Below, piece by piece: positions 1 to 48,317 of a DNA stretch of 48,317 nt. The stretch is from contig NZ_WIVE01000033.1 in the NCBI RefSeq assembly GCF_009601025.1, positions 1 through 48,317 on the forward strand, in the 5' to 3' direction. The position numbers were made by a program, and so were the translations under genes. The DNA is from Roseospira navarrensis. Lineage in GTDB: Bacteria; Pseudomonadota; Alphaproteobacteria; Rhodospirillales; Rhodospirillaceae. Each line of letters begins with the position of its first letter. Within the stretch, counting starts at the first letter, position 1. The notes under the pieces are model-generated. The model was not told the DNA's origin, made no database searches, and was given only the letters and a program-made list of their open reading frames with translations.

Positions 1-2
1 GC

Positions 3-191
<189 letters not shown>

Positions 192-197
192 GTTGAT

Positions 198-304
198 GAC
201 ACACTTTTAATAGAGAGTGTCATCCTGAGCGCCCGAAGGGCGCGAAGGATCTCGTGATGGGGCACGAACCGTGACACCCCAGTCATCCGGATTCGGAGCC
301 CTGG
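198..304. repeat. Dispersed intergenic repeat, copy 1
   Basis: About 107 bp nearly identical to 6494-6600, differing mainly around 243-265. It holds two hairpin-forming motifs: GACAC...GTGTC at its left edge (with flanking bases, GATGACAC at 195-202 pairs with GTGTCATC at 217-224), and the GCGCCCGAAGGGCGC palindrome near 229-243. Its complement resembles the repeats at 6347-6420 and 48093-48183. It lies between the IS110 transposase end and the stop codon of the AEC transporter. Confidence 0.85.
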
Positions 305-322
305 CGGTCCGACCCGCCCGAC

Positions 323-1261
323 TCACCCGCCGGCCCCGACCCATCCCGCCAGCAGCGTGATGGTGACCACGGACGCCAGCGTCTGGGCCGTGATGATGCC
401 CGCGACCAGCGGCGCGTCGCCGCCCATGCGCCGCGCCAGCACGTAGGACGAGGCCGAGCACGGCAACCCGGCATAGAGCACCGCCACGGTGGTCGTCACC
501 GCATCCAGCCCGGCCAGGGCGCAGCCGGCCCAGACCAGCAGCGGCAGCCCCAGCAGCTTCAGCACGGCCGAGACCGCGACCGGCCCGCCCGCGCGTTTCA
601 GGTGGGCGAACGACAGGCCGGCCCCCACCGCCAGCAGGGCCACCGGCAGCGCGGCCCGCCCCAGGATCTCCAGCACGGGGCCGATGACCGGCGGCAGCCC
701 CACCCCGCTCGCGTTCAGCACCAGCCCCAGCGCGCAGGCCAGGATCAGCGGGTTGGTGACGATGCCGCGCGCCACCCCGAACAGGCTCGCCGCCTGACCG
801 CGGCCGAACCGGGTCATGCAGGCCACCGACAGCACATTGACCAGGGGGACCACGACGGCCACGCCGATCGCGGTGAGCGTCACGCCCAGGTCGCCGAACA
901 GGGCGGCGGCGACGGCGAGGCCGATGTAGGTGTTGGGTCGGATGGCCCCCTGAAAGACGCTCGTAAAGCCGGCGTCGTCCACACCCATGCGCCCCGTCAG
1001 CAGCGGCCGGCGCAGGGCCAGCGTCAGGCCGGCCACGGCCAGCACGGCCAGCGCCTGGATCGACATGAACGGCGCCCAGGCGACCGTGCCCATGTCCGCG
1101 CGCGCCAGATTGGCGGTCAGCAGCGCCGGGAAGGTCACGGTATAGGTCAGATGCTCCGCCGGACCCCAGAAGGCGTCCGGCACCCATCCGGACCGCTTCA
1201 GCCCGAATCCCAGAAGGATGACCAGGAACACCGGGAGGACGGCGACGACCGTCTCGGCCAT
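323..1261 (-). CDS. AEC (auxin efflux carrier) family transporter
   Basis: 312 residues, a normal AEC length, with about ten hydrophobic segments starting directly at the N-terminus (AVLPVFLVILLGFGLKR). The FQGAIRPNTYIGLA segment and the C-terminal PCSASSYVLA...AGIITAQTLASVV segment are typical of the membrane-transport (AEC) family, which exports or imports organic acids and related anions at the inner membrane. The ATG at 1261 was chosen because the hydrophobic start fits and an AGGGAG ribosome site lies about 8 bases upstream; the longer frame upstream belongs to the neighbouring gene's shadow. It follows the 2-hydroxyacid dehydrogenase by 41 bp on the same strand and probably shares its transcript, so a 2-hydroxy or 2-oxo acid substrate is reasonable but inferred. 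Confidence 0.85.
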   Translation of the reverse strand: MAETVVAVLPVFLVILLGFGLKRSGWVPDAFWGPAEHLTYTVTFPALLTANLARADMGTVAWAPFMSIQALAVLAVAGLTLALRRPLLTGRMGVDDAGFTSVFQGAIRPNTYIGLAVAAALFGDLGVTLTAIGVAVVVPLVNVLSVACMTRFGRGQAASLFGVARGIVTNPLILACALGLVLNASGVGLPPVIGPVLEILGRAALPVALLAVGAGLSFAHLKRAGGPVAVSAVLKLLGLPLLVWAGCALAGLDAVTTTVAVLYAGLPCSASSYVLARRMGGDAPLVAGIITAQTLASVVTITLLAGWVGAGG

Positions 1262-1302
1262 GCGGAGACTCCCTCGCCCCTCCCGCGCCGACCCGGCCGG
1301 GA

Positions 1303-2289
1303 TTACAGCAGGTTGGGCAGCACCCGGTCCGGCGGCCGGTGGCCGTCGCTGAAGGTCTTGATGTTGATGATGACCTTCTCGCCCATGTCGATGCGGCCCT
1401 CGATGGTGGCCGAGCCCATGTGCGGGATGGCCACCACGTTTTTCATGGACAGCAGCTTGGGGTTCACGGCCGGGGCCTGTTCGAACACGTCCAGGCCGGC
1501 GCCCGCCAGTTCGCCGTTGGACAGCATGCGCACCAGGGCGTTCTCGTCGATCACCTCGCCGCGCGCGGTGTTGACGATGTACGACGTGGGGTGCAGCAGC
1601 TTCAGGCGCCGGGCCGACAGCAGGTGATAGGTCGCCGGGGTGTGCGGGCAGTGCACCGAGATCACGTCCATGCGGGCCAGCATCTGGTCCAGGCTGTCCC
1701 AGTAGGTGGCCTCCAGCTCCGTCTCGACATCCTGATGGACCGGGCGACGGTTGTGATAGTGGACGGCCATGCCGAAGCCGCGCGCCCGCCGCGCCACCGC
1801 CTGACCGATGCGGCCCATGCCGACGATGCCCAGGCGTTTGCCCCAGATGCGGTTGCCCAGCATGTGGGTGGGCGACCAGCCCGCCCACTGGCCGGAGTGC
1901 AGCAGGCGCTCGCCCTCCACCAGGCGGCGCGGCACGGCCAGGATCAGCGCCATGGTCATGTCCGCCGTATCCTCGGTCAGGACGTCCGGCGTATTGGTCA
2001 CCGTGATGCCGCGCTGGTGGGCGGTGGCGACGTCGATGTGGTCCACGCCGGTGCCGAAGTTCGCGATCAGCCGCAGATTGGGACCAGCCTGCGACAGCAC
2101 CGCGGCATCGAGCCGGTCCGTCACGGTCGGCACCAGGATGTCGGCCTTGGCCATGGCCGCGGCCAGTTCCTCGCGGCTGAACGGATGGTCATCCAGGTTC
2201 AGTTCCACGCGGAACAGCTCGGCCATCCGCGTCTCGATCGGCTCGGGCAGCTTGCGCGTCACAACGACGAGGGGCTTGGTCGTGGGCAT
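1303..2289 (-). CDS. gyaR: D-2-hydroxyacid dehydrogenase, glyoxylate/hydroxypyruvate reductase type
   Basis: 328 residues with a complete D-isomer 2-hydroxyacid dehydrogenase layout. The substrate-binding part includes NFGTGVDHID (residues 77-86). The Rossmann motif GIVGMGRIG is at 154-162. The catalytic triad can be read as Arg243 (TARGEVIDE), Glu270 (DVFE) and His290 (IPHMGSAT). The overall match is to glyoxylate reductases, which reduce glyoxylate or hydroxypyruvate to glycolate or glycerate with NAD(P)H in the cytoplasm. The start at 2289 has a GAGAGGA ribosome site. It is the first gene of a probable two-gene unit with the AEC transporter downstream and diverges from the lipoprotein gene. 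Related 2-hydroxyacid substrates cannot be excluded from sequence alone. Confidence 0.88.
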   Translation of the reverse strand: MPTTKPLVVVTRKLPEPIETRMAELFRVELNLDDHPFSREELAAAMAKADILVPTVTDRLDAAVLSQAGPNLRLIANFGTGVDHIDVATAHQRGITVTNTPDVLTEDTADMTMALILAVPRRLVEGERLLHSGQWAGWSPTHMLGNRIWGKRLGIVGMGRIGQAVARRARGFGMAVHYHNRRPVHQDVETELEATYWDSLDQMLARMDVISVHCPHTPATYHLLSARRLKLLHPTSYIVNTARGEVIDENALVRMLSNGELAGAGLDVFEQAPAVNPKLLSMKNVVAIPHMGSATIEGRIDMGEKVIINIKTFSDGHRPPDRVLPNLL

Positions 2290-2525
2290 ACGGCCTGTTC
2301 CTCTCGGCTTGTCTGGGGGATACGGGGGTGGTCCGGACCTTGAGCGATGCACGACCCGAGGCGCGATGGTCCCAAGGGATGGCTCCTGTATTAGACCGTC
2401 CCTACCCCACCTGTCCAGAAACACAACCGTCCTGCGTCCGTCCGCCACGGGTTTGGCGCACTTTGGACATGATGCCCGGGCTGAATGGACTCAGGACGCC
2501 ACCCCGACGACCCGGAGGCCCGCCC

Positions 2526-3014
2526 GTGACGCCACGCCGCACCGTTCTCGCCGCCCTTGCCGCCGCCCCCGTTCTGCTGGCGGGCTGCGCCGGGCCCCGC
2601 GCCCTGTCTCCCCCCGACGTCGCCCTGGCCGACGTGCGGTTCCTGCGCGCCGGCCTGTTCCAGCAGGAGGTGGACCTGCTGCTGTCCGTCGGCAACCCGA
2701 ATCCGGAGCCGATGCCGCTCACGGGGCTGCGGGTCGCGCTCACCGTCAACGGCCAGCCCCTGGCCCGGGGCTACGCCGACCGGACCGCCACCCTGCCGCG
2801 TCTGTCCACGGTCACGATCCCGGTGCGGGCGCGCATCGACTCCGTGGACCTGGTGCGGCAGATCCTGACCCTGGGAAACCGCTCGGGGGTGGACTATGTC
2901 CTGAGCGGCGAGGCGTTCGGGCCGTCCACTGGACGGGGCGGCCTGCCGTTCCGCAGCACCGGATCCCTGGACGTGCTGTCCGGCGAGACGGGACCCGCCC
3001 TGACCCCCCTTTAG
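2526..3014 (+). CDS. LEA type 2 family lipoprotein
   Basis: 162 residues from a GTG start. The GTG at 2526 is preferred over ATGs at 2469/2472 because GGAGG lies 7 bases upstream and it gives a clean lipoprotein signal: a basic start (TPRR), a hydrophobic stretch, and the lipobox L18-A19-G20-C21. The mature part contains VGNPNPEPMPLTGLRVALTVNG, the hallmark of the LEA_2 (water stress/late embryogenesis abundant, WHy-like) fold, a beta-sandwich found in many small proteobacterial lipoproteins of unknown role. It is probably anchored to the outer membrane, since no Asp follows the lipid-modified Cys. It lies 30 bp before the cyclase gene and may be co-transcribed with it. No specific function is known. 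Confidence 0.8.
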   Translation: MTPRRTVLAALAAAPVLLAGCAGPRALSPPDVALADVRFLRAGLFQQEVDLLLSVGNPNPEPMPLTGLRVALTVNGQPLARGYADRTATLPRLSTVTIPVRARIDSVDLVRQILTLGNRSGVDYVLSGEAFGPSTGRGGLPFRSTGSLDVLSGETGPALTPL

Positions 3015-3044
3015 GGCCGCCCCCAGAAGGATGACGGAGACGAC

Positions 3045-4274
3045 ATGAACGGCGACGCGACCGTCCTGGACCCGGCGGCTCCGACCCTCGCCAGCGAAAG
3101 CTGGCGACGCAACGACATCGTGCGGTGGCTGCTGGAGGACGGCTGGCGCACGCGCACGCCGGAAGCGCTGCTCTCCGAGCTGTGCCCCCGTCTGATCGAC
3201 GCCGGCGTTCCGGCCGACCGCGTGAACCTCTCGGTCCGGCTGCTGCATCCCCAGGTGTTCAGCCTCGTGTTCATCTGGCAGCCGGGACAGCCCATCAAGC
3301 GGCTGGAGGGCGCCTACGCGATCCTGGACGAGGACCGCTTCCGACTCAGCCCCCTGAAGGACCTGAGCGACGGCGATGGGGCCGTGATCCGGCGGCGCAT
3401 CACAGGCCCGGCGGCGTCCCTCGACTACCCCATCCTGCACGACCTCGCCGCCGAGGGCTTCACCGACTATCTGGCGCTCGGCCTGCCCTTCTCCGACGGG
3501 CGGCACAGCGCCATCACCCTGGCGACCAGGGCGCCCGGCGGGTTCGACGCCGCCCATCTGGCGCTGATCGACGACGCCGCGCCGGCCCTGGCCCGCGTCG
3601 TCGAAATCATGGCCCTGCGCCATACCTCGTTGACCCTGATGCAGACCTATCTGGGCCGGCAGACCGGAGCACGGGTGCTGGACGGCCAGATCCGGCGCGG
3701 CGACAGCGACGTGATCCAGGCCGTGATCTGGTTTTGCGACCTGCGCGGCTCCACCCGCCTAGCCGAGGCCATGAACGCCGCGTGCTTCCTGGAGACGCTG
3801 AACGGTTATTTCGACGCCATGGCCGGGGCCGTCCTGGACCACGGCGGCGAGGTGCTGCGCTACATCGGCGATGCCGCGCTGGCCATCTTCCCCTACCCCG
3901 CCGGCGACACCGAGGGCGCGGACCCCGCCCCGGCCCGGGCCGCAATGGATGCCGCCCGCGATGCCGGCGCGCGGATGGCGGCGCTCAACGCGGAACGGCT
4001 GGCCGCCGACCTGCCGCCCCTGGGGCACGGCATCGGCCTGCATGTGGGCCGCGTGACCTATGGCAACATCGGCGTACAGACCCGGCTGGAGTTCACCGTC
4101 ATCGGGGCCGCCGCCAATCTGGCCGCCCGAGTCGAGGGCCTGTGCAAGACGCTGGACGAGCCCGTCGTGGTCAGCGCGGCCTTCCGCGAGCGGCACCCCG
4201 GCCCGTGGCGCGCCCTGGGCCGCCATGCCCTGCGCGGCGTGGACAGACCTGAGGCCGTCTACGCCCCGGCGTGA
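3045..4274 (+). CDS. Class III adenylate/guanylate cyclase domain protein
   Basis: 409 residues: an N-terminal region of about 215 residues resembling the ligand-sensing or GAF-like part of many alphaproteobacterial cyclases, then a catalytic class III domain (about 222-400). Both metal-binding aspartates are present (Asp232 in FCDLRGS, Asp276 in YIGDAALAIF), as is the transition-state Asn358/Arg362 pair (AANLAARVE). The purine-selecting positions are unusual: Arg272 stands where Lys is common, and Ala355 follows VIG where Asp, Ser or Thr is usual. Whether the product is cAMP or cGMP is therefore open. There is no transmembrane segment, so it should be soluble. The ribosome site GGAG precedes the ATG. 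Confidence 0.85.
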   Translation: MNGDATVLDPAAPTLASESWRRNDIVRWLLEDGWRTRTPEALLSELCPRLIDAGVPADRVNLSVRLLHPQVFSLVFIWQPGQPIKRLEGAYAILDEDRFRLSPLKDLSDGDGAVIRRRITGPAASLDYPILHDLAAEGFTDYLALGLPFSDGRHSAITLATRAPGGFDAAHLALIDDAAPALARVVEIMALRHTSLTLMQTYLGRQTGARVLDGQIRRGDSDVIQAVIWFCDLRGSTRLAEAMNAACFLETLNGYFDAMAGAVLDHGGEVLRYIGDAALAIFPYPAGDTEGADPAPARAAMDAARDAGARMAALNAERLAADLPPLGHGIGLHVGRVTYGNIGVQTRLEFTVIGAAANLAARVEGLCKTLDEPVVVSAAFRERHPGPWRALGRHALRGVDRPEAVYAPA

Positions 4275-4300
4275 GGCGAAGCGCCGACGGTACGTTTTGG

Positions 4301-4329
4301 CTTGCCCCGCGCGACGCCCTGCCCCATGT
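4301..4329 (+). promoter_or_regulatory. Putative sigma-32 (RpoH) heat-shock promoter of hslVU
   Basis: CTTGCC (4301-4306), a 15-base spacer, then CCCCATGT (4322-4329). This is very close to the enterobacterial heat-shock consensus CTTGAA-N13-17-CCCCATNT. Transcription would start near 4336, giving a leader of about 40 bases before the hslV ATG. Regulation of hslVU by RpoH is well known in proteobacteria; the promoter itself is read from the sequence only. Confidence 0.65.
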
Positions 4330-4376
4330 GTTGGCGCGTGAATGACCCTATTTTTCGATCCGGAGGGCCCCGATCC

Positions 4377-4946
4377 ATGACAGCCGCGCCGTCGCACGAC
4401 CCGATCCAGTGGCATGGCACCACCATCCTGTCGGTCCGCAAGAACGGGCGCGTGGTGGTTGCCGGTGACGGCCAGGTGTCGTTCGGGCAGACCGTCATGA
4501 AGTCGAACGCCCGCAAGGTGCGCACCCTGTCCGAGGGCGCGGTGCTGACCGGATTCGCCGGAGCGACCGCCGACGCCTTCGCCCTCTTCGAGCGCCTGGA
4601 GGGCCAGCTTGAGAAGCACCCCGGCCAGCTCACGCGGGCCTGTGTCGAAATGGCCAAGGACTGGCGCACCGACCGCTACCTCCGCCGGCTTGAGGCGATG
4701 ATGGTGGTGGTGGACCGCTCCGTCTCGCTGGTGCTCACCGGCAACGGCGACGTGCTGGAGCCCGAGGACGGCCTGATCGGCATCGGCTCCGGCGGGTCGT
4801 TCGCGCTCGCCGCCGCGCGCGCCCTCATCGACCGCGACGACATGGACGCCGAAACCATCGCCCGCAAGGCCATGGCCATCGCCGCCGACATCTGCGTCTA
4901 CACCAACCACTCGCTGGTCGTGGAGACCCTCGACGGCGCCGACTGA
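4377..4946 (+). CDS. hslV: ATP-dependent protease subunit HslV (ClpQ)
   Basis: 189 residues. A short propeptide ends at WHG14, and the HslV Thr-Thr pair follows (T15-T16 in [12 protein letters not shown]); after processing Thr15 becomes the catalytic N-terminal nucleophile. [26 protein letters not shown] and the IGSGG motif are standard HslV signatures. It forms the dodecameric peptidase core of the cytoplasmic HslUV protease that degrades misfolded and regulatory proteins. The ATG at 4377 is chosen for its GGAGG ribosome site and the family's propeptide length. hslU follows after 57 bp. Confidence 0.97.
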
Positions 4947-5003
4947 GCCGCCCGGAGACCCGCCCGCCCTTCCCGCTCGATTGCCTGAGAGAAGTCCGCC
5001 GCC

Positions 5004-6314
5004 ATGTCCGCCTTCAGCCCCCGCGAAATCGTCTCCGAGCTGGACCGCTACATCGTCGGCCAGGCCGACGCCAAGCGCGCCGTCGCCATCGCCCTGCGCA
5101 ACCGCTGGCGCCGCCAGCAACTGCCCGAGGCCCTGCGCGAGGAAGTGCTGCCCAAGAACATCCTGATGATCGGCCCCACCGGCGTCGGCAAGACCGAAAT
5201 CGCCCGGCGACTCGCCCGACTGGCCCAGGCGCCCTTCCTGAAGGTGGAGGCGACCAAGTTCACCGAGGTGGGCTACGTCGGTCGCGACGTGGAAAGCATC
5301 GTCCGCGACCTGATCGAGATCGCCATCAGCGAAACCCGCGAGCGCATGCGCAAGCGGGTCCACGCCAAGGCCGAAACGGCCGCCGAGGAACGCGTGCTGG
5401 ACGCCCTGGTGGGCGAGAACGCAAAGGAAGGCACCCGCCAGAACTTCCGCAAGATGCTGCGCGAGGGCCGACTGGCCGACAAGGAAGTGGATGTCGATGT
5501 CCGCGACACCGGCGGCATGAACATGCCGACGCTGGACATCCCGGGCATGCCCGGCCAGCAGATGGGCATGCTCAACCTGGGCGACATCTTCGGCAAGGCC
5601 CTGGGCGGGCGCACCCAGCGCAAGCGGATGACCGTCGAGGAGAGCTACGAGGTCCTGGTGCGCGAGGAGGCCGACAAGCTCCTGGACGAGGACCAGGTGG
5701 TGAAGGAAGCGATCGCGTCCGTCGAGAACAACGGCATCGTCTTCCTGGACGAGGTGGACAAGATCACCGCCCGCACCGACGCGCGCGGCAGCGATGTCTC
5801 TCGGGAAGGCGTCCAGCGCGACCTGCTGCCGCTGATCGAGGGCACCACCGTCGCCACCAAACACGGCGCGGTGCGCACCGACCACATCCTGTTCATCGCC
5901 TCGGGCGCGTTCCATCTGGCCAAGCCGTCGGACCTGCTGCCCGAGCTGCAGGGCCGCCTGCCCATCCGGGTGGAGTTGAAGGCGCTCGACAAGGACGACT
6001 TCGTGCGCATCCTGACGGAGCCGGAAGCGAGCCTCATCAAGCAGTACAAGGCCCTGATCGGCACCGAGGACGTGACCCTCGCGTTCGAGGACGACGCCAT
6101 CCGCGCGATCGCCGATCTGGCGGCCGAGATCAACACGTCGGTCGAAAACATCGGCGCGCGGCGTCTGCACACGGTGCTGGAGCGGCTGCTGGAGGAGATC
6201 TCCTACACGGCCTCGGACCGGGGCGGCGAGACCATCGTGGTGGATGAAGCCATGGTGCGCGACCGCGTCAGCCCGCTGGCCAAGTCGGCGGACCTGTCCA
6301 AGTTCATTCTGTAG
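5004..6314 (+). CDS. hslU: ATP-dependent protease ATPase subunit HslU (ClpY)
   Basis: 436 residues, full length for HslU. Walker A GPTGVGKT is at 57-64 and the Walker B segment FLDEVDK at about 249. The intermediate (I) domain lies between, followed by a sensor-2 region ([20 protein letters not shown]). The protein ends in SKFIL, the C-terminal peptide that inserts into HslV and activates it. The hexameric ATPase unfolds substrates and feeds them to HslV. It lies in one transcript with hslV behind a heat-shock type promoter. The start has a GAGAGAAG ribosome site. Nothing is missing. Confidence 0.97.
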
Positions 6315-6346
6315 CGCAAGACCAGCGATGAGAGCCCGCGTCACCC

Positions 6347-6604
6347 CAGGGCTCCACATCCGGATGACCGTTCTGTGACACGGATGGGGTCGAACTTACC
6401 TCTCGAGGTCCTTCGGTCGCCCCCGGCGACGCGTCGCGTCGCCGCAAGGGAGCGCAACCATCGCAACGATGGTCGCGGGGGCTCCCTCAGAACGACACAC
6501 TTTTGATAGAGAGTGTCATCCTGAGCGCCCGAAGGGCGCGAAGGATCTCGTGATGAGGGATGAGCCATGACACCCCTGTCATCTGGATTCGGAGCCCTGC
6601 GCGT
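6347..6604. repeat. Large inverted repeat made of two dispersed-repeat copies
   Basis: 6347-6420 is a forward copy matching 48093-48167. 6494-6600 is an inverted copy matching 198-304. Between them lie a perfect palindrome, GGCGACGCG-T-CGCGTCGCC (6425-6443), and a stem around CCATCG-CAA-CGATGG. The region begins 32 bp after hslU and could fold as a long hairpin acting as terminator or transcript stabiliser. It carries no convincing gene. Confidence 0.8.
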
Positions 6605-7590
6605 CACCCGAAGCCGCTGACAGCGGGGAAGGATCTGGTTCCTCACGGAAAATCGAGGCCATGGGGCGTCCCGGGACCTTTCGTCGGGGGCAGACCGAAC
6701 GCCCTCCCCTGGCAAGGGGAGGGTTCGGGAGGGGCTTGAGCACGCACTGGTTTCGGGTGCCGCCCTTGACCCCTCCCAGCCTCAACCTGCCGCTATCACG
6801 GTCACAGATTTTTCGAACGAGTGCGGCCGTCTTCTGCAAGAGGATGGACCACCAAGACCCCAAGATCACAAAGGGGTCCGCGCCTTGGCGGACCCGCAGC
6901 GACCCTCCAGGAAAATGATGGAGGGCGGGCGCTATGACATTTTCGCCGCGCTCTTGGTGCTCTTCGTGTCTTTGTGGTCTACTTCTCCTCCGCAGCAAAA
7001 TTAACCACAGAGACCCAAAGGTCACAGAGCGGTCGTCATGTCGTCATCCGGCCATACCGTTGCGGTTACCGGCTACGAGTCTGGGGCTCTTGACGCGATT
7101 GTCTTGATGCTCCGTTCTTGGTGTTCTTTGTGTCTTGGTGGTGAATGATCCGGCGCTGCCGGATCATCCAGCGCCCGCCGCCGAAGACGTGTGACTCGGA
7201 GAGCCATTCCATAGGGAGGGAGGCCGTTCGGCGCGACGTGGACCCGGACGCCTCCCCTGCCTTCGGCCACAGGCACGCCCCCACCCAACACAAAGCAATA
7301 TGCCCATAAGTACCGGCGCTTTATGCCCTAAGTCATAAGACGCATATCCCGGCATACCTCAAGATTAATTCACCATATATCGTTTGCCGCGTTGTTTCGT
7401 TTCAAATTGATGGTAAATTGAGAGTGCCAGTTGAGGCCGCTGTCTGAACGACAGACATTGCCCTCACCTCTGGCACCCGCTGCCGGGCCTCGGTGTCCCC
7501 TTACGAACCCCCGGCGGAACACAACAACAACCGACGATGATGGGCGGACACATCAGGTCCCGCATCGTTCACGGGTGAAGGACACACACG
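6605..7590. other. Gene desert with short inverted repeat elements and an AT-rich leader
   Basis: No frame here resembles a protein. The stretch holds a C-rich/G-rich hairpin at about 6702-6723 and four copies of a motif related to ACCAAGACACAAAG: forward near 6848-6872 and 7002-7028, reverse near 6950-6980 and 7113-7146. They thus form two inverted pairs. From about 7290 to 7430 the DNA becomes markedly AT-rich and probably carries the promoter for the exported protein at 7591; no box could be assigned with confidence. Confidence 0.7.
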
Positions 7591-8352
7591 ATGAATATGA
7601 TGCAACGGATCACGACGACCCGGTCGGGGATCGCGGGCATGGCCACGGCCGCGGCGCTCACCCTGATGGCCGCCACGCCGGCCCAGGCCGCCTACATGAG
7701 CATCGAGGGCGGCACGGCGGGTCCGATCGCGGGCGCCACCACCGACGTCAACAACGTCATGGACGACGCCACCCCGGGCTATTTCTACGGCCGCGTCTGG
7801 CTGGATTTCGGGGCCCTGACCAACCCCAACGTCGCGCTGACCTTCCACGGGTTCGAGGCTGGCTATCAGAACCAGTTCTGGCTCGACCTGAACGGCGACG
7901 GCCTCTATTCGGCCGCCGAAAAGATCTTCGACACCGAGGACTATGCGCCGTCCAACCGCAAGGGCACGCTCGCGAATCCGCTGGAGACCGTGACCCGCAC
8001 CCTGCTGCCGCAGGGGACGCAGAACACGCTTCTGGGCTTCAAGTTCGTGACCGATCGCAACGCGAACAACACGCCGGACTATGACGCCACTAACGCCGGC
8101 AACGGCACCACCAAGGACCCCAACGTCTTCGCCTCGTTCATCCTGGACGGCAACGGCGCGGCCCGCGCGGGCAACACCGTCCTTCTGGCCCTGGATGACG
8201 GCGGCGCGGGTCCGGACGACAACCACGACGACATGGTGGTCAGCATCGCCGTCACCCCGCTGCCCGCCGCCGCCTGGTTCCTGCTGACGGCGATCGGTGG
8301 TTTGGTCGGCGCCCGCTGGCTGCGCAAGGACGGCATGGCGGCCACAGCGTAG
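7591..8352 (+). CDS. VPLPA-CTERM sorting domain-containing exoprotein
   Basis: 253 residues. A Sec signal peptide (basic RITTTRS, hydrophobic core, cleavage near TPAQA-AY) is followed by a beta-rich body with Asp/Asn motifs: DLNGDGLYSAAE, a calcium-loop-like segment, and DDGGAGPDDNHDDMVV, a segment common in PEP-CTERM family exoproteins. The C-terminus carries TPLPAAAWFLLTAIGGL, a transmembrane stretch, and a basic end (RWLRKDG). This is the VPLPA-type variant of the PEP-CTERM signal that is processed by an exosortase (XrtD type). No exosortase is in the window. Such proteins are typically linked to extracellular polysaccharide, which fits the neighbouring polysaccharide genes. GAAGGA precedes the ATG. 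Confidence 0.85.
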   Translation: MNMMQRITTTRSGIAGMATAAALTLMAATPAQAAYMSIEGGTAGPIAGATTDVNNVMDDATPGYFYGRVWLDFGALTNPNVALTFHGFEAGYQNQFWLDLNGDGLYSAAEKIFDTEDYAPSNRKGTLANPLETVTRTLLPQGTQNTLLGFKFVTDRNANNTPDYDATNAGNGTTKDPNVFASFILDGNGAARAGNTVLLALDDGGAGPDDNHDDMVVSIAVTPLPAAAWFLLTAIGGLVGARWLRKDGMAATA

Positions 8353-8372
8353 GGGGGACCCCGTTTCCCCCA

Positions 8373-8391
8373 CCCGACCGCGCGGGTCGGG
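8373..8391 (+). terminator. Possible terminator hairpin after the VPLPA-CTERM gene
   Basis: CCCGACC (8373-8379) and GGTCGGG (8385-8391) form a 7-bp stem with a 5-base loop, 21 bp after the stop codon. There is no T-run behind it, so intrinsic termination is uncertain. Confidence 0.4.
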
Positions 8392-8490
8392 CCACCGGCG
8401 CGATTTGATCCCCGCTGCTCGATCTGCTCAATCGAACAGGCCCGGCCCGCGCGGCACGTTCCTATGTATTTGGATATCGGTCCTGAGGCG

Positions 8491-8620
8491 GACACGTCCG
8501 CCTCAGGACCTCCGCCGCTTCGCGGCGCCGGCGCGGTCGCGCCGGGTTTTTCGGGATGGATCGGCGGGACGGCGACACGCCCGCCTCAGGACCTCCGCCG
8601 CTTCGCGGCGCCGGCGCGGT
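8491..8620. repeat. 47-bp direct repeat, two copies 83 bp apart
   Basis: 8491-8537 and 8574-8620 are identical except for one base (T8497 versus C8580). Each contains the small hairpin CGCCGC-TTC-GCGGCG. The last 17 bases of the unit recur exactly at 12619-12635, beyond the far end of the large beta-helix gene, so that gene is bracketed by this motif. The rest of 8353-8727 holds only hairpins and no gene. Confidence 0.85.
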
Positions 8621-8667
8621 TGAACCTTCCACCTCCAAGGTTCGTGCCATGCCTGGCACCCAACAGG

Positions 8668-8694
8668 AAAGCCGCGCTTCGGGTGAAGCGCGGC
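8668..8694 (-). terminator. Rho-independent terminator of the beta-helix/LamG gene
   Basis: Read on the minus strand, a perfect 10-bp stem (GCCGCGCTTC with GAAGCGCGGC) and a 4-base loop are followed by TTTCCTGTTG. It lies about 34 bp beyond the stop codon of the minus-strand gene ending at 8728. Confidence 0.75.
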
Positions 8695-8727
8695 CTTCGA
8701 GTCACTTCCGGAAGGAAAGCCCGGACA

Positions 8728-11700
8728 TCAGATCATCAGGTCGTCCGTCGCAAGGATCGTGGAGACGTCGGCCGCCATGTCCTCGGTGATGAACTGGTCG
8801 TAGACCGCCAGATTGTCCACATCGCCGTCCAGGCTCCGCCCCCAGGCCGTACCACCCAGCCAAATGTCGTAGCTGGAGCTGTCCGCCAGGGAGACACCCG
8901 CCAGCGTCTCGCTCGCCACCATCTGGCCATCCAGGTAGGCCTGGAAGGCGCCGGAGGTCTCGTCCACCGCGAAGCCGACCGTGTGCCACTGGCCATCCAT
9001 CACACCCTGATCGGAGACCGTGACATTGTGCCGTTCGCCATCCAGGAAGGTGAAGGTCAGGTCACCGTCCTCGCCCAACACCACACCGACATTCATGTGG
9101 TGCCAGAACATGCGCGCGTCCCCACTCAGGCCATCGGTCCGGAAGTCGAAGAAGACGCTGACCTCGTCCTGGCCGGCCAGGGCGCTGTTGTCGTCAAGGC
9201 TGACGTATCCGCTCGTGGTATCGACGTAGACGGACCCGTCGGCTTCGGCCACGACCTGGGCCGCGCCCTTCAGAACCGCTTCGGCAAGGCCGTCGCCGTC
9301 GGAGTCCATCGCCCCATCGAAGGACAGGCTCGGAGCCGGCCCGGCCACGTCCGTGTCGGTCCCGCCGTCGGTCGTCGGATCGGTGACCGGATCGGTGACC
9401 GGATCGGTGACCGGATCGGTGACCGGATCAGTGACCGGATCGGTGACCGGATCGGTGGTGGGCTCGGACACGGTCGGCGCGACACCGGCGATCGCCTGCG
9501 CCGTCTCGCAATCCACGCACTCGGCGAAGATATCCAGGTTGTTGACGTCGCCGTCCAGGCTCCGCCCCCAGGCCGTGCCGCCCAGCCACACGTCGCGGCT
9601 GGAGCTGTCCGCCAGGCTGAGGCCGTCCAGGGTCTCGCTCGCGACCAGCTCGCCATCCAGGAAGGCCTGGAACGCGCCGGTGGTCTCGTCCACCGTGAAG
9701 CCGACCTTGTGCCATTCGCCATCGATCACACCGAGATCGGAGACGGTGACGGACTGCCGGTCGCCGTTCAGGAACGTGAAGGCGAGGTCGCCGTTTTCCT
9801 TCAGAACCACACCCATGTTCATGTGGTGCCAGAACATGCGCGCTTCGCCGCCCGGTGCGGTTTCGGTCCGGAAGTCGAAGAAGACGCTCAGTTGGTCACT
9901 GCCGGTCAGGGCCGTGTTGTCCGTAAAGCTGACGTAGCCGTCCGTGGTGTTGACGTAGCTGGTGCCGTCCGCGGCGGTCTGCAGCGTAGCGCCGCCTTCC
10001 AGGCTGACGCAACTGTCGTCGTAGCTGCACGCGTCGAAGGCGAACTGCGTCTCCGGCAGCAGGACCGGCTCCACCGTGTCTTCGGGCTCGGTCGGCTCGA
10101 CCGGATCCGCGACCACCTCGGCGGAGGTCAGAACCTTGGACACGGACTCACCGGCGCCGGTCAGGTAGGCATCGAACGCGGTGTTCAGGGTCTCGACGGA
10201 GGCCGCGTCGCTGGAGTCCGCCGTCATGTTCAGGTGCGACACATAACCCTGGAACCCACCCTTCCACAGGTTGCCGAGCATCGGATGCCAGGACGCCTGG
10301 GCCAGGGTCAGCCCGGAAATGTCACCGGAGCCGACCAGCGCGCCGTCCACATAGACGCCGACGGAGCCCGCATCCGAGTCATAGCTGACCGCCACATGGT
10401 GCCAGTCGGTATCCTGCAGGCCGGCCCCGCTGGTGGTGACGGCAACATCCTGACCGTCCTGAGTGGCCAGCCAGACCTTCAACTCGCCCGTGTCCGTCAG
10501 CGTCACCGTGAAGGCCGTGTGCATCCGGAAGATATCACCCACGCCACCCAGCACATCGGCGCGCTGCAGGCCGAAATCCAATGTGAAGGCATCAAGGCTG
10601 TAGAGCTGATCGTTGTCACCGATGTCGAGCTTCACACCCAGCGTGTTGGTCATGTCGAGCGCGGTGACGCCATCCACGTCGGCAAAGACCGCCTCGTCCA
10701 CGTTGGTCCCGTCGCCGTTGTAATAGGACAGGTCCTCGACGGCGCCCGCCTGGAAGTCCAGAGCCATCAGGACGCGGTCCGCGATCTCGATCGCGGTCAC
10801 GTTGGTCGCCTGCGACCCGTCCGCGCCGGTCACGGTCAACTGGGCCGTATAGGCGCCGGGAACGTTGGTCTTGAACTCGAATGTCACGCCAGAGGCCGTC
10901 TGGACCGCGTTCCCCTCGGCGTCGAAGACCGTCCACGCGAAGTCGGCCGCATCAGCGGACAGCAGCCCGGAGGCATCGCGGGTCAGGCTGCCGTCGAGGA
11001 CCAGGGCCTCGCCCGTCAGAGCTTCATTGTCCTCGAACCGGATCGACGCCGTCAGCGCGTCGGGGGTGGCGTCGAACTGCGTCTGCGGAGCCCCGAAGCC
11101 GGCCGCCGGGCTGTCCGGCAGAACCTGAAGGTCCTCGGGAACCGCCACGGTCGCGCCGCCCAGCGCGTCGCTGAACACGGTCTGCACGTAGTTGGGCGCC
11201 AGCGGATCGGTGTTCTGGGTGATGAAGTTCTCGCCCACCGAGCTGTTGGGATCACTGGTCCTCAGAACCGGCTCGGCCGGCACGATGTTGCCGTAGATTT
11301 CGACGTTGAACGATTCGCCATTCGAATTGATGTGCGGAACCCACAGGGAGTCGCTGTCGCCCTCGGTGGACTGGACAATCGTGTTGTCCCGGATCACCAA
11401 GCCGTCCGTCTCACCCACCGTGATCCCGTGGATCACGGACGTGTAGATGACGTTATCCTCGATCAGGATGTTCTGGTAGTACATGTCGTAGCCGCCGCCC
11501 TGTGAGTCCACGGCTTCGTTGCGCATGAAAATCGCCTGCGGCGCGTCACCCTCGCCCCGATCGAAAATGTTCTCGCGGATCACGATGTTGGTGGACGGTT
11601 CCGTCGTACCGTTGGTCCAGAACTGGACGAAGTCCTGGTGCGAGGTGTCCGTATCGGCCTTGTCGAAGTTGCTGAAATGGTTGCCTTCGATCAGCACGTT

Positions 11701-12255
11701 GTTCACCGTCACGAAGTTGAAGCCATCCGACGTCATCTTCGTGACGGTGTTCCCGGTGACCGTCAGCCCGTCCACCCGGCCGAAGACGGCGCCGCGGTGG
11801 AACGTCTCGAACTGGCAATCGGTCACGCCGATGTCGCTGCTGTCGGTCACATACAGGCCAATGCCGCCGCCGTAGCCGTCAGACACCGTGCCGGTCCCTT
11901 CCACGGGCTGGCCAGAGAACTCACAGTCATTGAAGGTGATGCCGCTGCTTTCGCCGACGGTGAAGGGCTTTTCGCGGGTCGGATCACCACCCTGATACGT
12001 GTAGCTGAAGTCAACATCCTGGAACGTGATATTGTCGACACCGTACACTTCCAGGCCGGTAATCACCGCCGGGCTTTCGCTATCCAGCGACTGAATGGTC
12101 ACGGGCGCATCGTAGTTGGCGGTGGCCGGATTCTTCACGCCGTGGATGCTGATGTCGTCGTACTGGCCGCCCGCCAGGAGAATTGTTTCGCCACCTGTGG
12201 CCTTCTCCAGCACGGCAATGAGTTCTTCGCTGTTCGACACGGTGTACGACGTCAT
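8728..12255 (-). CDS. Giant exported right-handed beta-helix protein with three LamG-like domains
   Basis: 1175 residues. Residues 1-390 form a right-handed parallel beta-helix (CASH/PL6-like repeats such as VLIEGNHF, IVIRENIF and LVIRDNTIV, plus a QDFVQFWT segment seen in secreted alphaproteobacterial beta-helix proteins). A PKD/Ig-like part follows (about 395-480), then a concanavalin/LamG-like domain (about 490-700), a second (about 735-925), an acidic TDPV repeat linker (about 933-960), and a third LamG (about 970-1160) that is nearly a duplicate of the second. There is no N-terminal signal peptide, and the protein is strongly acidic with an Asp-rich, hydrophobic end (TDDLMI). Type I secretion is therefore the likely route (inference; no ABC exporter is in view). 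It probably binds or modifies polysaccharide. GGAG precedes the ATG. Confidence 0.8.
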   Translation of the reverse strand: MTSYTVSNSEELIAVLEKATGGETILLAGGQYDDISIHGVKNPATANYDAPVTIQSLDSESPAVITGLEVYGVDNITFQDVDFSYTYQGGDPTREKPFTVGESSGITFNDCEFSGQPVEGTGTVSDGYGGGIGLYVTDSSDIGVTDCQFETFHRGAVFGRVDGLTVTGNTVTKMTSDGFNFVTVNNVLIEGNHFSNFDKADTDTSHQDFVQFWTNGTTEPSTNIVIRENIFDRGEGDAPQAIFMRNEAVDSQGGGYDMYYQNILIEDNVIYTSVIHGITVGETDGLVIRDNTIVQSTEGDSDSLWVPHINSNGESFNVEIYGNIVPAEPVLRTSDPNSSVGENFITQNTDPLAPNYVQTVFSDALGGATVAVPEDLQVLPDSPAAGFGAPQTQFDATPDALTASIRFEDNEALTGEALVLDGSLTRDASGLLSADAADFAWTVFDAEGNAVQTASGVTFEFKTNVPGAYTAQLTVTGADGSQATNVTAIEIADRVLMALDFQAGAVEDLSYYNGDGTNVDEAVFADVDGVTALDMTNTLGVKLDIGDNDQLYSLDAFTLDFGLQRADVLGGVGDIFRMHTAFTVTLTDTGELKVWLATQDGQDVAVTTSGAGLQDTDWHHVAVSYDSDAGSVGVYVDGALVGSGDISGLTLAQASWHPMLGNLWKGGFQGYVSHLNMTADSSDAASVETLNTAFDAYLTGAGESVSKVLTSAEVVADPVEPTEPEDTVEPVLLPETQFAFDACSYDDSCVSLEGGATLQTAADGTSYVNTTDGYVSFTDNTALTGSDQLSVFFDFRTETAPGGEARMFWHHMNMGVVLKENGDLAFTFLNGDRQSVTVSDLGVIDGEWHKVGFTVDETTGAFQAFLDGELVASETLDGLSLADSSSRDVWLGGTAWGRSLDGDVNNLDIFAECVDCETAQAIAGVAPTVSEPTTDPVTDPVTDPVTDPVTDPVTDPVTDPTTDGGTDTDVAGPAPSLSFDGAMDSDGDGLAEAVLKGAAQVVAEADGSVYVDTTSGYVSLDDNSALAGQDEVSVFFDFRTDGLSGDARMFWHHMNVGVVLGEDGDLTFTFLDGERHNVTVSDQGVMDGQWHTVGFAVDETSGAFQAYLDGQMVASETLAGVSLADSSSYDIWLGGTAWGRSLDGDVDNLAVYDQFITEDMAADVSTILATDDLMI
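9377..9460 (-). repeat. 12-bp in-frame minisatellite encoding the TDPV linker
   Basis: Six consecutive copies of GGATCGGTGACC (one with a single substitution at 9425-9436) and a seventh degenerate copy. On the coding strand each unit gives Thr-Asp-Pro-Val. Because the unit is 12 bp, gain or loss of copies changes linker length without shifting the frame. Confidence 0.95.
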
Positions 12256-12698
12256 CTCACCAACTCCTTCAGCCTGACGACCGCGCCTTCATTCTGAAAC
12301 GGCCGATGTCTACGGTGGGATCACAGTAGATCAGGCTTCGGATCTGGACAGTGACGGGCGTTACAACTCCGTTCTTTGCTTTTTATTTACTTTTTCTGAC
12401 ATTTCTTTTGTTTATTATTTTGCGACGAATTTTGCCGGCATTCGGATCGAAATGGGTGCCATGATCCGACGACCGGAGCCGGCCCCCGGACACGCAGCCG
12501 CAGGCGGGGCCGGACCCTCGACGGACGACCGGGGCGCGCGCTGTTCAAATCGCGGGGGCTGTTGCCCTCATGGGCGGTTGTCGTCGCGCCCCGTCGGGAC
12601 ACGGACGTGTCACCGCAGCGCGGCGCCGGCGCGGTCAGGGGCGCCGCACGGGCCACGACACCCCGGCGCGCGAGCGGACAGGCCCCCGAGGGCCGGGA
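12256..12698. other. Intergenic region with AT-rich promoter zone
   Basis: This holds the upstream region of the beta-helix gene, including a strikingly AT-rich block (about 12369-12430, many A/T runs) that should contain its promoter. Further right are a third copy of the 17-bp motif (12619-12635) and a short hairpin (GGCCC 12681-12685 with GGGCC 12690-12694) just past the stop of the O-antigen ligase-like gene. No gene is supported. Confidence 0.6.
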
Positions 12699-14033
12699 TC
12701 ACACTGGATTGGGCGCAGCGGCCTCCGGCTCCGGGGCGAGCGAGGCGTTGTGGCGCGCGGCGGCGAGGCGGTTCACGCGCCGCTGATACTCCCGGAACCA
12801 CATACCGGCCCCCAGGTAGAATATGTACAGAACAAAAGGCTGATTCCAAAGGTGGACGGTCAGAATCGAAAACGAAAGGGCGATCATCATGATATTGTAG
12901 CCCTTCCGGAAATTGTTGACGTATGGAATGGTCACTTTCGCACGGACATTGTTCACGATGACGAAGACAAGCGTCAGGAACAGCAACAAGAATCCCGGAA
13001 TCCCATAGCGTAGCGCCGTGACAAGCCAGAAATTGTCCGTACTGTTCGAGTGCATCCAGTCCGGCATATCCCACGCATTGAACCCGATCCCGAAAATCGG
13101 GTTTCGAAACAGATCGTCGGACGCGAAATTCCAGATGAGGATTCGGTTATACGCGCTTCCGGGACTCAGACTCAGGTAACTGATGGCGACCTGATAGGGC
13201 GTTCTGTCGGACAGCAGGTCCACCACCACGTATCCCGCAATGATGAGCGTTGCAAGAATCTTCCATTTCGACGCAACCTTCACGACCTTGTCCCAGGCGA
13301 ACGCAAGCAACTGAACCGCGAGCAGCGTAAACGCGCCGGACGACAAAGAGAACATTGTCGTTGATACTGGAAGCAATGCGCGGAACAATGACCGTATTAT
13401 ACGCGTCCTCTTGTACGTCAAATACATGGCCGGAGCAAGCAGGCTGCCAAACACCATACCGTGCAATATCGGGTGGTCAAAAGCAGTTTGAGCCCGAAAA
13501 TACCCCAATCGGACACCGTAAAAACCACGTGAAACTGAAAAGGACCCGAGTAACATTGAAAACACATTCTTGTTTGTCACTGATTCGAAAATCGCAAGCG
13601 GCAGCATCACCGCAGCCGCAACCAAAAGAATAACGAACGCTTGCATAAAGGCCTTCGGAGACCTGATCTGCGTGCGGGCTAGGAAATAGGCACCCAGGAC
13701 TTCGATCGCATAAATCCCCACGGCTTCAATTCGCACGACGCCATGCAAGACGAGGATGGCGACAGACGCCCACATCACATGAATAACGATCAGCCCATCC
13801 GCAAGGGAAGGCCGGATGGTTCGATCTGAAAAGAACGCAAAAAGCGCTGGAAAAAAGAAAAGAATAAGGATAAACCGAAATGTCTGGAGGTGAATAGGGC
13901 CAATGCTCAAGCCAACGGGTATAAACAGAGATACAAGAAAAAGCGCACCCATGATCCCAAGCCTTTTTTCAGGGACCCGGGCTCGCAGCGCTCCATCCAA
14001 CCCATTTCCAGTCGCGTTCATTGACTGTGCCAT
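12699..14033 (-). CDS. O-antigen ligase/polymerase family membrane protein (WaaL/Wzy type)
   Basis: 444 residues with about ten to twelve hydrophobic segments starting after a short polar N-terminus. A periplasmic loop carries FGIGFNAWDMPDWMHSNSTDNFWLV and is followed by a conserved hydrophobic segment (RYGIPGFLLLFLTLVFVIV). This is the pattern of the Wzy_C/O-antigen ligase domain, where the loop motif precedes the last helices. Members either polymerise O-antigen or exopolysaccharide units or ligate them to a carrier at the outer face of the inner membrane; the sequence cannot separate these. The start at 14033 is preceded closely by GGAAGA, and the Met at 14021 is an alternative. The DNA is clearly less GC-rich than the chromosome around it, which suggests transfer together with the FkbM gene. 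Confidence 0.75.
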   Translation of the reverse strand: MAQSMNATGNGLDGALRARVPEKRLGIMGALFLVSLFIPVGLSIGPIHLQTFRFILILFFFPALFAFFSDRTIRPSLADGLIVIHVMWASVAILVLHGVVRIEAVGIYAIEVLGAYFLARTQIRSPKAFMQAFVILLVAAAVMLPLAIFESVTNKNVFSMLLGSFSVSRGFYGVRLGYFRAQTAFDHPILHGMVFGSLLAPAMYLTYKRTRIIRSLFRALLPVSTTMFSLSSGAFTLLAVQLLAFAWDKVVKVASKWKILATLIIAGYVVVDLLSDRTPYQVAISYLSLSPGSAYNRILIWNFASDDLFRNPIFGIGFNAWDMPDWMHSNSTDNFWLVTALRYGIPGFLLLFLTLVFVIVNNVRAKVTIPYVNNFRKGYNIMMIALSFSILTVHLWNQPFVLYIFYLGAGMWFREYQRRVNRLAAARHNASLAPEPEAAAPNPV

Positions 14034-14237
14034 TTCTTCCGATTCTGATAAGCGCTTGCCCCCACTTGTGCACCTTCCGGTTAATCTTGATGGCACGCGC
14101 CCCGTTGGGCGGCGCATCAATCGGGGGCCGCAGGAGCCGGCACTGTATCCTCACTGGGCTCGAATCAAGAAGAATGCCGGACAGCGGAACCCCAAAAAAG
14201 GCGCATTATGGGCGATACATTCAATCCAAGGGCCTGG

Positions 14238-14861
14238 TTAAGCCCCCCGACGCTCGTACAGATCGTCCGTCATCGCGATGCGGGCACGGAACTCATAGCC
14301 ATGCTCGGCCATCACCGCGCGGACTTTTTGATCGCCACCCAAAACGGACACGTTTTCGATCAGCAGCCAGTCGATCTTAATCCGGCCAAGGTTCAATCCT
14401 TCAATGACAGCTAACTCAGCGCCTTCGACGTCGATCAAGGCAAGGTCGATATGGGTGACGTCTGGAAGGAAATGATCCAGCGGATAACACGCTACGTCAT
14501 AGATCTTATGCTGATGGAGCGAAAGATCTTCGGCGCGGACGCAATCCGAAAACCCGGACAATTGGTGCTCCCAACCCTGGAGTGCCTCGAACTCAACAAA
14601 CGGCCGTTCGCAGGCGTTGTTCGAGATCGCTGCGCAGAAAAAAGGTGTAGTTCTTTCACGCGCCCAATCCTCCTTAAAACAGGATAGGGGATCGAAAGCC
14701 CAACCCCTCCACCCGGCGCGCTCAAACACATAACTATTGCTATTTTCTATTGGCCTGTTAGCCCCAATATCAATAAATATTCCGGTGTCTTGAGACTTAA
14801 AAACGTGATTCAAAAAATAGTGATCTTGCCCAAACTGAGATCTGCACCCGCTTTTACGCAT
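14238..14861 (-). CDS. FkbM family methyltransferase (catalytic part)
   Basis: 207 residues. SQFGQDHYFLNHVF leads into the SAM-binding motif FIDIGANRP, then ERAGWRGWAFDP, an acidic DLALIDVEGAE motif and a closing IENVSV strand. All are diagnostic of FkbM-type SAM-dependent O-methyltransferases that modify sugars of O-antigens and capsules. Family members usually carry a basic N-terminal extension before SQFGQD. Here that extension appears to sit in the preceding 58-codon frame, separated by one amber codon in the same reading frame. The core domain itself is complete, so activity is possible if translation starts at the ATG right after the stop. The low local GC content matches the neighbouring ligase gene. 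Confidence 0.8.
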   Translation of the reverse strand: MRKSGCRSQFGQDHYFLNHVFKSQDTGIFIDIGANRPIENSNSYVFERAGWRGWAFDPLSCFKEDWARERTTPFFCAAISNNACERPFVEFEALQGWEHQLSGFSDCVRAEDLSLHQHKIYDVACYPLDHFLPDVTHIDLALIDVEGAELAVIEGLNLGRIKIDWLLIENVSVLGGDQKVRAVMAEHGYEFRARIAMTDDLYERRGA

Positions 14862-15038
14862 CTACTTAATTTCTTGTTTCTTGTATCTAACGATTGCCAC
14901 GTCTTTTGATATCGAACGCGCCACCCTCGTATCTACTTTGTACTTGTACCACTCGTATACAGATTTTGCCATCTGAAACAGCAGGCGCTGTCGGCCGAGC
15001 AGCCTTTTGACGCGACTTCTTATATATTCAACGCTCAT
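14862..15038 (-). CDS. 58-residue basic ORF in frame with, and directly before, the FkbM gene
   Basis: Read from the minus strand: starts MSVEYIRSRVKRLLG, continues through FQMAKSVYEWYKYKV and ends RYKKQEIK with TAG at 14862-14864. The next codon is the ATG of the FkbM gene, in the same frame with zero bases between. It is rich in Arg and Lys and looks like the N-terminal extension of FkbM methyltransferases, so the two together would form one 266-residue protein with a nonsense codon. A ribosome site (AGGG) lies about 9 bases before the ATG. Alternatives are a leader peptide giving translational coupling, amber suppression, or a sequencing error. Confidence 0.55.
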   Translation of the reverse strand: MSVEYIRSRVKRLLGRQRLLFQMAKSVYEWYKYKVDTRVARSISKDVAIVRYKKQEIK

Positions 15039-15651
15039 GCTTTTCGCCCTTTTAAACCATTCTTCAGTGCCAGTGGCTAACCTGAGGGTGTCGTCGGGTT
15101 AAGGCAAGGCAGATCTGACCCTTCAGAGGCCTAACCGGCCCCAGGCGCCCGCCACTATACGGATTGCATTTCTGAGCGACAAATATTTTGCCCCGTTGAC
15201 AGATGTGCGGATCGGACGAAAAAAATTTCCGGGCCAAGTCGAAATACCTTTTGATGCCAATGTTCGCCCGACCATACAGCAAAGAAATGACATACCCTTC
15301 GCTACGGGGCACCAAAGGTGAACGGCGGCGGCGGCCGCCTCGCCTCCTGGGGGGCCCGACGACATCGCGCACCCCCTGGAGCATCGGGCGACTGGGCAGC
15401 GGGCCGCACGGGATCGCCAACCGGGGAACCGCAATCGAGATGGGCAACAGGGTTCCAATGCATCACATGAACGGTGGCCAACTTGTTCGGCCCTAGAAAG
15501 GTACCTTGTGCCCCGTCAATGGGGTGCAGTACGTTGGCTTGGATGCCGTGTGCCGGTCTCGGACATCAGTGTTCGCCCACAACGGCACGGACCAAACAAT
15601 ACCCTCTTTGCCGCAGGACCAACACCGGCAGCAGTCTCGGAGAGCGGTTAT
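15039..15651. other. 613-bp intergenic region between divergent polysaccharide genes
   Basis: The left part (to about 15300) has reduced GC and should hold the promoter of the minus-strand FkbM unit. The right part leads into the fucosyltransferase. Frames of 60-127 codons exist on both strands but show no family motif, and their composition changes abruptly within them. They could be worn-down gene remnants; none is supported as a gene. Confidence 0.5.
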
Positions 15652-16611
15652 ATGAGCCGATATGTGTTGATTAAGGGAAAAGGTGGCTTCGGCAACCGGA
15701 TCCTTTCGGCTGCGACCGGAATTGTTTATGCAGAACTTACAGATCGACAGCCCGTGATCGACTGGCGCGACAATACTTATGACAGCACGGGAATGAATGT
15801 TTACAAAACTTTGTTTGACTCGCCTGAGATGCCGGACCCGGAAAGCCTGAACGATGAACAATCCGTGGCGCCAGCCCTCTGGCGCGGCCGGCTGGGCATG
15901 AACCCTTCAGAGTTGATTTCTCAGTTCGATCCGAAGAAGCACTCCGACCCCTTCATTTACCGGAAATACTGCGTTGATCTCAGCCGGCTCGATCGCGAGA
16001 CGACCGTCGTCGTATTCTGGTCTTACTTGCCCAAGCTTGCGCGGCTGAACCGGGCGCTCCGGGCCGACCCGCGGTTCCGCGGCCGCTCCCACGTCGCCAT
16101 CAACCGGGATGTCCTGGAAACGTGGTTTCGCCCCAACGCGCGGATTCGGGCCAAGGTTGACGCCCTTGCATCAGCCGACCGGCGGCCCTTGATCGGCGTC
16201 CATATCCGCTACACCGACCGCAAGACGCCGCTGGGCGCCTTCGAGCGCGCCTTGACGACCGCCCTGGCGAAGCAACCCGACGCCGCGATTTTCCTGGCGA
16301 CGGACAGTGGCGAGGTCGAACGGCGCATCCGCGATCGGTTTCCGGGGGTGTTTACCCTGGCGAAGTGGCTGCCGGAAGACGGAGGACGCCTGCACAACAA
16401 CGCGAATATACCGGATGCGACCCTCGAAGCGGAAAACGCGCTGGCGGACATGTGGACGTTGGGGCAGTGCGACCAGTTGCTGTACTCCAGCCGGTCCACG
16501 TTCTCCGTCGTCAGCGCCATTCTTGGCAGCGCGCGCGGACAGCGCGCCCTTGACGTCGAACGGGCCAATCCCCTGCTTCGCGCAAAGCAGGCATTTCAAA
16601 GATATGCCTGA
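15652..16611 (+). CDS. NodZ-like (GT23-type) fucosyltransferase family protein
   Basis: 319 residues. An N-terminal glycine-rich KGKGGFGNRI segment (9-17) and IDWRDNTY (36-43) are followed by VHIRYTDRK (183-191), the HxRxxD-type GDP-fucose binding motif of the NodZ/FUT8/O-fucosyltransferase superfamily. FLATDS (214-219) and a C-terminal SSRSTFS (279-285) complete the usual order. Such enzymes transfer fucose from GDP-fucose to a carbohydrate acceptor in the cytoplasm. The adjacent gmd gene supplies the first step to GDP-fucose, which supports the assignment. The start at 15652 has CGGAGAG upstream. The acceptor is unknown; a surface glycan is most likely given the O-antigen ligase-like and FkbM genes nearby. 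Confidence 0.72.
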   Translation: MSRYVLIKGKGGFGNRILSAATGIVYAELTDRQPVIDWRDNTYDSTGMNVYKTLFDSPEMPDPESLNDEQSVAPALWRGRLGMNPSELISQFDPKKHSDPFIYRKYCVDLSRLDRETTVVVFWSYLPKLARLNRALRADPRFRGRSHVAINRDVLETWFRPNARIRAKVDALASADRRPLIGVHIRYTDRKTPLGAFERALTTALAKQPDAAIFLATDSGEVERRIRDRFPGVFTLAKWLPEDGGRLHNNANIPDATLEAENALADMWTLGQCDQLLYSSRSTFSVVSAILGSARGQRALDVERANPLLRAKQAFQRYA

Positions 16612-16902
16612 GCAGAGGACTGCCGTACTGAGTGCATTGCGGGCAGGCCATCTGTTCAAACCCCATCCTCGGCCCCGGATTGGGGGGTATCCTGGAGGAC
16701 TCGGGGCGGCAACTCTGCCTGGATCACTCACCTCGGATGCGTTTCAATGCGTCCGCCCTGACGGCGTTGGGGCGGCGGACGACCACGCCGCGACTGTCGG
16801 GCCCTTGAGTGGGTCCCCGGAGAGCCTCGACGCCTTGGACCGCGTCCGCCCATCCGCCGGGATCGCTTGGCTGACGACACCACATCTTGGGAGCGCGATA
16901 CG
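16612..16902. other. Intergenic region before gmd
   Basis: No gene is visible. A hairpin-prone segment (CCCCATCC ... GGATTGGGG, about 16661-16686) lies some 50 bp after the fucosyltransferase stop and may weaken read-through into gmd. Confidence 0.4.
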
Positions 16903-17973
16903 ATGACAGCGAAGACCGCCCTGATTACGGGCGTTACGGGCCAGGACGGCGCCTATCTGGCGGAACTCCTGCTGAGCAAAGGGTACACGGTTCACGGCGT
17001 CAAACGGCGCTCGTCGTCCTTCAACACCCAGCGTGTGGACCACCTGTACCAGGATCCGCATGAAAGCGACGTGCGGTTCTTCCTGCACTTCGGAGACCTG
17101 ACCGATGCCACCAACCTGATCCGCCTGGTTCAGGAAGTGCAGCCGGACGAAATCTACAATCTGGCGGCGCAGAGCCACGTCCAGGTCAGTTTCGAGACCC
17201 CGGAATACACGGCCAACTCCGACGCGCTTGGAACCCTGCGGCTTCTGGAGGCCATCCGCATCCTTGGCCTGGAGTCGACGACGCGGTTCTATCAGGCCTC
17301 GACGTCGGAGCTGTACGGCAAGGTTCAGGAGACGCCGCAGCGTGAAACCACACCGTTCTACCCGCGCTCTCCTTACGCCGCCGCCAAGATTTACGCCTAC
17401 TGGATCACCGTGAACTACCGTGAAGCCTATGGGATGCACGCCTCCAACGGCATTCTGTTCAATCACGAAAGCCCGATCCGAGGGGAAACCTTCGTGACCC
17501 GCAAGATCTCGCGGGCCGTCGCGGCGATCTCACAGGGCCTCCAGGACCGCCTGTACCTCGGCAATCTTGACGCCAAACGGGACTGGGGGCACGCCCGCGA
17601 CTACGTGGAAGGCATGTGGCGCATCCTGCAGCAGGACACGCCGAGCGACTATGTCCTGGCCACCGGCGAGGCCTATTCCGTGCGGGACTTCGTCGAGGAG
17701 GCCTTCGCCTGCGTGGACCGCAAGATCGTCTGGCAAGGCGAGGGCGTGAACGAGACGGGCAACTGCGCCCGGACCGGCGAGACGCTGGTCAAGATTGATC
17801 CGAAATATTTCCGCCCGACCGAGGTTGATCTGCTCCTCGGCGATCCGTCGAAGGCCCAGGCCGAACTGGGCTGGCGCCACACCACGACCTTCCCGGAGCT
17901 GGTGCGGGACATGGTCACCGCCGATCTCGACATCGTTCGAAAGGAAACCGAGCGGCGAAACCGCGCCGACTGA
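16903..17973 (+). CDS. gmd: GDP-mannose 4,6-dehydratase
   Basis: 356 residues, normal for the family. The NADP-binding motif [11 protein letters not shown] is at 10-20, [15 protein letters not shown] at 35-49, and the short-chain dehydrogenase active site has Thr134, Glu136 (ASTSELYG), Tyr158 and Lys162 (SPYAAAK). [16 protein letters not shown] and [11 protein letters not shown] are Gmd signatures. It converts GDP-D-mannose to GDP-4-keto-6-deoxymannose, the precursor of GDP-L-fucose, GDP-D-rhamnose or GDP-perosamine. The partner reductase (fcl or rmd) is not in this window. Its place behind a NodZ-like transferase points to the fucose branch (inference). Confidence 0.95.
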
Positions 17974-18000
17974 CCCTGCGTGTCAGGCCCGAACGCCACG

Positions 18001-18020
18001 GCGTACAGAACCCTGTACGC
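18001..18020. other. Perfect 8-bp inverted repeat between gmd and the hydroxylase gene
   Basis: GCGTACAG (18001-18008) and CTGTACGC (18013-18020) are separated by AACC, about 30 bp after gmd. There is no T-run, so it may be a weak terminator or a protein-binding site. Confidence 0.45.
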
Positions 18021-18116
18021 TCCCCCGGTCCAGCCCCTACACTCGCGGCGATCCCGGACGGCGCCCTGTGCCGAGTCGCACGGCGCCGGACCCGGGGAGC
18101 GTGACGGGAGATCCGT

Positions 18117-20479
18117 ATGGGACGCTTCGGCGCCGGCCAGGCCATTCGCCGCACAGAGGATCGCCGGTTCCTGACGGGGACCGGCCGCTATACGGACGAC
18201 ATCACCCTGCCGGGCATGGCGTTCGCCGCCGCGGCGCGCTCGCCCCATGCACACGGCGCGATCACGGCCGTGGACATCGAGGCCGCGCGGGCCATGCCCG
18301 GGGTGCTGGCTGTCCTGACGGCAGCCGACCTGGACGCGGCCGGGCTGGGCGAGATTCCCGTCGGGATGGCGGTCAAGAGCCGCGACGGCCGGCGCATGGG
18401 CACGCCGCCGCGCCCCACCCTGGCCCGCGACCGGGTGCTGTACCCCGGCGAGCCGGTCGCCTTCGTGGTGGCCGAGACCGCCCATGCCGCCCGCGACGCG
18501 GCCGAGGCCGTGCTGATCGACGTGGAGCCGCTGGCGGCGGTGGCGGACATGCCGGCCGCCCTGGCCGAAGGCGCGCCGGTGCTGCATCCCGAGGCGGCCC
18601 CCGGCAACGTCCTGTTCGACTGGCAGATGGGCGACACGGAGGCCACGGCGGCCCAGTTCGCCAGGGCGGCCCGAGTCGTCTCCCTGGATCTGGTCAACAA
18701 TCGCCTGTCGCCCACCTTCATGGAGCCGCGCGGCGCCATCGGGGCCTTCGACGACGCGGACGGCCGCTACACCCTGTATACCGGCAGCCAGGGCTCGCAC
18801 AATCTGCGGGCGGTGCTGGCCAAGAGCGTCTTCCGCCTGCCCGAGGACCGCTTCCGGGTCGTCTGTCCGGACGTGGGCGGCGGCTTTGGCACCCGCCTGT
18901 TTCTGATGAGCGAACACGTGCTGGTGCTGGTCGCCGCCCGCCAGCTCGGCCGCCCCGTCAAATGGATCGCCGAGCGCGCGGAGGGCTTCGCCAGCGACCT
19001 GCACGCCCGCGACCACCTGACCCACGCCGAGCTGGCGATGGATGCCGACGGCCGCTTCCTGGGCCTGCGGGTGGACATCCGCGCCAACCTGGGCGCCTTC
19101 TGCTCGCAGTTCGGGGCCTTCATCCCCACCATGGCCGGCGGTGCGATGTATGTGGGCCTGTACGACATTCCGGCAGCCACGGTGCGCAGTCGCGGCATCA
19201 TGACCAACACGGTGGCGACGGATGCCTATCGGGGCGCCGGCCGGCCCGAGGCCGCCTATCTGCTGGAACGGCTGGTGGATGTGGCGGCGGCGGAGACCGG
19301 GCTGTCGCGCGACGAGATCCGGCGGCGCAACCTGATCGGGCCGGACGCCCTGCCCCACACCACCGCGCTGGGGCACGTGTACGACTCGGGAGATTTCGCC
19401 GGCCTGATGGCGCGCGCCATGGCCCGCGCCGACTGGACCGGGTTCCCGGCCCGCCGGGCCGAGTCCGAGGCCGCCGGGCGCCTGCGCGGCATCGGCCTGA
19501 GCTGTTATGTCGAGGCCTGCGGCGGCGGCCGGAACTTCTCGGAGCCCGCCACCGTCGGCGTGGACCCGGACGGCACGGTCACGGTGGTGATCGGCACCCA
19601 GTCCACCGGCCAGGGCCACGAAACCGCCTACGCCCAGATGGTCGCCGATGCGCTGGGCGTGCCGCTGGAGAGCATTCGCGTGCGCCAGGGTGATACGGAC
19701 GAGGTGCCCGAGGGCAAGGGCACCGGCGGGTCGCGCTCCATTCCGGCCGGCGGGGCCTCGCTGGCCGCCGCGACGGACACCCTGATCGCCCGCGCCCGGG
19801 CGGTGGCGGCCCGCGTGCTGGAAGCCGAGGGGCCGGACGCCATCGAGCACGACCCCGAGACCGGCCTGTTCCGCCGGCCCGGCACCAACCGGACCCTGCA
19901 TCTGGCGGAGGTCGCGGCCGCCGCGCGCGACCCCGCCCACCGGCCGGAGGACATGCCGGCCGGCGGCGGGCTGACCGCCACGGAGTCCTTCGTCGCCAGC
20001 CAGTTCACCTATCCGAACGGCTGCCATGTCTGCGAAGTCGAGATCGACCCCGACACGGGACAGACCGCCATCCTGCGCTACACCATCGTGGACGACATGG
20101 GCGTGGTCCTGAACCCGCTGCTGCTGGAAGGGCAGATCATCGGCGGCGCGGTGCAGGGCCTCTCCCAGGCGCTGTGCGAGCAGGTGATCTACGACCCCGA
20201 CTCCGGCCAGTTGGTCACCGGCACGCTGCAGGACTACGCCCTGGCCCGGGCGCGCGACATCCCGGACTTCGCGTTCGAAGCCGTCGAGGACTATCCCTGC
20301 CGCACCAACCCGCTGGGCGTGAAGGGCGCGGGCGAGGCCGGCGCCATCGGCGCGGCCCCCGCCATCATGAACGCCGTCGTGGACGCCCTGTCGCCGCTCG
20401 GCGTCACCCATCTCGACATGCCCGCCACGCCGTTCCGGGTGTGGCGGGCGATCCAGGATCGCAGGAAAGCCGCCGCCCC

Positions 20480-20483
<4 letters not shown>
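18117..20483 (+). CDS. Xanthine dehydrogenase/CO dehydrogenase-family molybdopterin-binding large subunit
   Basis: 788 residues. The N-terminal aldehyde oxidase/xanthine dehydrogenase a/b hammerhead domain (about 20-130) is followed by the molybdenum-cofactor binding region. The active-site loop reads AYRGAGR (about 369), not the AYXCSFR of true aerobic CO dehydrogenase. It therefore belongs to the form II/CoxL-like hydroxylases of unknown substrate. The catalytic Glu is at 740 (GVKGAGEAG). Such subunits normally work with a [2Fe-2S] small subunit and an FAD medium subunit, and neither is next to it here. The ATG has a GGGAG site, and the stop overlaps the cysQ start (ATGA). Confidence 0.85.
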
Positions 20484-21284
<801 letters not shown>

Positions 21285-21304
<20 letters not shown>

Positions 21305-22103
21305 CAGAGCCCCCCTGCCGGTGGCCGCCCTGGTGGCCGCCGCCCTGCTGTGGCCCGGCGGCCCGGCGGAAGCGGACGGCGCGGTGGTGGGCATTCAGGG
21401 ACGCGATGACCGGACGCCGGTGTTGACCGCCGACACGGCCGAGTCCGCCCCCTATCCCTGGCCCTGGCGCGCCATCGGCCGTCTGGACTGGGGCGGCGCG
21501 GCCCTCTGCACCGGCGCGCTGATCGCGCCCGATCTGGTGCTGACGGCCCGGCACTGCATGGCGTCTCGCGGCGCCCCCATCCCGGAGGCATCCGGCCTGA
21601 CCTTTGCCGCCGGATACCGATTCGGGGTCGCGGAGACGACCACCGCCGGCGCGGAGATTCTGGCGCCGCCCGCGGAGTCCCAGACCCAGGATTTCGCCGT
21701 CGTGCGGCTCGCCACCGGCCTGAACATCCCGCCGATCCCGCTGGCGTCCGACGACAGGCTGAGCTTGATCCTGGCCGCGCCCAGCCACGTGGTCCTGCCC
21801 AGCTACAGCCGCGACCGGCCGGACGTGCTGTCCGTGCACGACCGCTGCATCCTGGACGGCCAATTCGGCCAGCCGTTCTGGTACCATACCTGCGACGGGC
21901 CGTCGGGGGCCTCGGGCGCACCGATCCTGGTCGGCATGGACACGGACCCGTCCGGGGCCCGGATCGCCGGGGTCCTGATCGGGTACACCACGGCCGGGCC
22001 GCCGCCCCATGGCGTCATGATTCCGGCCCCGGTCATCCGCGCGTTCCTGCGAGCGCAGGGGCTGGCGATCGCCGACGCCCCCGCACCGGATGGCAGACCA
22101 TGA
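21285..22103 (+). CDS. Exported trypsin-like serine protease, copy 1
   Basis: 272 residues. A signal-like N-terminus ([13 protein letters not shown], cleavage near AEA-DG) leads to an S1 chymotrypsin-like fold with catalytic His90 (TARHCM), Asp136 (QDFAVV) and Ser210 (GASGAPIL). The last glycine of the usual GDSGGP is Ala here (S-G-A-P). Cys residues near the active site (75, 91, 188, 203) would allow disulphides in the periplasm. The ATG at 21285 overlaps cysQ by 20 bases. It is a diverged tandem duplicate of the next gene: both share a PYPWPW-like motif, [15 protein letters not shown] and SVH-type strands. The substrate is unknown. Confidence 0.82.
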
Positions 22104-22948
22104 GACACAGAGGGGCGATCCCGCCACCCAGGACGACACCGGGTCACACGGGTGCCCCGCGACTCCCACGCCGGGGATGGTTGACCCGGGCGATCGGAGC
22201 CCTCGTCTTCGCGGGGCTTCTGAGCGGCGCGGGCGGGCTCGCCGGGGCAACCGAGTTGCCGGGCATCCATGGCGCCGACGACCGCCGCCCGGTGATAACC
22301 GGCGGTCCACCCAAGCGCGGCGAGTACCCCTGGCCCTGGCAGGCCATCGGCCGGGTCAACCGGGGCACGGGCGGTTTCTGCACCGGCACGCTGATCGCCC
22401 CGGATCTGGTGCTGACCGCGCAGCACTGCCTCGCCAGTCGGCGCGTGGGCACCCTGCCGCCGGTGAGCATGCATTTCGTGGCGGGATATCGGTTCGGCGG
22501 CTTCGAGGGTCACAGGCTGGCCGCCGAACTCATCCGGCCGGAGCGGGATGGCCCCCGCAATGACTTCGCCATCCTGCGCCTGACCGAGCCCCTGGACATC
22601 ACGCCCATTCCGCTGGCCCCCGCACCCGACGCCCGCCGTCACCCGGCGACGCATGCGCGGGTGATGCTGGCCGCCTATGCCCAGGACCGGCCGCACCTGC
22701 TCAGCGTACACGAGAACTGCGTGATGCAGGGCCTGACGGAGGGGCCCCTGTGGCGCCACGACTGCGACGGCCCCAAGGGCTCGTCGGGCGGCCCGATCCT
22801 GGTGGGCGCGGCAGAGGACGGGGGCGCCCCGCGCGTCGCCGGCATCTCCATCGGCTTCGCCACCAGCGGGCCGTTGCCGCGCGGGATCATGGTGCCCACC
22901 CCCGTGATCCGCGCCTTTCTGGACGCGCGCGGCATCACGGTGGAGTGA
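22100..22948 (+). CDS. Exported trypsin-like serine protease, copy 2
   Basis: 282 residues. The longer basic N-terminus (RLPRRGWLTR) is followed by a hydrophobic signal segment (AIGALVFAGLLSGAGG). The S1 triad is His109 (TAQHCL), Asp155 (RNDFAIL) and Ser229 (KGSSGGPIL), the canonical form of the oxyanion loop. It overlaps the stop of copy 1 by 4 bases (ATGA) and clearly arose by tandem duplication. Proteases of this V8/trypsin-like family usually act in the periplasm or outside the cell. The pair is the end of the plus-strand run; a converging glutaredoxin gene follows 25 bp later. Confidence 0.85.
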   Translation: MRHRGAIPPPRTTPGHTGAPRLPRRGWLTRAIGALVFAGLLSGAGGLAGATELPGIHGADDRRPVITGGPPKRGEYPWPWQAIGRVNRGTGGFCTGTLIAPDLVLTAQHCLASRRVGTLPPVSMHFVAGYRFGGFEGHRLAAELIRPERDGPRNDFAILRLTEPLDITPIPLAPAPDARRHPATHARVMLAAYAQDRPHLLSVHENCVMQGLTEGPLWRHDCDGPKGSSGGPILVGAAEDGGAPRVAGISIGFATSGPLPRGIMVPTPVIRAFLDARGITVE

Positions 22949-22973
22949 GCCCGGAACCGGGACTCCGGTCGGA

Positions 22974-23315
22974 TCAGGCCGCCGTGGCCGTCTCCACGCC
23001 CTTGTCCTTGAGCAGGGTCTGCAGTTCGCCCTCGGCGGCCATCTCGCGCACGATGTCGCAGCCGCCCACGAACTCGCCCTTCACATAGAGCTGGGGAATC
23101 GTCGGCCAGTTGGAGAAGTCCTTGATGCCCTGGCGGATTTCCTCGTCCTCCAGCACGTTGACGCCCTTGAACTTCACGCCGATGTGGCTGAGCACCTGAA
23201 CGACGGCGGCGGAAAAGCCGCACTGCGGGAACATCGGCGAGCCCTTCATGTAGAGCACGACGTCGTTGCTCGTGATTTCCTCGCGGATGCGCGCTTCGAC
23301 CGGGGTATCGCTCAT
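22974..23315 (-). CDS. grxD: Grx4 family monothiol glutaredoxin
   Basis: 113 residues, the length of single-domain Grx4/GrxD proteins. Active-site motif CGFS is at 32-35, with the glutathione-contacting Lys24 (YMKGSP), the WPTIPQLYV cis-Pro loop and the GGCDI motif. It binds and transfers [2Fe-2S] clusters with glutathione in the cytoplasm, often together with BolA, whose gene is not seen here. The ATG has a GAAGGA ribosome site. The promoter should lie in the 300 bp to the right. Confidence 0.95.
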   Translation of the reverse strand: MSDTPVEARIREEITSNDVVLYMKGSPMFPQCGFSAAVVQVLSHIGVKFKGVNVLEDEEIRQGIKDFSNWPTIPQLYVKGEFVGGCDIVREMAAEGELQTLLKDKGVETATAA

Positions 23316-23624
23316 GGGAGACTGTCCTTCACTGGCAGGCCGCCGCAGGGGCGACGGTCCCGAAATGACACCGAACGGAATACGGAGTAATTTGGTCCTG
23401 TATCCGTGCCGGAGGATATGGCATCGCCCGCCCGGCCTGTCAACGCGGGCCGTCTATCACACCCCTGGGCAATCGGGCGAAAGGACGTGTGGGCACAAAG
23501 GCGCGGTGTAGGGCGGTGTCGAATCCGCCGCGAGTCAGCGATGCGGCGGGTTGCGCCTTCGGCGCGAACCCGCCCTACGGGGTTTCGCCTTTCGCCAAAC
23601 GCGCCGTCACCCGGTGGCCCTGGC
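23316..23624. other. Intergenic region between grxD and the pyrD operon end
   Basis: Contains the upstream region of grxD, moderately AT-richer near 23365-23420, and a palindromic repeat at 23508-23578. No gene is supported. Confidence 0.6.
23508..23578. repeat. 71-bp REP-like element with 9-bp terminal inverted repeats
   Basis: Begins GTAGGGCGG and ends CCGCCCTAC, an exact inverted pair. Inside are two GC-rich arms, including GGTTGCGCC-TTC-GGCGCGAACC, that can fold into a branched hairpin. Its form is that of the small non-autonomous intergenic repeats common in high-GC proteobacteria. It lies past the end of the pyrD-HAD transcript and upstream of grxD. Confidence 0.75.
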
Positions 23625-24509
23625 CTACCACACCAGCGCGGGAATGGCGGCGATCGGGGACTGACTCTCGGCCGCGCACAGGGCCGTGACCCGGTCCGTC
23701 TCCGGCGTCTGGCCATAGGAGGTCAGGCCCAGCGGTTCGGCGAACAGGCCGCCGGCCACGAACACCGAGTCGATGCCGGCGGCGGCGGCCCCGGCGATGT
23801 CCGTATGCAGGCCGTCACCCACCACCAGCACCCGGCGCCGGTCGGCGAGGCCCATGCGGTCCATCACCAGGTCATAGATCGCCGGATCCGGCTTGCCCCG
23901 GTCGATGACGGCCCCCCCCATCTCGGCATAGCGCGCGGCGACGGCGCCGGCGCAGATCACCTTGCGGCCCTCGCGGATCACCTCGTGGTCCGGGTTGGCG
24001 CAGACCATGGGCAGCGCCCGCGCCCGGCAGCGATTCAGCCGGTCCTCGTAGTCCGCCACCGTCTCGTCGAACGACCACGGCCCCGTATTGAGCACGAAGT
24101 CGGCCGCCTCCGGGCTCTCGACCACCGTGATGTCGTCCAGGCCCTCGAAGATGCTGCGGTCCCGCGCCGGCCCCAGATGCCAGCAGCGCGCGCCCAGCGC
24201 GGCAAAGGCCGGATCGCTGCGCCGACGCAGTTCCTGGTGGACGGCGTCCCCGGACGACAGGATGTCGTCGTACAGGTCGCGCGGGATGCCCATCCCGGCC
24301 ATGGTTTCGACCAGGGGCGCGGACAGACGCGGCGCGTTGGTGAGCAGCAGGGTGCGCAGCCCGGACGCCTTGATGGCGGCCAGGGCGTCCGTTACCCCGG
24401 GATAGGCCGTGTTGCCGTCGTGGAGCACGCCCCACAGGTCGATGATGAGACCGTCCCGGCCGGCGCAAAGATCGCGCAGGCCGGGTAGCACGGGAATGGC
24501 AGGGGTCAT
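23625..24509 (-). CDS. TIGR01459-type HAD family hydrolase
   Basis: 294 residues. Motif I reads LIIDLWGVLHDG (21-32): the nucleophile Asp24 is present, but the usual second Asp (DxD) is replaced by Trp26, as is typical of this subgroup related to NagD-like HAD-IIA enzymes. LLLTNAPR is motif II and VVGDGLHTDIAGA motif IV. The natural substrate is not known. The ATG overlaps the pyrD stop by 4 bases, so it is the last gene of a coupled DUF952-pyrD-HAD unit. The pairing with pyrD suggests a nucleotide- or sugar-phosphate substrate, but that is only inference. Confidence 0.85.
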   Translation of the reverse strand: MTPAIPVLPGLRDLCAGRDGLIIDLWGVLHDGNTAYPGVTDALAAIKASGLRTLLLTNAPRLSAPLVETMAGMGIPRDLYDDILSSGDAVHQELRRRSDPAFAALGARCWHLGPARDRSIFEGLDDITVVESPEAADFVLNTGPWSFDETVADYEDRLNRCRARALPMVCANPDHEVIREGRKVICAGAVAARYAEMGGAVIDRGKPDPAIYDLVMDRMGLADRRRVLVVGDGLHTDIAGAAAAGIDSVFVAGGLFAEPLGLTSYGQTPETDRVTALCAAESQSPIAAIPALVW

Positions 24510-25588
24510 GCGGCGGCGGCCTGCCGGTCCGCACCCACCACCTGCTGCATGGACTCGAAGCCCTCGGCCTGCATCATCTCCAGCAGCTCGGTCTTGAGCT
24601 TCGGGATCAGGCGCGGCCCGAAGTAGGCGAGCGCCGAATACATCTGCACCGCGCTGGCCCCGGCCTTCAGGCGGATCATGATGTCGGCCGCGCTGTCCAC
24701 GCCGCCGACCGAGATGATCGGCATCCGCCCGTACAGTCGGGCAACGAAGAAGTGCAGCACCTCCATGGCGCGGTCCTTCAGTGGCGCACCGGACAGGCCG
24801 CCCGCCTCCTGCTTGGCCGGGTGCTGGAGCGACTCCGGCCGGGCGGTGGTGGTGTTGATGGCGATGATGCCGTCCAGCGGGTTCTCGGGCTCCAGCGCCA
24901 CGCGCGCGATGTCGTCCAGCTCCGCATCCGTCAGGTCCGGCGAGACCTTGAGGCACAGCGGCGGCTGGACGCGGGTCGGCATGGCGGCCCGCGTGCGGCG
25001 GATCACGGCCCGCAGCGAGTCGGCGGCCTGGAGCTGGCGCAGCCCCTCGGTGTTGGGCGAGGACAGGTTGAGCACCAGGAAGTCGGCGTGCGGCCCCAGC
25101 ACGGCGGCCAGGGTGGCGTAATCGTCGGCGGCGTGCTCCAGCGGCGTATCGGCGTTCATGGCCAGGTTGACGCCGACGAAGCCCCGGTCCTCCCAGCGCG
25201 GCCGGCGCGACAGCCGGTCGTAGGCGACGATCATGCCGTCGTTGTTCAGGCCCATGCGGTTGATGACCGCGCCGTCTTCCTGCAACCGGAACAGGCGCGG
25301 GCGCGCGTTGCCGGGCTGCGGGCGGGGGGTGATGCCGCCCACTTCGACGAAGCCGAAGCCCATGCGCAGGCAGGCATCCGGCACCAGGGCGTTCTTGTCG
25401 TAGCCGGCGGCGAGCCCGATGGGGTTGTTGAACCGCTTGCCCCAGATCTCCACGCCCAGCGCCGGATCGTCCGGCGGCGGCAGCGTCGGGCCCATGCCGC
25501 GTGCGAGCGTCCGGATGCTGAGGTCATGGGCCTTCTCAGGGTCCATGGCCTGCAGCAGGCCGAGAAACATGGAATCGACGGCTTTCAT
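24506..25588 (-). CDS. pyrD: Quinone-dependent dihydroorotate dehydrogenase (class 2)
   Basis: 360 residues, a class 2 enzyme. It has the N-terminal amphipathic helix region that docks on the inner membrane, GLAAGYDKNA and EVGGITPRPQPGN for FMN and substrate, NLSSPNTEGLR with the class 2 catalytic Ser, NTTTARP, and the FMN-phosphate loop IISVGGVDSAADI. It oxidises dihydroorotate to orotate with ubiquinone in pyrimidine synthesis. The start at 25588 overlaps the stop of the DUF952 gene by 4 bases. Confidence 0.96.
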   Translation of the reverse strand: MKAVDSMFLGLLQAMDPEKAHDLSIRTLARGMGPTLPPPDDPALGVEIWGKRFNNPIGLAAGYDKNALVPDACLRMGFGFVEVGGITPRPQPGNARPRLFRLQEDGAVINRMGLNNDGMIVAYDRLSRRPRWEDRGFVGVNLAMNADTPLEHAADDYATLAAVLGPHADFLVLNLSSPNTEGLRQLQAADSLRAVIRRTRAAMPTRVQPPLCLKVSPDLTDAELDDIARVALEPENPLDGIIAINTTTARPESLQHPAKQEAGGLSGAPLKDRAMEVLHFFVARLYGRMPIISVGGVDSAADIMIRLKAGASAVQMYSALAYFGPRLIPKLKTELLEMMQAEGFESMQQVVGADRQAAAA

Positions 25589-25980
25589 AGTCCGAGATCT
25601 CCCGGTGAATTGGACAGCGTGGGGAACATGAGGTGGCCTTCCCGGTCCTCGGGCACCGGCAGGGCCGCCATCACGGCCTCCAGCGGAATGGTGCCATACA
25701 GATGCGGGAACAGGGCGCCGCCCCGGCTGGGCTCCCACCGCAGGTCGCCGGCGACCTTTTCGCCGTCCACGATCAGCAGCATCAGGGGCCGCACGCCCGC
25801 GTAATGCAGACGCGCCGTGTCCTCGACCTGACCGGCTTCCGACAGGTGAATGTAGCCGTCCCGCGTATCCACGTCGGTGCCTTCGAAGACACCCGACAGG
25901 GCGGCGGCCCGCCAGTCGTCGGCGTGGCAGAGGCGATAGACAAGGCGCGGGTACGGCGCGGCGGCGGGATCGGTCGTCAT
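25585..25980 (-). CDS. DUF952 domain-containing protein
   Basis: 131 residues matching the small cytoplasmic DUF952 family: VYRLCHADDWRAA at the start, DGYIHLSEAGQVEDTA in the middle, then LRWEPSRGGALFPHLYG. The function is unknown; the family is often found next to pyrD in alphaproteobacteria, as here, with a 4-base stop/start overlap. No good ribosome site was seen upstream of the ATG. The gene probably starts the three-gene unit with pyrD and the HAD hydrolase, or continues the longer minus-strand series from 31.8 kb. Confidence 0.85.
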   Translation of the reverse strand: MTTDPAAAPYPRLVYRLCHADDWRAAALSGVFEGTDVDTRDGYIHLSEAGQVEDTARLHYAGVRPLMLLIVDGEKVAGDLRWEPSRGGALFPHLYGTIPLEAVMAALPVPEDREGHLMFPTLSNSPGDLGL

Positions 25981-26066
25981 GGCGCGGAGACTATCCGATT
26001 TCCCCGGGGCTGGACACCCTTTCCGGCAGCCCCTGCGACGCGCCCTCGCCTCCCCTGCCCGGCACC

Positions 26067-26750
26067 CTAGAGTCGCGACAGCCAGGGCGCCGCGGCGGGC
26101 GCGAGCAGGACCTGCGCGCCCTTGGCCTCGTAGGTCAGGCGGCGGACGGGACCGTGCGCGGCGGCGATCCGGGACTCGGCCAGGGCGGCGGTCTCGCGCT
26201 CTCCGGGCCGGTGGGTGTCATCGAACACCACCACGCCCCCCGGCGTCAGCGCCGCCGGGATCACGTCCAGCGCGCCGACCCGGCCGAAGCGGCGCGCCCC
26301 GCCCGGCCCGTCCACCAGGATCAGGTCGTAGGGACCGGCGCGAACATCGTCCGGCAGCGCATAGGCCCGCATGGCGTGGCCGTCGTGCCGCCGGGTCTCG
26401 GCCGGGCACAGCCGCACGTCGTGGCGCACCCGCGCCGCCAGATCGTCCCGCCAGCCGGGATCGCTCTCCACCGTCTGGAGGGTCATCGGAAAGCGGTCCG
26501 ACAGCGCATCCAGCAGCAGGGTGGATTGCCCGCCGCCCAGGTCCAGCACGCGCGCGGGCCGGTGCAGCTCGATCAGGCGCACGATCAGGAACAGCAAGGA
26601 CGCATTGGCCCCGGCCCCGAACGGACGGTAGATCAACGGAAGGTCCAGCGCGCGCAGGCGATCCCGGAACACCTCGAAATACAGCACCTCGTCGGTGACG
26701 GGGGCCATGACGGCGGCCGCACGTCGGCGCATGAATTTGGTCAGCCCCAT
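26067..26750 (-). CDS. Class I SAM-dependent methyltransferase
   Basis: 227 residues. A glycine-rich SAM motif, RVLDLGGGQST (about 87-97), is followed by an acidic strand (LQTVESD), PYDLILVDGP and a GGVVVFDDTHR motif, a class I methyltransferase layout close to small predicted sugar or lipid methyltransferases. The Met at 26750 was chosen because GGGAG lies 6 bases upstream; a GTG at 26762 would add four residues. It lies 51 bp after the universal stress protein gene on the same strand and may share the transporter transcript. No substrate can be named. Confidence 0.75.
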   Translation of the reverse strand: MGLTKFMRRRAAAVMAPVTDEVLYFEVFRDRLRALDLPLIYRPFGAGANASLLFLIVRLIELHRPARVLDLGGGQSTLLLDALSDRFPMTLQTVESDPGWRDDLAARVRHDVRLCPAETRRHDGHAMRAYALPDDVRAGPYDLILVDGPGGARRFGRVGALDVIPAALTPGGVVVFDDTHRPGERETAALAESRIAAAHGPVRRLTYEAKGAQVLLAPAAAPWLSRL

Positions 26751-26801
26751 GTCCGCTCCCACTGGGGGATCCGCCGAGCGCCCCCCGCGGCCAGCCCCGA
26801 T

Positions 26802-27242
26802 TTAGTCCTCGTCGTCCGTCTCGCGGACGATATACACCGAACACCGGCAGTGACGCGAGACCCGCGCCGCGTTCGGCCCCATGATGAAGTCCTGCAACTT
26901 GGGCTTGTGCGCACCCATCACGACCAGATCCGCCGAAATCTCTTCGGCCATGGCCAGGATCTGTTCGTAGGTGGAGCCGTGGCAGATGATGTGCTGCACG
27001 TGCTTGTCCGAGCCCAGCGTCTCGCGCGTGAAGCGGTGCAAGGCGACCTGGGTGTCATGGATCATCCGGTCGGCGGCGTCGTCGCGGAAATAGGTGCTGA
27101 CGTTGCCGTCCAGCGGCGGCAGCACGGTGATGACGCACAGCTTGGCCTCGTAGAACCCGGCCAGGCGGGCGCCTTCCCGCAGGACCCGCCGGTGCATCTC
27201 GGCATGATCCAGATCCACGGCGACGAGAACGGTCTTGGGCAT
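26802..27242 (-). CDS. Universal stress protein (UspA family)
   Basis: 146 residues. It starts with the family's VLVAVDLDHAE segment and ends with MGAHKPKLQDF-IMGPNAARVSRH-CSVYIV, a variant of the G-2X-G-9X-G(S/T) nucleotide-binding signature. It lies 25 bp after the TRAP permease with a GGGAGG ribosome site. A USP gene in a TRAP operon is known from the ectoine transporter TeaABC, where TeaD modulates uptake. The same role is plausible here, by analogy. Confidence 0.88.
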   Translation of the reverse strand: MPKTVLVAVDLDHAEMHRRVLREGARLAGFYEAKLCVITVLPPLDGNVSTYFRDDAADRMIHDTQVALHRFTRETLGSDKHVQHIICHGSTYEQILAMAEEISADLVVMGAHKPKLQDFIMGPNAARVSRHCRCSVYIVRETDDED

Positions 27243-27267
27243 GGTTGTGCCTCCCTTGCCTCCCGGG

Positions 27268-29859
27268 TCAGGCGTGCGCCTCGGCCTCTTCGGCCCGCTG
27301 GCGCCGCCGCTGGATCAGCGCGACGACCGCAAACAGCAGGAACGCGGGGATGAAGAACAGTTCCTTCGGCGGCCGGTCCGTGGCCACCTCCAGTTCGACC
27401 AGTTGCCAGTCGAAATCGATGCCGAGTTGCTCCGACGGCCCCCCGAACGCCAGGTTGTCCACGTAGTAGTCGCCGTCCTCCACCCGGAACTCGATGCCGG
27501 CGTTTTCACTCAGCCGGGTCTCGCCGTCCGCACCGGCCTCGCCCAGCGGCAGCAGGTATTTCGCATCCACCGGATCGCCCATCAGGTTCTCGCCGACCAG
27601 GCGGACCTGCAGGCTCTCGCCCGCCCCGGCATCCTCGGCCATCTGGTACACATCGGCGGCCGGCCGGGTCTCGAACTCAGGCGTAATCATGTCCAGAAAG
27701 AACCCGGGCCGGAACAGCGTGAACGCGATCAGGATCAGGGCCACGCTCTCCCACAGCCGGGATCGCGTGAACATGAAGCCCATGGACCCGGCCGCGAACA
27801 GCAACATGGCGATGAGCGCGACGACGAACACGAACACCGCCTGCACCGGCCCCACGTCGATCAGCAGCAGGTCGGTGTTGAAGATGAACAGGAACGGCAG
27901 CAGCGCCGTCCGGATGGAATAGAAAAACGCCTGGAAGCCGGTCTTGAGCGGATCGCCGCCGGAGATCGCGGCGGCGGCGAAACTGGCCAGCCCCACCGGC
28001 GGTGTCACGTCCGCCATGATGCCGAAGTAGAACACGAACATATGAACGGCGATCAGCGGCACGATCAGGCCGGACTGGGCGCCCAGCTCGACCACCACAC
28101 CGGCCATCAGCGACGACACCACGATGTAGTTGGCCGTGGTCGGCAGGCCCATGCCCAGCACGATGGAGATCAAGGCCACGAAGAACAGCATGGCCAGCAG
28201 GTTGCCGCCGGAGAGGAACTCGACGAACTCCGCCATCACCTGACCGACGCCGGTCAGCGTCACCGAGCCCACGATGATGCCGGCGATGCCCATGGCGCAG
28301 GCCAGCCCGATCATGTTGCGCGCGCCGATGATGAGGCCGGCCGCCACGTCCTCCCAGCCCTCCTTTGCCCGCATCAAAACGCTGGCGTCGCCCCGGAACA
28401 GCGCCTTCAGGGGCTTCTGGGTGACCAGGATGCCCAGCATGAAGACCGAGGACCAGAACGCCGACAGGCCGGGCGACTTGCGCTCGATCATCAGCAGGTA
28501 CATCAGCAGCAGGATCGGCAGCAGATAGTGCATGCCGGTCTTGAAGATGGTGCCCGTGGACGGCAGGTGGTCGATGGTCTCGAAGCTCAGGTCGAGGTCG
28601 GGCGCCTTCGAGGCGTACCAGACCGAGGTCACGTAGGCGATCGCCAGCACCGCCACCAGGGTGGGTGTCGAGGCCGGACCGACCGCGCCGTCCAGCAAAT
28701 CGACCACCACGCCGGCCACGTACAGCGTGCCACCGGCGATCACCAGCGAGATGGCGATGATGAACACGGCGCCCAGGATGAACTTCACCGGGTGCATGGT
28801 GGAGGTGCCGGTCATGCCGGATTTCAGCGCCTCCAGATGCACGATATAGATGAGCGCGACATACGAGATCGCGGCCGGCACGATGGCGGTCTTGACGACC
28901 TCGACATAGGACACGCCGACGTATTCGGTCATCAGGAACGCCACCGCGCCCATGACCGGCGGAGTCAGCACGCCGTTGATGGACGAGGACACCTCGATCG
29001 CGCCGGCCTTGGTGGCGGAGAAGCCCACCCGCTTCATCAGCGGGATGGTGAAGGTGCCCGTGGTCACCACGTTGGCGATGGACGAGCCGGAAATCAGGCC
29101 CGTGGCCGCCGAGGCGATGACGGCCGCCTTCGCCGGACCGCCCCTCAGATGCCCCAGGGCCGAAAACGCGAGTTGCAGGAAGTAGTTGCCGGCGCCGGCC
29201 TGGTTCAGCAGCGCCCCGAACAGCACGAACAGGAACACGAACCCCGAGGACACACCGAGCGCGACACCGTAGACGCCCTCGGTGGTCAGCATCAGGTGGC
29301 TCATGGCCTTCTCGAATGAGGCGCCCTTCCAGCGCACCACGTCCGGCAGAAGCTCCGACGAGCCGAAGAACACATAGGCCAGGAACACCACGGCCACGCC
29401 CATGAGCGGGATGCCCAACGACCGCCGCCCGGCCTCCATCAGCAGCACCAGCCCGATCCCGGCCATCACCAGATCGGTGGTGTTGGGGATGCCGGTGCGC
29501 GCGGCGATGCCGTCGTAATCCCAGAACAGGTAGGACGCGGTCGCGGCCGCCACGGCGGCCACGATCCAGGTCAGGATCGGAATATGGTCGCGCGGCCCGC
29601 TCTTGGACGCGGGAAAGGCGAGGAACGCCAGCAGGACGGCGAAACCGAGGTGGATCGCCCGGGTCTGGGTGTCGTTGTAGACCCCGATCCCGAGGACGAA
29701 CGGCAGCGGCGAGGCGATCCACAACTGGAACAAGGACCAGATCAGGGGAACGACCCACAGAAACGAGCGCGAAAACCAGTGCTTCGGCGCCCGGGCGCCG
29801 GTATCGGCCTCCGCGATGATGTCGTCGTAGTCGTTCGCCTTTTCGGCCTCGGTGGTCAT
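27268..29859 (-). CDS. TRAP transporter permease, fused small and large membrane subunits (4TM/12TM)
   Basis: 863 residues. A polar N-terminus is followed by about four helices (DctQ-like, to about 190) and a DctM-like region with the signature GLISGSSIANVVTTGTFTIPLMK. Further helices and a C-terminal soluble stretch (about 680-830) precede a last hydrophobic segment and an acidic tail. Fused permeases of this kind pair with TAXI-type binding proteins, which is exactly the gene upstream. The complex imports carboxylates or related solutes using a sodium or proton gradient. GGGAGAGGG precedes the ATG. The solute is not known. Confidence 0.93.
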   Translation of the reverse strand: MTTEAEKANDYDDIIAEADTGARAPKHWFSRSFLWVVPLIWSLFQLWIASPLPFVLGIGVYNDTQTRAIHLGFAVLLAFLAFPASKSGPRDHIPILTWIVAAVAAATASYLFWDYDGIAARTGIPNTTDLVMAGIGLVLLMEAGRRSLGIPLMGVAVVFLAYVFFGSSELLPDVVRWKGASFEKAMSHLMLTTEGVYGVALGVSSGFVFLFVLFGALLNQAGAGNYFLQLAFSALGHLRGGPAKAAVIASAATGLISGSSIANVVTTGTFTIPLMKRVGFSATKAGAIEVSSSINGVLTPPVMGAVAFLMTEYVGVSYVEVVKTAIVPAAISYVALIYIVHLEALKSGMTGTSTMHPVKFILGAVFIIAISLVIAGGTLYVAGVVVDLLDGAVGPASTPTLVAVLAIAYVTSVWYASKAPDLDLSFETIDHLPSTGTIFKTGMHYLLPILLLMYLLMIERKSPGLSAFWSSVFMLGILVTQKPLKALFRGDASVLMRAKEGWEDVAAGLIIGARNMIGLACAMGIAGIIVGSVTLTGVGQVMAEFVEFLSGGNLLAMLFFVALISIVLGMGLPTTANYIVVSSLMAGVVVELGAQSGLIVPLIAVHMFVFYFGIMADVTPPVGLASFAAAAISGGDPLKTGFQAFFYSIRTALLPFLFIFNTDLLLIDVGPVQAVFVFVVALIAMLLFAAGSMGFMFTRSRLWESVALILIAFTLFRPGFFLDMITPEFETRPAADVYQMAEDAGAGESLQVRLVGENLMGDPVDAKYLLPLGEAGADGETRLSENAGIEFRVEDGDYYVDNLAFGGPSEQLGIDFDWQLVELEVATDRPPKELFFIPAFLLFAVVALIQRRRQRAEEAEAHA

Positions 29860-29905
29860 GGGCCCTCTCCCTGCCGGGCGGTCTCACCTGTGTCGGAACG
29901 GCGAA

Positions 29906-29935
29906 CGCCGCGATTCCGGATCCGGAACCGCGGCG
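29906..29935 (-). terminator. Intercistronic hairpin between TAXI binding protein and permease
   Basis: CGCCGCG (29906-29912) pairs with CGCGGCG (29929-29935), with an inner TTCCGGA-TCCGGAA palindrome, in the 92-bp gap on the minus strand. No T-run follows. It probably trims transcription or protects the upstream message, so that binding protein is made in excess over permease, as is common in such operons (inference). Confidence 0.6.
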
Positions 29936-29951
29936 TCCTGCCGGGGCCGGA

Positions 29952-30920
29952 TTACATCCAGCCGCGCTCCTCGTAGTACTTCACCGCGCCCGGGTGCAGG
30001 TCGGCGGACAGGCCGTCCTTGATCATCTCGGACTCCTGCAGGCGCGAGAACGCCGGGTGCAGCTTCTTGAAGTCCTCGAAGTTGTCGAACACGGCGCTGA
30101 CCACCGCATAGACCACGTCATCCGGGGTCTCGGCGGCCGTCACGAAGGTCGCCTTCGGGCCCCAGGACGGAATGTCGTCCGGGTTGCCGGGGTACATGCC
30201 GCCCGGGATGGTGGCGCGGGCATACGCCTTGTTCTCTTCCAGCAGCGTGTCGATGCCCGGGCCCTCAAGCGCAATGATGTTCACGTCGCAGGTGGAGGTG
30301 GCTTCCTGCGACGAGCCGTTCGGCAGGCCGGCGGCCCAGATGGTGGCGTCGATCTTGCCGTCGCACAGCGCGGTCGCCTGTTCGGACGACTTCAGCTCGG
30401 CGGCCAGAGCGAAGTCCTCGGGGCTGAGATCGGAGTACGCCAGCAGGGTCTCGGCCAGCACGCGGGTGCCGGAGCCGGGGTTGCCGATGTTGATCTTCTT
30501 GCCCTCGAAGTCGGCCACCGTGTCGATGCCGGCATCGGCGCGCGCCATCACGTGCAGCGGCTCCGGATGGAGCGAGAACAGCGCGCGCAGTTCGGGATAC
30601 GGGCCGTCGCTTTCGAACGAACCCGTGCCTTCCAGGGCGGACGCCTGCACGTCGGACTGCACCACGCCGAAGTCCAGTTCGTCCTGGCGGATGGTGCGGG
30701 TGTTGTAGACCGACCCGCCGGTGGACTCCACCGAGCAGCGGATGCCGTGGTCCTTGCGGTCCTTGTTGACCAGACGGCAGATCGCGCCGCCGGTGGGGTA
30801 GTACACCCCGGTCACGCCGCCGGTGCCGATGGTAATGAACTGGTCGGCCGCGGCGCTGCCCGAGAAGGCGACGCTGGCCGCCAGCGCGGCGCCGGCGAAT
30901 TTGACGTGGGTCATCTTCAT
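29952..30920 (-). CDS. TAXI family TRAP transporter solute-binding protein
   Basis: 322 residues with a Sec signal peptide (KMTHVKFAGAALAASVAFSG, cleavage at SAAA-DQ). The mature part contains IGTGGVTGVYYPTGGAICRL, SVESTGGSVYN and INIGNPGSGTRVLAE, the hallmark of TAXI (NMT1/THI5-like) periplasmic binding proteins. GGGAG precedes the ATG at 30920. It lies 28 bp after the RpiR regulator and before the fused permease, so regulator and transporter are one unit. TAXI proteins studied so far bind glutamate and related dicarboxylates; this one may differ. Confidence 0.93.
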   Translation of the reverse strand: MKMTHVKFAGAALAASVAFSGSAAADQFITIGTGGVTGVYYPTGGAICRLVNKDRKDHGIRCSVESTGGSVYNTRTIRQDELDFGVVQSDVQASALEGTGSFESDGPYPELRALFSLHPEPLHVMARADAGIDTVADFEGKKINIGNPGSGTRVLAETLLAYSDLSPEDFALAAELKSSEQATALCDGKIDATIWAAGLPNGSSQEATSTCDVNIIALEGPGIDTLLEENKAYARATIPGGMYPGNPDDIPSWGPKATFVTAAETPDDVVYAVVSAVFDNFEDFKKLHPAFSRLQESEMIKDGLSADLHPGAVKYYEERGWM

Positions 30921-30948
30921 CGTGGTGGTCTCCCTGTTTTCTGAACGG

Positions 30949-31842
30949 TCAGGAGGGTGGAAACGCAGGACACTCGTCCCCTGCGAATTCGTCAAGCAGG
31001 CGGTTCTGCTCGGCGACTGTCCGGATCCGCGCCTCGCCGGCGGGACCGGCCCGCGCCACCAGCATGCCTGTCAGGGTCTCGATCAGGACAAGGGTGGCGG
31101 CGTAGGAGGAAAAGAACTGGGGGCTGTCGATGCGGTGGATGAAGCGGAAGTCCGCCCGGGCGAGGCCGGGGAACGCGTGGCTGTCCGTCAGGACGACGAG
31201 GCGCGCCCCGGCGCGGGCGGCGGCCTCGACCGCCTTCACCGCCCGCCGCGCATAGGGCGCCTTGGAAATCACGATCACCGCATCCTGCGGCCCGAGTCCG
31301 GCCAGCGCCCCGGCCATGGTCGCGCCGTCCTGGCCGGCGAGGCACCAGCGGTCGCTGAACCAGCCGGCCATGTAAGACAGATAGTGGGCCACACCGGCCG
31401 ATCCCAGGGCCCCGACCACGACGACCCGCCGGGCGGTCGCAAGGCAGTCGGCCGCGGCCTCCAGCTCGGCCGGATCGATGTCGGCAAGCAGGGCCTCGAT
31501 GTTGGCGGTGCAGGCTTTCACCTGGCGCGGCAGCAGGGGGCGGTCCGGGTCGTCCCGCAGCCGGCGGGCCTTGTCCGGGAAGCTGTCCAGGCGGCTTTCG
31601 ATCTCCGCCCGCGCCTGATCGCGCAGCGCCTCATAGCCCTCGAACCCGAGCGCGCGGGCGAGCCGGGAATAGCTGGCGGGCGAGACCCCGCTGGCCCCCG
31701 CCACCGCCCGAAGGCTGCGGGTGGCCACTTCGACGCGGTGCGCGGCCACGTAGTCGGCCGCCGCACGCAGGGACTCGCTCAGGTCGGCATACCGGGCGGA
31801 AATGGCGTCCAGGAGCAGGGGAGGCCGAACCGGATCTGTCAT
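30949..31842 (-). CDS. MurR/RpiR family transcriptional regulator
   Basis: 297 residues. The N-terminal HTH_6 domain (about 10-80, with LRAVAGASGVSPASYSRLARALGF as recognition region) is followed by a SIS domain (about 125-250, VVVVGALGSAGVAHYLSYMA and DAVIVISKAPYARRAVKAVEAA) that would sense a phosphosugar or other small ligand. The Met at 31842 is preferred over the one at 31890 because the longer version would run through the inverted repeat proposed as operator. The gene is divergent from the dimethylglycine dehydrogenase-like gene and heads the TAXI transporter unit, so it probably controls both. Confidence 0.88.
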   Translation of the reverse strand: MTDPVRPPLLLDAISARYADLSESLRAAADYVAAHRVEVATRSLRAVAGASGVSPASYSRLARALGFEGYEALRDQARAEIESRLDSFPDKARRLRDDPDRPLLPRQVKACTANIEALLADIDPAELEAAADCLATARRVVVVGALGSAGVAHYLSYMAGWFSDRWCLAGQDGATMAGALAGLGPQDAVIVISKAPYARRAVKAVEAAARAGARLVVLTDSHAFPGLARADFRFIHRIDSPQFFSSYAATLVLIETLTGMLVARAGPAGEARIRTVAEQNRLLDEFAGDECPAFPPS

Positions 31843-31851
31843 GCGCGGCGG

Positions 31852-31899
31852 CGTTTCATGTGTTTCAACTATTGCCTCTGCGTGAAACAACTGTACTAT
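31852..31899. promoter_or_regulatory. Candidate RpiR operator overlapping a sigma-70-type promoter
   Basis: TGTTTCA (31861-31867) and TGAAACA (31883-31889) form an exact inverted repeat with a 15-base centre; a further GTTTCA is at 31852-31857. On the plus strand TTGCCT (31872-31877), 16 bases, then TACTAT (31894-31899) make a good -35/-10 pair, so a bound repressor would cover the promoter of the oxidase gene. The site sits midway between the two divergent starts. Confidence 0.6.
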
Positions 31900-31937
31900 G
31901 CCGTGACCCTCTCACCTTGATCCGGATGCGCGGCGCC

Positions 31938-34361
31938 ATGCCTTCGAAGCCCCTTCCCGCACAGGCCTCCGTCGTTGTCATTGGCGGCGGCATCATGGGC
32001 TGCTCGACCCTCTATCATCTGGCCCGGATGGGTGTGGGTGACGCCATCCTGGTGGACCGGAACAGATTGACCTCCGGGACCACGTGGCATTCCGCCGCGC
32101 AGGTCCGCGCGCTTCGGCATTCCCGAAACTTGACACGAATGATCCAGTATTCCGTCGATCTTTACAACCGTCTGGAAGCAGAAACCGGCCAGGCGGTGGG
32201 GTGGATCGGGGAAGGATCCCTGTCCATCGCCACCACCCCGGACCGCCTGACCCACATAAAACGACAGGCCGCCCTCGCCCATTCCTATGGCATTCCGGCC
32301 TGCACGATCCCCGCGGGCGAGGCCGCCGAGCGCTGGCCCCTGATGAACGCCGCCGATGTGCTGGGCGCGGTCTGGTCACCGGAGGACGGACGGGTCAGCC
32401 CCTCCGACGTCTGTGCGGCGCTGGTGAAGGCGGCAAAGCGGCTGGGCGCGACCTTCTTCGAACAGACGGGGGTGAGCGGCATCCTGACCGAGACCGGCCG
32501 CATCCGGGGCGTCGAGACCACGCAGGGCACCGTGATGTGCGACGCCGTGGCCGTGTGCGCCGGCCTGTGGTCGCGCGAGGTGGCCACCATGGCCGGCGCC
32601 GACGCGCCGCTGTGGCCCTGCGAGCATTTCTACATGCTGACCAAGCCGGTGCAAGGCATCTCCGGCAACCTGCCTACCCTGAGCGATCACGACAACCATC
32701 TGTATATCCGCGATGATTCCGGCGGTCTTCTGGTCGGCTGCTTCGAGCCCATGGGCAAGGCCATCCCGCCCGGCGTGCTGACCGAGACCTTCGAATTCGC
32801 GCTGCTGCCCGAGGACTGGGCGCATTTCGAACCCATGGCCGAACGCGCCCTGCACCGCCTGCCCGTGCTGGAACAGGCCGAGGTGCGCATGCTGCTGAAC
32901 GGGCCGGAGAGCTTCACGCCGGACGGCACCTTCATGCTGGGCGAGACCGCCGAGACCCGGGGTCTGTTCCTGGGCTGCGGCATGAACTCGGTGGGCATCG
33001 CGGCGGGGGGCGGCGCGGGCATGAACCTGGCCCACGCCATCGTGCACGGCCACACCGCCTATGACCTGGGCGAGGCCGACGCCATGCGGTTCGCCCCCGT
33101 GTTCAATTCGGTCGAGCACCTGATGGCGCGCGCCCCGGAGGTGTTGGGCACGCACTACGCGATCGCCTATCCCGGCATGCAATTCCGGACCGCGAGAGAC
33201 CTGCGCCCCCTGCCGCTGGACGCCGAGCACCGCGCCGCCGGGGCCCACATGGGGCAGGTCTACGGCTGGGAACGGCCGCTCTACTACGGCAAGACCGCCG
33301 AGCCCGTGCTGCGGTTCGGGCGCCCGGACTGGTTCGAAGCCGTGGGCGCCGAGGTCCGCGCGGCCCACGAGGCGGCCGCCGTGTTCGATGCCTCCCCCTT
33401 CGGCAAGATCGAGGTGGAGGGTCCCGACGCCGAGGCCTTCCTCCGCCACACCTGCGCGGGCCAGGTGGGCCGCGCGCCGGGCGCGGTGATCTACACCGCC
33501 GTGCTGAACGACCGCGGCACCTATGAAAGCGACCTGACCGCTCAACGCCTGACGGAAACGCGCTACCGCCTGTTCGTGGGGACGACCGCCATCCGGCGCG
33601 ATCTGGCTTGGTTCCGCCGCCATGCCGAGGGCTTCGCCGTCACGGTGACGGACCGCACGGAGGATTTCGCCGTGCTCGGCCTCATGGGGCCGGACACGCC
33701 CCGGATCGCCGCCGCCATCGGGTGCCCGGCGCTGAACGCCATCGGCTATTTTCGCCATGCCGCGGTCGAGATCGCCGGCCATGCCGTGCGCGCGGCCCGG
33801 CTCTCCTACGTGGGCGAGGCCGGATGGGAGATCACCCGCCGGGTCGAGGCGGCGCGGGATGTCTACGCGGCCCTGACCGGCGCGGGCGCGGCGCCGGCCG
33901 GCCTGTACGCCCAGACCGCGATGCGAATCGAAAAGGGCTTCCTGGCGATGGGCCACGAACTGGATTCGGACATCACGCCCGTCGAGGCCGGGCTGGCGGG
34001 CCTGACCCGAAAGGCCGGCGGCTTCATCGGAGCGGAGGCCCTGCGCGCCCGGCGCGCCGAGGGGGCCTGTGCACGGATCGTCTCCCTCACGCTGGATGAT
34101 CCCCAGGCCGTGCCCTTGGGCCACGAGCCCGTCCACCTGGGCGACCGGATCATCGGCGACACCACGTCCTGCGCCTTCGGCTACCGCATCGGGCGGCCGG
34201 TCGCGCTGGCGGTCCTCAAGGACCTGTCCACGCCGGTCGAGACCGGAACCCGGGTTCAGGTGGACATCGCGGGTCACCGGCTCGACGCGACCGTGACATG
34301 GGGGCCACTTTACGACCTGCAAGGCGCGCGCATGCGCCCTGACGAGAACACGCCCGGCTAG
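31938..34361 (+). CDS. Dimethylglycine/sarcosine dehydrogenase-like FAD enzyme with GcvT domains
   Basis: 807 residues. The N-terminal DAO-type FAD domain has VVVIGGGIMG (12-21) and SGTTWH with His51, the position used for covalent FAD attachment in dimethylglycine and sarcosine dehydrogenases. FAO_M then GCV_T and GCV_T_C domains follow (about 425-800), including the folate-site segment MGHELDSDITPVEAGL. Such enzymes oxidatively demethylate N-methyl glycines and pass the one-carbon unit to tetrahydrofolate. The start at 31938 is chosen from the family; the Met at 31926 is possible, and no clear ribosome site is seen for either. The stop codon TAG is formed jointly by the target TA and the first base of a MITE. 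Confidence 0.85.
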   Translation: MPSKPLPAQASVVVIGGGIMGCSTLYHLARMGVGDAILVDRNRLTSGTTWHSAAQVRALRHSRNLTRMIQYSVDLYNRLEAETGQAVGWIGEGSLSIATTPDRLTHIKRQAALAHSYGIPACTIPAGEAAERWPLMNAADVLGAVWSPEDGRVSPSDVCAALVKAAKRLGATFFEQTGVSGILTETGRIRGVETTQGTVMCDAVAVCAGLWSREVATMAGADAPLWPCEHFYMLTKPVQGISGNLPTLSDHDNHLYIRDDSGGLLVGCFEPMGKAIPPGVLTETFEFALLPEDWAHFEPMAERALHRLPVLEQAEVRMLLNGPESFTPDGTFMLGETAETRGLFLGCGMNSVGIAAGGGAGMNLAHAIVHGHTAYDLGEADAMRFAPVFNSVEHLMARAPEVLGTHYAIAYPGMQFRTARDLRPLPLDAEHRAAGAHMGQVYGWERPLYYGKTAEPVLRFGRPDWFEAVGAEVRAAHEAAAVFDASPFGKIEVEGPDAEAFLRHTCAGQVGRAPGAVIYTAVLNDRGTYESDLTAQRLTETRYRLFVGTTAIRRDLAWFRRHAEGFAVTVTDRTEDFAVLGLMGPDTPRIAAAIGCPALNAIGYFRHAAVEIAGHAVRAARLSYVGEAGWEITRRVEAARDVYAALTGAGAAPAGLYAQTAMRIEKGFLAMGHELDSDITPVEAGLAGLTRKAGGFIGAEALRARRAEGACARIVSLTLDDPQAVPLGHEPVHLGDRIIGDTTSCAFGYRIGRPVALAVLKDLSTPVETGTRVQVDIAGHRLDATVTWGPLYDLQGARMRPDENTPG

Positions 34362-34629
34362 GGCCTGTTGACAATAGGAGGCGCGGCCACGGTTGAGGCG
34401 AAAACGGTCAGAGATCAGGAGCGAGGACGAAGGACATGCCGCGCATATTCAAGGACAAGCGACGCCATCTCGGGCCGTTTTCGCCCAATCCCGAAGGGAC
34501 GGGCCGGGATTTCCCGCTGGGCAGCGTCGCGCATGGCTTGTGTGGGACCTGCCACACGGCGCCATCCGCTCCTTGCCAGCGAAAAACCCCGGCCCGCCGT
34601 GACCGTGCCCCTAATGTCAACAGGCCCTA
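34359..34629. mobile_element. 271-bp MITE inserted between convergent genes
   Basis: TAGGGCCTGTTGACA (34359-34373) is repeated exactly inverted at 34615-34629, and the match continues imperfectly for about 35 bp on each side. Outer TA dinucleotides fit a TA target duplication (IS630/Tc1-like or IS5/IS427-like transposition). Internal frames of 60-70 codons show no transposase features, so it is non-autonomous. It supplies the third base of the stop codons of both flanking genes. Removing it with one TA restores ...GGC-TAA for the left gene and ...TAT-TAG for the right gene, so both proteins are unchanged. Confidence 0.85.
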
Positions 34630-35418
34630 ATACGCGGTCATGACGCGCGCATCCAGTTCGACCACGGACCCGGACCGTTGCTTGCCGAGCGCCCAAAGCA
34701 GGTCTTGCCCCCAGGTCGCCTTTGACACCACCTGAACGGTCACGACGAACGAGCCCGAATCGGGCACATCCACCGTCTTGGTCAGGCTGCCCGACCGGAA
34801 CGACAGCGACACCGTGTCGTGGGGAATGGCCACGCTGGAAACCCGGCCCAGCACGCCCAGCCGTTCGGCGCCCCCCCGGCCCGCCGTGTTGGCGTAGACC
34901 AGGATCGGGGTCGAACTCGCCAACCCTTTTTGCGAATACTGGATGACCGCCTGACGAGTGCTGGCTGGCTGGACCGCCGACTCGCGCGTGAACACCGGGT
35001 CCTTGGCATGGGCGCTGGCGATGAACAATCCCCCGGGCATCACGGCGGCCGTGGGCTGCTCGACGGTGCGCGATAGCGCGGCGACCTCGGCTTCGGCCTC
35101 GGCCCGCCCCTGCCCGTCAGACAGGCCGCCGACGATATTGGTGACGATGCCCGGGGCCGAGATCCCCACGATCAGCGCCTGACGCAGCTCCGTCTGACGA
35201 AACGCGATGCACAGCACGATGCCGATCAGCGCGAAGATGGCCAGCCCGACCAAAAGCCCGATTTCCGGCAGCGGGTTGCCCGGGTTCGAGACATAGGTCC
35301 CGGCGATGCGCGACAGCGTCGGCAGCATGCCGCCGATGGCCGCCATGGTGCAGGCGGCGACCCATTCCTGGGTGGTCAATGCCCGGTGGCCCGGCCGATG
35401 CAACGCTTCCGTGCTCAT
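34627..35418 (-). CDS. Hypothetical membrane protein with two N-terminal helices
   Basis: 263 residues, not recognised. Two hydrophobic segments near the N-terminus (AACTMAAIGGMLPTLSRIAG at about 20-40, and LPEIGLLVGLAIFALIGIVLCIAF at about 50-73) are followed by a soluble part of about 190 residues with beta-strand character (SFVVTVQVVSKATWG, VDVPDSG). It resembles small inner-membrane proteins with a C-terminal domain on one side. A GGGAG ribosome site precedes the ATG at 35418. Its TAG stop contains the right-hand end of the MITE. No operon partner is evident. Confidence 0.6.
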   Translation of the reverse strand: MSTEALHRPGHRALTTQEWVAACTMAAIGGMLPTLSRIAGTYVSNPGNPLPEIGLLVGLAIFALIGIVLCIAFRQTELRQALIVGISAPGIVTNIVGGLSDGQGRAEAEAEVAALSRTVEQPTAAVMPGGLFIASAHAKDPVFTRESAVQPASTRQAVIQYSQKGLASSTPILVYANTAGRGGAERLGVLGRVSSVAIPHDTVSLSFRSGSLTKTVDVPDSGSFVVTVQVVSKATWGQDLLWALGKQRSGSVVELDARVMTAY

Positions 35419-35742
35419 GGGGAGATCTCCCATCCACGTGACCGCTGGCCCGGGTCGCGGGTGGGGGGCGCGGTCGCCCACCCGCAGCCGGGACCATCAT
35501 ATCGCCACAATACCAAGCCGCGGCGCCGACCTGAACAAAAATATAAGCATAATTGTCACAAATTTTTGATAGTTTTGCCCGAGAGCAGCAGAGCAAGGAG
35601 GGACGCATCGGTGGTGCGGCGATGCAGGCCCCCGCCGCCTTACTCCCCCGGCGCGACCGCTTCCCTGCATGGGGGCCGCCCTGCTACGCTTGGGTCCCGG
35701 CGAGCCGGTCTCGCCACACCTTGATCCTGGGAGAGATGCCCC
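35419..35742. other. Divergent promoter region
   Basis: Lies between the minus-strand membrane protein and the plus-strand cytochrome gene. An AT-rich block at about 35505-35575 (ATAAGCATAATTGTCACAAA and following) should hold one or both promoters; no regulator site could be named. No gene is supported. Confidence 0.5.
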
Positions 35743-36405
35743 GTGCCCCTCCGCGCGACACTCACCGCCGCCACGATCGTCGCCGCCCTGACTGCTGCTT
35801 CCGTGACGCCGACCCGCGCCCAGACCCCGGGCGACACCAGCGACCCCCGCATCGCCGTGCCGCTGCCGGCCGCGGTCGCCGAGGCCCTGCGCGCCGAGAT
35901 GCGCGGGCACATGCGCTCGCTCGACGACATCCTGTACGCCCTGTCCGAGGGCGACTATGACGAAGCCGCCGACATCGCCGTGGTCCACTGGGATTTCGCC
36001 CACCGCATGTGGGAGGCGATGGAAGACCAGGGCATGAGCCCCGAAGAAATCGCGGCGCGCAAGGCCGCCATGCGCGATGCCATGACGGCCGCCGGCATGG
36101 AGCCCGGATCGGGACAAGGCCCCGGCGGCGGCATGGGCCAGGGCATGGGCCAGGGCATGGGCATGGGACGCGGCGGCGGCATGGCCATGGGGCCGGGGCC
36201 GGGCCGCTTCATGCCGGAAAACTTTCGCATGATGGGCCAGAGCTTCCACGCCGCCGGTCAGCGCTTCGCCGAGCAGGCCCGCGCCATGGGCGAGTCCCCG
36301 GACGCCGCCGAGGTGACTGCCCTCATGGGCAGCCTGCAGGAGGTCACGGCGGTGTGCCGGTCGTGCCACGACACCTTCCGCCTGATAATCGAGGACGGCT
36401 CCTGA
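35743..36405 (+). CDS. Cytochrome c'-like protein with Met/Gly-rich insertion
   Basis: 220 residues from a GTG start with GGGAGAG 8 bases upstream. A Sec signal peptide ends near TRA-QT (about 26). The mature protein is a helical bundle like cytochrome c'/c556 (GHMRSLDDILYALSEGDYDEA at 55-75, HWDFAHRMWEAM), with the heme motif C205-R-S-C208-H209 at the C-terminal end. Between helices two and three is an insertion rich in Met and Gly (about 119-155, repeats of GQGM) that is not usual in the family and could bind copper(I). It would act as a periplasmic electron carrier or ligand sensor. Confidence 0.78.
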   Translation: MPLRATLTAATIVAALTAASVTPTRAQTPGDTSDPRIAVPLPAAVAEALRAEMRGHMRSLDDILYALSEGDYDEAADIAVVHWDFAHRMWEAMEDQGMSPEEIAARKAAMRDAMTAAGMEPGSGQGPGGGMGQGMGQGMGMGRGGGMAMGPGPGRFMPENFRMMGQSFHAAGQRFAEQARAMGESPDAAEVTALMGSLQEVTAVCRSCHDTFRLIIEDGS

Positions 36406-37846
<1,441 letters not shown>

Positions 37847-37864
37847 CCTCCCGGACACGGAACC

Positions 37865-37890
37865 GGGCGGAGGCCCGGAGGCCCCCGCCC
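37865..37890. terminator. Shared hairpin between convergent tgt and nhaA
   Basis: GGGCGG (37865-37870) and CCGCCC (37885-37890) can pair in the 45-bp gap between the two stop codons. No T-run is seen, so intrinsic strength is uncertain. Confidence 0.4.
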
Positions 37891-37891
37891 G

Positions 37892-39127
37892 TCATCCCGC
37901 CCTGCTCGCGGCGGGTTGCGCTCTGGCGTCCGCCGTCGCCGGCGTGGCCCCGATGTCCTGGGCCTTCGGCGCGATGAACCGCAGCACGAAGTAGCCCGCC
38001 AGACCCGAGAGGATCGAGCCGCCCAGCACACCGATGCGCACATCGTCGCCGTATTCCGGATAGTGCTCGAAGCCCAGCGTGCCGATGAACAGGCTCATGG
38101 TGAAGCCGATGCCCGTGAGCAGCGAGACCCCGTAGATGTGCATCCAGGTCACGTCCTCGGGCAGCTTGCACAGCCGCAGCTTGCCGCCCAGCCACACGCA
38201 GCCCATCACCCCGATCTGCTTGCCCACGAAAAGACCCAGAGCGATGCCCAGCGGCACCGGCGCCAGCAGGCTCGCGAGGGTCATGCCCTGCACCGAGACC
38301 CCGGCGTTCGCGAACGCGAACAGCGGCAGAATGGCGTAGGCGACCCAGGGGTGAAGCTCATGCTCCATGTGGCCGGCCAGATCCTTCTGGTCCTTGCCGC
38401 GCTCGCCCAGCGGGATCGCCAGCGCCAGCGCCACACCGGCCAGCGTGGCGTGCACCCCGCTCTTCAGCACGCAGACCCACAGGATCACGCCGACGATCAC
38501 ATAGGGTGACACCTTGCGCACGCCGGCCAGGTTCAACACCGTCAGCACCGCGATACAGGCCAGGCCCGCATACAGCGCCACCATCGACAGGTCTTCGGTG
38601 TAGAACAGGGCGATGATGATGATCGCGCCCAGGTCGTCGATGATGGCCAGCGCGGTGAGGAAGATCTTGAGCGAGATGGGCGCCCGCGACCCCAGCAGCA
38701 TCAGGATGCCGAGCGCGAACGCGATGTCCGTCGCGGCCGGGATGGCCCAGCCCCGCATGGTCACCGGATCGCCGTAGTTGAACGCCACATAGACCAGCGC
38801 CGGGGCCACCATGCCGCCGATCGCCGCGATGATGGGCAGGGCGGCCTTGGACGGGGTCGACAGTTCGCCCCGCATGACCTCCCGTTTGATCTCCAGGCCG
38901 ACCAGCAGGAAGAAGATCGCCATCAGGCCGTCGTTGATCCAGTGGATCAGGGACTTGTCCAGCTTCAGGTCGCCGAACCCGATGACCAGATGGGTCTCGA
39001 AGAAGGTTGTGTAGTACGAGGCGATGGCGGAGTTGGCCACGATCATGGCCAGAACGGCGGCGATCATGAGGAGGATCCCGCCGGAGGCCTCCATTCGCAG
39101 GAAATACTTGATCGCGGTCAAGGGCAT
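37892..39127 (-). CDS. nhaA: Na+/H+ antiporter NhaA
   Basis: 411 residues with twelve helices. MEASGGILLMIAAVLAMI, VGLEIKREVMRGEL, RGWAIPAATDIAFALGIL and AIIDDLGAIIIIALFYTEDLSM (with the paired aspartates that bind sodium) are all diagnostic. The ATG at 39127 has GGAG 7 bases upstream; the open frame to 39226 lies in what is probably a structured leader. It exports sodium (or lithium) in exchange for protons at the inner membrane. C-terminal residues after the last helix (about 25, Ala-rich) are extra compared with the enterobacterial protein. Confidence 0.96.
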   Translation of the reverse strand: MPLTAIKYFLRMEASGGILLMIAAVLAMIVANSAIASYYTTFFETHLVIGFGDLKLDKSLIHWINDGLMAIFFLLVGLEIKREVMRGELSTPSKAALPIIAAIGGMVAPALVYVAFNYGDPVTMRGWAIPAATDIAFALGILMLLGSRAPISLKIFLTALAIIDDLGAIIIIALFYTEDLSMVALYAGLACIAVLTVLNLAGVRKVSPYVIVGVILWVCVLKSGVHATLAGVALALAIPLGERGKDQKDLAGHMEHELHPWVAYAILPLFAFANAGVSVQGMTLASLLAPVPLGIALGLFVGKQIGVMGCVWLGGKLRLCKLPEDVTWMHIYGVSLLTGIGFTMSLFIGTLGFEHYPEYGDDVRIGVLGGSILSGLAGYFVLRFIAPKAQDIGATPATADARAQPAASRAG

Positions 39128-39169
39128 GAGCAGGCTCCAGGCGATGATCGTCTTTATTCGATTCTGGTT

Positions 39170-39224
39170 CACCGGCGCTTGGGACTCCAACCCGGCTTGA
39201 AGGCGTAAGGCTGTCGCGGCCCAC
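39170..39224 (-). promoter_or_regulatory. Candidate structured leader (possible nhaA-type riboswitch) upstream of nhaA
   Basis: On the minus strand, the leader about 43-97 bases before the nhaA ATG can fold: GGG (39220-39222) with CCC (39181-39183) as outer pairing, GGC/GCC inside it, and CUUCAA with UUGGAG around a GCCGGG loop. Motif RNAs (nhaA-I, nhaA-II) are known upstream of nhaA genes, and nhaA-I has been assigned as a lithium-sensing riboswitch. Membership is not proven from memory of the consensus. Confidence 0.4.
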
Positions 39225-39561
39225 ATAGATCAACGCCACGACCATTCACAGCATCGAACCACGGTGCCTCCGACCCGTTCTTACATAATCCAATTGAACG
39301 CATGTTACGAGTCCCTGAGGCATGGGAAACCGGCAGCGGCGCCCACCCTCAAGGCGCGCGCCCTCAAGGCGAGCGCTGACGCGCGCAAAGCGCGCATTCA
39401 TGAGAATAAAACGTTTCGGCTGCATTTTTCGCCTGAGGCCGGACGGCCGAGCGCGCATCCTGAGCGCACATTCGCCCCAGACTTAACCATGACGTGTAAC
39501 GACCCGCGCCCGCCCCGCTTCCGCTCGCGCCTGCGCGCTGCTGACCGGCGTCGGCCTCGCC
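39225..39561. other. Intergenic region between nhaA leader and SNase gene
   Basis: Contains the nhaA promoter side (TTACATAATCC region near 39281), a directly repeated CCCTCAAGGCG (about 39346-39370) and a hairpin GCGCGC-AAA-GCGCGC (39381-39395). The last 70 bases appear to encode a signal peptide in the SNase frame but without a normal start codon. No independent gene is seen. Confidence 0.5.
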
Positions 39562-39993
39562 ATGCTGGCGATCGGCCCGCGGCCGGCGCACGCCGGCGAC
39601 CCGCGCCTGTATCCGGGGCCCTTCCTGGCCGAAGTGGTGCGCGTGATCGACGGCGACACGGTGGAGGTGCGCGCCCACATCTGGCCCGATCAGGTGGTGA
39701 CCACGGCGGTTCGCCTGGCCGACATCGACACCCCGGAACTCCGCGGCCGGTGCGCCGCTGAAAAGGCCGCCGCCGAACGCGCACGCGACCACGTCAAGGC
39801 CCTTGTGATCCAGGCCGACGGGGCGCTGTGGCTGCGCAACGTCCGGCTGGGCACCTATGCCGGCCGGGTGCTGGGCGAACTGGAGACGGAAACCGGCCTC
39901 AATCTGGGCCGGGCGCTGATCGAGGCCGGGCACGCCGTGCCCTATGCGGATCGCAAGGCGCAGCGCACCCGCCTGTGCGGCGGCGGCGGCTGA
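39562..39993 (+). CDS. Staphylococcal nuclease-like (SNase/thermonuclease) protein, 5' end uncertain
   Basis: 143 residues from the first in-frame ATG. AEVVRVIDGDTVEVRA, AVRLADIDTPELRG-C-AEK and YAGRVLGEL are the conserved core of the SNase (TNase_like) fold, with the metal-binding Asp residues and the arginines present. Upstream in the same frame, codons from about 39496 read like a signal peptide (RARPASARACALLTGVGLA...AHA), but no ATG, GTG or TTG lies between the stop at 39490 and 39562. An ATG at 39489 is one frame off. A 1-base frameshift near 39490-39530 is likely; otherwise the protein starts inside its signal sequence. It is probably an exported nuclease or a domain of unknown substrate. 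Confidence 0.7.
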   Translation: MLAIGPRPAHAGDPRLYPGPFLAEVVRVIDGDTVEVRAHIWPDQVVTTAVRLADIDTPELRGRCAAEKAAAERARDHVKALVIQADGALWLRNVRLGTYAGRVLGELETETGLNLGRALIEAGHAVPYADRKAQRTRLCGGGG

Positions 39994-40099
39994 GAGACCG
40001 CCTTTCCCCTGGGTCCGTCACTGGCCCTGGACGCAAACCGAGGCCCTGGCGTAAGAGGGGATGGCCGTTTCCCCTCCGCCGCCGGCCCGTTTCCTCCGC

Positions 40100-41404
40100 A
40101 TGCCCTTCGCGCCCCCCCACAGCCAGCCCGCCCAGACGCCGCCCCGCTCCTGGTACACGGAGTCCGCTCATCCGCGCGCGCCCCGGCCGGCGCTGGACGG
40201 CGACACCACAACCGACGTCTGCGTCGTCGGCGCCGGCATGACCGGCACGGCCGCCGCCCTGCATCTGGCGGAGCGCGGCTACGCCGTGCGGGTGCTGGAA
40301 GAGCACGTCATCGGCTTCGGGGCCTCCGGGCGCAGCGGCGGGCAGCTCATCGCCGGGTTCGCGGCCGGGCTGGAGCCGATCCGCGCCCAGTTGGGACCGG
40401 CCGAGGTCCAGGCCTACTGGGACCTGGGCGAAGAGGCCGTTTCGCTGGTCAAGGATCTGATCCGGCGGCACAACATCGCCTGCGACTTCGCGCCCGGCCA
40501 TGTGGACGTCGCGCTGAAGCGCCGCCAGGTGCGCGAGCTGGAGGAGACCGCCGAGGACTGGGCGCGCATGGGCTATCGGGGCCTGCAGGTGTGGGACCGC
40601 GCCACCACCCAATCCCGCATCGCCAGTTCCCGGTACGTCGGCGCGGTCCACGACCCCGGCGGCGGCCACCTGCACCCCCTGAACTACACGCTGGGGCTGG
40701 CCGAGGCCGCCGAACGCGCCGGCGCTATGATCCACGACTCGACGCCCATGCTGGGGTTCGAGGAGACGGACACGGGCATCGTCGTTCGCACCCCGCACGG
40801 CACGGTGCGGGCGCGCTGGCTGATCCTGTGCGGCAACGCCTATCTCTGGCGCACGGTGCCCGCCATCGGCAGCCGCATCATGCCGGTGGGCACCTACATC
40901 ATCGCCACCGCCCCGATGGGGGCCGCGCGCGCGCGGGCCATGATCCCCGGCAACGAGGGCGTGTCCGACGTCAACTTCGTGCTGAACTACTTCCGCCTCT
41001 CCGCCGATCACCGCATGCTGTTCGGCGGCCGCGTCAGTTATTCGCGCGTGGAGCCGTCCAGCGTCGCACAGGCAATGCGCCGGACCATGCTGGGGGCCTT
41101 CCCCGACCTGTCGGACGTGCCGGTGGATTTCGCCTGGGGCGGCTACGTGGGGATCACCGTGAACCGGCTGCCCCACTTCGGGCGGCTGGGACGGCATACC
41201 CTGTTCGCCCAGGGCTTCTCGGGCCACGGCGTGGGCCTGACCAGTCTCGCCGGCCGCCTGATGGCCGAAGTGGTCGCGGGGCAGGAAGAACGGTTCGACC
41301 TGTTCGCCCGCATCCGCCACCTGCCCTTCCCGGGCGGGCGCCTGCTGCGCACGCCGATGCTGGTGGCCGCCATGGCGCTGCACCGGGTGCGGGACTGGCT
41401 GTAA
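40100..41404 (+). CDS. FAD-dependent oxidoreductase, gamma-glutamylputrescine oxidase (PuuB)-like
   Basis: 434 residues of the DAO family. The FAD-binding VCVVGAGMTGTAAALHLAERG follows a short SWYTESAHPRAPRP leader typical of PuuB-like enzymes; GFGASGRSGGQLI and the C-terminal FAQGFSGHGVGLTSLAGRLMAE complete the fold. Members oxidise primary or secondary amines such as gamma-glutamylputrescine to aldehydes with release of peroxide. The start is uncertain: the Met at 40061 has GAGGGG directly adjacent, which is too close, and the one at 40100 has none; I chose 40100 by similarity. No other putrescine-pathway genes are nearby, so the substrate is open. Confidence 0.8.
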   Translation: MPFAPPHSQPAQTPPRSWYTESAHPRAPRPALDGDTTTDVCVVGAGMTGTAAALHLAERGYAVRVLEEHVIGFGASGRSGGQLIAGFAAGLEPIRAQLGPAEVQAYWDLGEEAVSLVKDLIRRHNIACDFAPGHVDVALKRRQVRELEETAEDWARMGYRGLQVWDRATTQSRIASSRYVGAVHDPGGGHLHPLNYTLGLAEAAERAGAMIHDSTPMLGFEETDTGIVVRTPHGTVRARWLILCGNAYLWRTVPAIGSRIMPVGTYIIATAPMGAARARAMIPGNEGVSDVNFVLNYFRLSADHRMLFGGRVSYSRVEPSSVAQAMRRTMLGAFPDLSDVPVDFAWGGYVGITVNRLPHFGRLGRHTLFAQGFSGHGVGLTSLAGRLMAEVVAGQEERFDLFARIRHLPFPGGRLLRTPMLVAAMALHRVRDWL

Positions 41405-41499
41405 CACACCACGCCGCCCGGCCTTGTCCGGTGGCACCCCGCCCGCTACCCTCGCGGCCCGAACCGCCCCGCACCCAGCCCGACAGAGGAGCCCCCGCC

Positions 41500-42510
41500 A
41501 TGACCGACGCCCTGCCCGAGACCATGGCCTGCGTCGAGATCACCAAGCCGGGCGGCCCGGACGTGCTGGTGGCAACCGAACGCCCTGTCCCGACCCCGGG
41601 GTCCGGCGAGGTGCTCATCAAGGTGCAAGCCGCCGGCGTCAACCGGCCGGACGTGATCCAGCGCCTGGGGCACTACCCCGCGCCCAAGGATGCCTCCGAC
41701 CTGCCGGGCCTGGAGGTGGCCGGCGAGATCGTCGCGCTCGGCGAGGGCGACACGGGCGGCCTCAAGGTCGGGGAGTCGGTCTGCGCCCTGCTGGCCGGCG
41801 GCGGCTATGCGGCCTATGCGGTGGCCCCCGCGCCGCAGGTGCTGCCGGTCCCGACCGGCTACGACGGGGTCAAGGCGGCGGCGGTGCCGGAAACCTTCTT
41901 CACGGTGTGGCACAACGTGTTCGAGCGCGCGGCGCTGAAGGCCGGCGAGCGGTTCCTGGTCCACGGCGGCACCAGCGGCATCGGCACCACCGCGATCCAG
42001 CTCGCCAAGGCGTTCGGGGCGACGGTCTACACCACCGCCGGCTCGGACGAGAAGTGCGCCGCCTGCCGCGATCTAGGCGCGGATCTGGCCGTGAACTACG
42101 CCACCGAGGACTATGTGGAGGCCATCAAGGCCGACACCGGCGGCAAGGGCGTGGACGTCATCCTGGACATGGTCGGCGGCGACTACCTGCCGCGCAACGT
42201 GGCGCTGATGGCGCCCGAGGGCCGGCATGTCTCCATCGCCTTCCTGGCGCGCTCGACGGTCGAGATGAACTTCATGCCGGTCATGCTGAAACGCCTGACC
42301 CTGACCGGCTCGACCCTGCGCCCGCAGCCGGTGGCCGCCAAGGGCCGCATCGCCGCCGCCCTGCGCGAACAGGTCTGGCCGCTGCTGGAGGCCGGCTCCG
42401 TCGGCCCCGTGATCCACACCACCCTGCCCCTGGAGCAGGCCGCCCAGGCCCACGCCCTGATGGAATCGAGCGCCCACATCGGCAAGATTGTCTTGACCGT
42501 GGGTCGCTGA
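41500..42510 (+). CDS. NAD(P)H-quinone oxidoreductase, medium-chain zeta-crystallin/PIG3 type
   Basis: 336 residues. The GroES-like N-terminal part (AAGVNRPDVIQRLGHYP) and the Rossmann part (VHGGTSGIGTTAIQLAKAFGA) match the PIG3/TIGR02824 quinone oxidoreductase group of the zinc-independent medium-chain dehydrogenases; catalytic zinc ligands are absent. It reduces quinones with NADPH in the cytoplasm. A strong AGGAG site is 8 bases before the ATG. It lies about 95 bp after the PuuB-like gene on the same strand. Confidence 0.9.
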   Translation: MTDALPETMACVEITKPGGPDVLVATERPVPTPGSGEVLIKVQAAGVNRPDVIQRLGHYPAPKDASDLPGLEVAGEIVALGEGDTGGLKVGESVCALLAGGGYAAYAVAPAPQVLPVPTGYDGVKAAAVPETFFTVWHNVFERAALKAGERFLVHGGTSGIGTTAIQLAKAFGATVYTTAGSDEKCAACRDLGADLAVNYATEDYVEAIKADTGGKGVDVILDMVGGDYLPRNVALMAPEGRHVSIAFLARSTVEMNFMPVMLKRLTLTGSTLRPQPVAAKGRIAAALREQVWPLLEAGSVGPVIHTTLPLEQAAQAHALMESSAHIGKIVLTVGR

Positions 42511-42726
42511 CCCGCCAAATACACGGGATACGCTCCGTGCACGCGCGCCGCCTGGATGATGGTCGGCCGAGGCGGAGAAACGGACGCTCACGCAACTTCA
42601 CGTCGCAGGGGGACGGAGGGTCCACCGGGTCCAGGACGGATCCGGCGGCGCAGCCATGCGCCCCGGATGGCCTGTCAGGCGCCGGCCCCCGTCCGGCGAC
42701 GGCTTATCGTTTGGGAGGACCGACCC

Positions 42727-43350
42727 ATGGCTCTGCCGCTGATGCCCAAGGCGACCGCGGTCTGGCTGGTGGAGAACACCGCGCTGACCTTCGAGCAGAT
42801 CGCGGAGTTCTGCGGCATGCATGAACTGGAGATCCAGGCCATCGCCGACGGCGAGGTGGCCATCGGGATCACCGGGCTCGATCCTCTCGCCAACGGCCAG
42901 TTGACCCAGGCCGAACTGGATCGATGCCAGGCCAATTCCGATGCGCGCCTGGTGCTCCAGAAAGGCCAGAATCCCATTCCGCAGTCCCGCCAGAAGGGCG
43001 CGCGCTACACCCCGGTGTCCAAGCGCCACGATCGTCCGGACGGCATCGCCTGGCTGCTGAAGAACCATCCGGAACTGACCGACGCGCAGATCTGCAAGCT
43101 GCTGGGCACCACCAAGCCCACGATCCAGTCGATCCGCGACCGCTCGCACTGGAACGCGCCCAACATCAAGCCGCGCAACCCGGTGATCCTGGGCCTGTGC
43201 ATCGAGGCGGACCTGGAGAAGGCCATCATCATCGCCCGCAGCCGGGCCGGCCACGCCGCGCAGCAGCAGCATCAGCCGGTCGAACTGGACCACGACGAGT
43301 CCAGCGGCGACGACCCGCTGGAACCGGCCATGCCCGAGGATCATTCCTGA
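42727..43350 (+). CDS. trcR: DUF1013 family cell cycle transcriptional regulator TrcR
   Basis: 207 residues. WLVENTALTFEQIAEFCGMHELEIQAIADGEVA near the N-terminus and the second, HTH-like segment GIAWLLKNHPELTDAQICKLLGTTKPTIQSIRDRSHWN are diagnostic of DUF1013, a family restricted mainly to alphaproteobacteria and named TrcR in Caulobacter-type annotation. The tail is acidic and Gln-rich. GGGAGG lies 9 bases before the ATG. This is one of the better lineage markers in the window. Confidence 0.9.
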   Translation: MALPLMPKATAVWLVENTALTFEQIAEFCGMHELEIQAIADGEVAIGITGLDPLANGQLTQAELDRCQANSDARLVLQKGQNPIPQSRQKGARYTPVSKRHDRPDGIAWLLKNHPELTDAQICKLLGTTKPTIQSIRDRSHWNAPNIKPRNPVILGLCIEADLEKAIIIARSRAGHAAQQQHQPVELDHDESSGDDPLEPAMPEDHS

Positions 43351-43358
43351 CGACGGCG

Positions 43359-43377
43359 CCCCGCCCACCGGGCGGGG
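43359..43377. terminator. Bidirectional hairpin between trcR and the DMT gene
   Basis: CCCCGCCC (43359-43366) and GGGCGGGG (43370-43377) pair perfectly with a 3-base loop, filling the 27-bp gap between the convergent stop codons. Confidence 0.6.
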
Positions 43378-44346
43378 TCACGGATCGCCGCCACTCCGAT
43401 CGAAGCCGGCGGCGATGGTGATGCGCCGCCGCCGCTCCCGGTGCAGGGTGTACAGCGCGCCGCCCAGGATCATGGCGGCCCCGATCCAGGTCGCGGCATC
43501 CGGAAATTCGCCGAACAGCACGAACCCGAACAGGGTCGCCCAGATCAGTTGCGTGAAGTTGATCGGCGCCACCGCCGAGGGCTCGGCCTGCCGGTAGGCG
43601 CTGATGAGCAGCACCTGTCCCAGCCCTCCCGCCGCGCTCATGGCGATCAGCAGGACCAGGGTCCAGGCATCCGGCATGACCCAGACCGCCCAGGCCGGCC
43701 CCGCGAACAGCAGCGTCGCGAACAGGCTGGGGTACAGCATCAGCACCAGATTGCCTTCGGTGCGCGACAGCAGGCGCACACAGATGCTCATGCTGGCCAC
43801 CGCCGCCGCAGCGCCCAGCGCCACCAGCATCGCCGGCTCGATTGCGCCGCCGTCCCAGGGCCGCAGGATCACCAGGACCCCCGCGAACCCCACACAGACC
43901 GCTCCCCATCGGTGCGGGCCCACCGACTCGCGCAGCACGATCACGGCCAGCACGGTCAGAAACAGGGCGCGGGTGAAGGTGATCGACATCGCCGTGGCCA
44001 GCGGCAGATTGGCGACGGCGAAGAATCCGCCGTACATGGCGGCCGCGCCGAACACGAGGCGCAGCGCGTGCAGCCCGGGACGGCGCGTCATCAGCGCCCG
44101 TCGGTCGTCGCGCAGCGCCAGCACGCCCAGCGGCAGCAGCGCCACCGCCTGAAACGCGAAGCGGAAGAACACCAGCTCGACCGTGGGCACCACGCCGCCC
44201 AGGGCCTTCACCAGGGTCGCCATCACCGTGAAGAAGAAGGCCGAGACCAGCATCAGCACCCCGCCGCGCACGTTGCCCGGCAGCGTCCGCCAGCCTGGCA
44301 CGGCGGACACGGCAAGGGCGTGGACACGGGTCAGCGGCGAGGTCAT
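43378..44346 (-). CDS. DMT superfamily (EamA) transporter
   Basis: 322 residues with ten hydrophobic segments in two EamA repeats (about 28-160 and 175-310). FFFTVMATLVKALGG and FFRFAFQAVALLPL are in the first; SAYRQAEPSAVAPINFTQLIWATLFGFVLFGEFPD in the second is typical of the S-adenosylmethionine/EamA-like exporters of alphaproteobacteria. It likely moves metabolites across the inner membrane; the substrate is unknown. It diverges from the asparaginase gene. Confidence 0.88.
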   Translation of the reverse strand: MTSPLTRVHALAVSAVPGWRTLPGNVRGGVLMLVSAFFFTVMATLVKALGGVVPTVELVFFRFAFQAVALLPLGVLALRDDRRALMTRRPGLHALRLVFGAAAMYGGFFAVANLPLATAMSITFTRALFLTVLAVIVLRESVGPHRWGAVCVGFAGVLVILRPWDGGAIEPAMLVALGAAAAVASMSICVRLLSRTEGNLVLMLYPSLFATLLFAGPAWAVWVMPDAWTLVLLIAMSAAGGLGQVLLISAYRQAEPSAVAPINFTQLIWATLFGFVLFGEFPDAATWIGAAMILGGALYTLHRERRRRITIAAGFDRSGGDP

Positions 44347-44584
44347 GGACGGAATCCGTTCGCGGGACGCCCCCAGGTCTGCGCCGACCGACCGGCGGCA
44401 CCATCAAGGGGCGGTGTTGCGGTAATCTATCGGATCGCCCGCGCCGTGTCGCGTCCCTCGCGTGTCGGGTCCCTCGCGTGTCGGGTCCCGCGTCCCCGGC
44501 CGCGGATGCTTGCCTGCCCGGCGGTCCCTTGCCACAGTCGCGGGCCGTGCCGCTTCCTCCCCCTCCGCCAAGGACATCGCCCGC

Positions 44585-45739
44585 ATGTGCGCAGAGCCCG
44601 CTGACACCGCCGCCGACTCCCGGGACCAGACCCCGGCCGTGGCGTTTCCCGACAATCCCGTCCTGGTGGCCACCACGCGGGGCGAGACCGTGGAGAACCA
44701 CCACCGGGGCGCCGCGATCGTGCTGGACGCCGAGGGCAACGTGGTTCTGGCCTGGGGCGACGTGGAACGGCCGGTGTTCGCGCGCTCGGCGCTCAAGCCC
44801 ATGCAGGCCCTGCCGCTGCTGGAGGCGCTGCCCGACGCCCCGGACCTGACTCCCGAGCGCATCGCGCTGCATGCCTCGTCCCATGTGGGGCTGCCCCGGC
44901 ACACGGCCCTGATCGAGGCGTGGCTGGCCGAGATGGGGCTGTCCGACGCCGACCTGGAATGCGGCCACCTGGACTGGCCGACGGAGCCCTCGACGGCGCG
45001 GGCCATGGCCCGCGCCGGCGCGCGTCCGACGGCGGTGCATCACAACTGCGCCGGCCAGCACGCCGGGTTCCTGCGGCTGGCGCAGGCGATGGGGGCACCC
45101 ACACGGGGCTATGTGCAGCATGACCACCCGGTGCAGCGGGCCGCCATGGCCGCGATCTCCGACCTGACCGACCTGGATGCCGAGGCGGCTCCCTGGGGCC
45201 TGGAGGGCTGCGGCATCCCCTCGCTGGCGCTGCCGTTGTGGGCGGTGGCGCTGGGCATGGCCCGGCTGGCGGACCCCGAGACCCTGGCGCCGCCCCGACG
45301 GTCGGCGGCGATCCGCCTGCGGGCCGCCATGGCGGCGCACCCGGACCTGATCGCCGGGCCCGGCTGGTGCGACACCGTGGTGATGGAGACGACCCGGGGC
45401 CGCGTGCTGGTCAAGCGCGGCGCCGAGGGCAACACGGCCGCCATGCTGCCGGAGCGGGGGCTCGGGCTCGCGCTCAAGATCGACGACGGCGACCGCCGCG
45501 CGGCCGAGGTCGCGCTGGGTCTCGTGTTGGAGACCCTGGGGGAACTGTCGGCCCCGGAGCGGGAGGCGCTGGCCACCGTGTTTCAGCCCGCCGTGACAAA
45601 CGCCGCCGGGGCGTCGGCGGGCCGGGTCCTGCCGGTGCTGCCCGTGGAGAACCCGCCCCAGGAAGAAGAGGAAGAGGACGACGACGGCGACCGCATCGAC
45701 CCCTGGGACGAAGGCTGGGACGACGACGCGACCGGGTGA
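44585..45739 (+). CDS. Asparaginase (AnsA/rhizobial-type asparaginase II family)
   Basis: 384 residues. ARSALKPMQALPLLEAL, ASSHVGLPRHTALIEAWL, HHNCAGQHAGFLRLAQ and LEGCGIPSLALPL are the conserved blocks of the Asparaginase_II (PF06089) family, which is unrelated to the common E. coli-type enzymes. It hydrolyses asparagine to aspartate in the cytoplasm. The Met at 44585 has AAGGA upstream. The last 30 residues form a strongly acidic tail (EEEEEDDDGD ... DEGWDDD) not needed for the fold. Confidence 0.88.
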   Translation: MCAEPADTAADSRDQTPAVAFPDNPVLVATTRGETVENHHRGAAIVLDAEGNVVLAWGDVERPVFARSALKPMQALPLLEALPDAPDLTPERIALHASSHVGLPRHTALIEAWLAEMGLSDADLECGHLDWPTEPSTARAMARAGARPTAVHHNCAGQHAGFLRLAQAMGAPTRGYVQHDHPVQRAAMAAISDLTDLDAEAAPWGLEGCGIPSLALPLWAVALGMARLADPETLAPPRRSAAIRLRAAMAAHPDLIAGPGWCDTVVMETTRGRVLVKRGAEGNTAAMLPERGLGLALKIDDGDRRAAEVALGLVLETLGELSAPEREALATVFQPAVTNAAGASAGRVLPVLPVENPPQEEEEEDDDGDRIDPWDEGWDDDATG

Positions 45740-45776
45740 CGCGCGAGGCGATCCGCCCCGCGCGCACCGTCAAGCC

Positions 45777-46448
45777 CTACTCGATGCTGATGCCCGCCGT
45801 CTCGTCGTCGTCCGGCGTGACGTCGATGATGCGCGCGCGCCCGACCACCTGAGTCGCCACGTCACAGTCGCTCATGCACACCGTCTCCGGCTGGGCGTCC
45901 GGGCGGTCATCGGGAATGAACCCGTCCCGGTTCGGCATCTCGACCTCGCCGATGTTCTCGTGGCTCAGCACGAGGGTGTCATCGTCCAGCACGAAGTTGA
46001 TGTAGAGCAGGTAGGCGGTCAGGGCGTAGGCCTCGTCCGGCGTCAGGGTCTGCGCCTGCCCGAACGGCATGGCCCGGTAGATGTAATCCACCAGGGTCGA
46101 GGCATAGGGCCAGTAGCTGCCCGGGGTCTTGACCGGGTCGTGGCTGGCCAGGGTGTCCTCGCCCCCGAACAGCACCGGATAGCGGTCCACGCCCTCGCCG
46201 AACTCGCCGTGGCAGACGGCGCACTGGGCCATGAAGATCTCCTCGCCTTCCAGCGCCGTGCCCTCGCCTTCCAGGGCATTGCTGCCATCAGGCAGCACAT
46301 CGATGTCCCAGCCGGCGATTTCCTCGGGTGTCGCGGCGCGGCCCAAATCGTAGGACTTGCCCGGCTTCAGATCGGCCGCGATGGCGCCGGCCGCGAGCAG
46401 CGTGGCGCCGGCCACACCGGCCAGAAGGGTCTTAGCCGAGACGGACAT
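45777..46448 (-). CDS. soxD: SoxD-like monoheme c-type cytochrome
   Basis: 223 residues. The N-terminal signal (SAKTLLAGVAGATLLAAGAIA) is followed by a cytochrome c domain with heme motif CAVCH (QCAVCHGEFGEG) and a candidate axial Met in AMPFGQAQTL. The conserved MPNRDGFIPDDRP segment is typical of SoxD. Classical SoxD of Paracoccus is longer and diheme; this one has only one CXXCH, so it is a short version. It would accept electrons from SoxC in the periplasm. Its start overlaps the soxC end by 17 bases. Confidence 0.82.
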   Translation of the reverse strand: MSVSAKTLLAGVAGATLLAAGAIAADLKPGKSYDLGRAATPEEIAGWDIDVLPDGSNALEGEGTALEGEEIFMAQCAVCHGEFGEGVDRYPVLFGGEDTLASHDPVKTPGSYWPYASTLVDYIYRAMPFGQAQTLTPDEAYALTAYLLYINFVLDDDTLVLSHENIGEVEMPNRDGFIPDDRPDAQPETVCMSDCDVATQVVGRARIIDVTPDDDETAGISIE

Positions 46449-47766
46449 TCTCCACCTCCCCGCTCTTGTTCACCAGCCACGTCTGGATGGAGTTGTTGTG
46501 GTAGATGGAGTTGACGCCGCGCACCTCCTGCAGCGCCTGCATGGTCGGCTGGACATAGCCGGTCTCGTCCACGGCGCGGCTTTGCAGCAGGACCTCGCCG
46601 CCGTCCCAGTCGAACTCGGCGTTGAAGCAGGTCAGGCACTTGTCCAGCACGGGGGTCGCCAGCCGCGCCTGCATCCAGTTGCGGCCGCCGTCGGTGCTGA
46701 CGTGGACTTCCTTGATCTTGCCGCGCCCCGACCAGGCGAGCCCCTTGATCTGGTTCACCCCCTTGCGCAGCACCGGCTTTTCCGGGCACGGGCCGGTGAT
46801 GACGGACTTGGCGTCCATCTCCCAGGTGAAGTAGCGCGCCTTGCCGTTGGCCAGCAGGTCGGTGTACTTGGAGGTTTCCTCGCGCGCGAACCAGGGCTGA
46901 TCGCCGACCTCGATGCGGCGGATCCACTTCACCCACATGTTGCCTTCCCAGCCGGGCAGGACGAGGCGCAGGGGATAGCCGTTCTCCGGGCGCAGCATCT
47001 CGCCGTTCATGGCATAGGCCAGGATGGCGTCGTCCATGGCCTTTTCCAGCGGGATCGAGCGGTTCATGCCGGAGGCGTCGCCGCCCTCCGCCATCAGCCA
47101 CGTGCCGTTCGGCTTCACGCCCACCTGATCCAGCACCACCTTGAGCGGCACGCCGGTGTACTGCACGCAATGGATCATGCCGTGGGTGTACTGCACGCCG
47201 TTGAGCTGGGCGCCGCGCCACTCCATGCCGCTGTTGGCCGCGCACTCCAGGAAGTGGAAGCGGCTCACCGGCGGGAAGCGCAGGATGTCTTCCAGGGTGA
47301 AGATCTTCGGCGTGTCCACCAGCCCGTTGATCATGAACCGGAAATCAGCCGGGTTCAGGCTGGGCGCGCCGGCGTGGTGGCGCTCGAAGCACAGGCCGTT
47401 GGGGGTTACGAACCCGTGCAGCTCGTGGATCGGCGTGAAGTTCACCGACGACTCGGTGGTCGCCGTCAGCCAGGGGACGTTGCGCCGGACGACATGGGCC
47501 TCGAACTCCGAGGGCATGCCGTAGGGATGGGCCGCCACGCCGTCCCCCAGGTACTGGCCCCACCAGGGCACGTTCGGCGGCAGCGTGGTGGGATCGGCCT
47601 CGGCCGCGGCGGCGGCCGCGCCGGTGCGGCCCATCACGGCGCCGGCGGCGGCCCCGGCCGCCATGCCGGCCCCGGCCTTGAGAAACCGGCGGCGCCCGCT
47701 TGAGCTGGGCGCCGAAGGCCGTTGCATTCCGGCACCGCCCGGCGGCGCCCCCTTTGTCCGGACCAT
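46432..47766 (-). CDS. soxC: Sulfane/sulfite dehydrogenase molybdopterin subunit SoxC
   Basis: 444 residues. A twin-arginine signal (GRRRFLKAG at 24-32) fits export of a folded molybdenum protein. The sulfite-oxidase fold has the cofactor-binding Cys175 (FLECAANSG), GVPLKVVLDQVGV and the C-terminal dimerisation domain (WSGRGKIKEVHVSTDGGRNW). The EFEAHVVRRNVPWLT region is typical of SoxC. With SoxD it removes six electrons from the sulfane sulfur bound to SoxYZ in thiosulfate oxidation. GGGAG lies 9 bases upstream. Other sox genes are not in the window. Confidence 0.92.
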   Translation of the reverse strand: MVRTKGAPPGGAGMQRPSAPSSSGRRRFLKAGAGMAAGAAAGAVMGRTGAAAAAAEADPTTLPPNVPWWGQYLGDGVAAHPYGMPSEFEAHVVRRNVPWLTATTESSVNFTPIHELHGFVTPNGLCFERHHAGAPSLNPADFRFMINGLVDTPKIFTLEDILRFPPVSRFHFLECAANSGMEWRGAQLNGVQYTHGMIHCVQYTGVPLKVVLDQVGVKPNGTWLMAEGGDASGMNRSIPLEKAMDDAILAYAMNGEMLRPENGYPLRLVLPGWEGNMWVKWIRRIEVGDQPWFAREETSKYTDLLANGKARYFTWEMDAKSVITGPCPEKPVLRKGVNQIKGLAWSGRGKIKEVHVSTDGGRNWMQARLATPVLDKCLTCFNAEFDWDGGEVLLQSRAVDETGYVQPTMQALQEVRGVNSIYHNNSIQTWLVNKSGEVENVRLG

Positions 47767-47831
47767 CGTTTCGTCTCCCTGTCGTGGCGGGGGGCTTTCC
47801 GGAGCGGTCTCGCGCCGCTGGAGCCCCTCTT

Positions 47832-47877
47832 GGCCGTTTGAATATTAGATAACCCTAACGAAATATCACGGCCGTTC
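47832..47877 (-). promoter_or_regulatory. Candidate sulfur-regulator (ArsR-type) site and promoter for soxCD
   Basis: An AT-rich core (AATATTAGATAACCCTAACG and following, 47841-47866) with TTAG...CTAA symmetry and outer AATAT/ATATT words, flanked by directly repeated GGCCGTT, lies about 75-110 bases before the soxC ATG. BigR/SqrR-type ArsR repressors of sulfur oxidation bind AT-rich TTAG/CTAA-like palindromes. The assignment is inference. Confidence 0.35.
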
Positions 47878-48092
47878 AAGAGCGAATCATGATCCCGTGC
47901 GCCCGGGCGCACGCCTCTCCGAATCGATGCCATGTGTTCGCGTACAACAGCCCCGGTTTTGCTGATACCCCCTGAAAAGAAAGGGATGTATTGCCTGAAC
48001 GGCGATCCCGTGGAGAAGAAAAACGCGCTGGAATCGCCGGGCGTGCGGTGGATCTCTTGGGATGGCGCCGGCATCGCGTGCCGGCTGGCATC

Positions 48093-48183
48093 CCAGGGGC
48101 CCGAACCCGGATGACCGTTCTGTGACACTGATGGGGTCAAATCCGCCTCACGAGGTCCTTCGGTCGCTTCACTCTCTCAGGAT
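48093..48183. repeat. Dispersed intergenic repeat, copy near right end
   Basis: About 75 bp aligns with 6347-6420 with few changes (both contain GGATGACCGTTCTGTGACAC and GAGGTCCTTCGGTCGC). Copies at 198-304 and 6494-6600 are related in the opposite orientation. Confidence 0.8.
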
Positions 48184-48220
48184 TGTCTGTTTGATTTGTG
48201 GCATTGTGGAGATGCCGGGT

Positions 48221-48254
48221 TGCGGGGCCCCGGGTGGCCACCCGGGGCCCCGCA
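48221..48254. repeat. Perfect 34-bp GC palindrome
   Basis: TGCGGGGCCCCGGGTGG (48221-48237) and its exact complement (48238-48254) meet without a spacer. It can form a cruciform or, with a few bases looped, a very stable RNA hairpin. It is not obviously a terminator, as no T-run follows on either strand. Confidence 0.85.
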
Positions 48255-48317
48255 CCGGATCGTGTGATCGTCTCAGGATGGGGTCTTTGCCCGTTGTCAT
48301 CGTGATCCGCGATCCGG

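Follow-up and report, generated by a model that had tools for sequence, protein, structure and literature searches.

What has come to lie between two convergent genes of Roseospira navarrensis, and how could it settle exactly on their stop codons while both proteins appear intact? In the window, by which we mean the whole analysed stretch of 48,317 nucleotides, the left gene (31896-34361, plus strand, start uncertain) encodes an FAD-dependent oxidoreductase with GCV_T and GCV_T_C domains, and the right gene (34627-35481, minus strand, start uncertain) encodes a protein that has no Pfam match; a codon-usage gene caller gave a positive coding score to both. Across their ends lies a complete non-autonomous mobile element of 271 bp (34359-34629), recognized by its ends, its TA duplication and its related copies. 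Its 20-nt terminal inverted repeats (34359-34378 on the plus strand and 34610-34629 on the minus strand) are 95% complementary and, as the first-pass annotation had stated, their outer 15 bp are exact (TAGGGCCTGTTGACA), with TA duplicated at each side. The left gene ends in GGC-TAG and the right gene, on the minus strand, in TAT-TAG, both stops consisting of the target TA plus the first G of the element: the left TA (34359-34360) gives the first two letters of the left stop, and the right TA (34628-34629) those of the right one. This agrees with the original claim of a miniature inverted-repeat transposable element (MITE) inserted in the TA of two convergent, overlapping stop codons. With the element and one TA removed in silico, one strand reads GGC-TAA and the other TAT-TAG, which is the two-base overlap proposed for the ancestral genes.

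Both proteins look untouched, as had also been claimed. The last Pfam domain of the left protein, GCV_T_C (profile positions 2-80 of 80), extends to residue 807 of 821, and the only close relative of the right gene in the genus (genome G003, 59% identity) ends no more than one residue from the same place. The neighbour gene of that relative is a different one, and a further match to the right gene, in G054, is weak (31%). The best matches to the left gene in other genomes of the genus are only 31-37% identical; its own genome contains a paralogue at 38%. Protein searches, in the genus for the left gene and in the genus plus 73 family genomes for the right gene, found no orthologous junction or empty site. 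The alignment with relatives lacking the element that had been suggested as a check thus gave no empty site at this locus, but it could be made at the genus level for a PhoH-like protein, which in six genomes ends in ..RDVVRHPLVSCML(A/S)VL with or without a copy of the element. In one of them (G002) the stop codon is provided by the TAG of an element copy whose ends are degraded and which lies outside the 126 pooled copies considered below, and in the other five it is TAA (3), TAG (1) or TGA (1).

MITEs are shorter than about 600 bp. The element in the window contains short open frames only and no transposase gene, and its inverted ends, its TA duplication, its small size, its dispersed multiple copies and the ends that it shares with insertion sequences (IS) identify it as a MITE. 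Matches to it occur in 16 of 148 genomes, its own included; a blastn search for plasmid copies gave no match. An exact-end search of its own genome returned, beyond the two ends of this one full copy, a single lone end on contig C126, which also forms an in-frame stop codon. A scan for the exact pattern, with lengths of 227-287 bp allowed, found 41 copies in many Proteobacteria, 38 of which measure 267-274 bp. In 16 other genomes, end-like sites numbered 9 to 81 in 12 and 2 to 8 in four, and a reversed pattern used as control matched 0 to 2 times. The counts given below come from these 41 copies and from 126 pooled two-ended copies, the latter being a chosen pool rather than a random sample. 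No Rfam family matched at its gathering score in the 10 of the 41 scan loci that were searched, and the window stretch gave just two Rfam matches, both far below the gathering score.

The sites occupied by the pooled copies follow a simple rule. Of the 126 copies, 118 are flanked by TA left and right and 113 have a YTAR target (CTAG in 62), and C or T directly precedes TA in 98% of the site reads on both strands; apart from YTAR, the 10-bp flanks hold no strong motif. A duplication of 4 bp was considered and rejected: the letters beyond TA differ between left and right at non-CTAG sites and, since the inner G and C are fixed at TTAA and CTAA sites, the duplication is of TA only. The target of IS5 in Escherichia coli is described as Py-T-A-Pu, with CTAG as the commonest form, in an account that gives its duplication as 4 bp (PMC5493358), whereas only TA fits the family studied here, which also differs from the IS5 family in lacking a transposase gene. 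The ends point to the same group. IS5-family elements on plasmids carry TAGGGYCTGTKGACA or close forms at their ends; an IS on a Rhodovastum plasmid has TAGGGTCTGTTGACA at both ends, and a complete IS (L328) departs from the end of the element by one mismatch at both ends. In genome G001, the DNA of IS5-type transposases bears the end exactly at two loci (L116 and L117) and with one mismatch at a third (L126); all three are degraded or interrupted by contig ends, and L116 was the one submitted to Pfam. A few IS compared by eye were dissimilar to the element in the interior beyond the end. A query with a partial IS5 transposase matched in none of seven element-rich genomes out of ten; in the three with a match, such ends as were found are imperfect, and draft assemblies may hide collapsed copies. 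From the shared ends and target we infer that an IS5-type transposase moves the element in trans.

We consider it very probable that the feature is a MITE mobilized in this way, which inserts at YTAR, rebuilds the stop codon and has survivors gathered at stops. Insertion takes place at the TA inside YTAR, mostly CTAG, and duplicates it. YTAR is its own reverse complement and reads TAR, that is TAA or TAG, on both strands, so that a YTAR lying in frame at a gene end is by definition already a stop codon. Since the element starts with G next to TA, every insertion would restore TAG and leave the protein unchanged; the ends that read TAG and the TAR of the target would thus act together. Insertions that interrupt genes or promoters would be lost, and the surviving copies would therefore concentrate at stop codons, including the shared stops of convergent genes.

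The tabulation of copies that supply stop codons, suggested earlier as a check, shows the expected linkage. An end lies exactly on an in-frame stop in 22 of the 41 exact-end copies and in 53 of the 126 pooled copies, the other 73 having no exact stop link. Among the 113 YTAR copies, stop linkage occurs in 48, where matched non-coding YTAR sites under the same gene caller predict 23.9; none of 200,000 simulations gave a count as high as 48. Strict gene calls give 47 of 113 against 22.3. With one copy per genome (the first listed), the counts are 9 of 27 against 5.7 expected (P about 0.09). It is very improbable that this linkage is an artefact of lone ends surviving only as stops or of gene calls forced to TAG. 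Many of the copies examined in the genus are indeed lone ends, a sample open to survivorship bias, but all of the 41 and the 126 copies retain both ends, and the null was obtained with the same gene caller. Moreover, among gene 3' ends that enter the element, 56 use the TAG frame, while 4 end 13 nt in, at a TGA of the end sequence, and 3 end 20 nt in. The reconstructed native triplet of those 56 ends is TAG in 40, TAA in 15 and TAC in one, a stop thus being already present at 55 sites, and all 20 of the 56 proteins tested have Pfam domains. In a stop-linked alanyl-tRNA synthetase, for instance, DHHA1 (2-102 of 102) extends to residue 866 of 868. The artefact is, in our view, already largely refuted.

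The roughly two-fold excess over target-matched sites, which holds with strict gene calls as well, could also arise before selection if the transposition machinery were actively drawn to gene 3' ends by negative supercoiling, terminator hairpins or termination factors. In line with such targeting, stop linkage is seen in 32 of 67 copies between tandem gene pairs but in only 146 of 632 YTAR sites of the background, and the 16 pooled copies of genome G151 include 9 at stops and none inside genes. However, a stop codon is also the site that best spares the downstream promoter, and selection therefore predicts the same excess; the flanks add no strong motif to YTAR, and the excess disappears in two gammaproteobacterial genomes, Thalassolituus (G152) and a member of Cellvibrionaceae (G163), with 6 of 36 copies where 5.2 are expected. 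We regard active targeting as unlikely and selection as the cause that can be inferred, the stop excess being probably due mostly to target choice and to the loss of harmful insertions. Only one of the 126 copies lies within a called gene, and divergent intergenic regions contain fewer copies than the background would predict (17 of 116 copies against 374 of 1,181 background sites). The proposal that TAG-reading ends home to gene ends is accordingly upheld in part: the linkage recurs in the pool at about twice the level of matched sites, but the ends alone are insufficient, the YTAR target and the loss of harmful insertions being needed as well, and the excess is missing from two genomes.

The family also has a conserved structure. 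Twenty-three alignable copies from distant Proteobacteria have one nested fold in common, with compensatory change at 65 of 84 pairs. In the window, it comprises a long hairpin, arm 1 (34393-34488; 34397-34415 pairing with 34467-34485), a small central hairpin TCCC-GAA-GGGA (34489-34499), placed by the fold and a motif count, and a second long hairpin, arm 2 (34500-34597; 34500-34520 pairing with 34576-34596). A CCC-loop-GGG-like motif occurs in 62 of 67 copies, and the window element folded as RNA has z = -10.6 against 200 dinucleotide shuffles. Neither this fold nor the breadth of the family figured in the first-pass annotation. The compensatory changes, together with over-used convergent junctions (32 of 116 copies against 175 of 1,181 background sites), would suit an element retained at gene ends for a function, as a bidirectional transcription barrier, an RNA-stability element or a 3' module, with the fold selected accordingly. 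Nevertheless, 103 of the 252 pooled element ends point towards a gene's 5' end, and scans of the window element found no promoter-like site and a single terminator-like match, on the minus strand, where 0.5 are expected by chance. Departures from pairing are G-U in 66 cases and A-C in 61 (31 and 8 in arm 1), so that selection on an RNA strand is not clear. Such a function seems to us quite unlikely. A broader reading joins these features: a single folded family, which ranges over Alpha-, Beta- and Gammaproteobacteria, would be made for life on stop codons. Its both-strand stop target and stop-rebuilding ends would give cost-free entry into convergent joints and, in essential genes, into the last codon, while its fold, a nested palindrome maintained by matching changes on either side, would serve movement or copying as DNA and provide hosts with new gene-end structures. 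We offer it tentatively, as a possibility we doubt.

Among known repeats, MITEPsy1 of Pseudomonas syringae resembles the family in being non-autonomous and in inserting at CTAG or YTAA, and its authors think that the ISPsy2 transposase moves it (PMC3189936). It differs in its length of 100 nt and in its ends, its well-conserved copies are reported solely from pathovars of P. syringae, the similar sequences of other genera being more distant, and the excerpted account does not mention a stop-codon link (PMC3189936). ERIC/RU-1, Correia/NEMIS and RUP are likewise mobile repeats of small size that form stable hairpins and are flanked by TA, but they are described as measuring about 100-200 bp and as occurring in narrower host groups (PMC2229807); one RU-1 copy is reported to remove a stop codon and extend the protein (PMC2759123), whereas the present family rebuilds it. 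Literature matches to the end and arm-motif sequences were unrelated papers only, judged by title and abstract, and no description of stop-codon insertion or of such a repeat family was found among the papers listed.

Our findings suggest a simple rule for a selfish element in compact genomes: if its target reads as a stop on both strands and its ends restore that stop, insertion would leave the protein unchanged. The rule would allow insertion even at the last codon of the genes for alanyl-tRNA synthetase and Ffh, both found among the stop-linked genes and generally held to be essential, and it may extend to other elements that target YTAR or CTAG. The family also constitutes a natural set of similar folded gene-end inserts, with which effects on termination and mRNA stability could be gauged.

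In the window, the MITE-like element occupies positions 34359-34629 (271 bp, with 20-nt terminal arms that match exactly over their outer 15) between two convergent genes, and on both sides the stop codon is formed by TA plus the first G of the element. The product of the left gene is an FAD-dependent oxidoreductase in which Pfam finds GCV_T and GCV_T_C domains; the latter is complete and ends 14 residues before the C-terminus. The right gene gave no match in Pfam; it was scored as coding by a codon-usage gene caller, and one congener holds a relative at 59% identity with the same C-terminal end within one residue. Removal in silico of the element and one TA restores CTAA, which provides TAA to the left gene and TAG, on the opposite strand, to the right one, with a two-base overlap between the reconstructed stops. 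The first-pass annotation, which placed the insertion in stop codons shared by convergent genes with a two-base ancestral overlap, was therefore right about this locus, and the arrangement of the stops is as described there. Protein searches in genomes of the genus and the family found no orthologous empty site for the locus.

The same annotation proposed a general link between the element and stop codons. This was recovered in other copies, in a modified form in which a YTAR target (Y = C or T; R = A or G), ends that rebuild TAG and selection would act together. One genome per species (84,980 species according to the tool description) was scanned for exact matches to both ends at a spacing of 227-287 bp. 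This returned 41 stretches, of which 22 had at least one end exactly on an in-frame stop and two had both. Genes were called with our own simple codon-usage caller, run identically on copies and background. A pool of 126 distinct two-ended copies (ends with up to two mismatches, 24-480 bp, flank duplicates dropped) was not a random sample, as it joined the scan loci with copies chosen from lists of end-like sites, mostly because both ends were listed; 53 copies had at least one stop link, three had both (the window copy, L161 and L166) and one lay within a gene. For genes running into an element end, the stop was in the TAG frame in 56 cases, 13 nt inside the element in four and 20 nt inside in three. 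The native triplet rebuilt at the stop-linked ends was TAG in 40 cases and TAA in 15, i.e., 55 of 56, consistent with an in-frame YTAR being a pre-existing stop, since the reverse complement of YTAR is again YTAR, so that TAR is read from either strand. In L166 (Microbulbifer donghaiensis, 3686-3955) both ends lie on called stops and the target is CTAC; one native triplet is TAC, no stop before insertion, which requires either the shortening of one gene or a base change after insertion.

The proteins ending at these sites appear complete. All 20 tested, out of the 56, matched Pfam, including methionyl-tRNA synthetase, Ffh, YebC/TACO1, a TauD enzyme and an alanyl-tRNA synthetase whose last domain reaches residue 866 of 868. 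A PhoH-like protein has the same C-terminal residue in all six genomes of the genus; its stop in one of them (G002) is the TAG of a copy outside the pool whose ends are degraded (left end CAG, right end with three mismatches), and the remaining five have TAA (3), TAG (1) or TGA (1) there.

The target was YTAR in 113 of the 126 pooled copies (CTAG 62, CTAA or TTAG 37, TTAA 14), with TA on each side in 118 and a pyrimidine just before TA in 98% of both-strand site reads; no other signal within 10 bp of the sites was comparable to this preference. The E. coli IS5 is likewise reported to target Py-T-A-Pu, most frequently CTAG (PMC5493358). Against a null of non-coding YTAR sites matched from the same genome and shrunk to the pool, 48 of the 113 copies were stop-linked when 23.9 were expected, and none of 200,000 simulations gave as many as 48. 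Stricter gene calls gave 47 versus 22.3, and leaving out any single one of the five genomes tried did not change this. Such an excess could be read as active targeting of gene ends by the transposition machinery, but two subsets count against the excess itself: Thalassolituus G152 and Cellvibrionaceae G163 together gave 6 of 36 versus 5.2 expected, and one copy per genome gave 9 of 27 versus 5.7 (P about 0.09). Omitting ten copies with one unclassified side, divergent junctions were under-used (17/116 copies versus 374/1,181 in the background) and convergent ones over-used (32/116 versus 175/1,181), but within tandem pairs the stop was still preferred (32 of 67 copies stop-linked versus 146 of 632 in the background). 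Loss of harmful insertions could also yield the excess, because a stop is the non-coding site that most spares the downstream promoter. We regard active targeting as rather doubtful, and consider it quite probable that the element is an IS5-type MITE that inserts at YTAR, with ends that rebuild TAG and insertions that are filtered by selection.

A candidate transposase points in the same direction. In the congener G001, three stretches (L116, L117 and L126; two ends exact, one with one mismatch) carry the end joined to one and the same IS5-type transposase DNA, and L116 matched DDE_Tnp_1_2 in Pfam. Four elements on plasmids, all with an IS5-family annotation, terminate in TAGGGYCTGTKGACA or near forms. 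Judging from these shared ends, an IS5-type transposase is likely the partner of the element. Searched with a partial transposase sequence, however, seven of ten element-rich genomes gave no match, and the remaining three matched with imperfect visible ends. In L326 and L328 the annotated IS5-family transposase is divided over two overlapping frames, which suggests a programmed frameshift.

The window copy folds strongly (z = -10.6 as RNA, -10.2 as DNA) into a basal stem of the ends and two long arms with a small CCC-GGG hairpin between them. Of 42 copies (the scan set and the window copy), 31 adopt precisely this plan in their minimum-free-energy fold, three have the two arms but lack the small hairpin and eight fold otherwise, two of them as a single unbranched hairpin, a shape open to them since each arm is nearly an inverted copy of the other. 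A CCC-loop-GGG-like motif is central in 62 of 67 elements of 258-278 bp. These were reduced to 34 representatives below 85% identity and, after eleven rearranged or hard-to-align ones were dropped by eye (L254, L285, L320, L134, L155, L167, L137, L141, L157, L159, L161), to 23 aligned copies, so that pair counts refer to the alignable part only. Among them, 65 of 84 stem pairs changed on both sides, pairing cells reached 90.5%, compared with 67.7% after shuffling and 36-41% when partners were slid, and the covariation score was 0.561 versus a shuffled mean of 0.162. Departures from Watson-Crick pairing were 66 G-U, 61 A-C and 121 other; since G-U and A-C are nearly equal overall and arm 1 is rich in G-U (31 versus 8 A-C), the fold may be kept as DNA or as RNA. 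Rfam returned no family at threshold for the 10 loci searched.

Copies also vary in length. Longer forms of about 300-400 bp (L248, L249, L256, L258 and L263 in G152; L265, L267, L268, L270, L272 and L277 in G151, a genome with 16 pooled copies) carry additional hairpin modules nested in an arm; in G152, for instance, a stretch of ~66 bp contains three hairpins. It is as though the element grew via insertion of hairpins into hairpins. The shortest are two fused ends of 25 bp (L118, L182, L186), followed by forms of 39 bp (L317), 54-60 bp (L311-L315, L275, L096) and one-arm forms of 180-186 bp (L098, L108, L112, L322); several of these short forms sit at stop codons. Where ends depart from TAGGGCCTGTTGACA in the pool without the window copy, both are identical in 40 pairs and different in 21, which suggests that the ends of a copy are kept matched.

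In R. navarrensis itself (a draft of 197 contigs), the window copy is accompanied by a single other exact end, a lone one at 28254-28294 of contig C126 (L130), which supplies an in-frame stop. End-like sites were listed for all six genus genomes, and exceeded the reversed-pattern control in G005 (58 versus 7) and G001 (22 versus 8); in the remaining four they were not clearly above it. In the stretches analysed, which represent part of this list, 65 ends (core with up to one mismatch; 41 from G005) were classified. Of these, 51 start with TA: 23 fall exactly on a called gene's in-frame stop, 13 lie past a gene's 3' end, 10 ahead of a 5' end, four had no gene call and one is within a gene ending 13 nt into the element. 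The remaining 14 lack the initial TA and thus cannot be TAG stops. Because an end turned stop codon is hard to lose, lone ends are prone to survivorship bias, and the case for stop linkage is therefore not built on them.

Blastn matches to the element were obtained in 16 of 148 genomes, its own included, and 16 genomes picked from the scan had 2 to 81 sites each that differ from the end at no more than one position, the reversed pattern giving 0 to 2. The scan elements measured 267-274 bp in 38 cases and 261, 260 and 241 bp in the others. Their hosts include Rhodobacteraceae, Kiloniellaceae, Rhodospirillales, Sphingomonadales, a Betaproteobacterium, Ralstonia, Thalassolituus, Microbulbifer, Spongiibacter, Porticoccus, Cellvibrionaceae and Hydrocarboniphaga. 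In addition, three hosts are MAGs labelled Rhodothermales, Eremiobacterota and Entotheonella, which may be misbinned; the latter two are the sources of the elements of 241 and 260 bp, and these fold differently. Literature searched by end and arm sequence and by topic (stop-codon insertion, repeat family) yielded no published description of the family. The wide distribution of the element and its conserved fold set it apart as a variant within an already known class.
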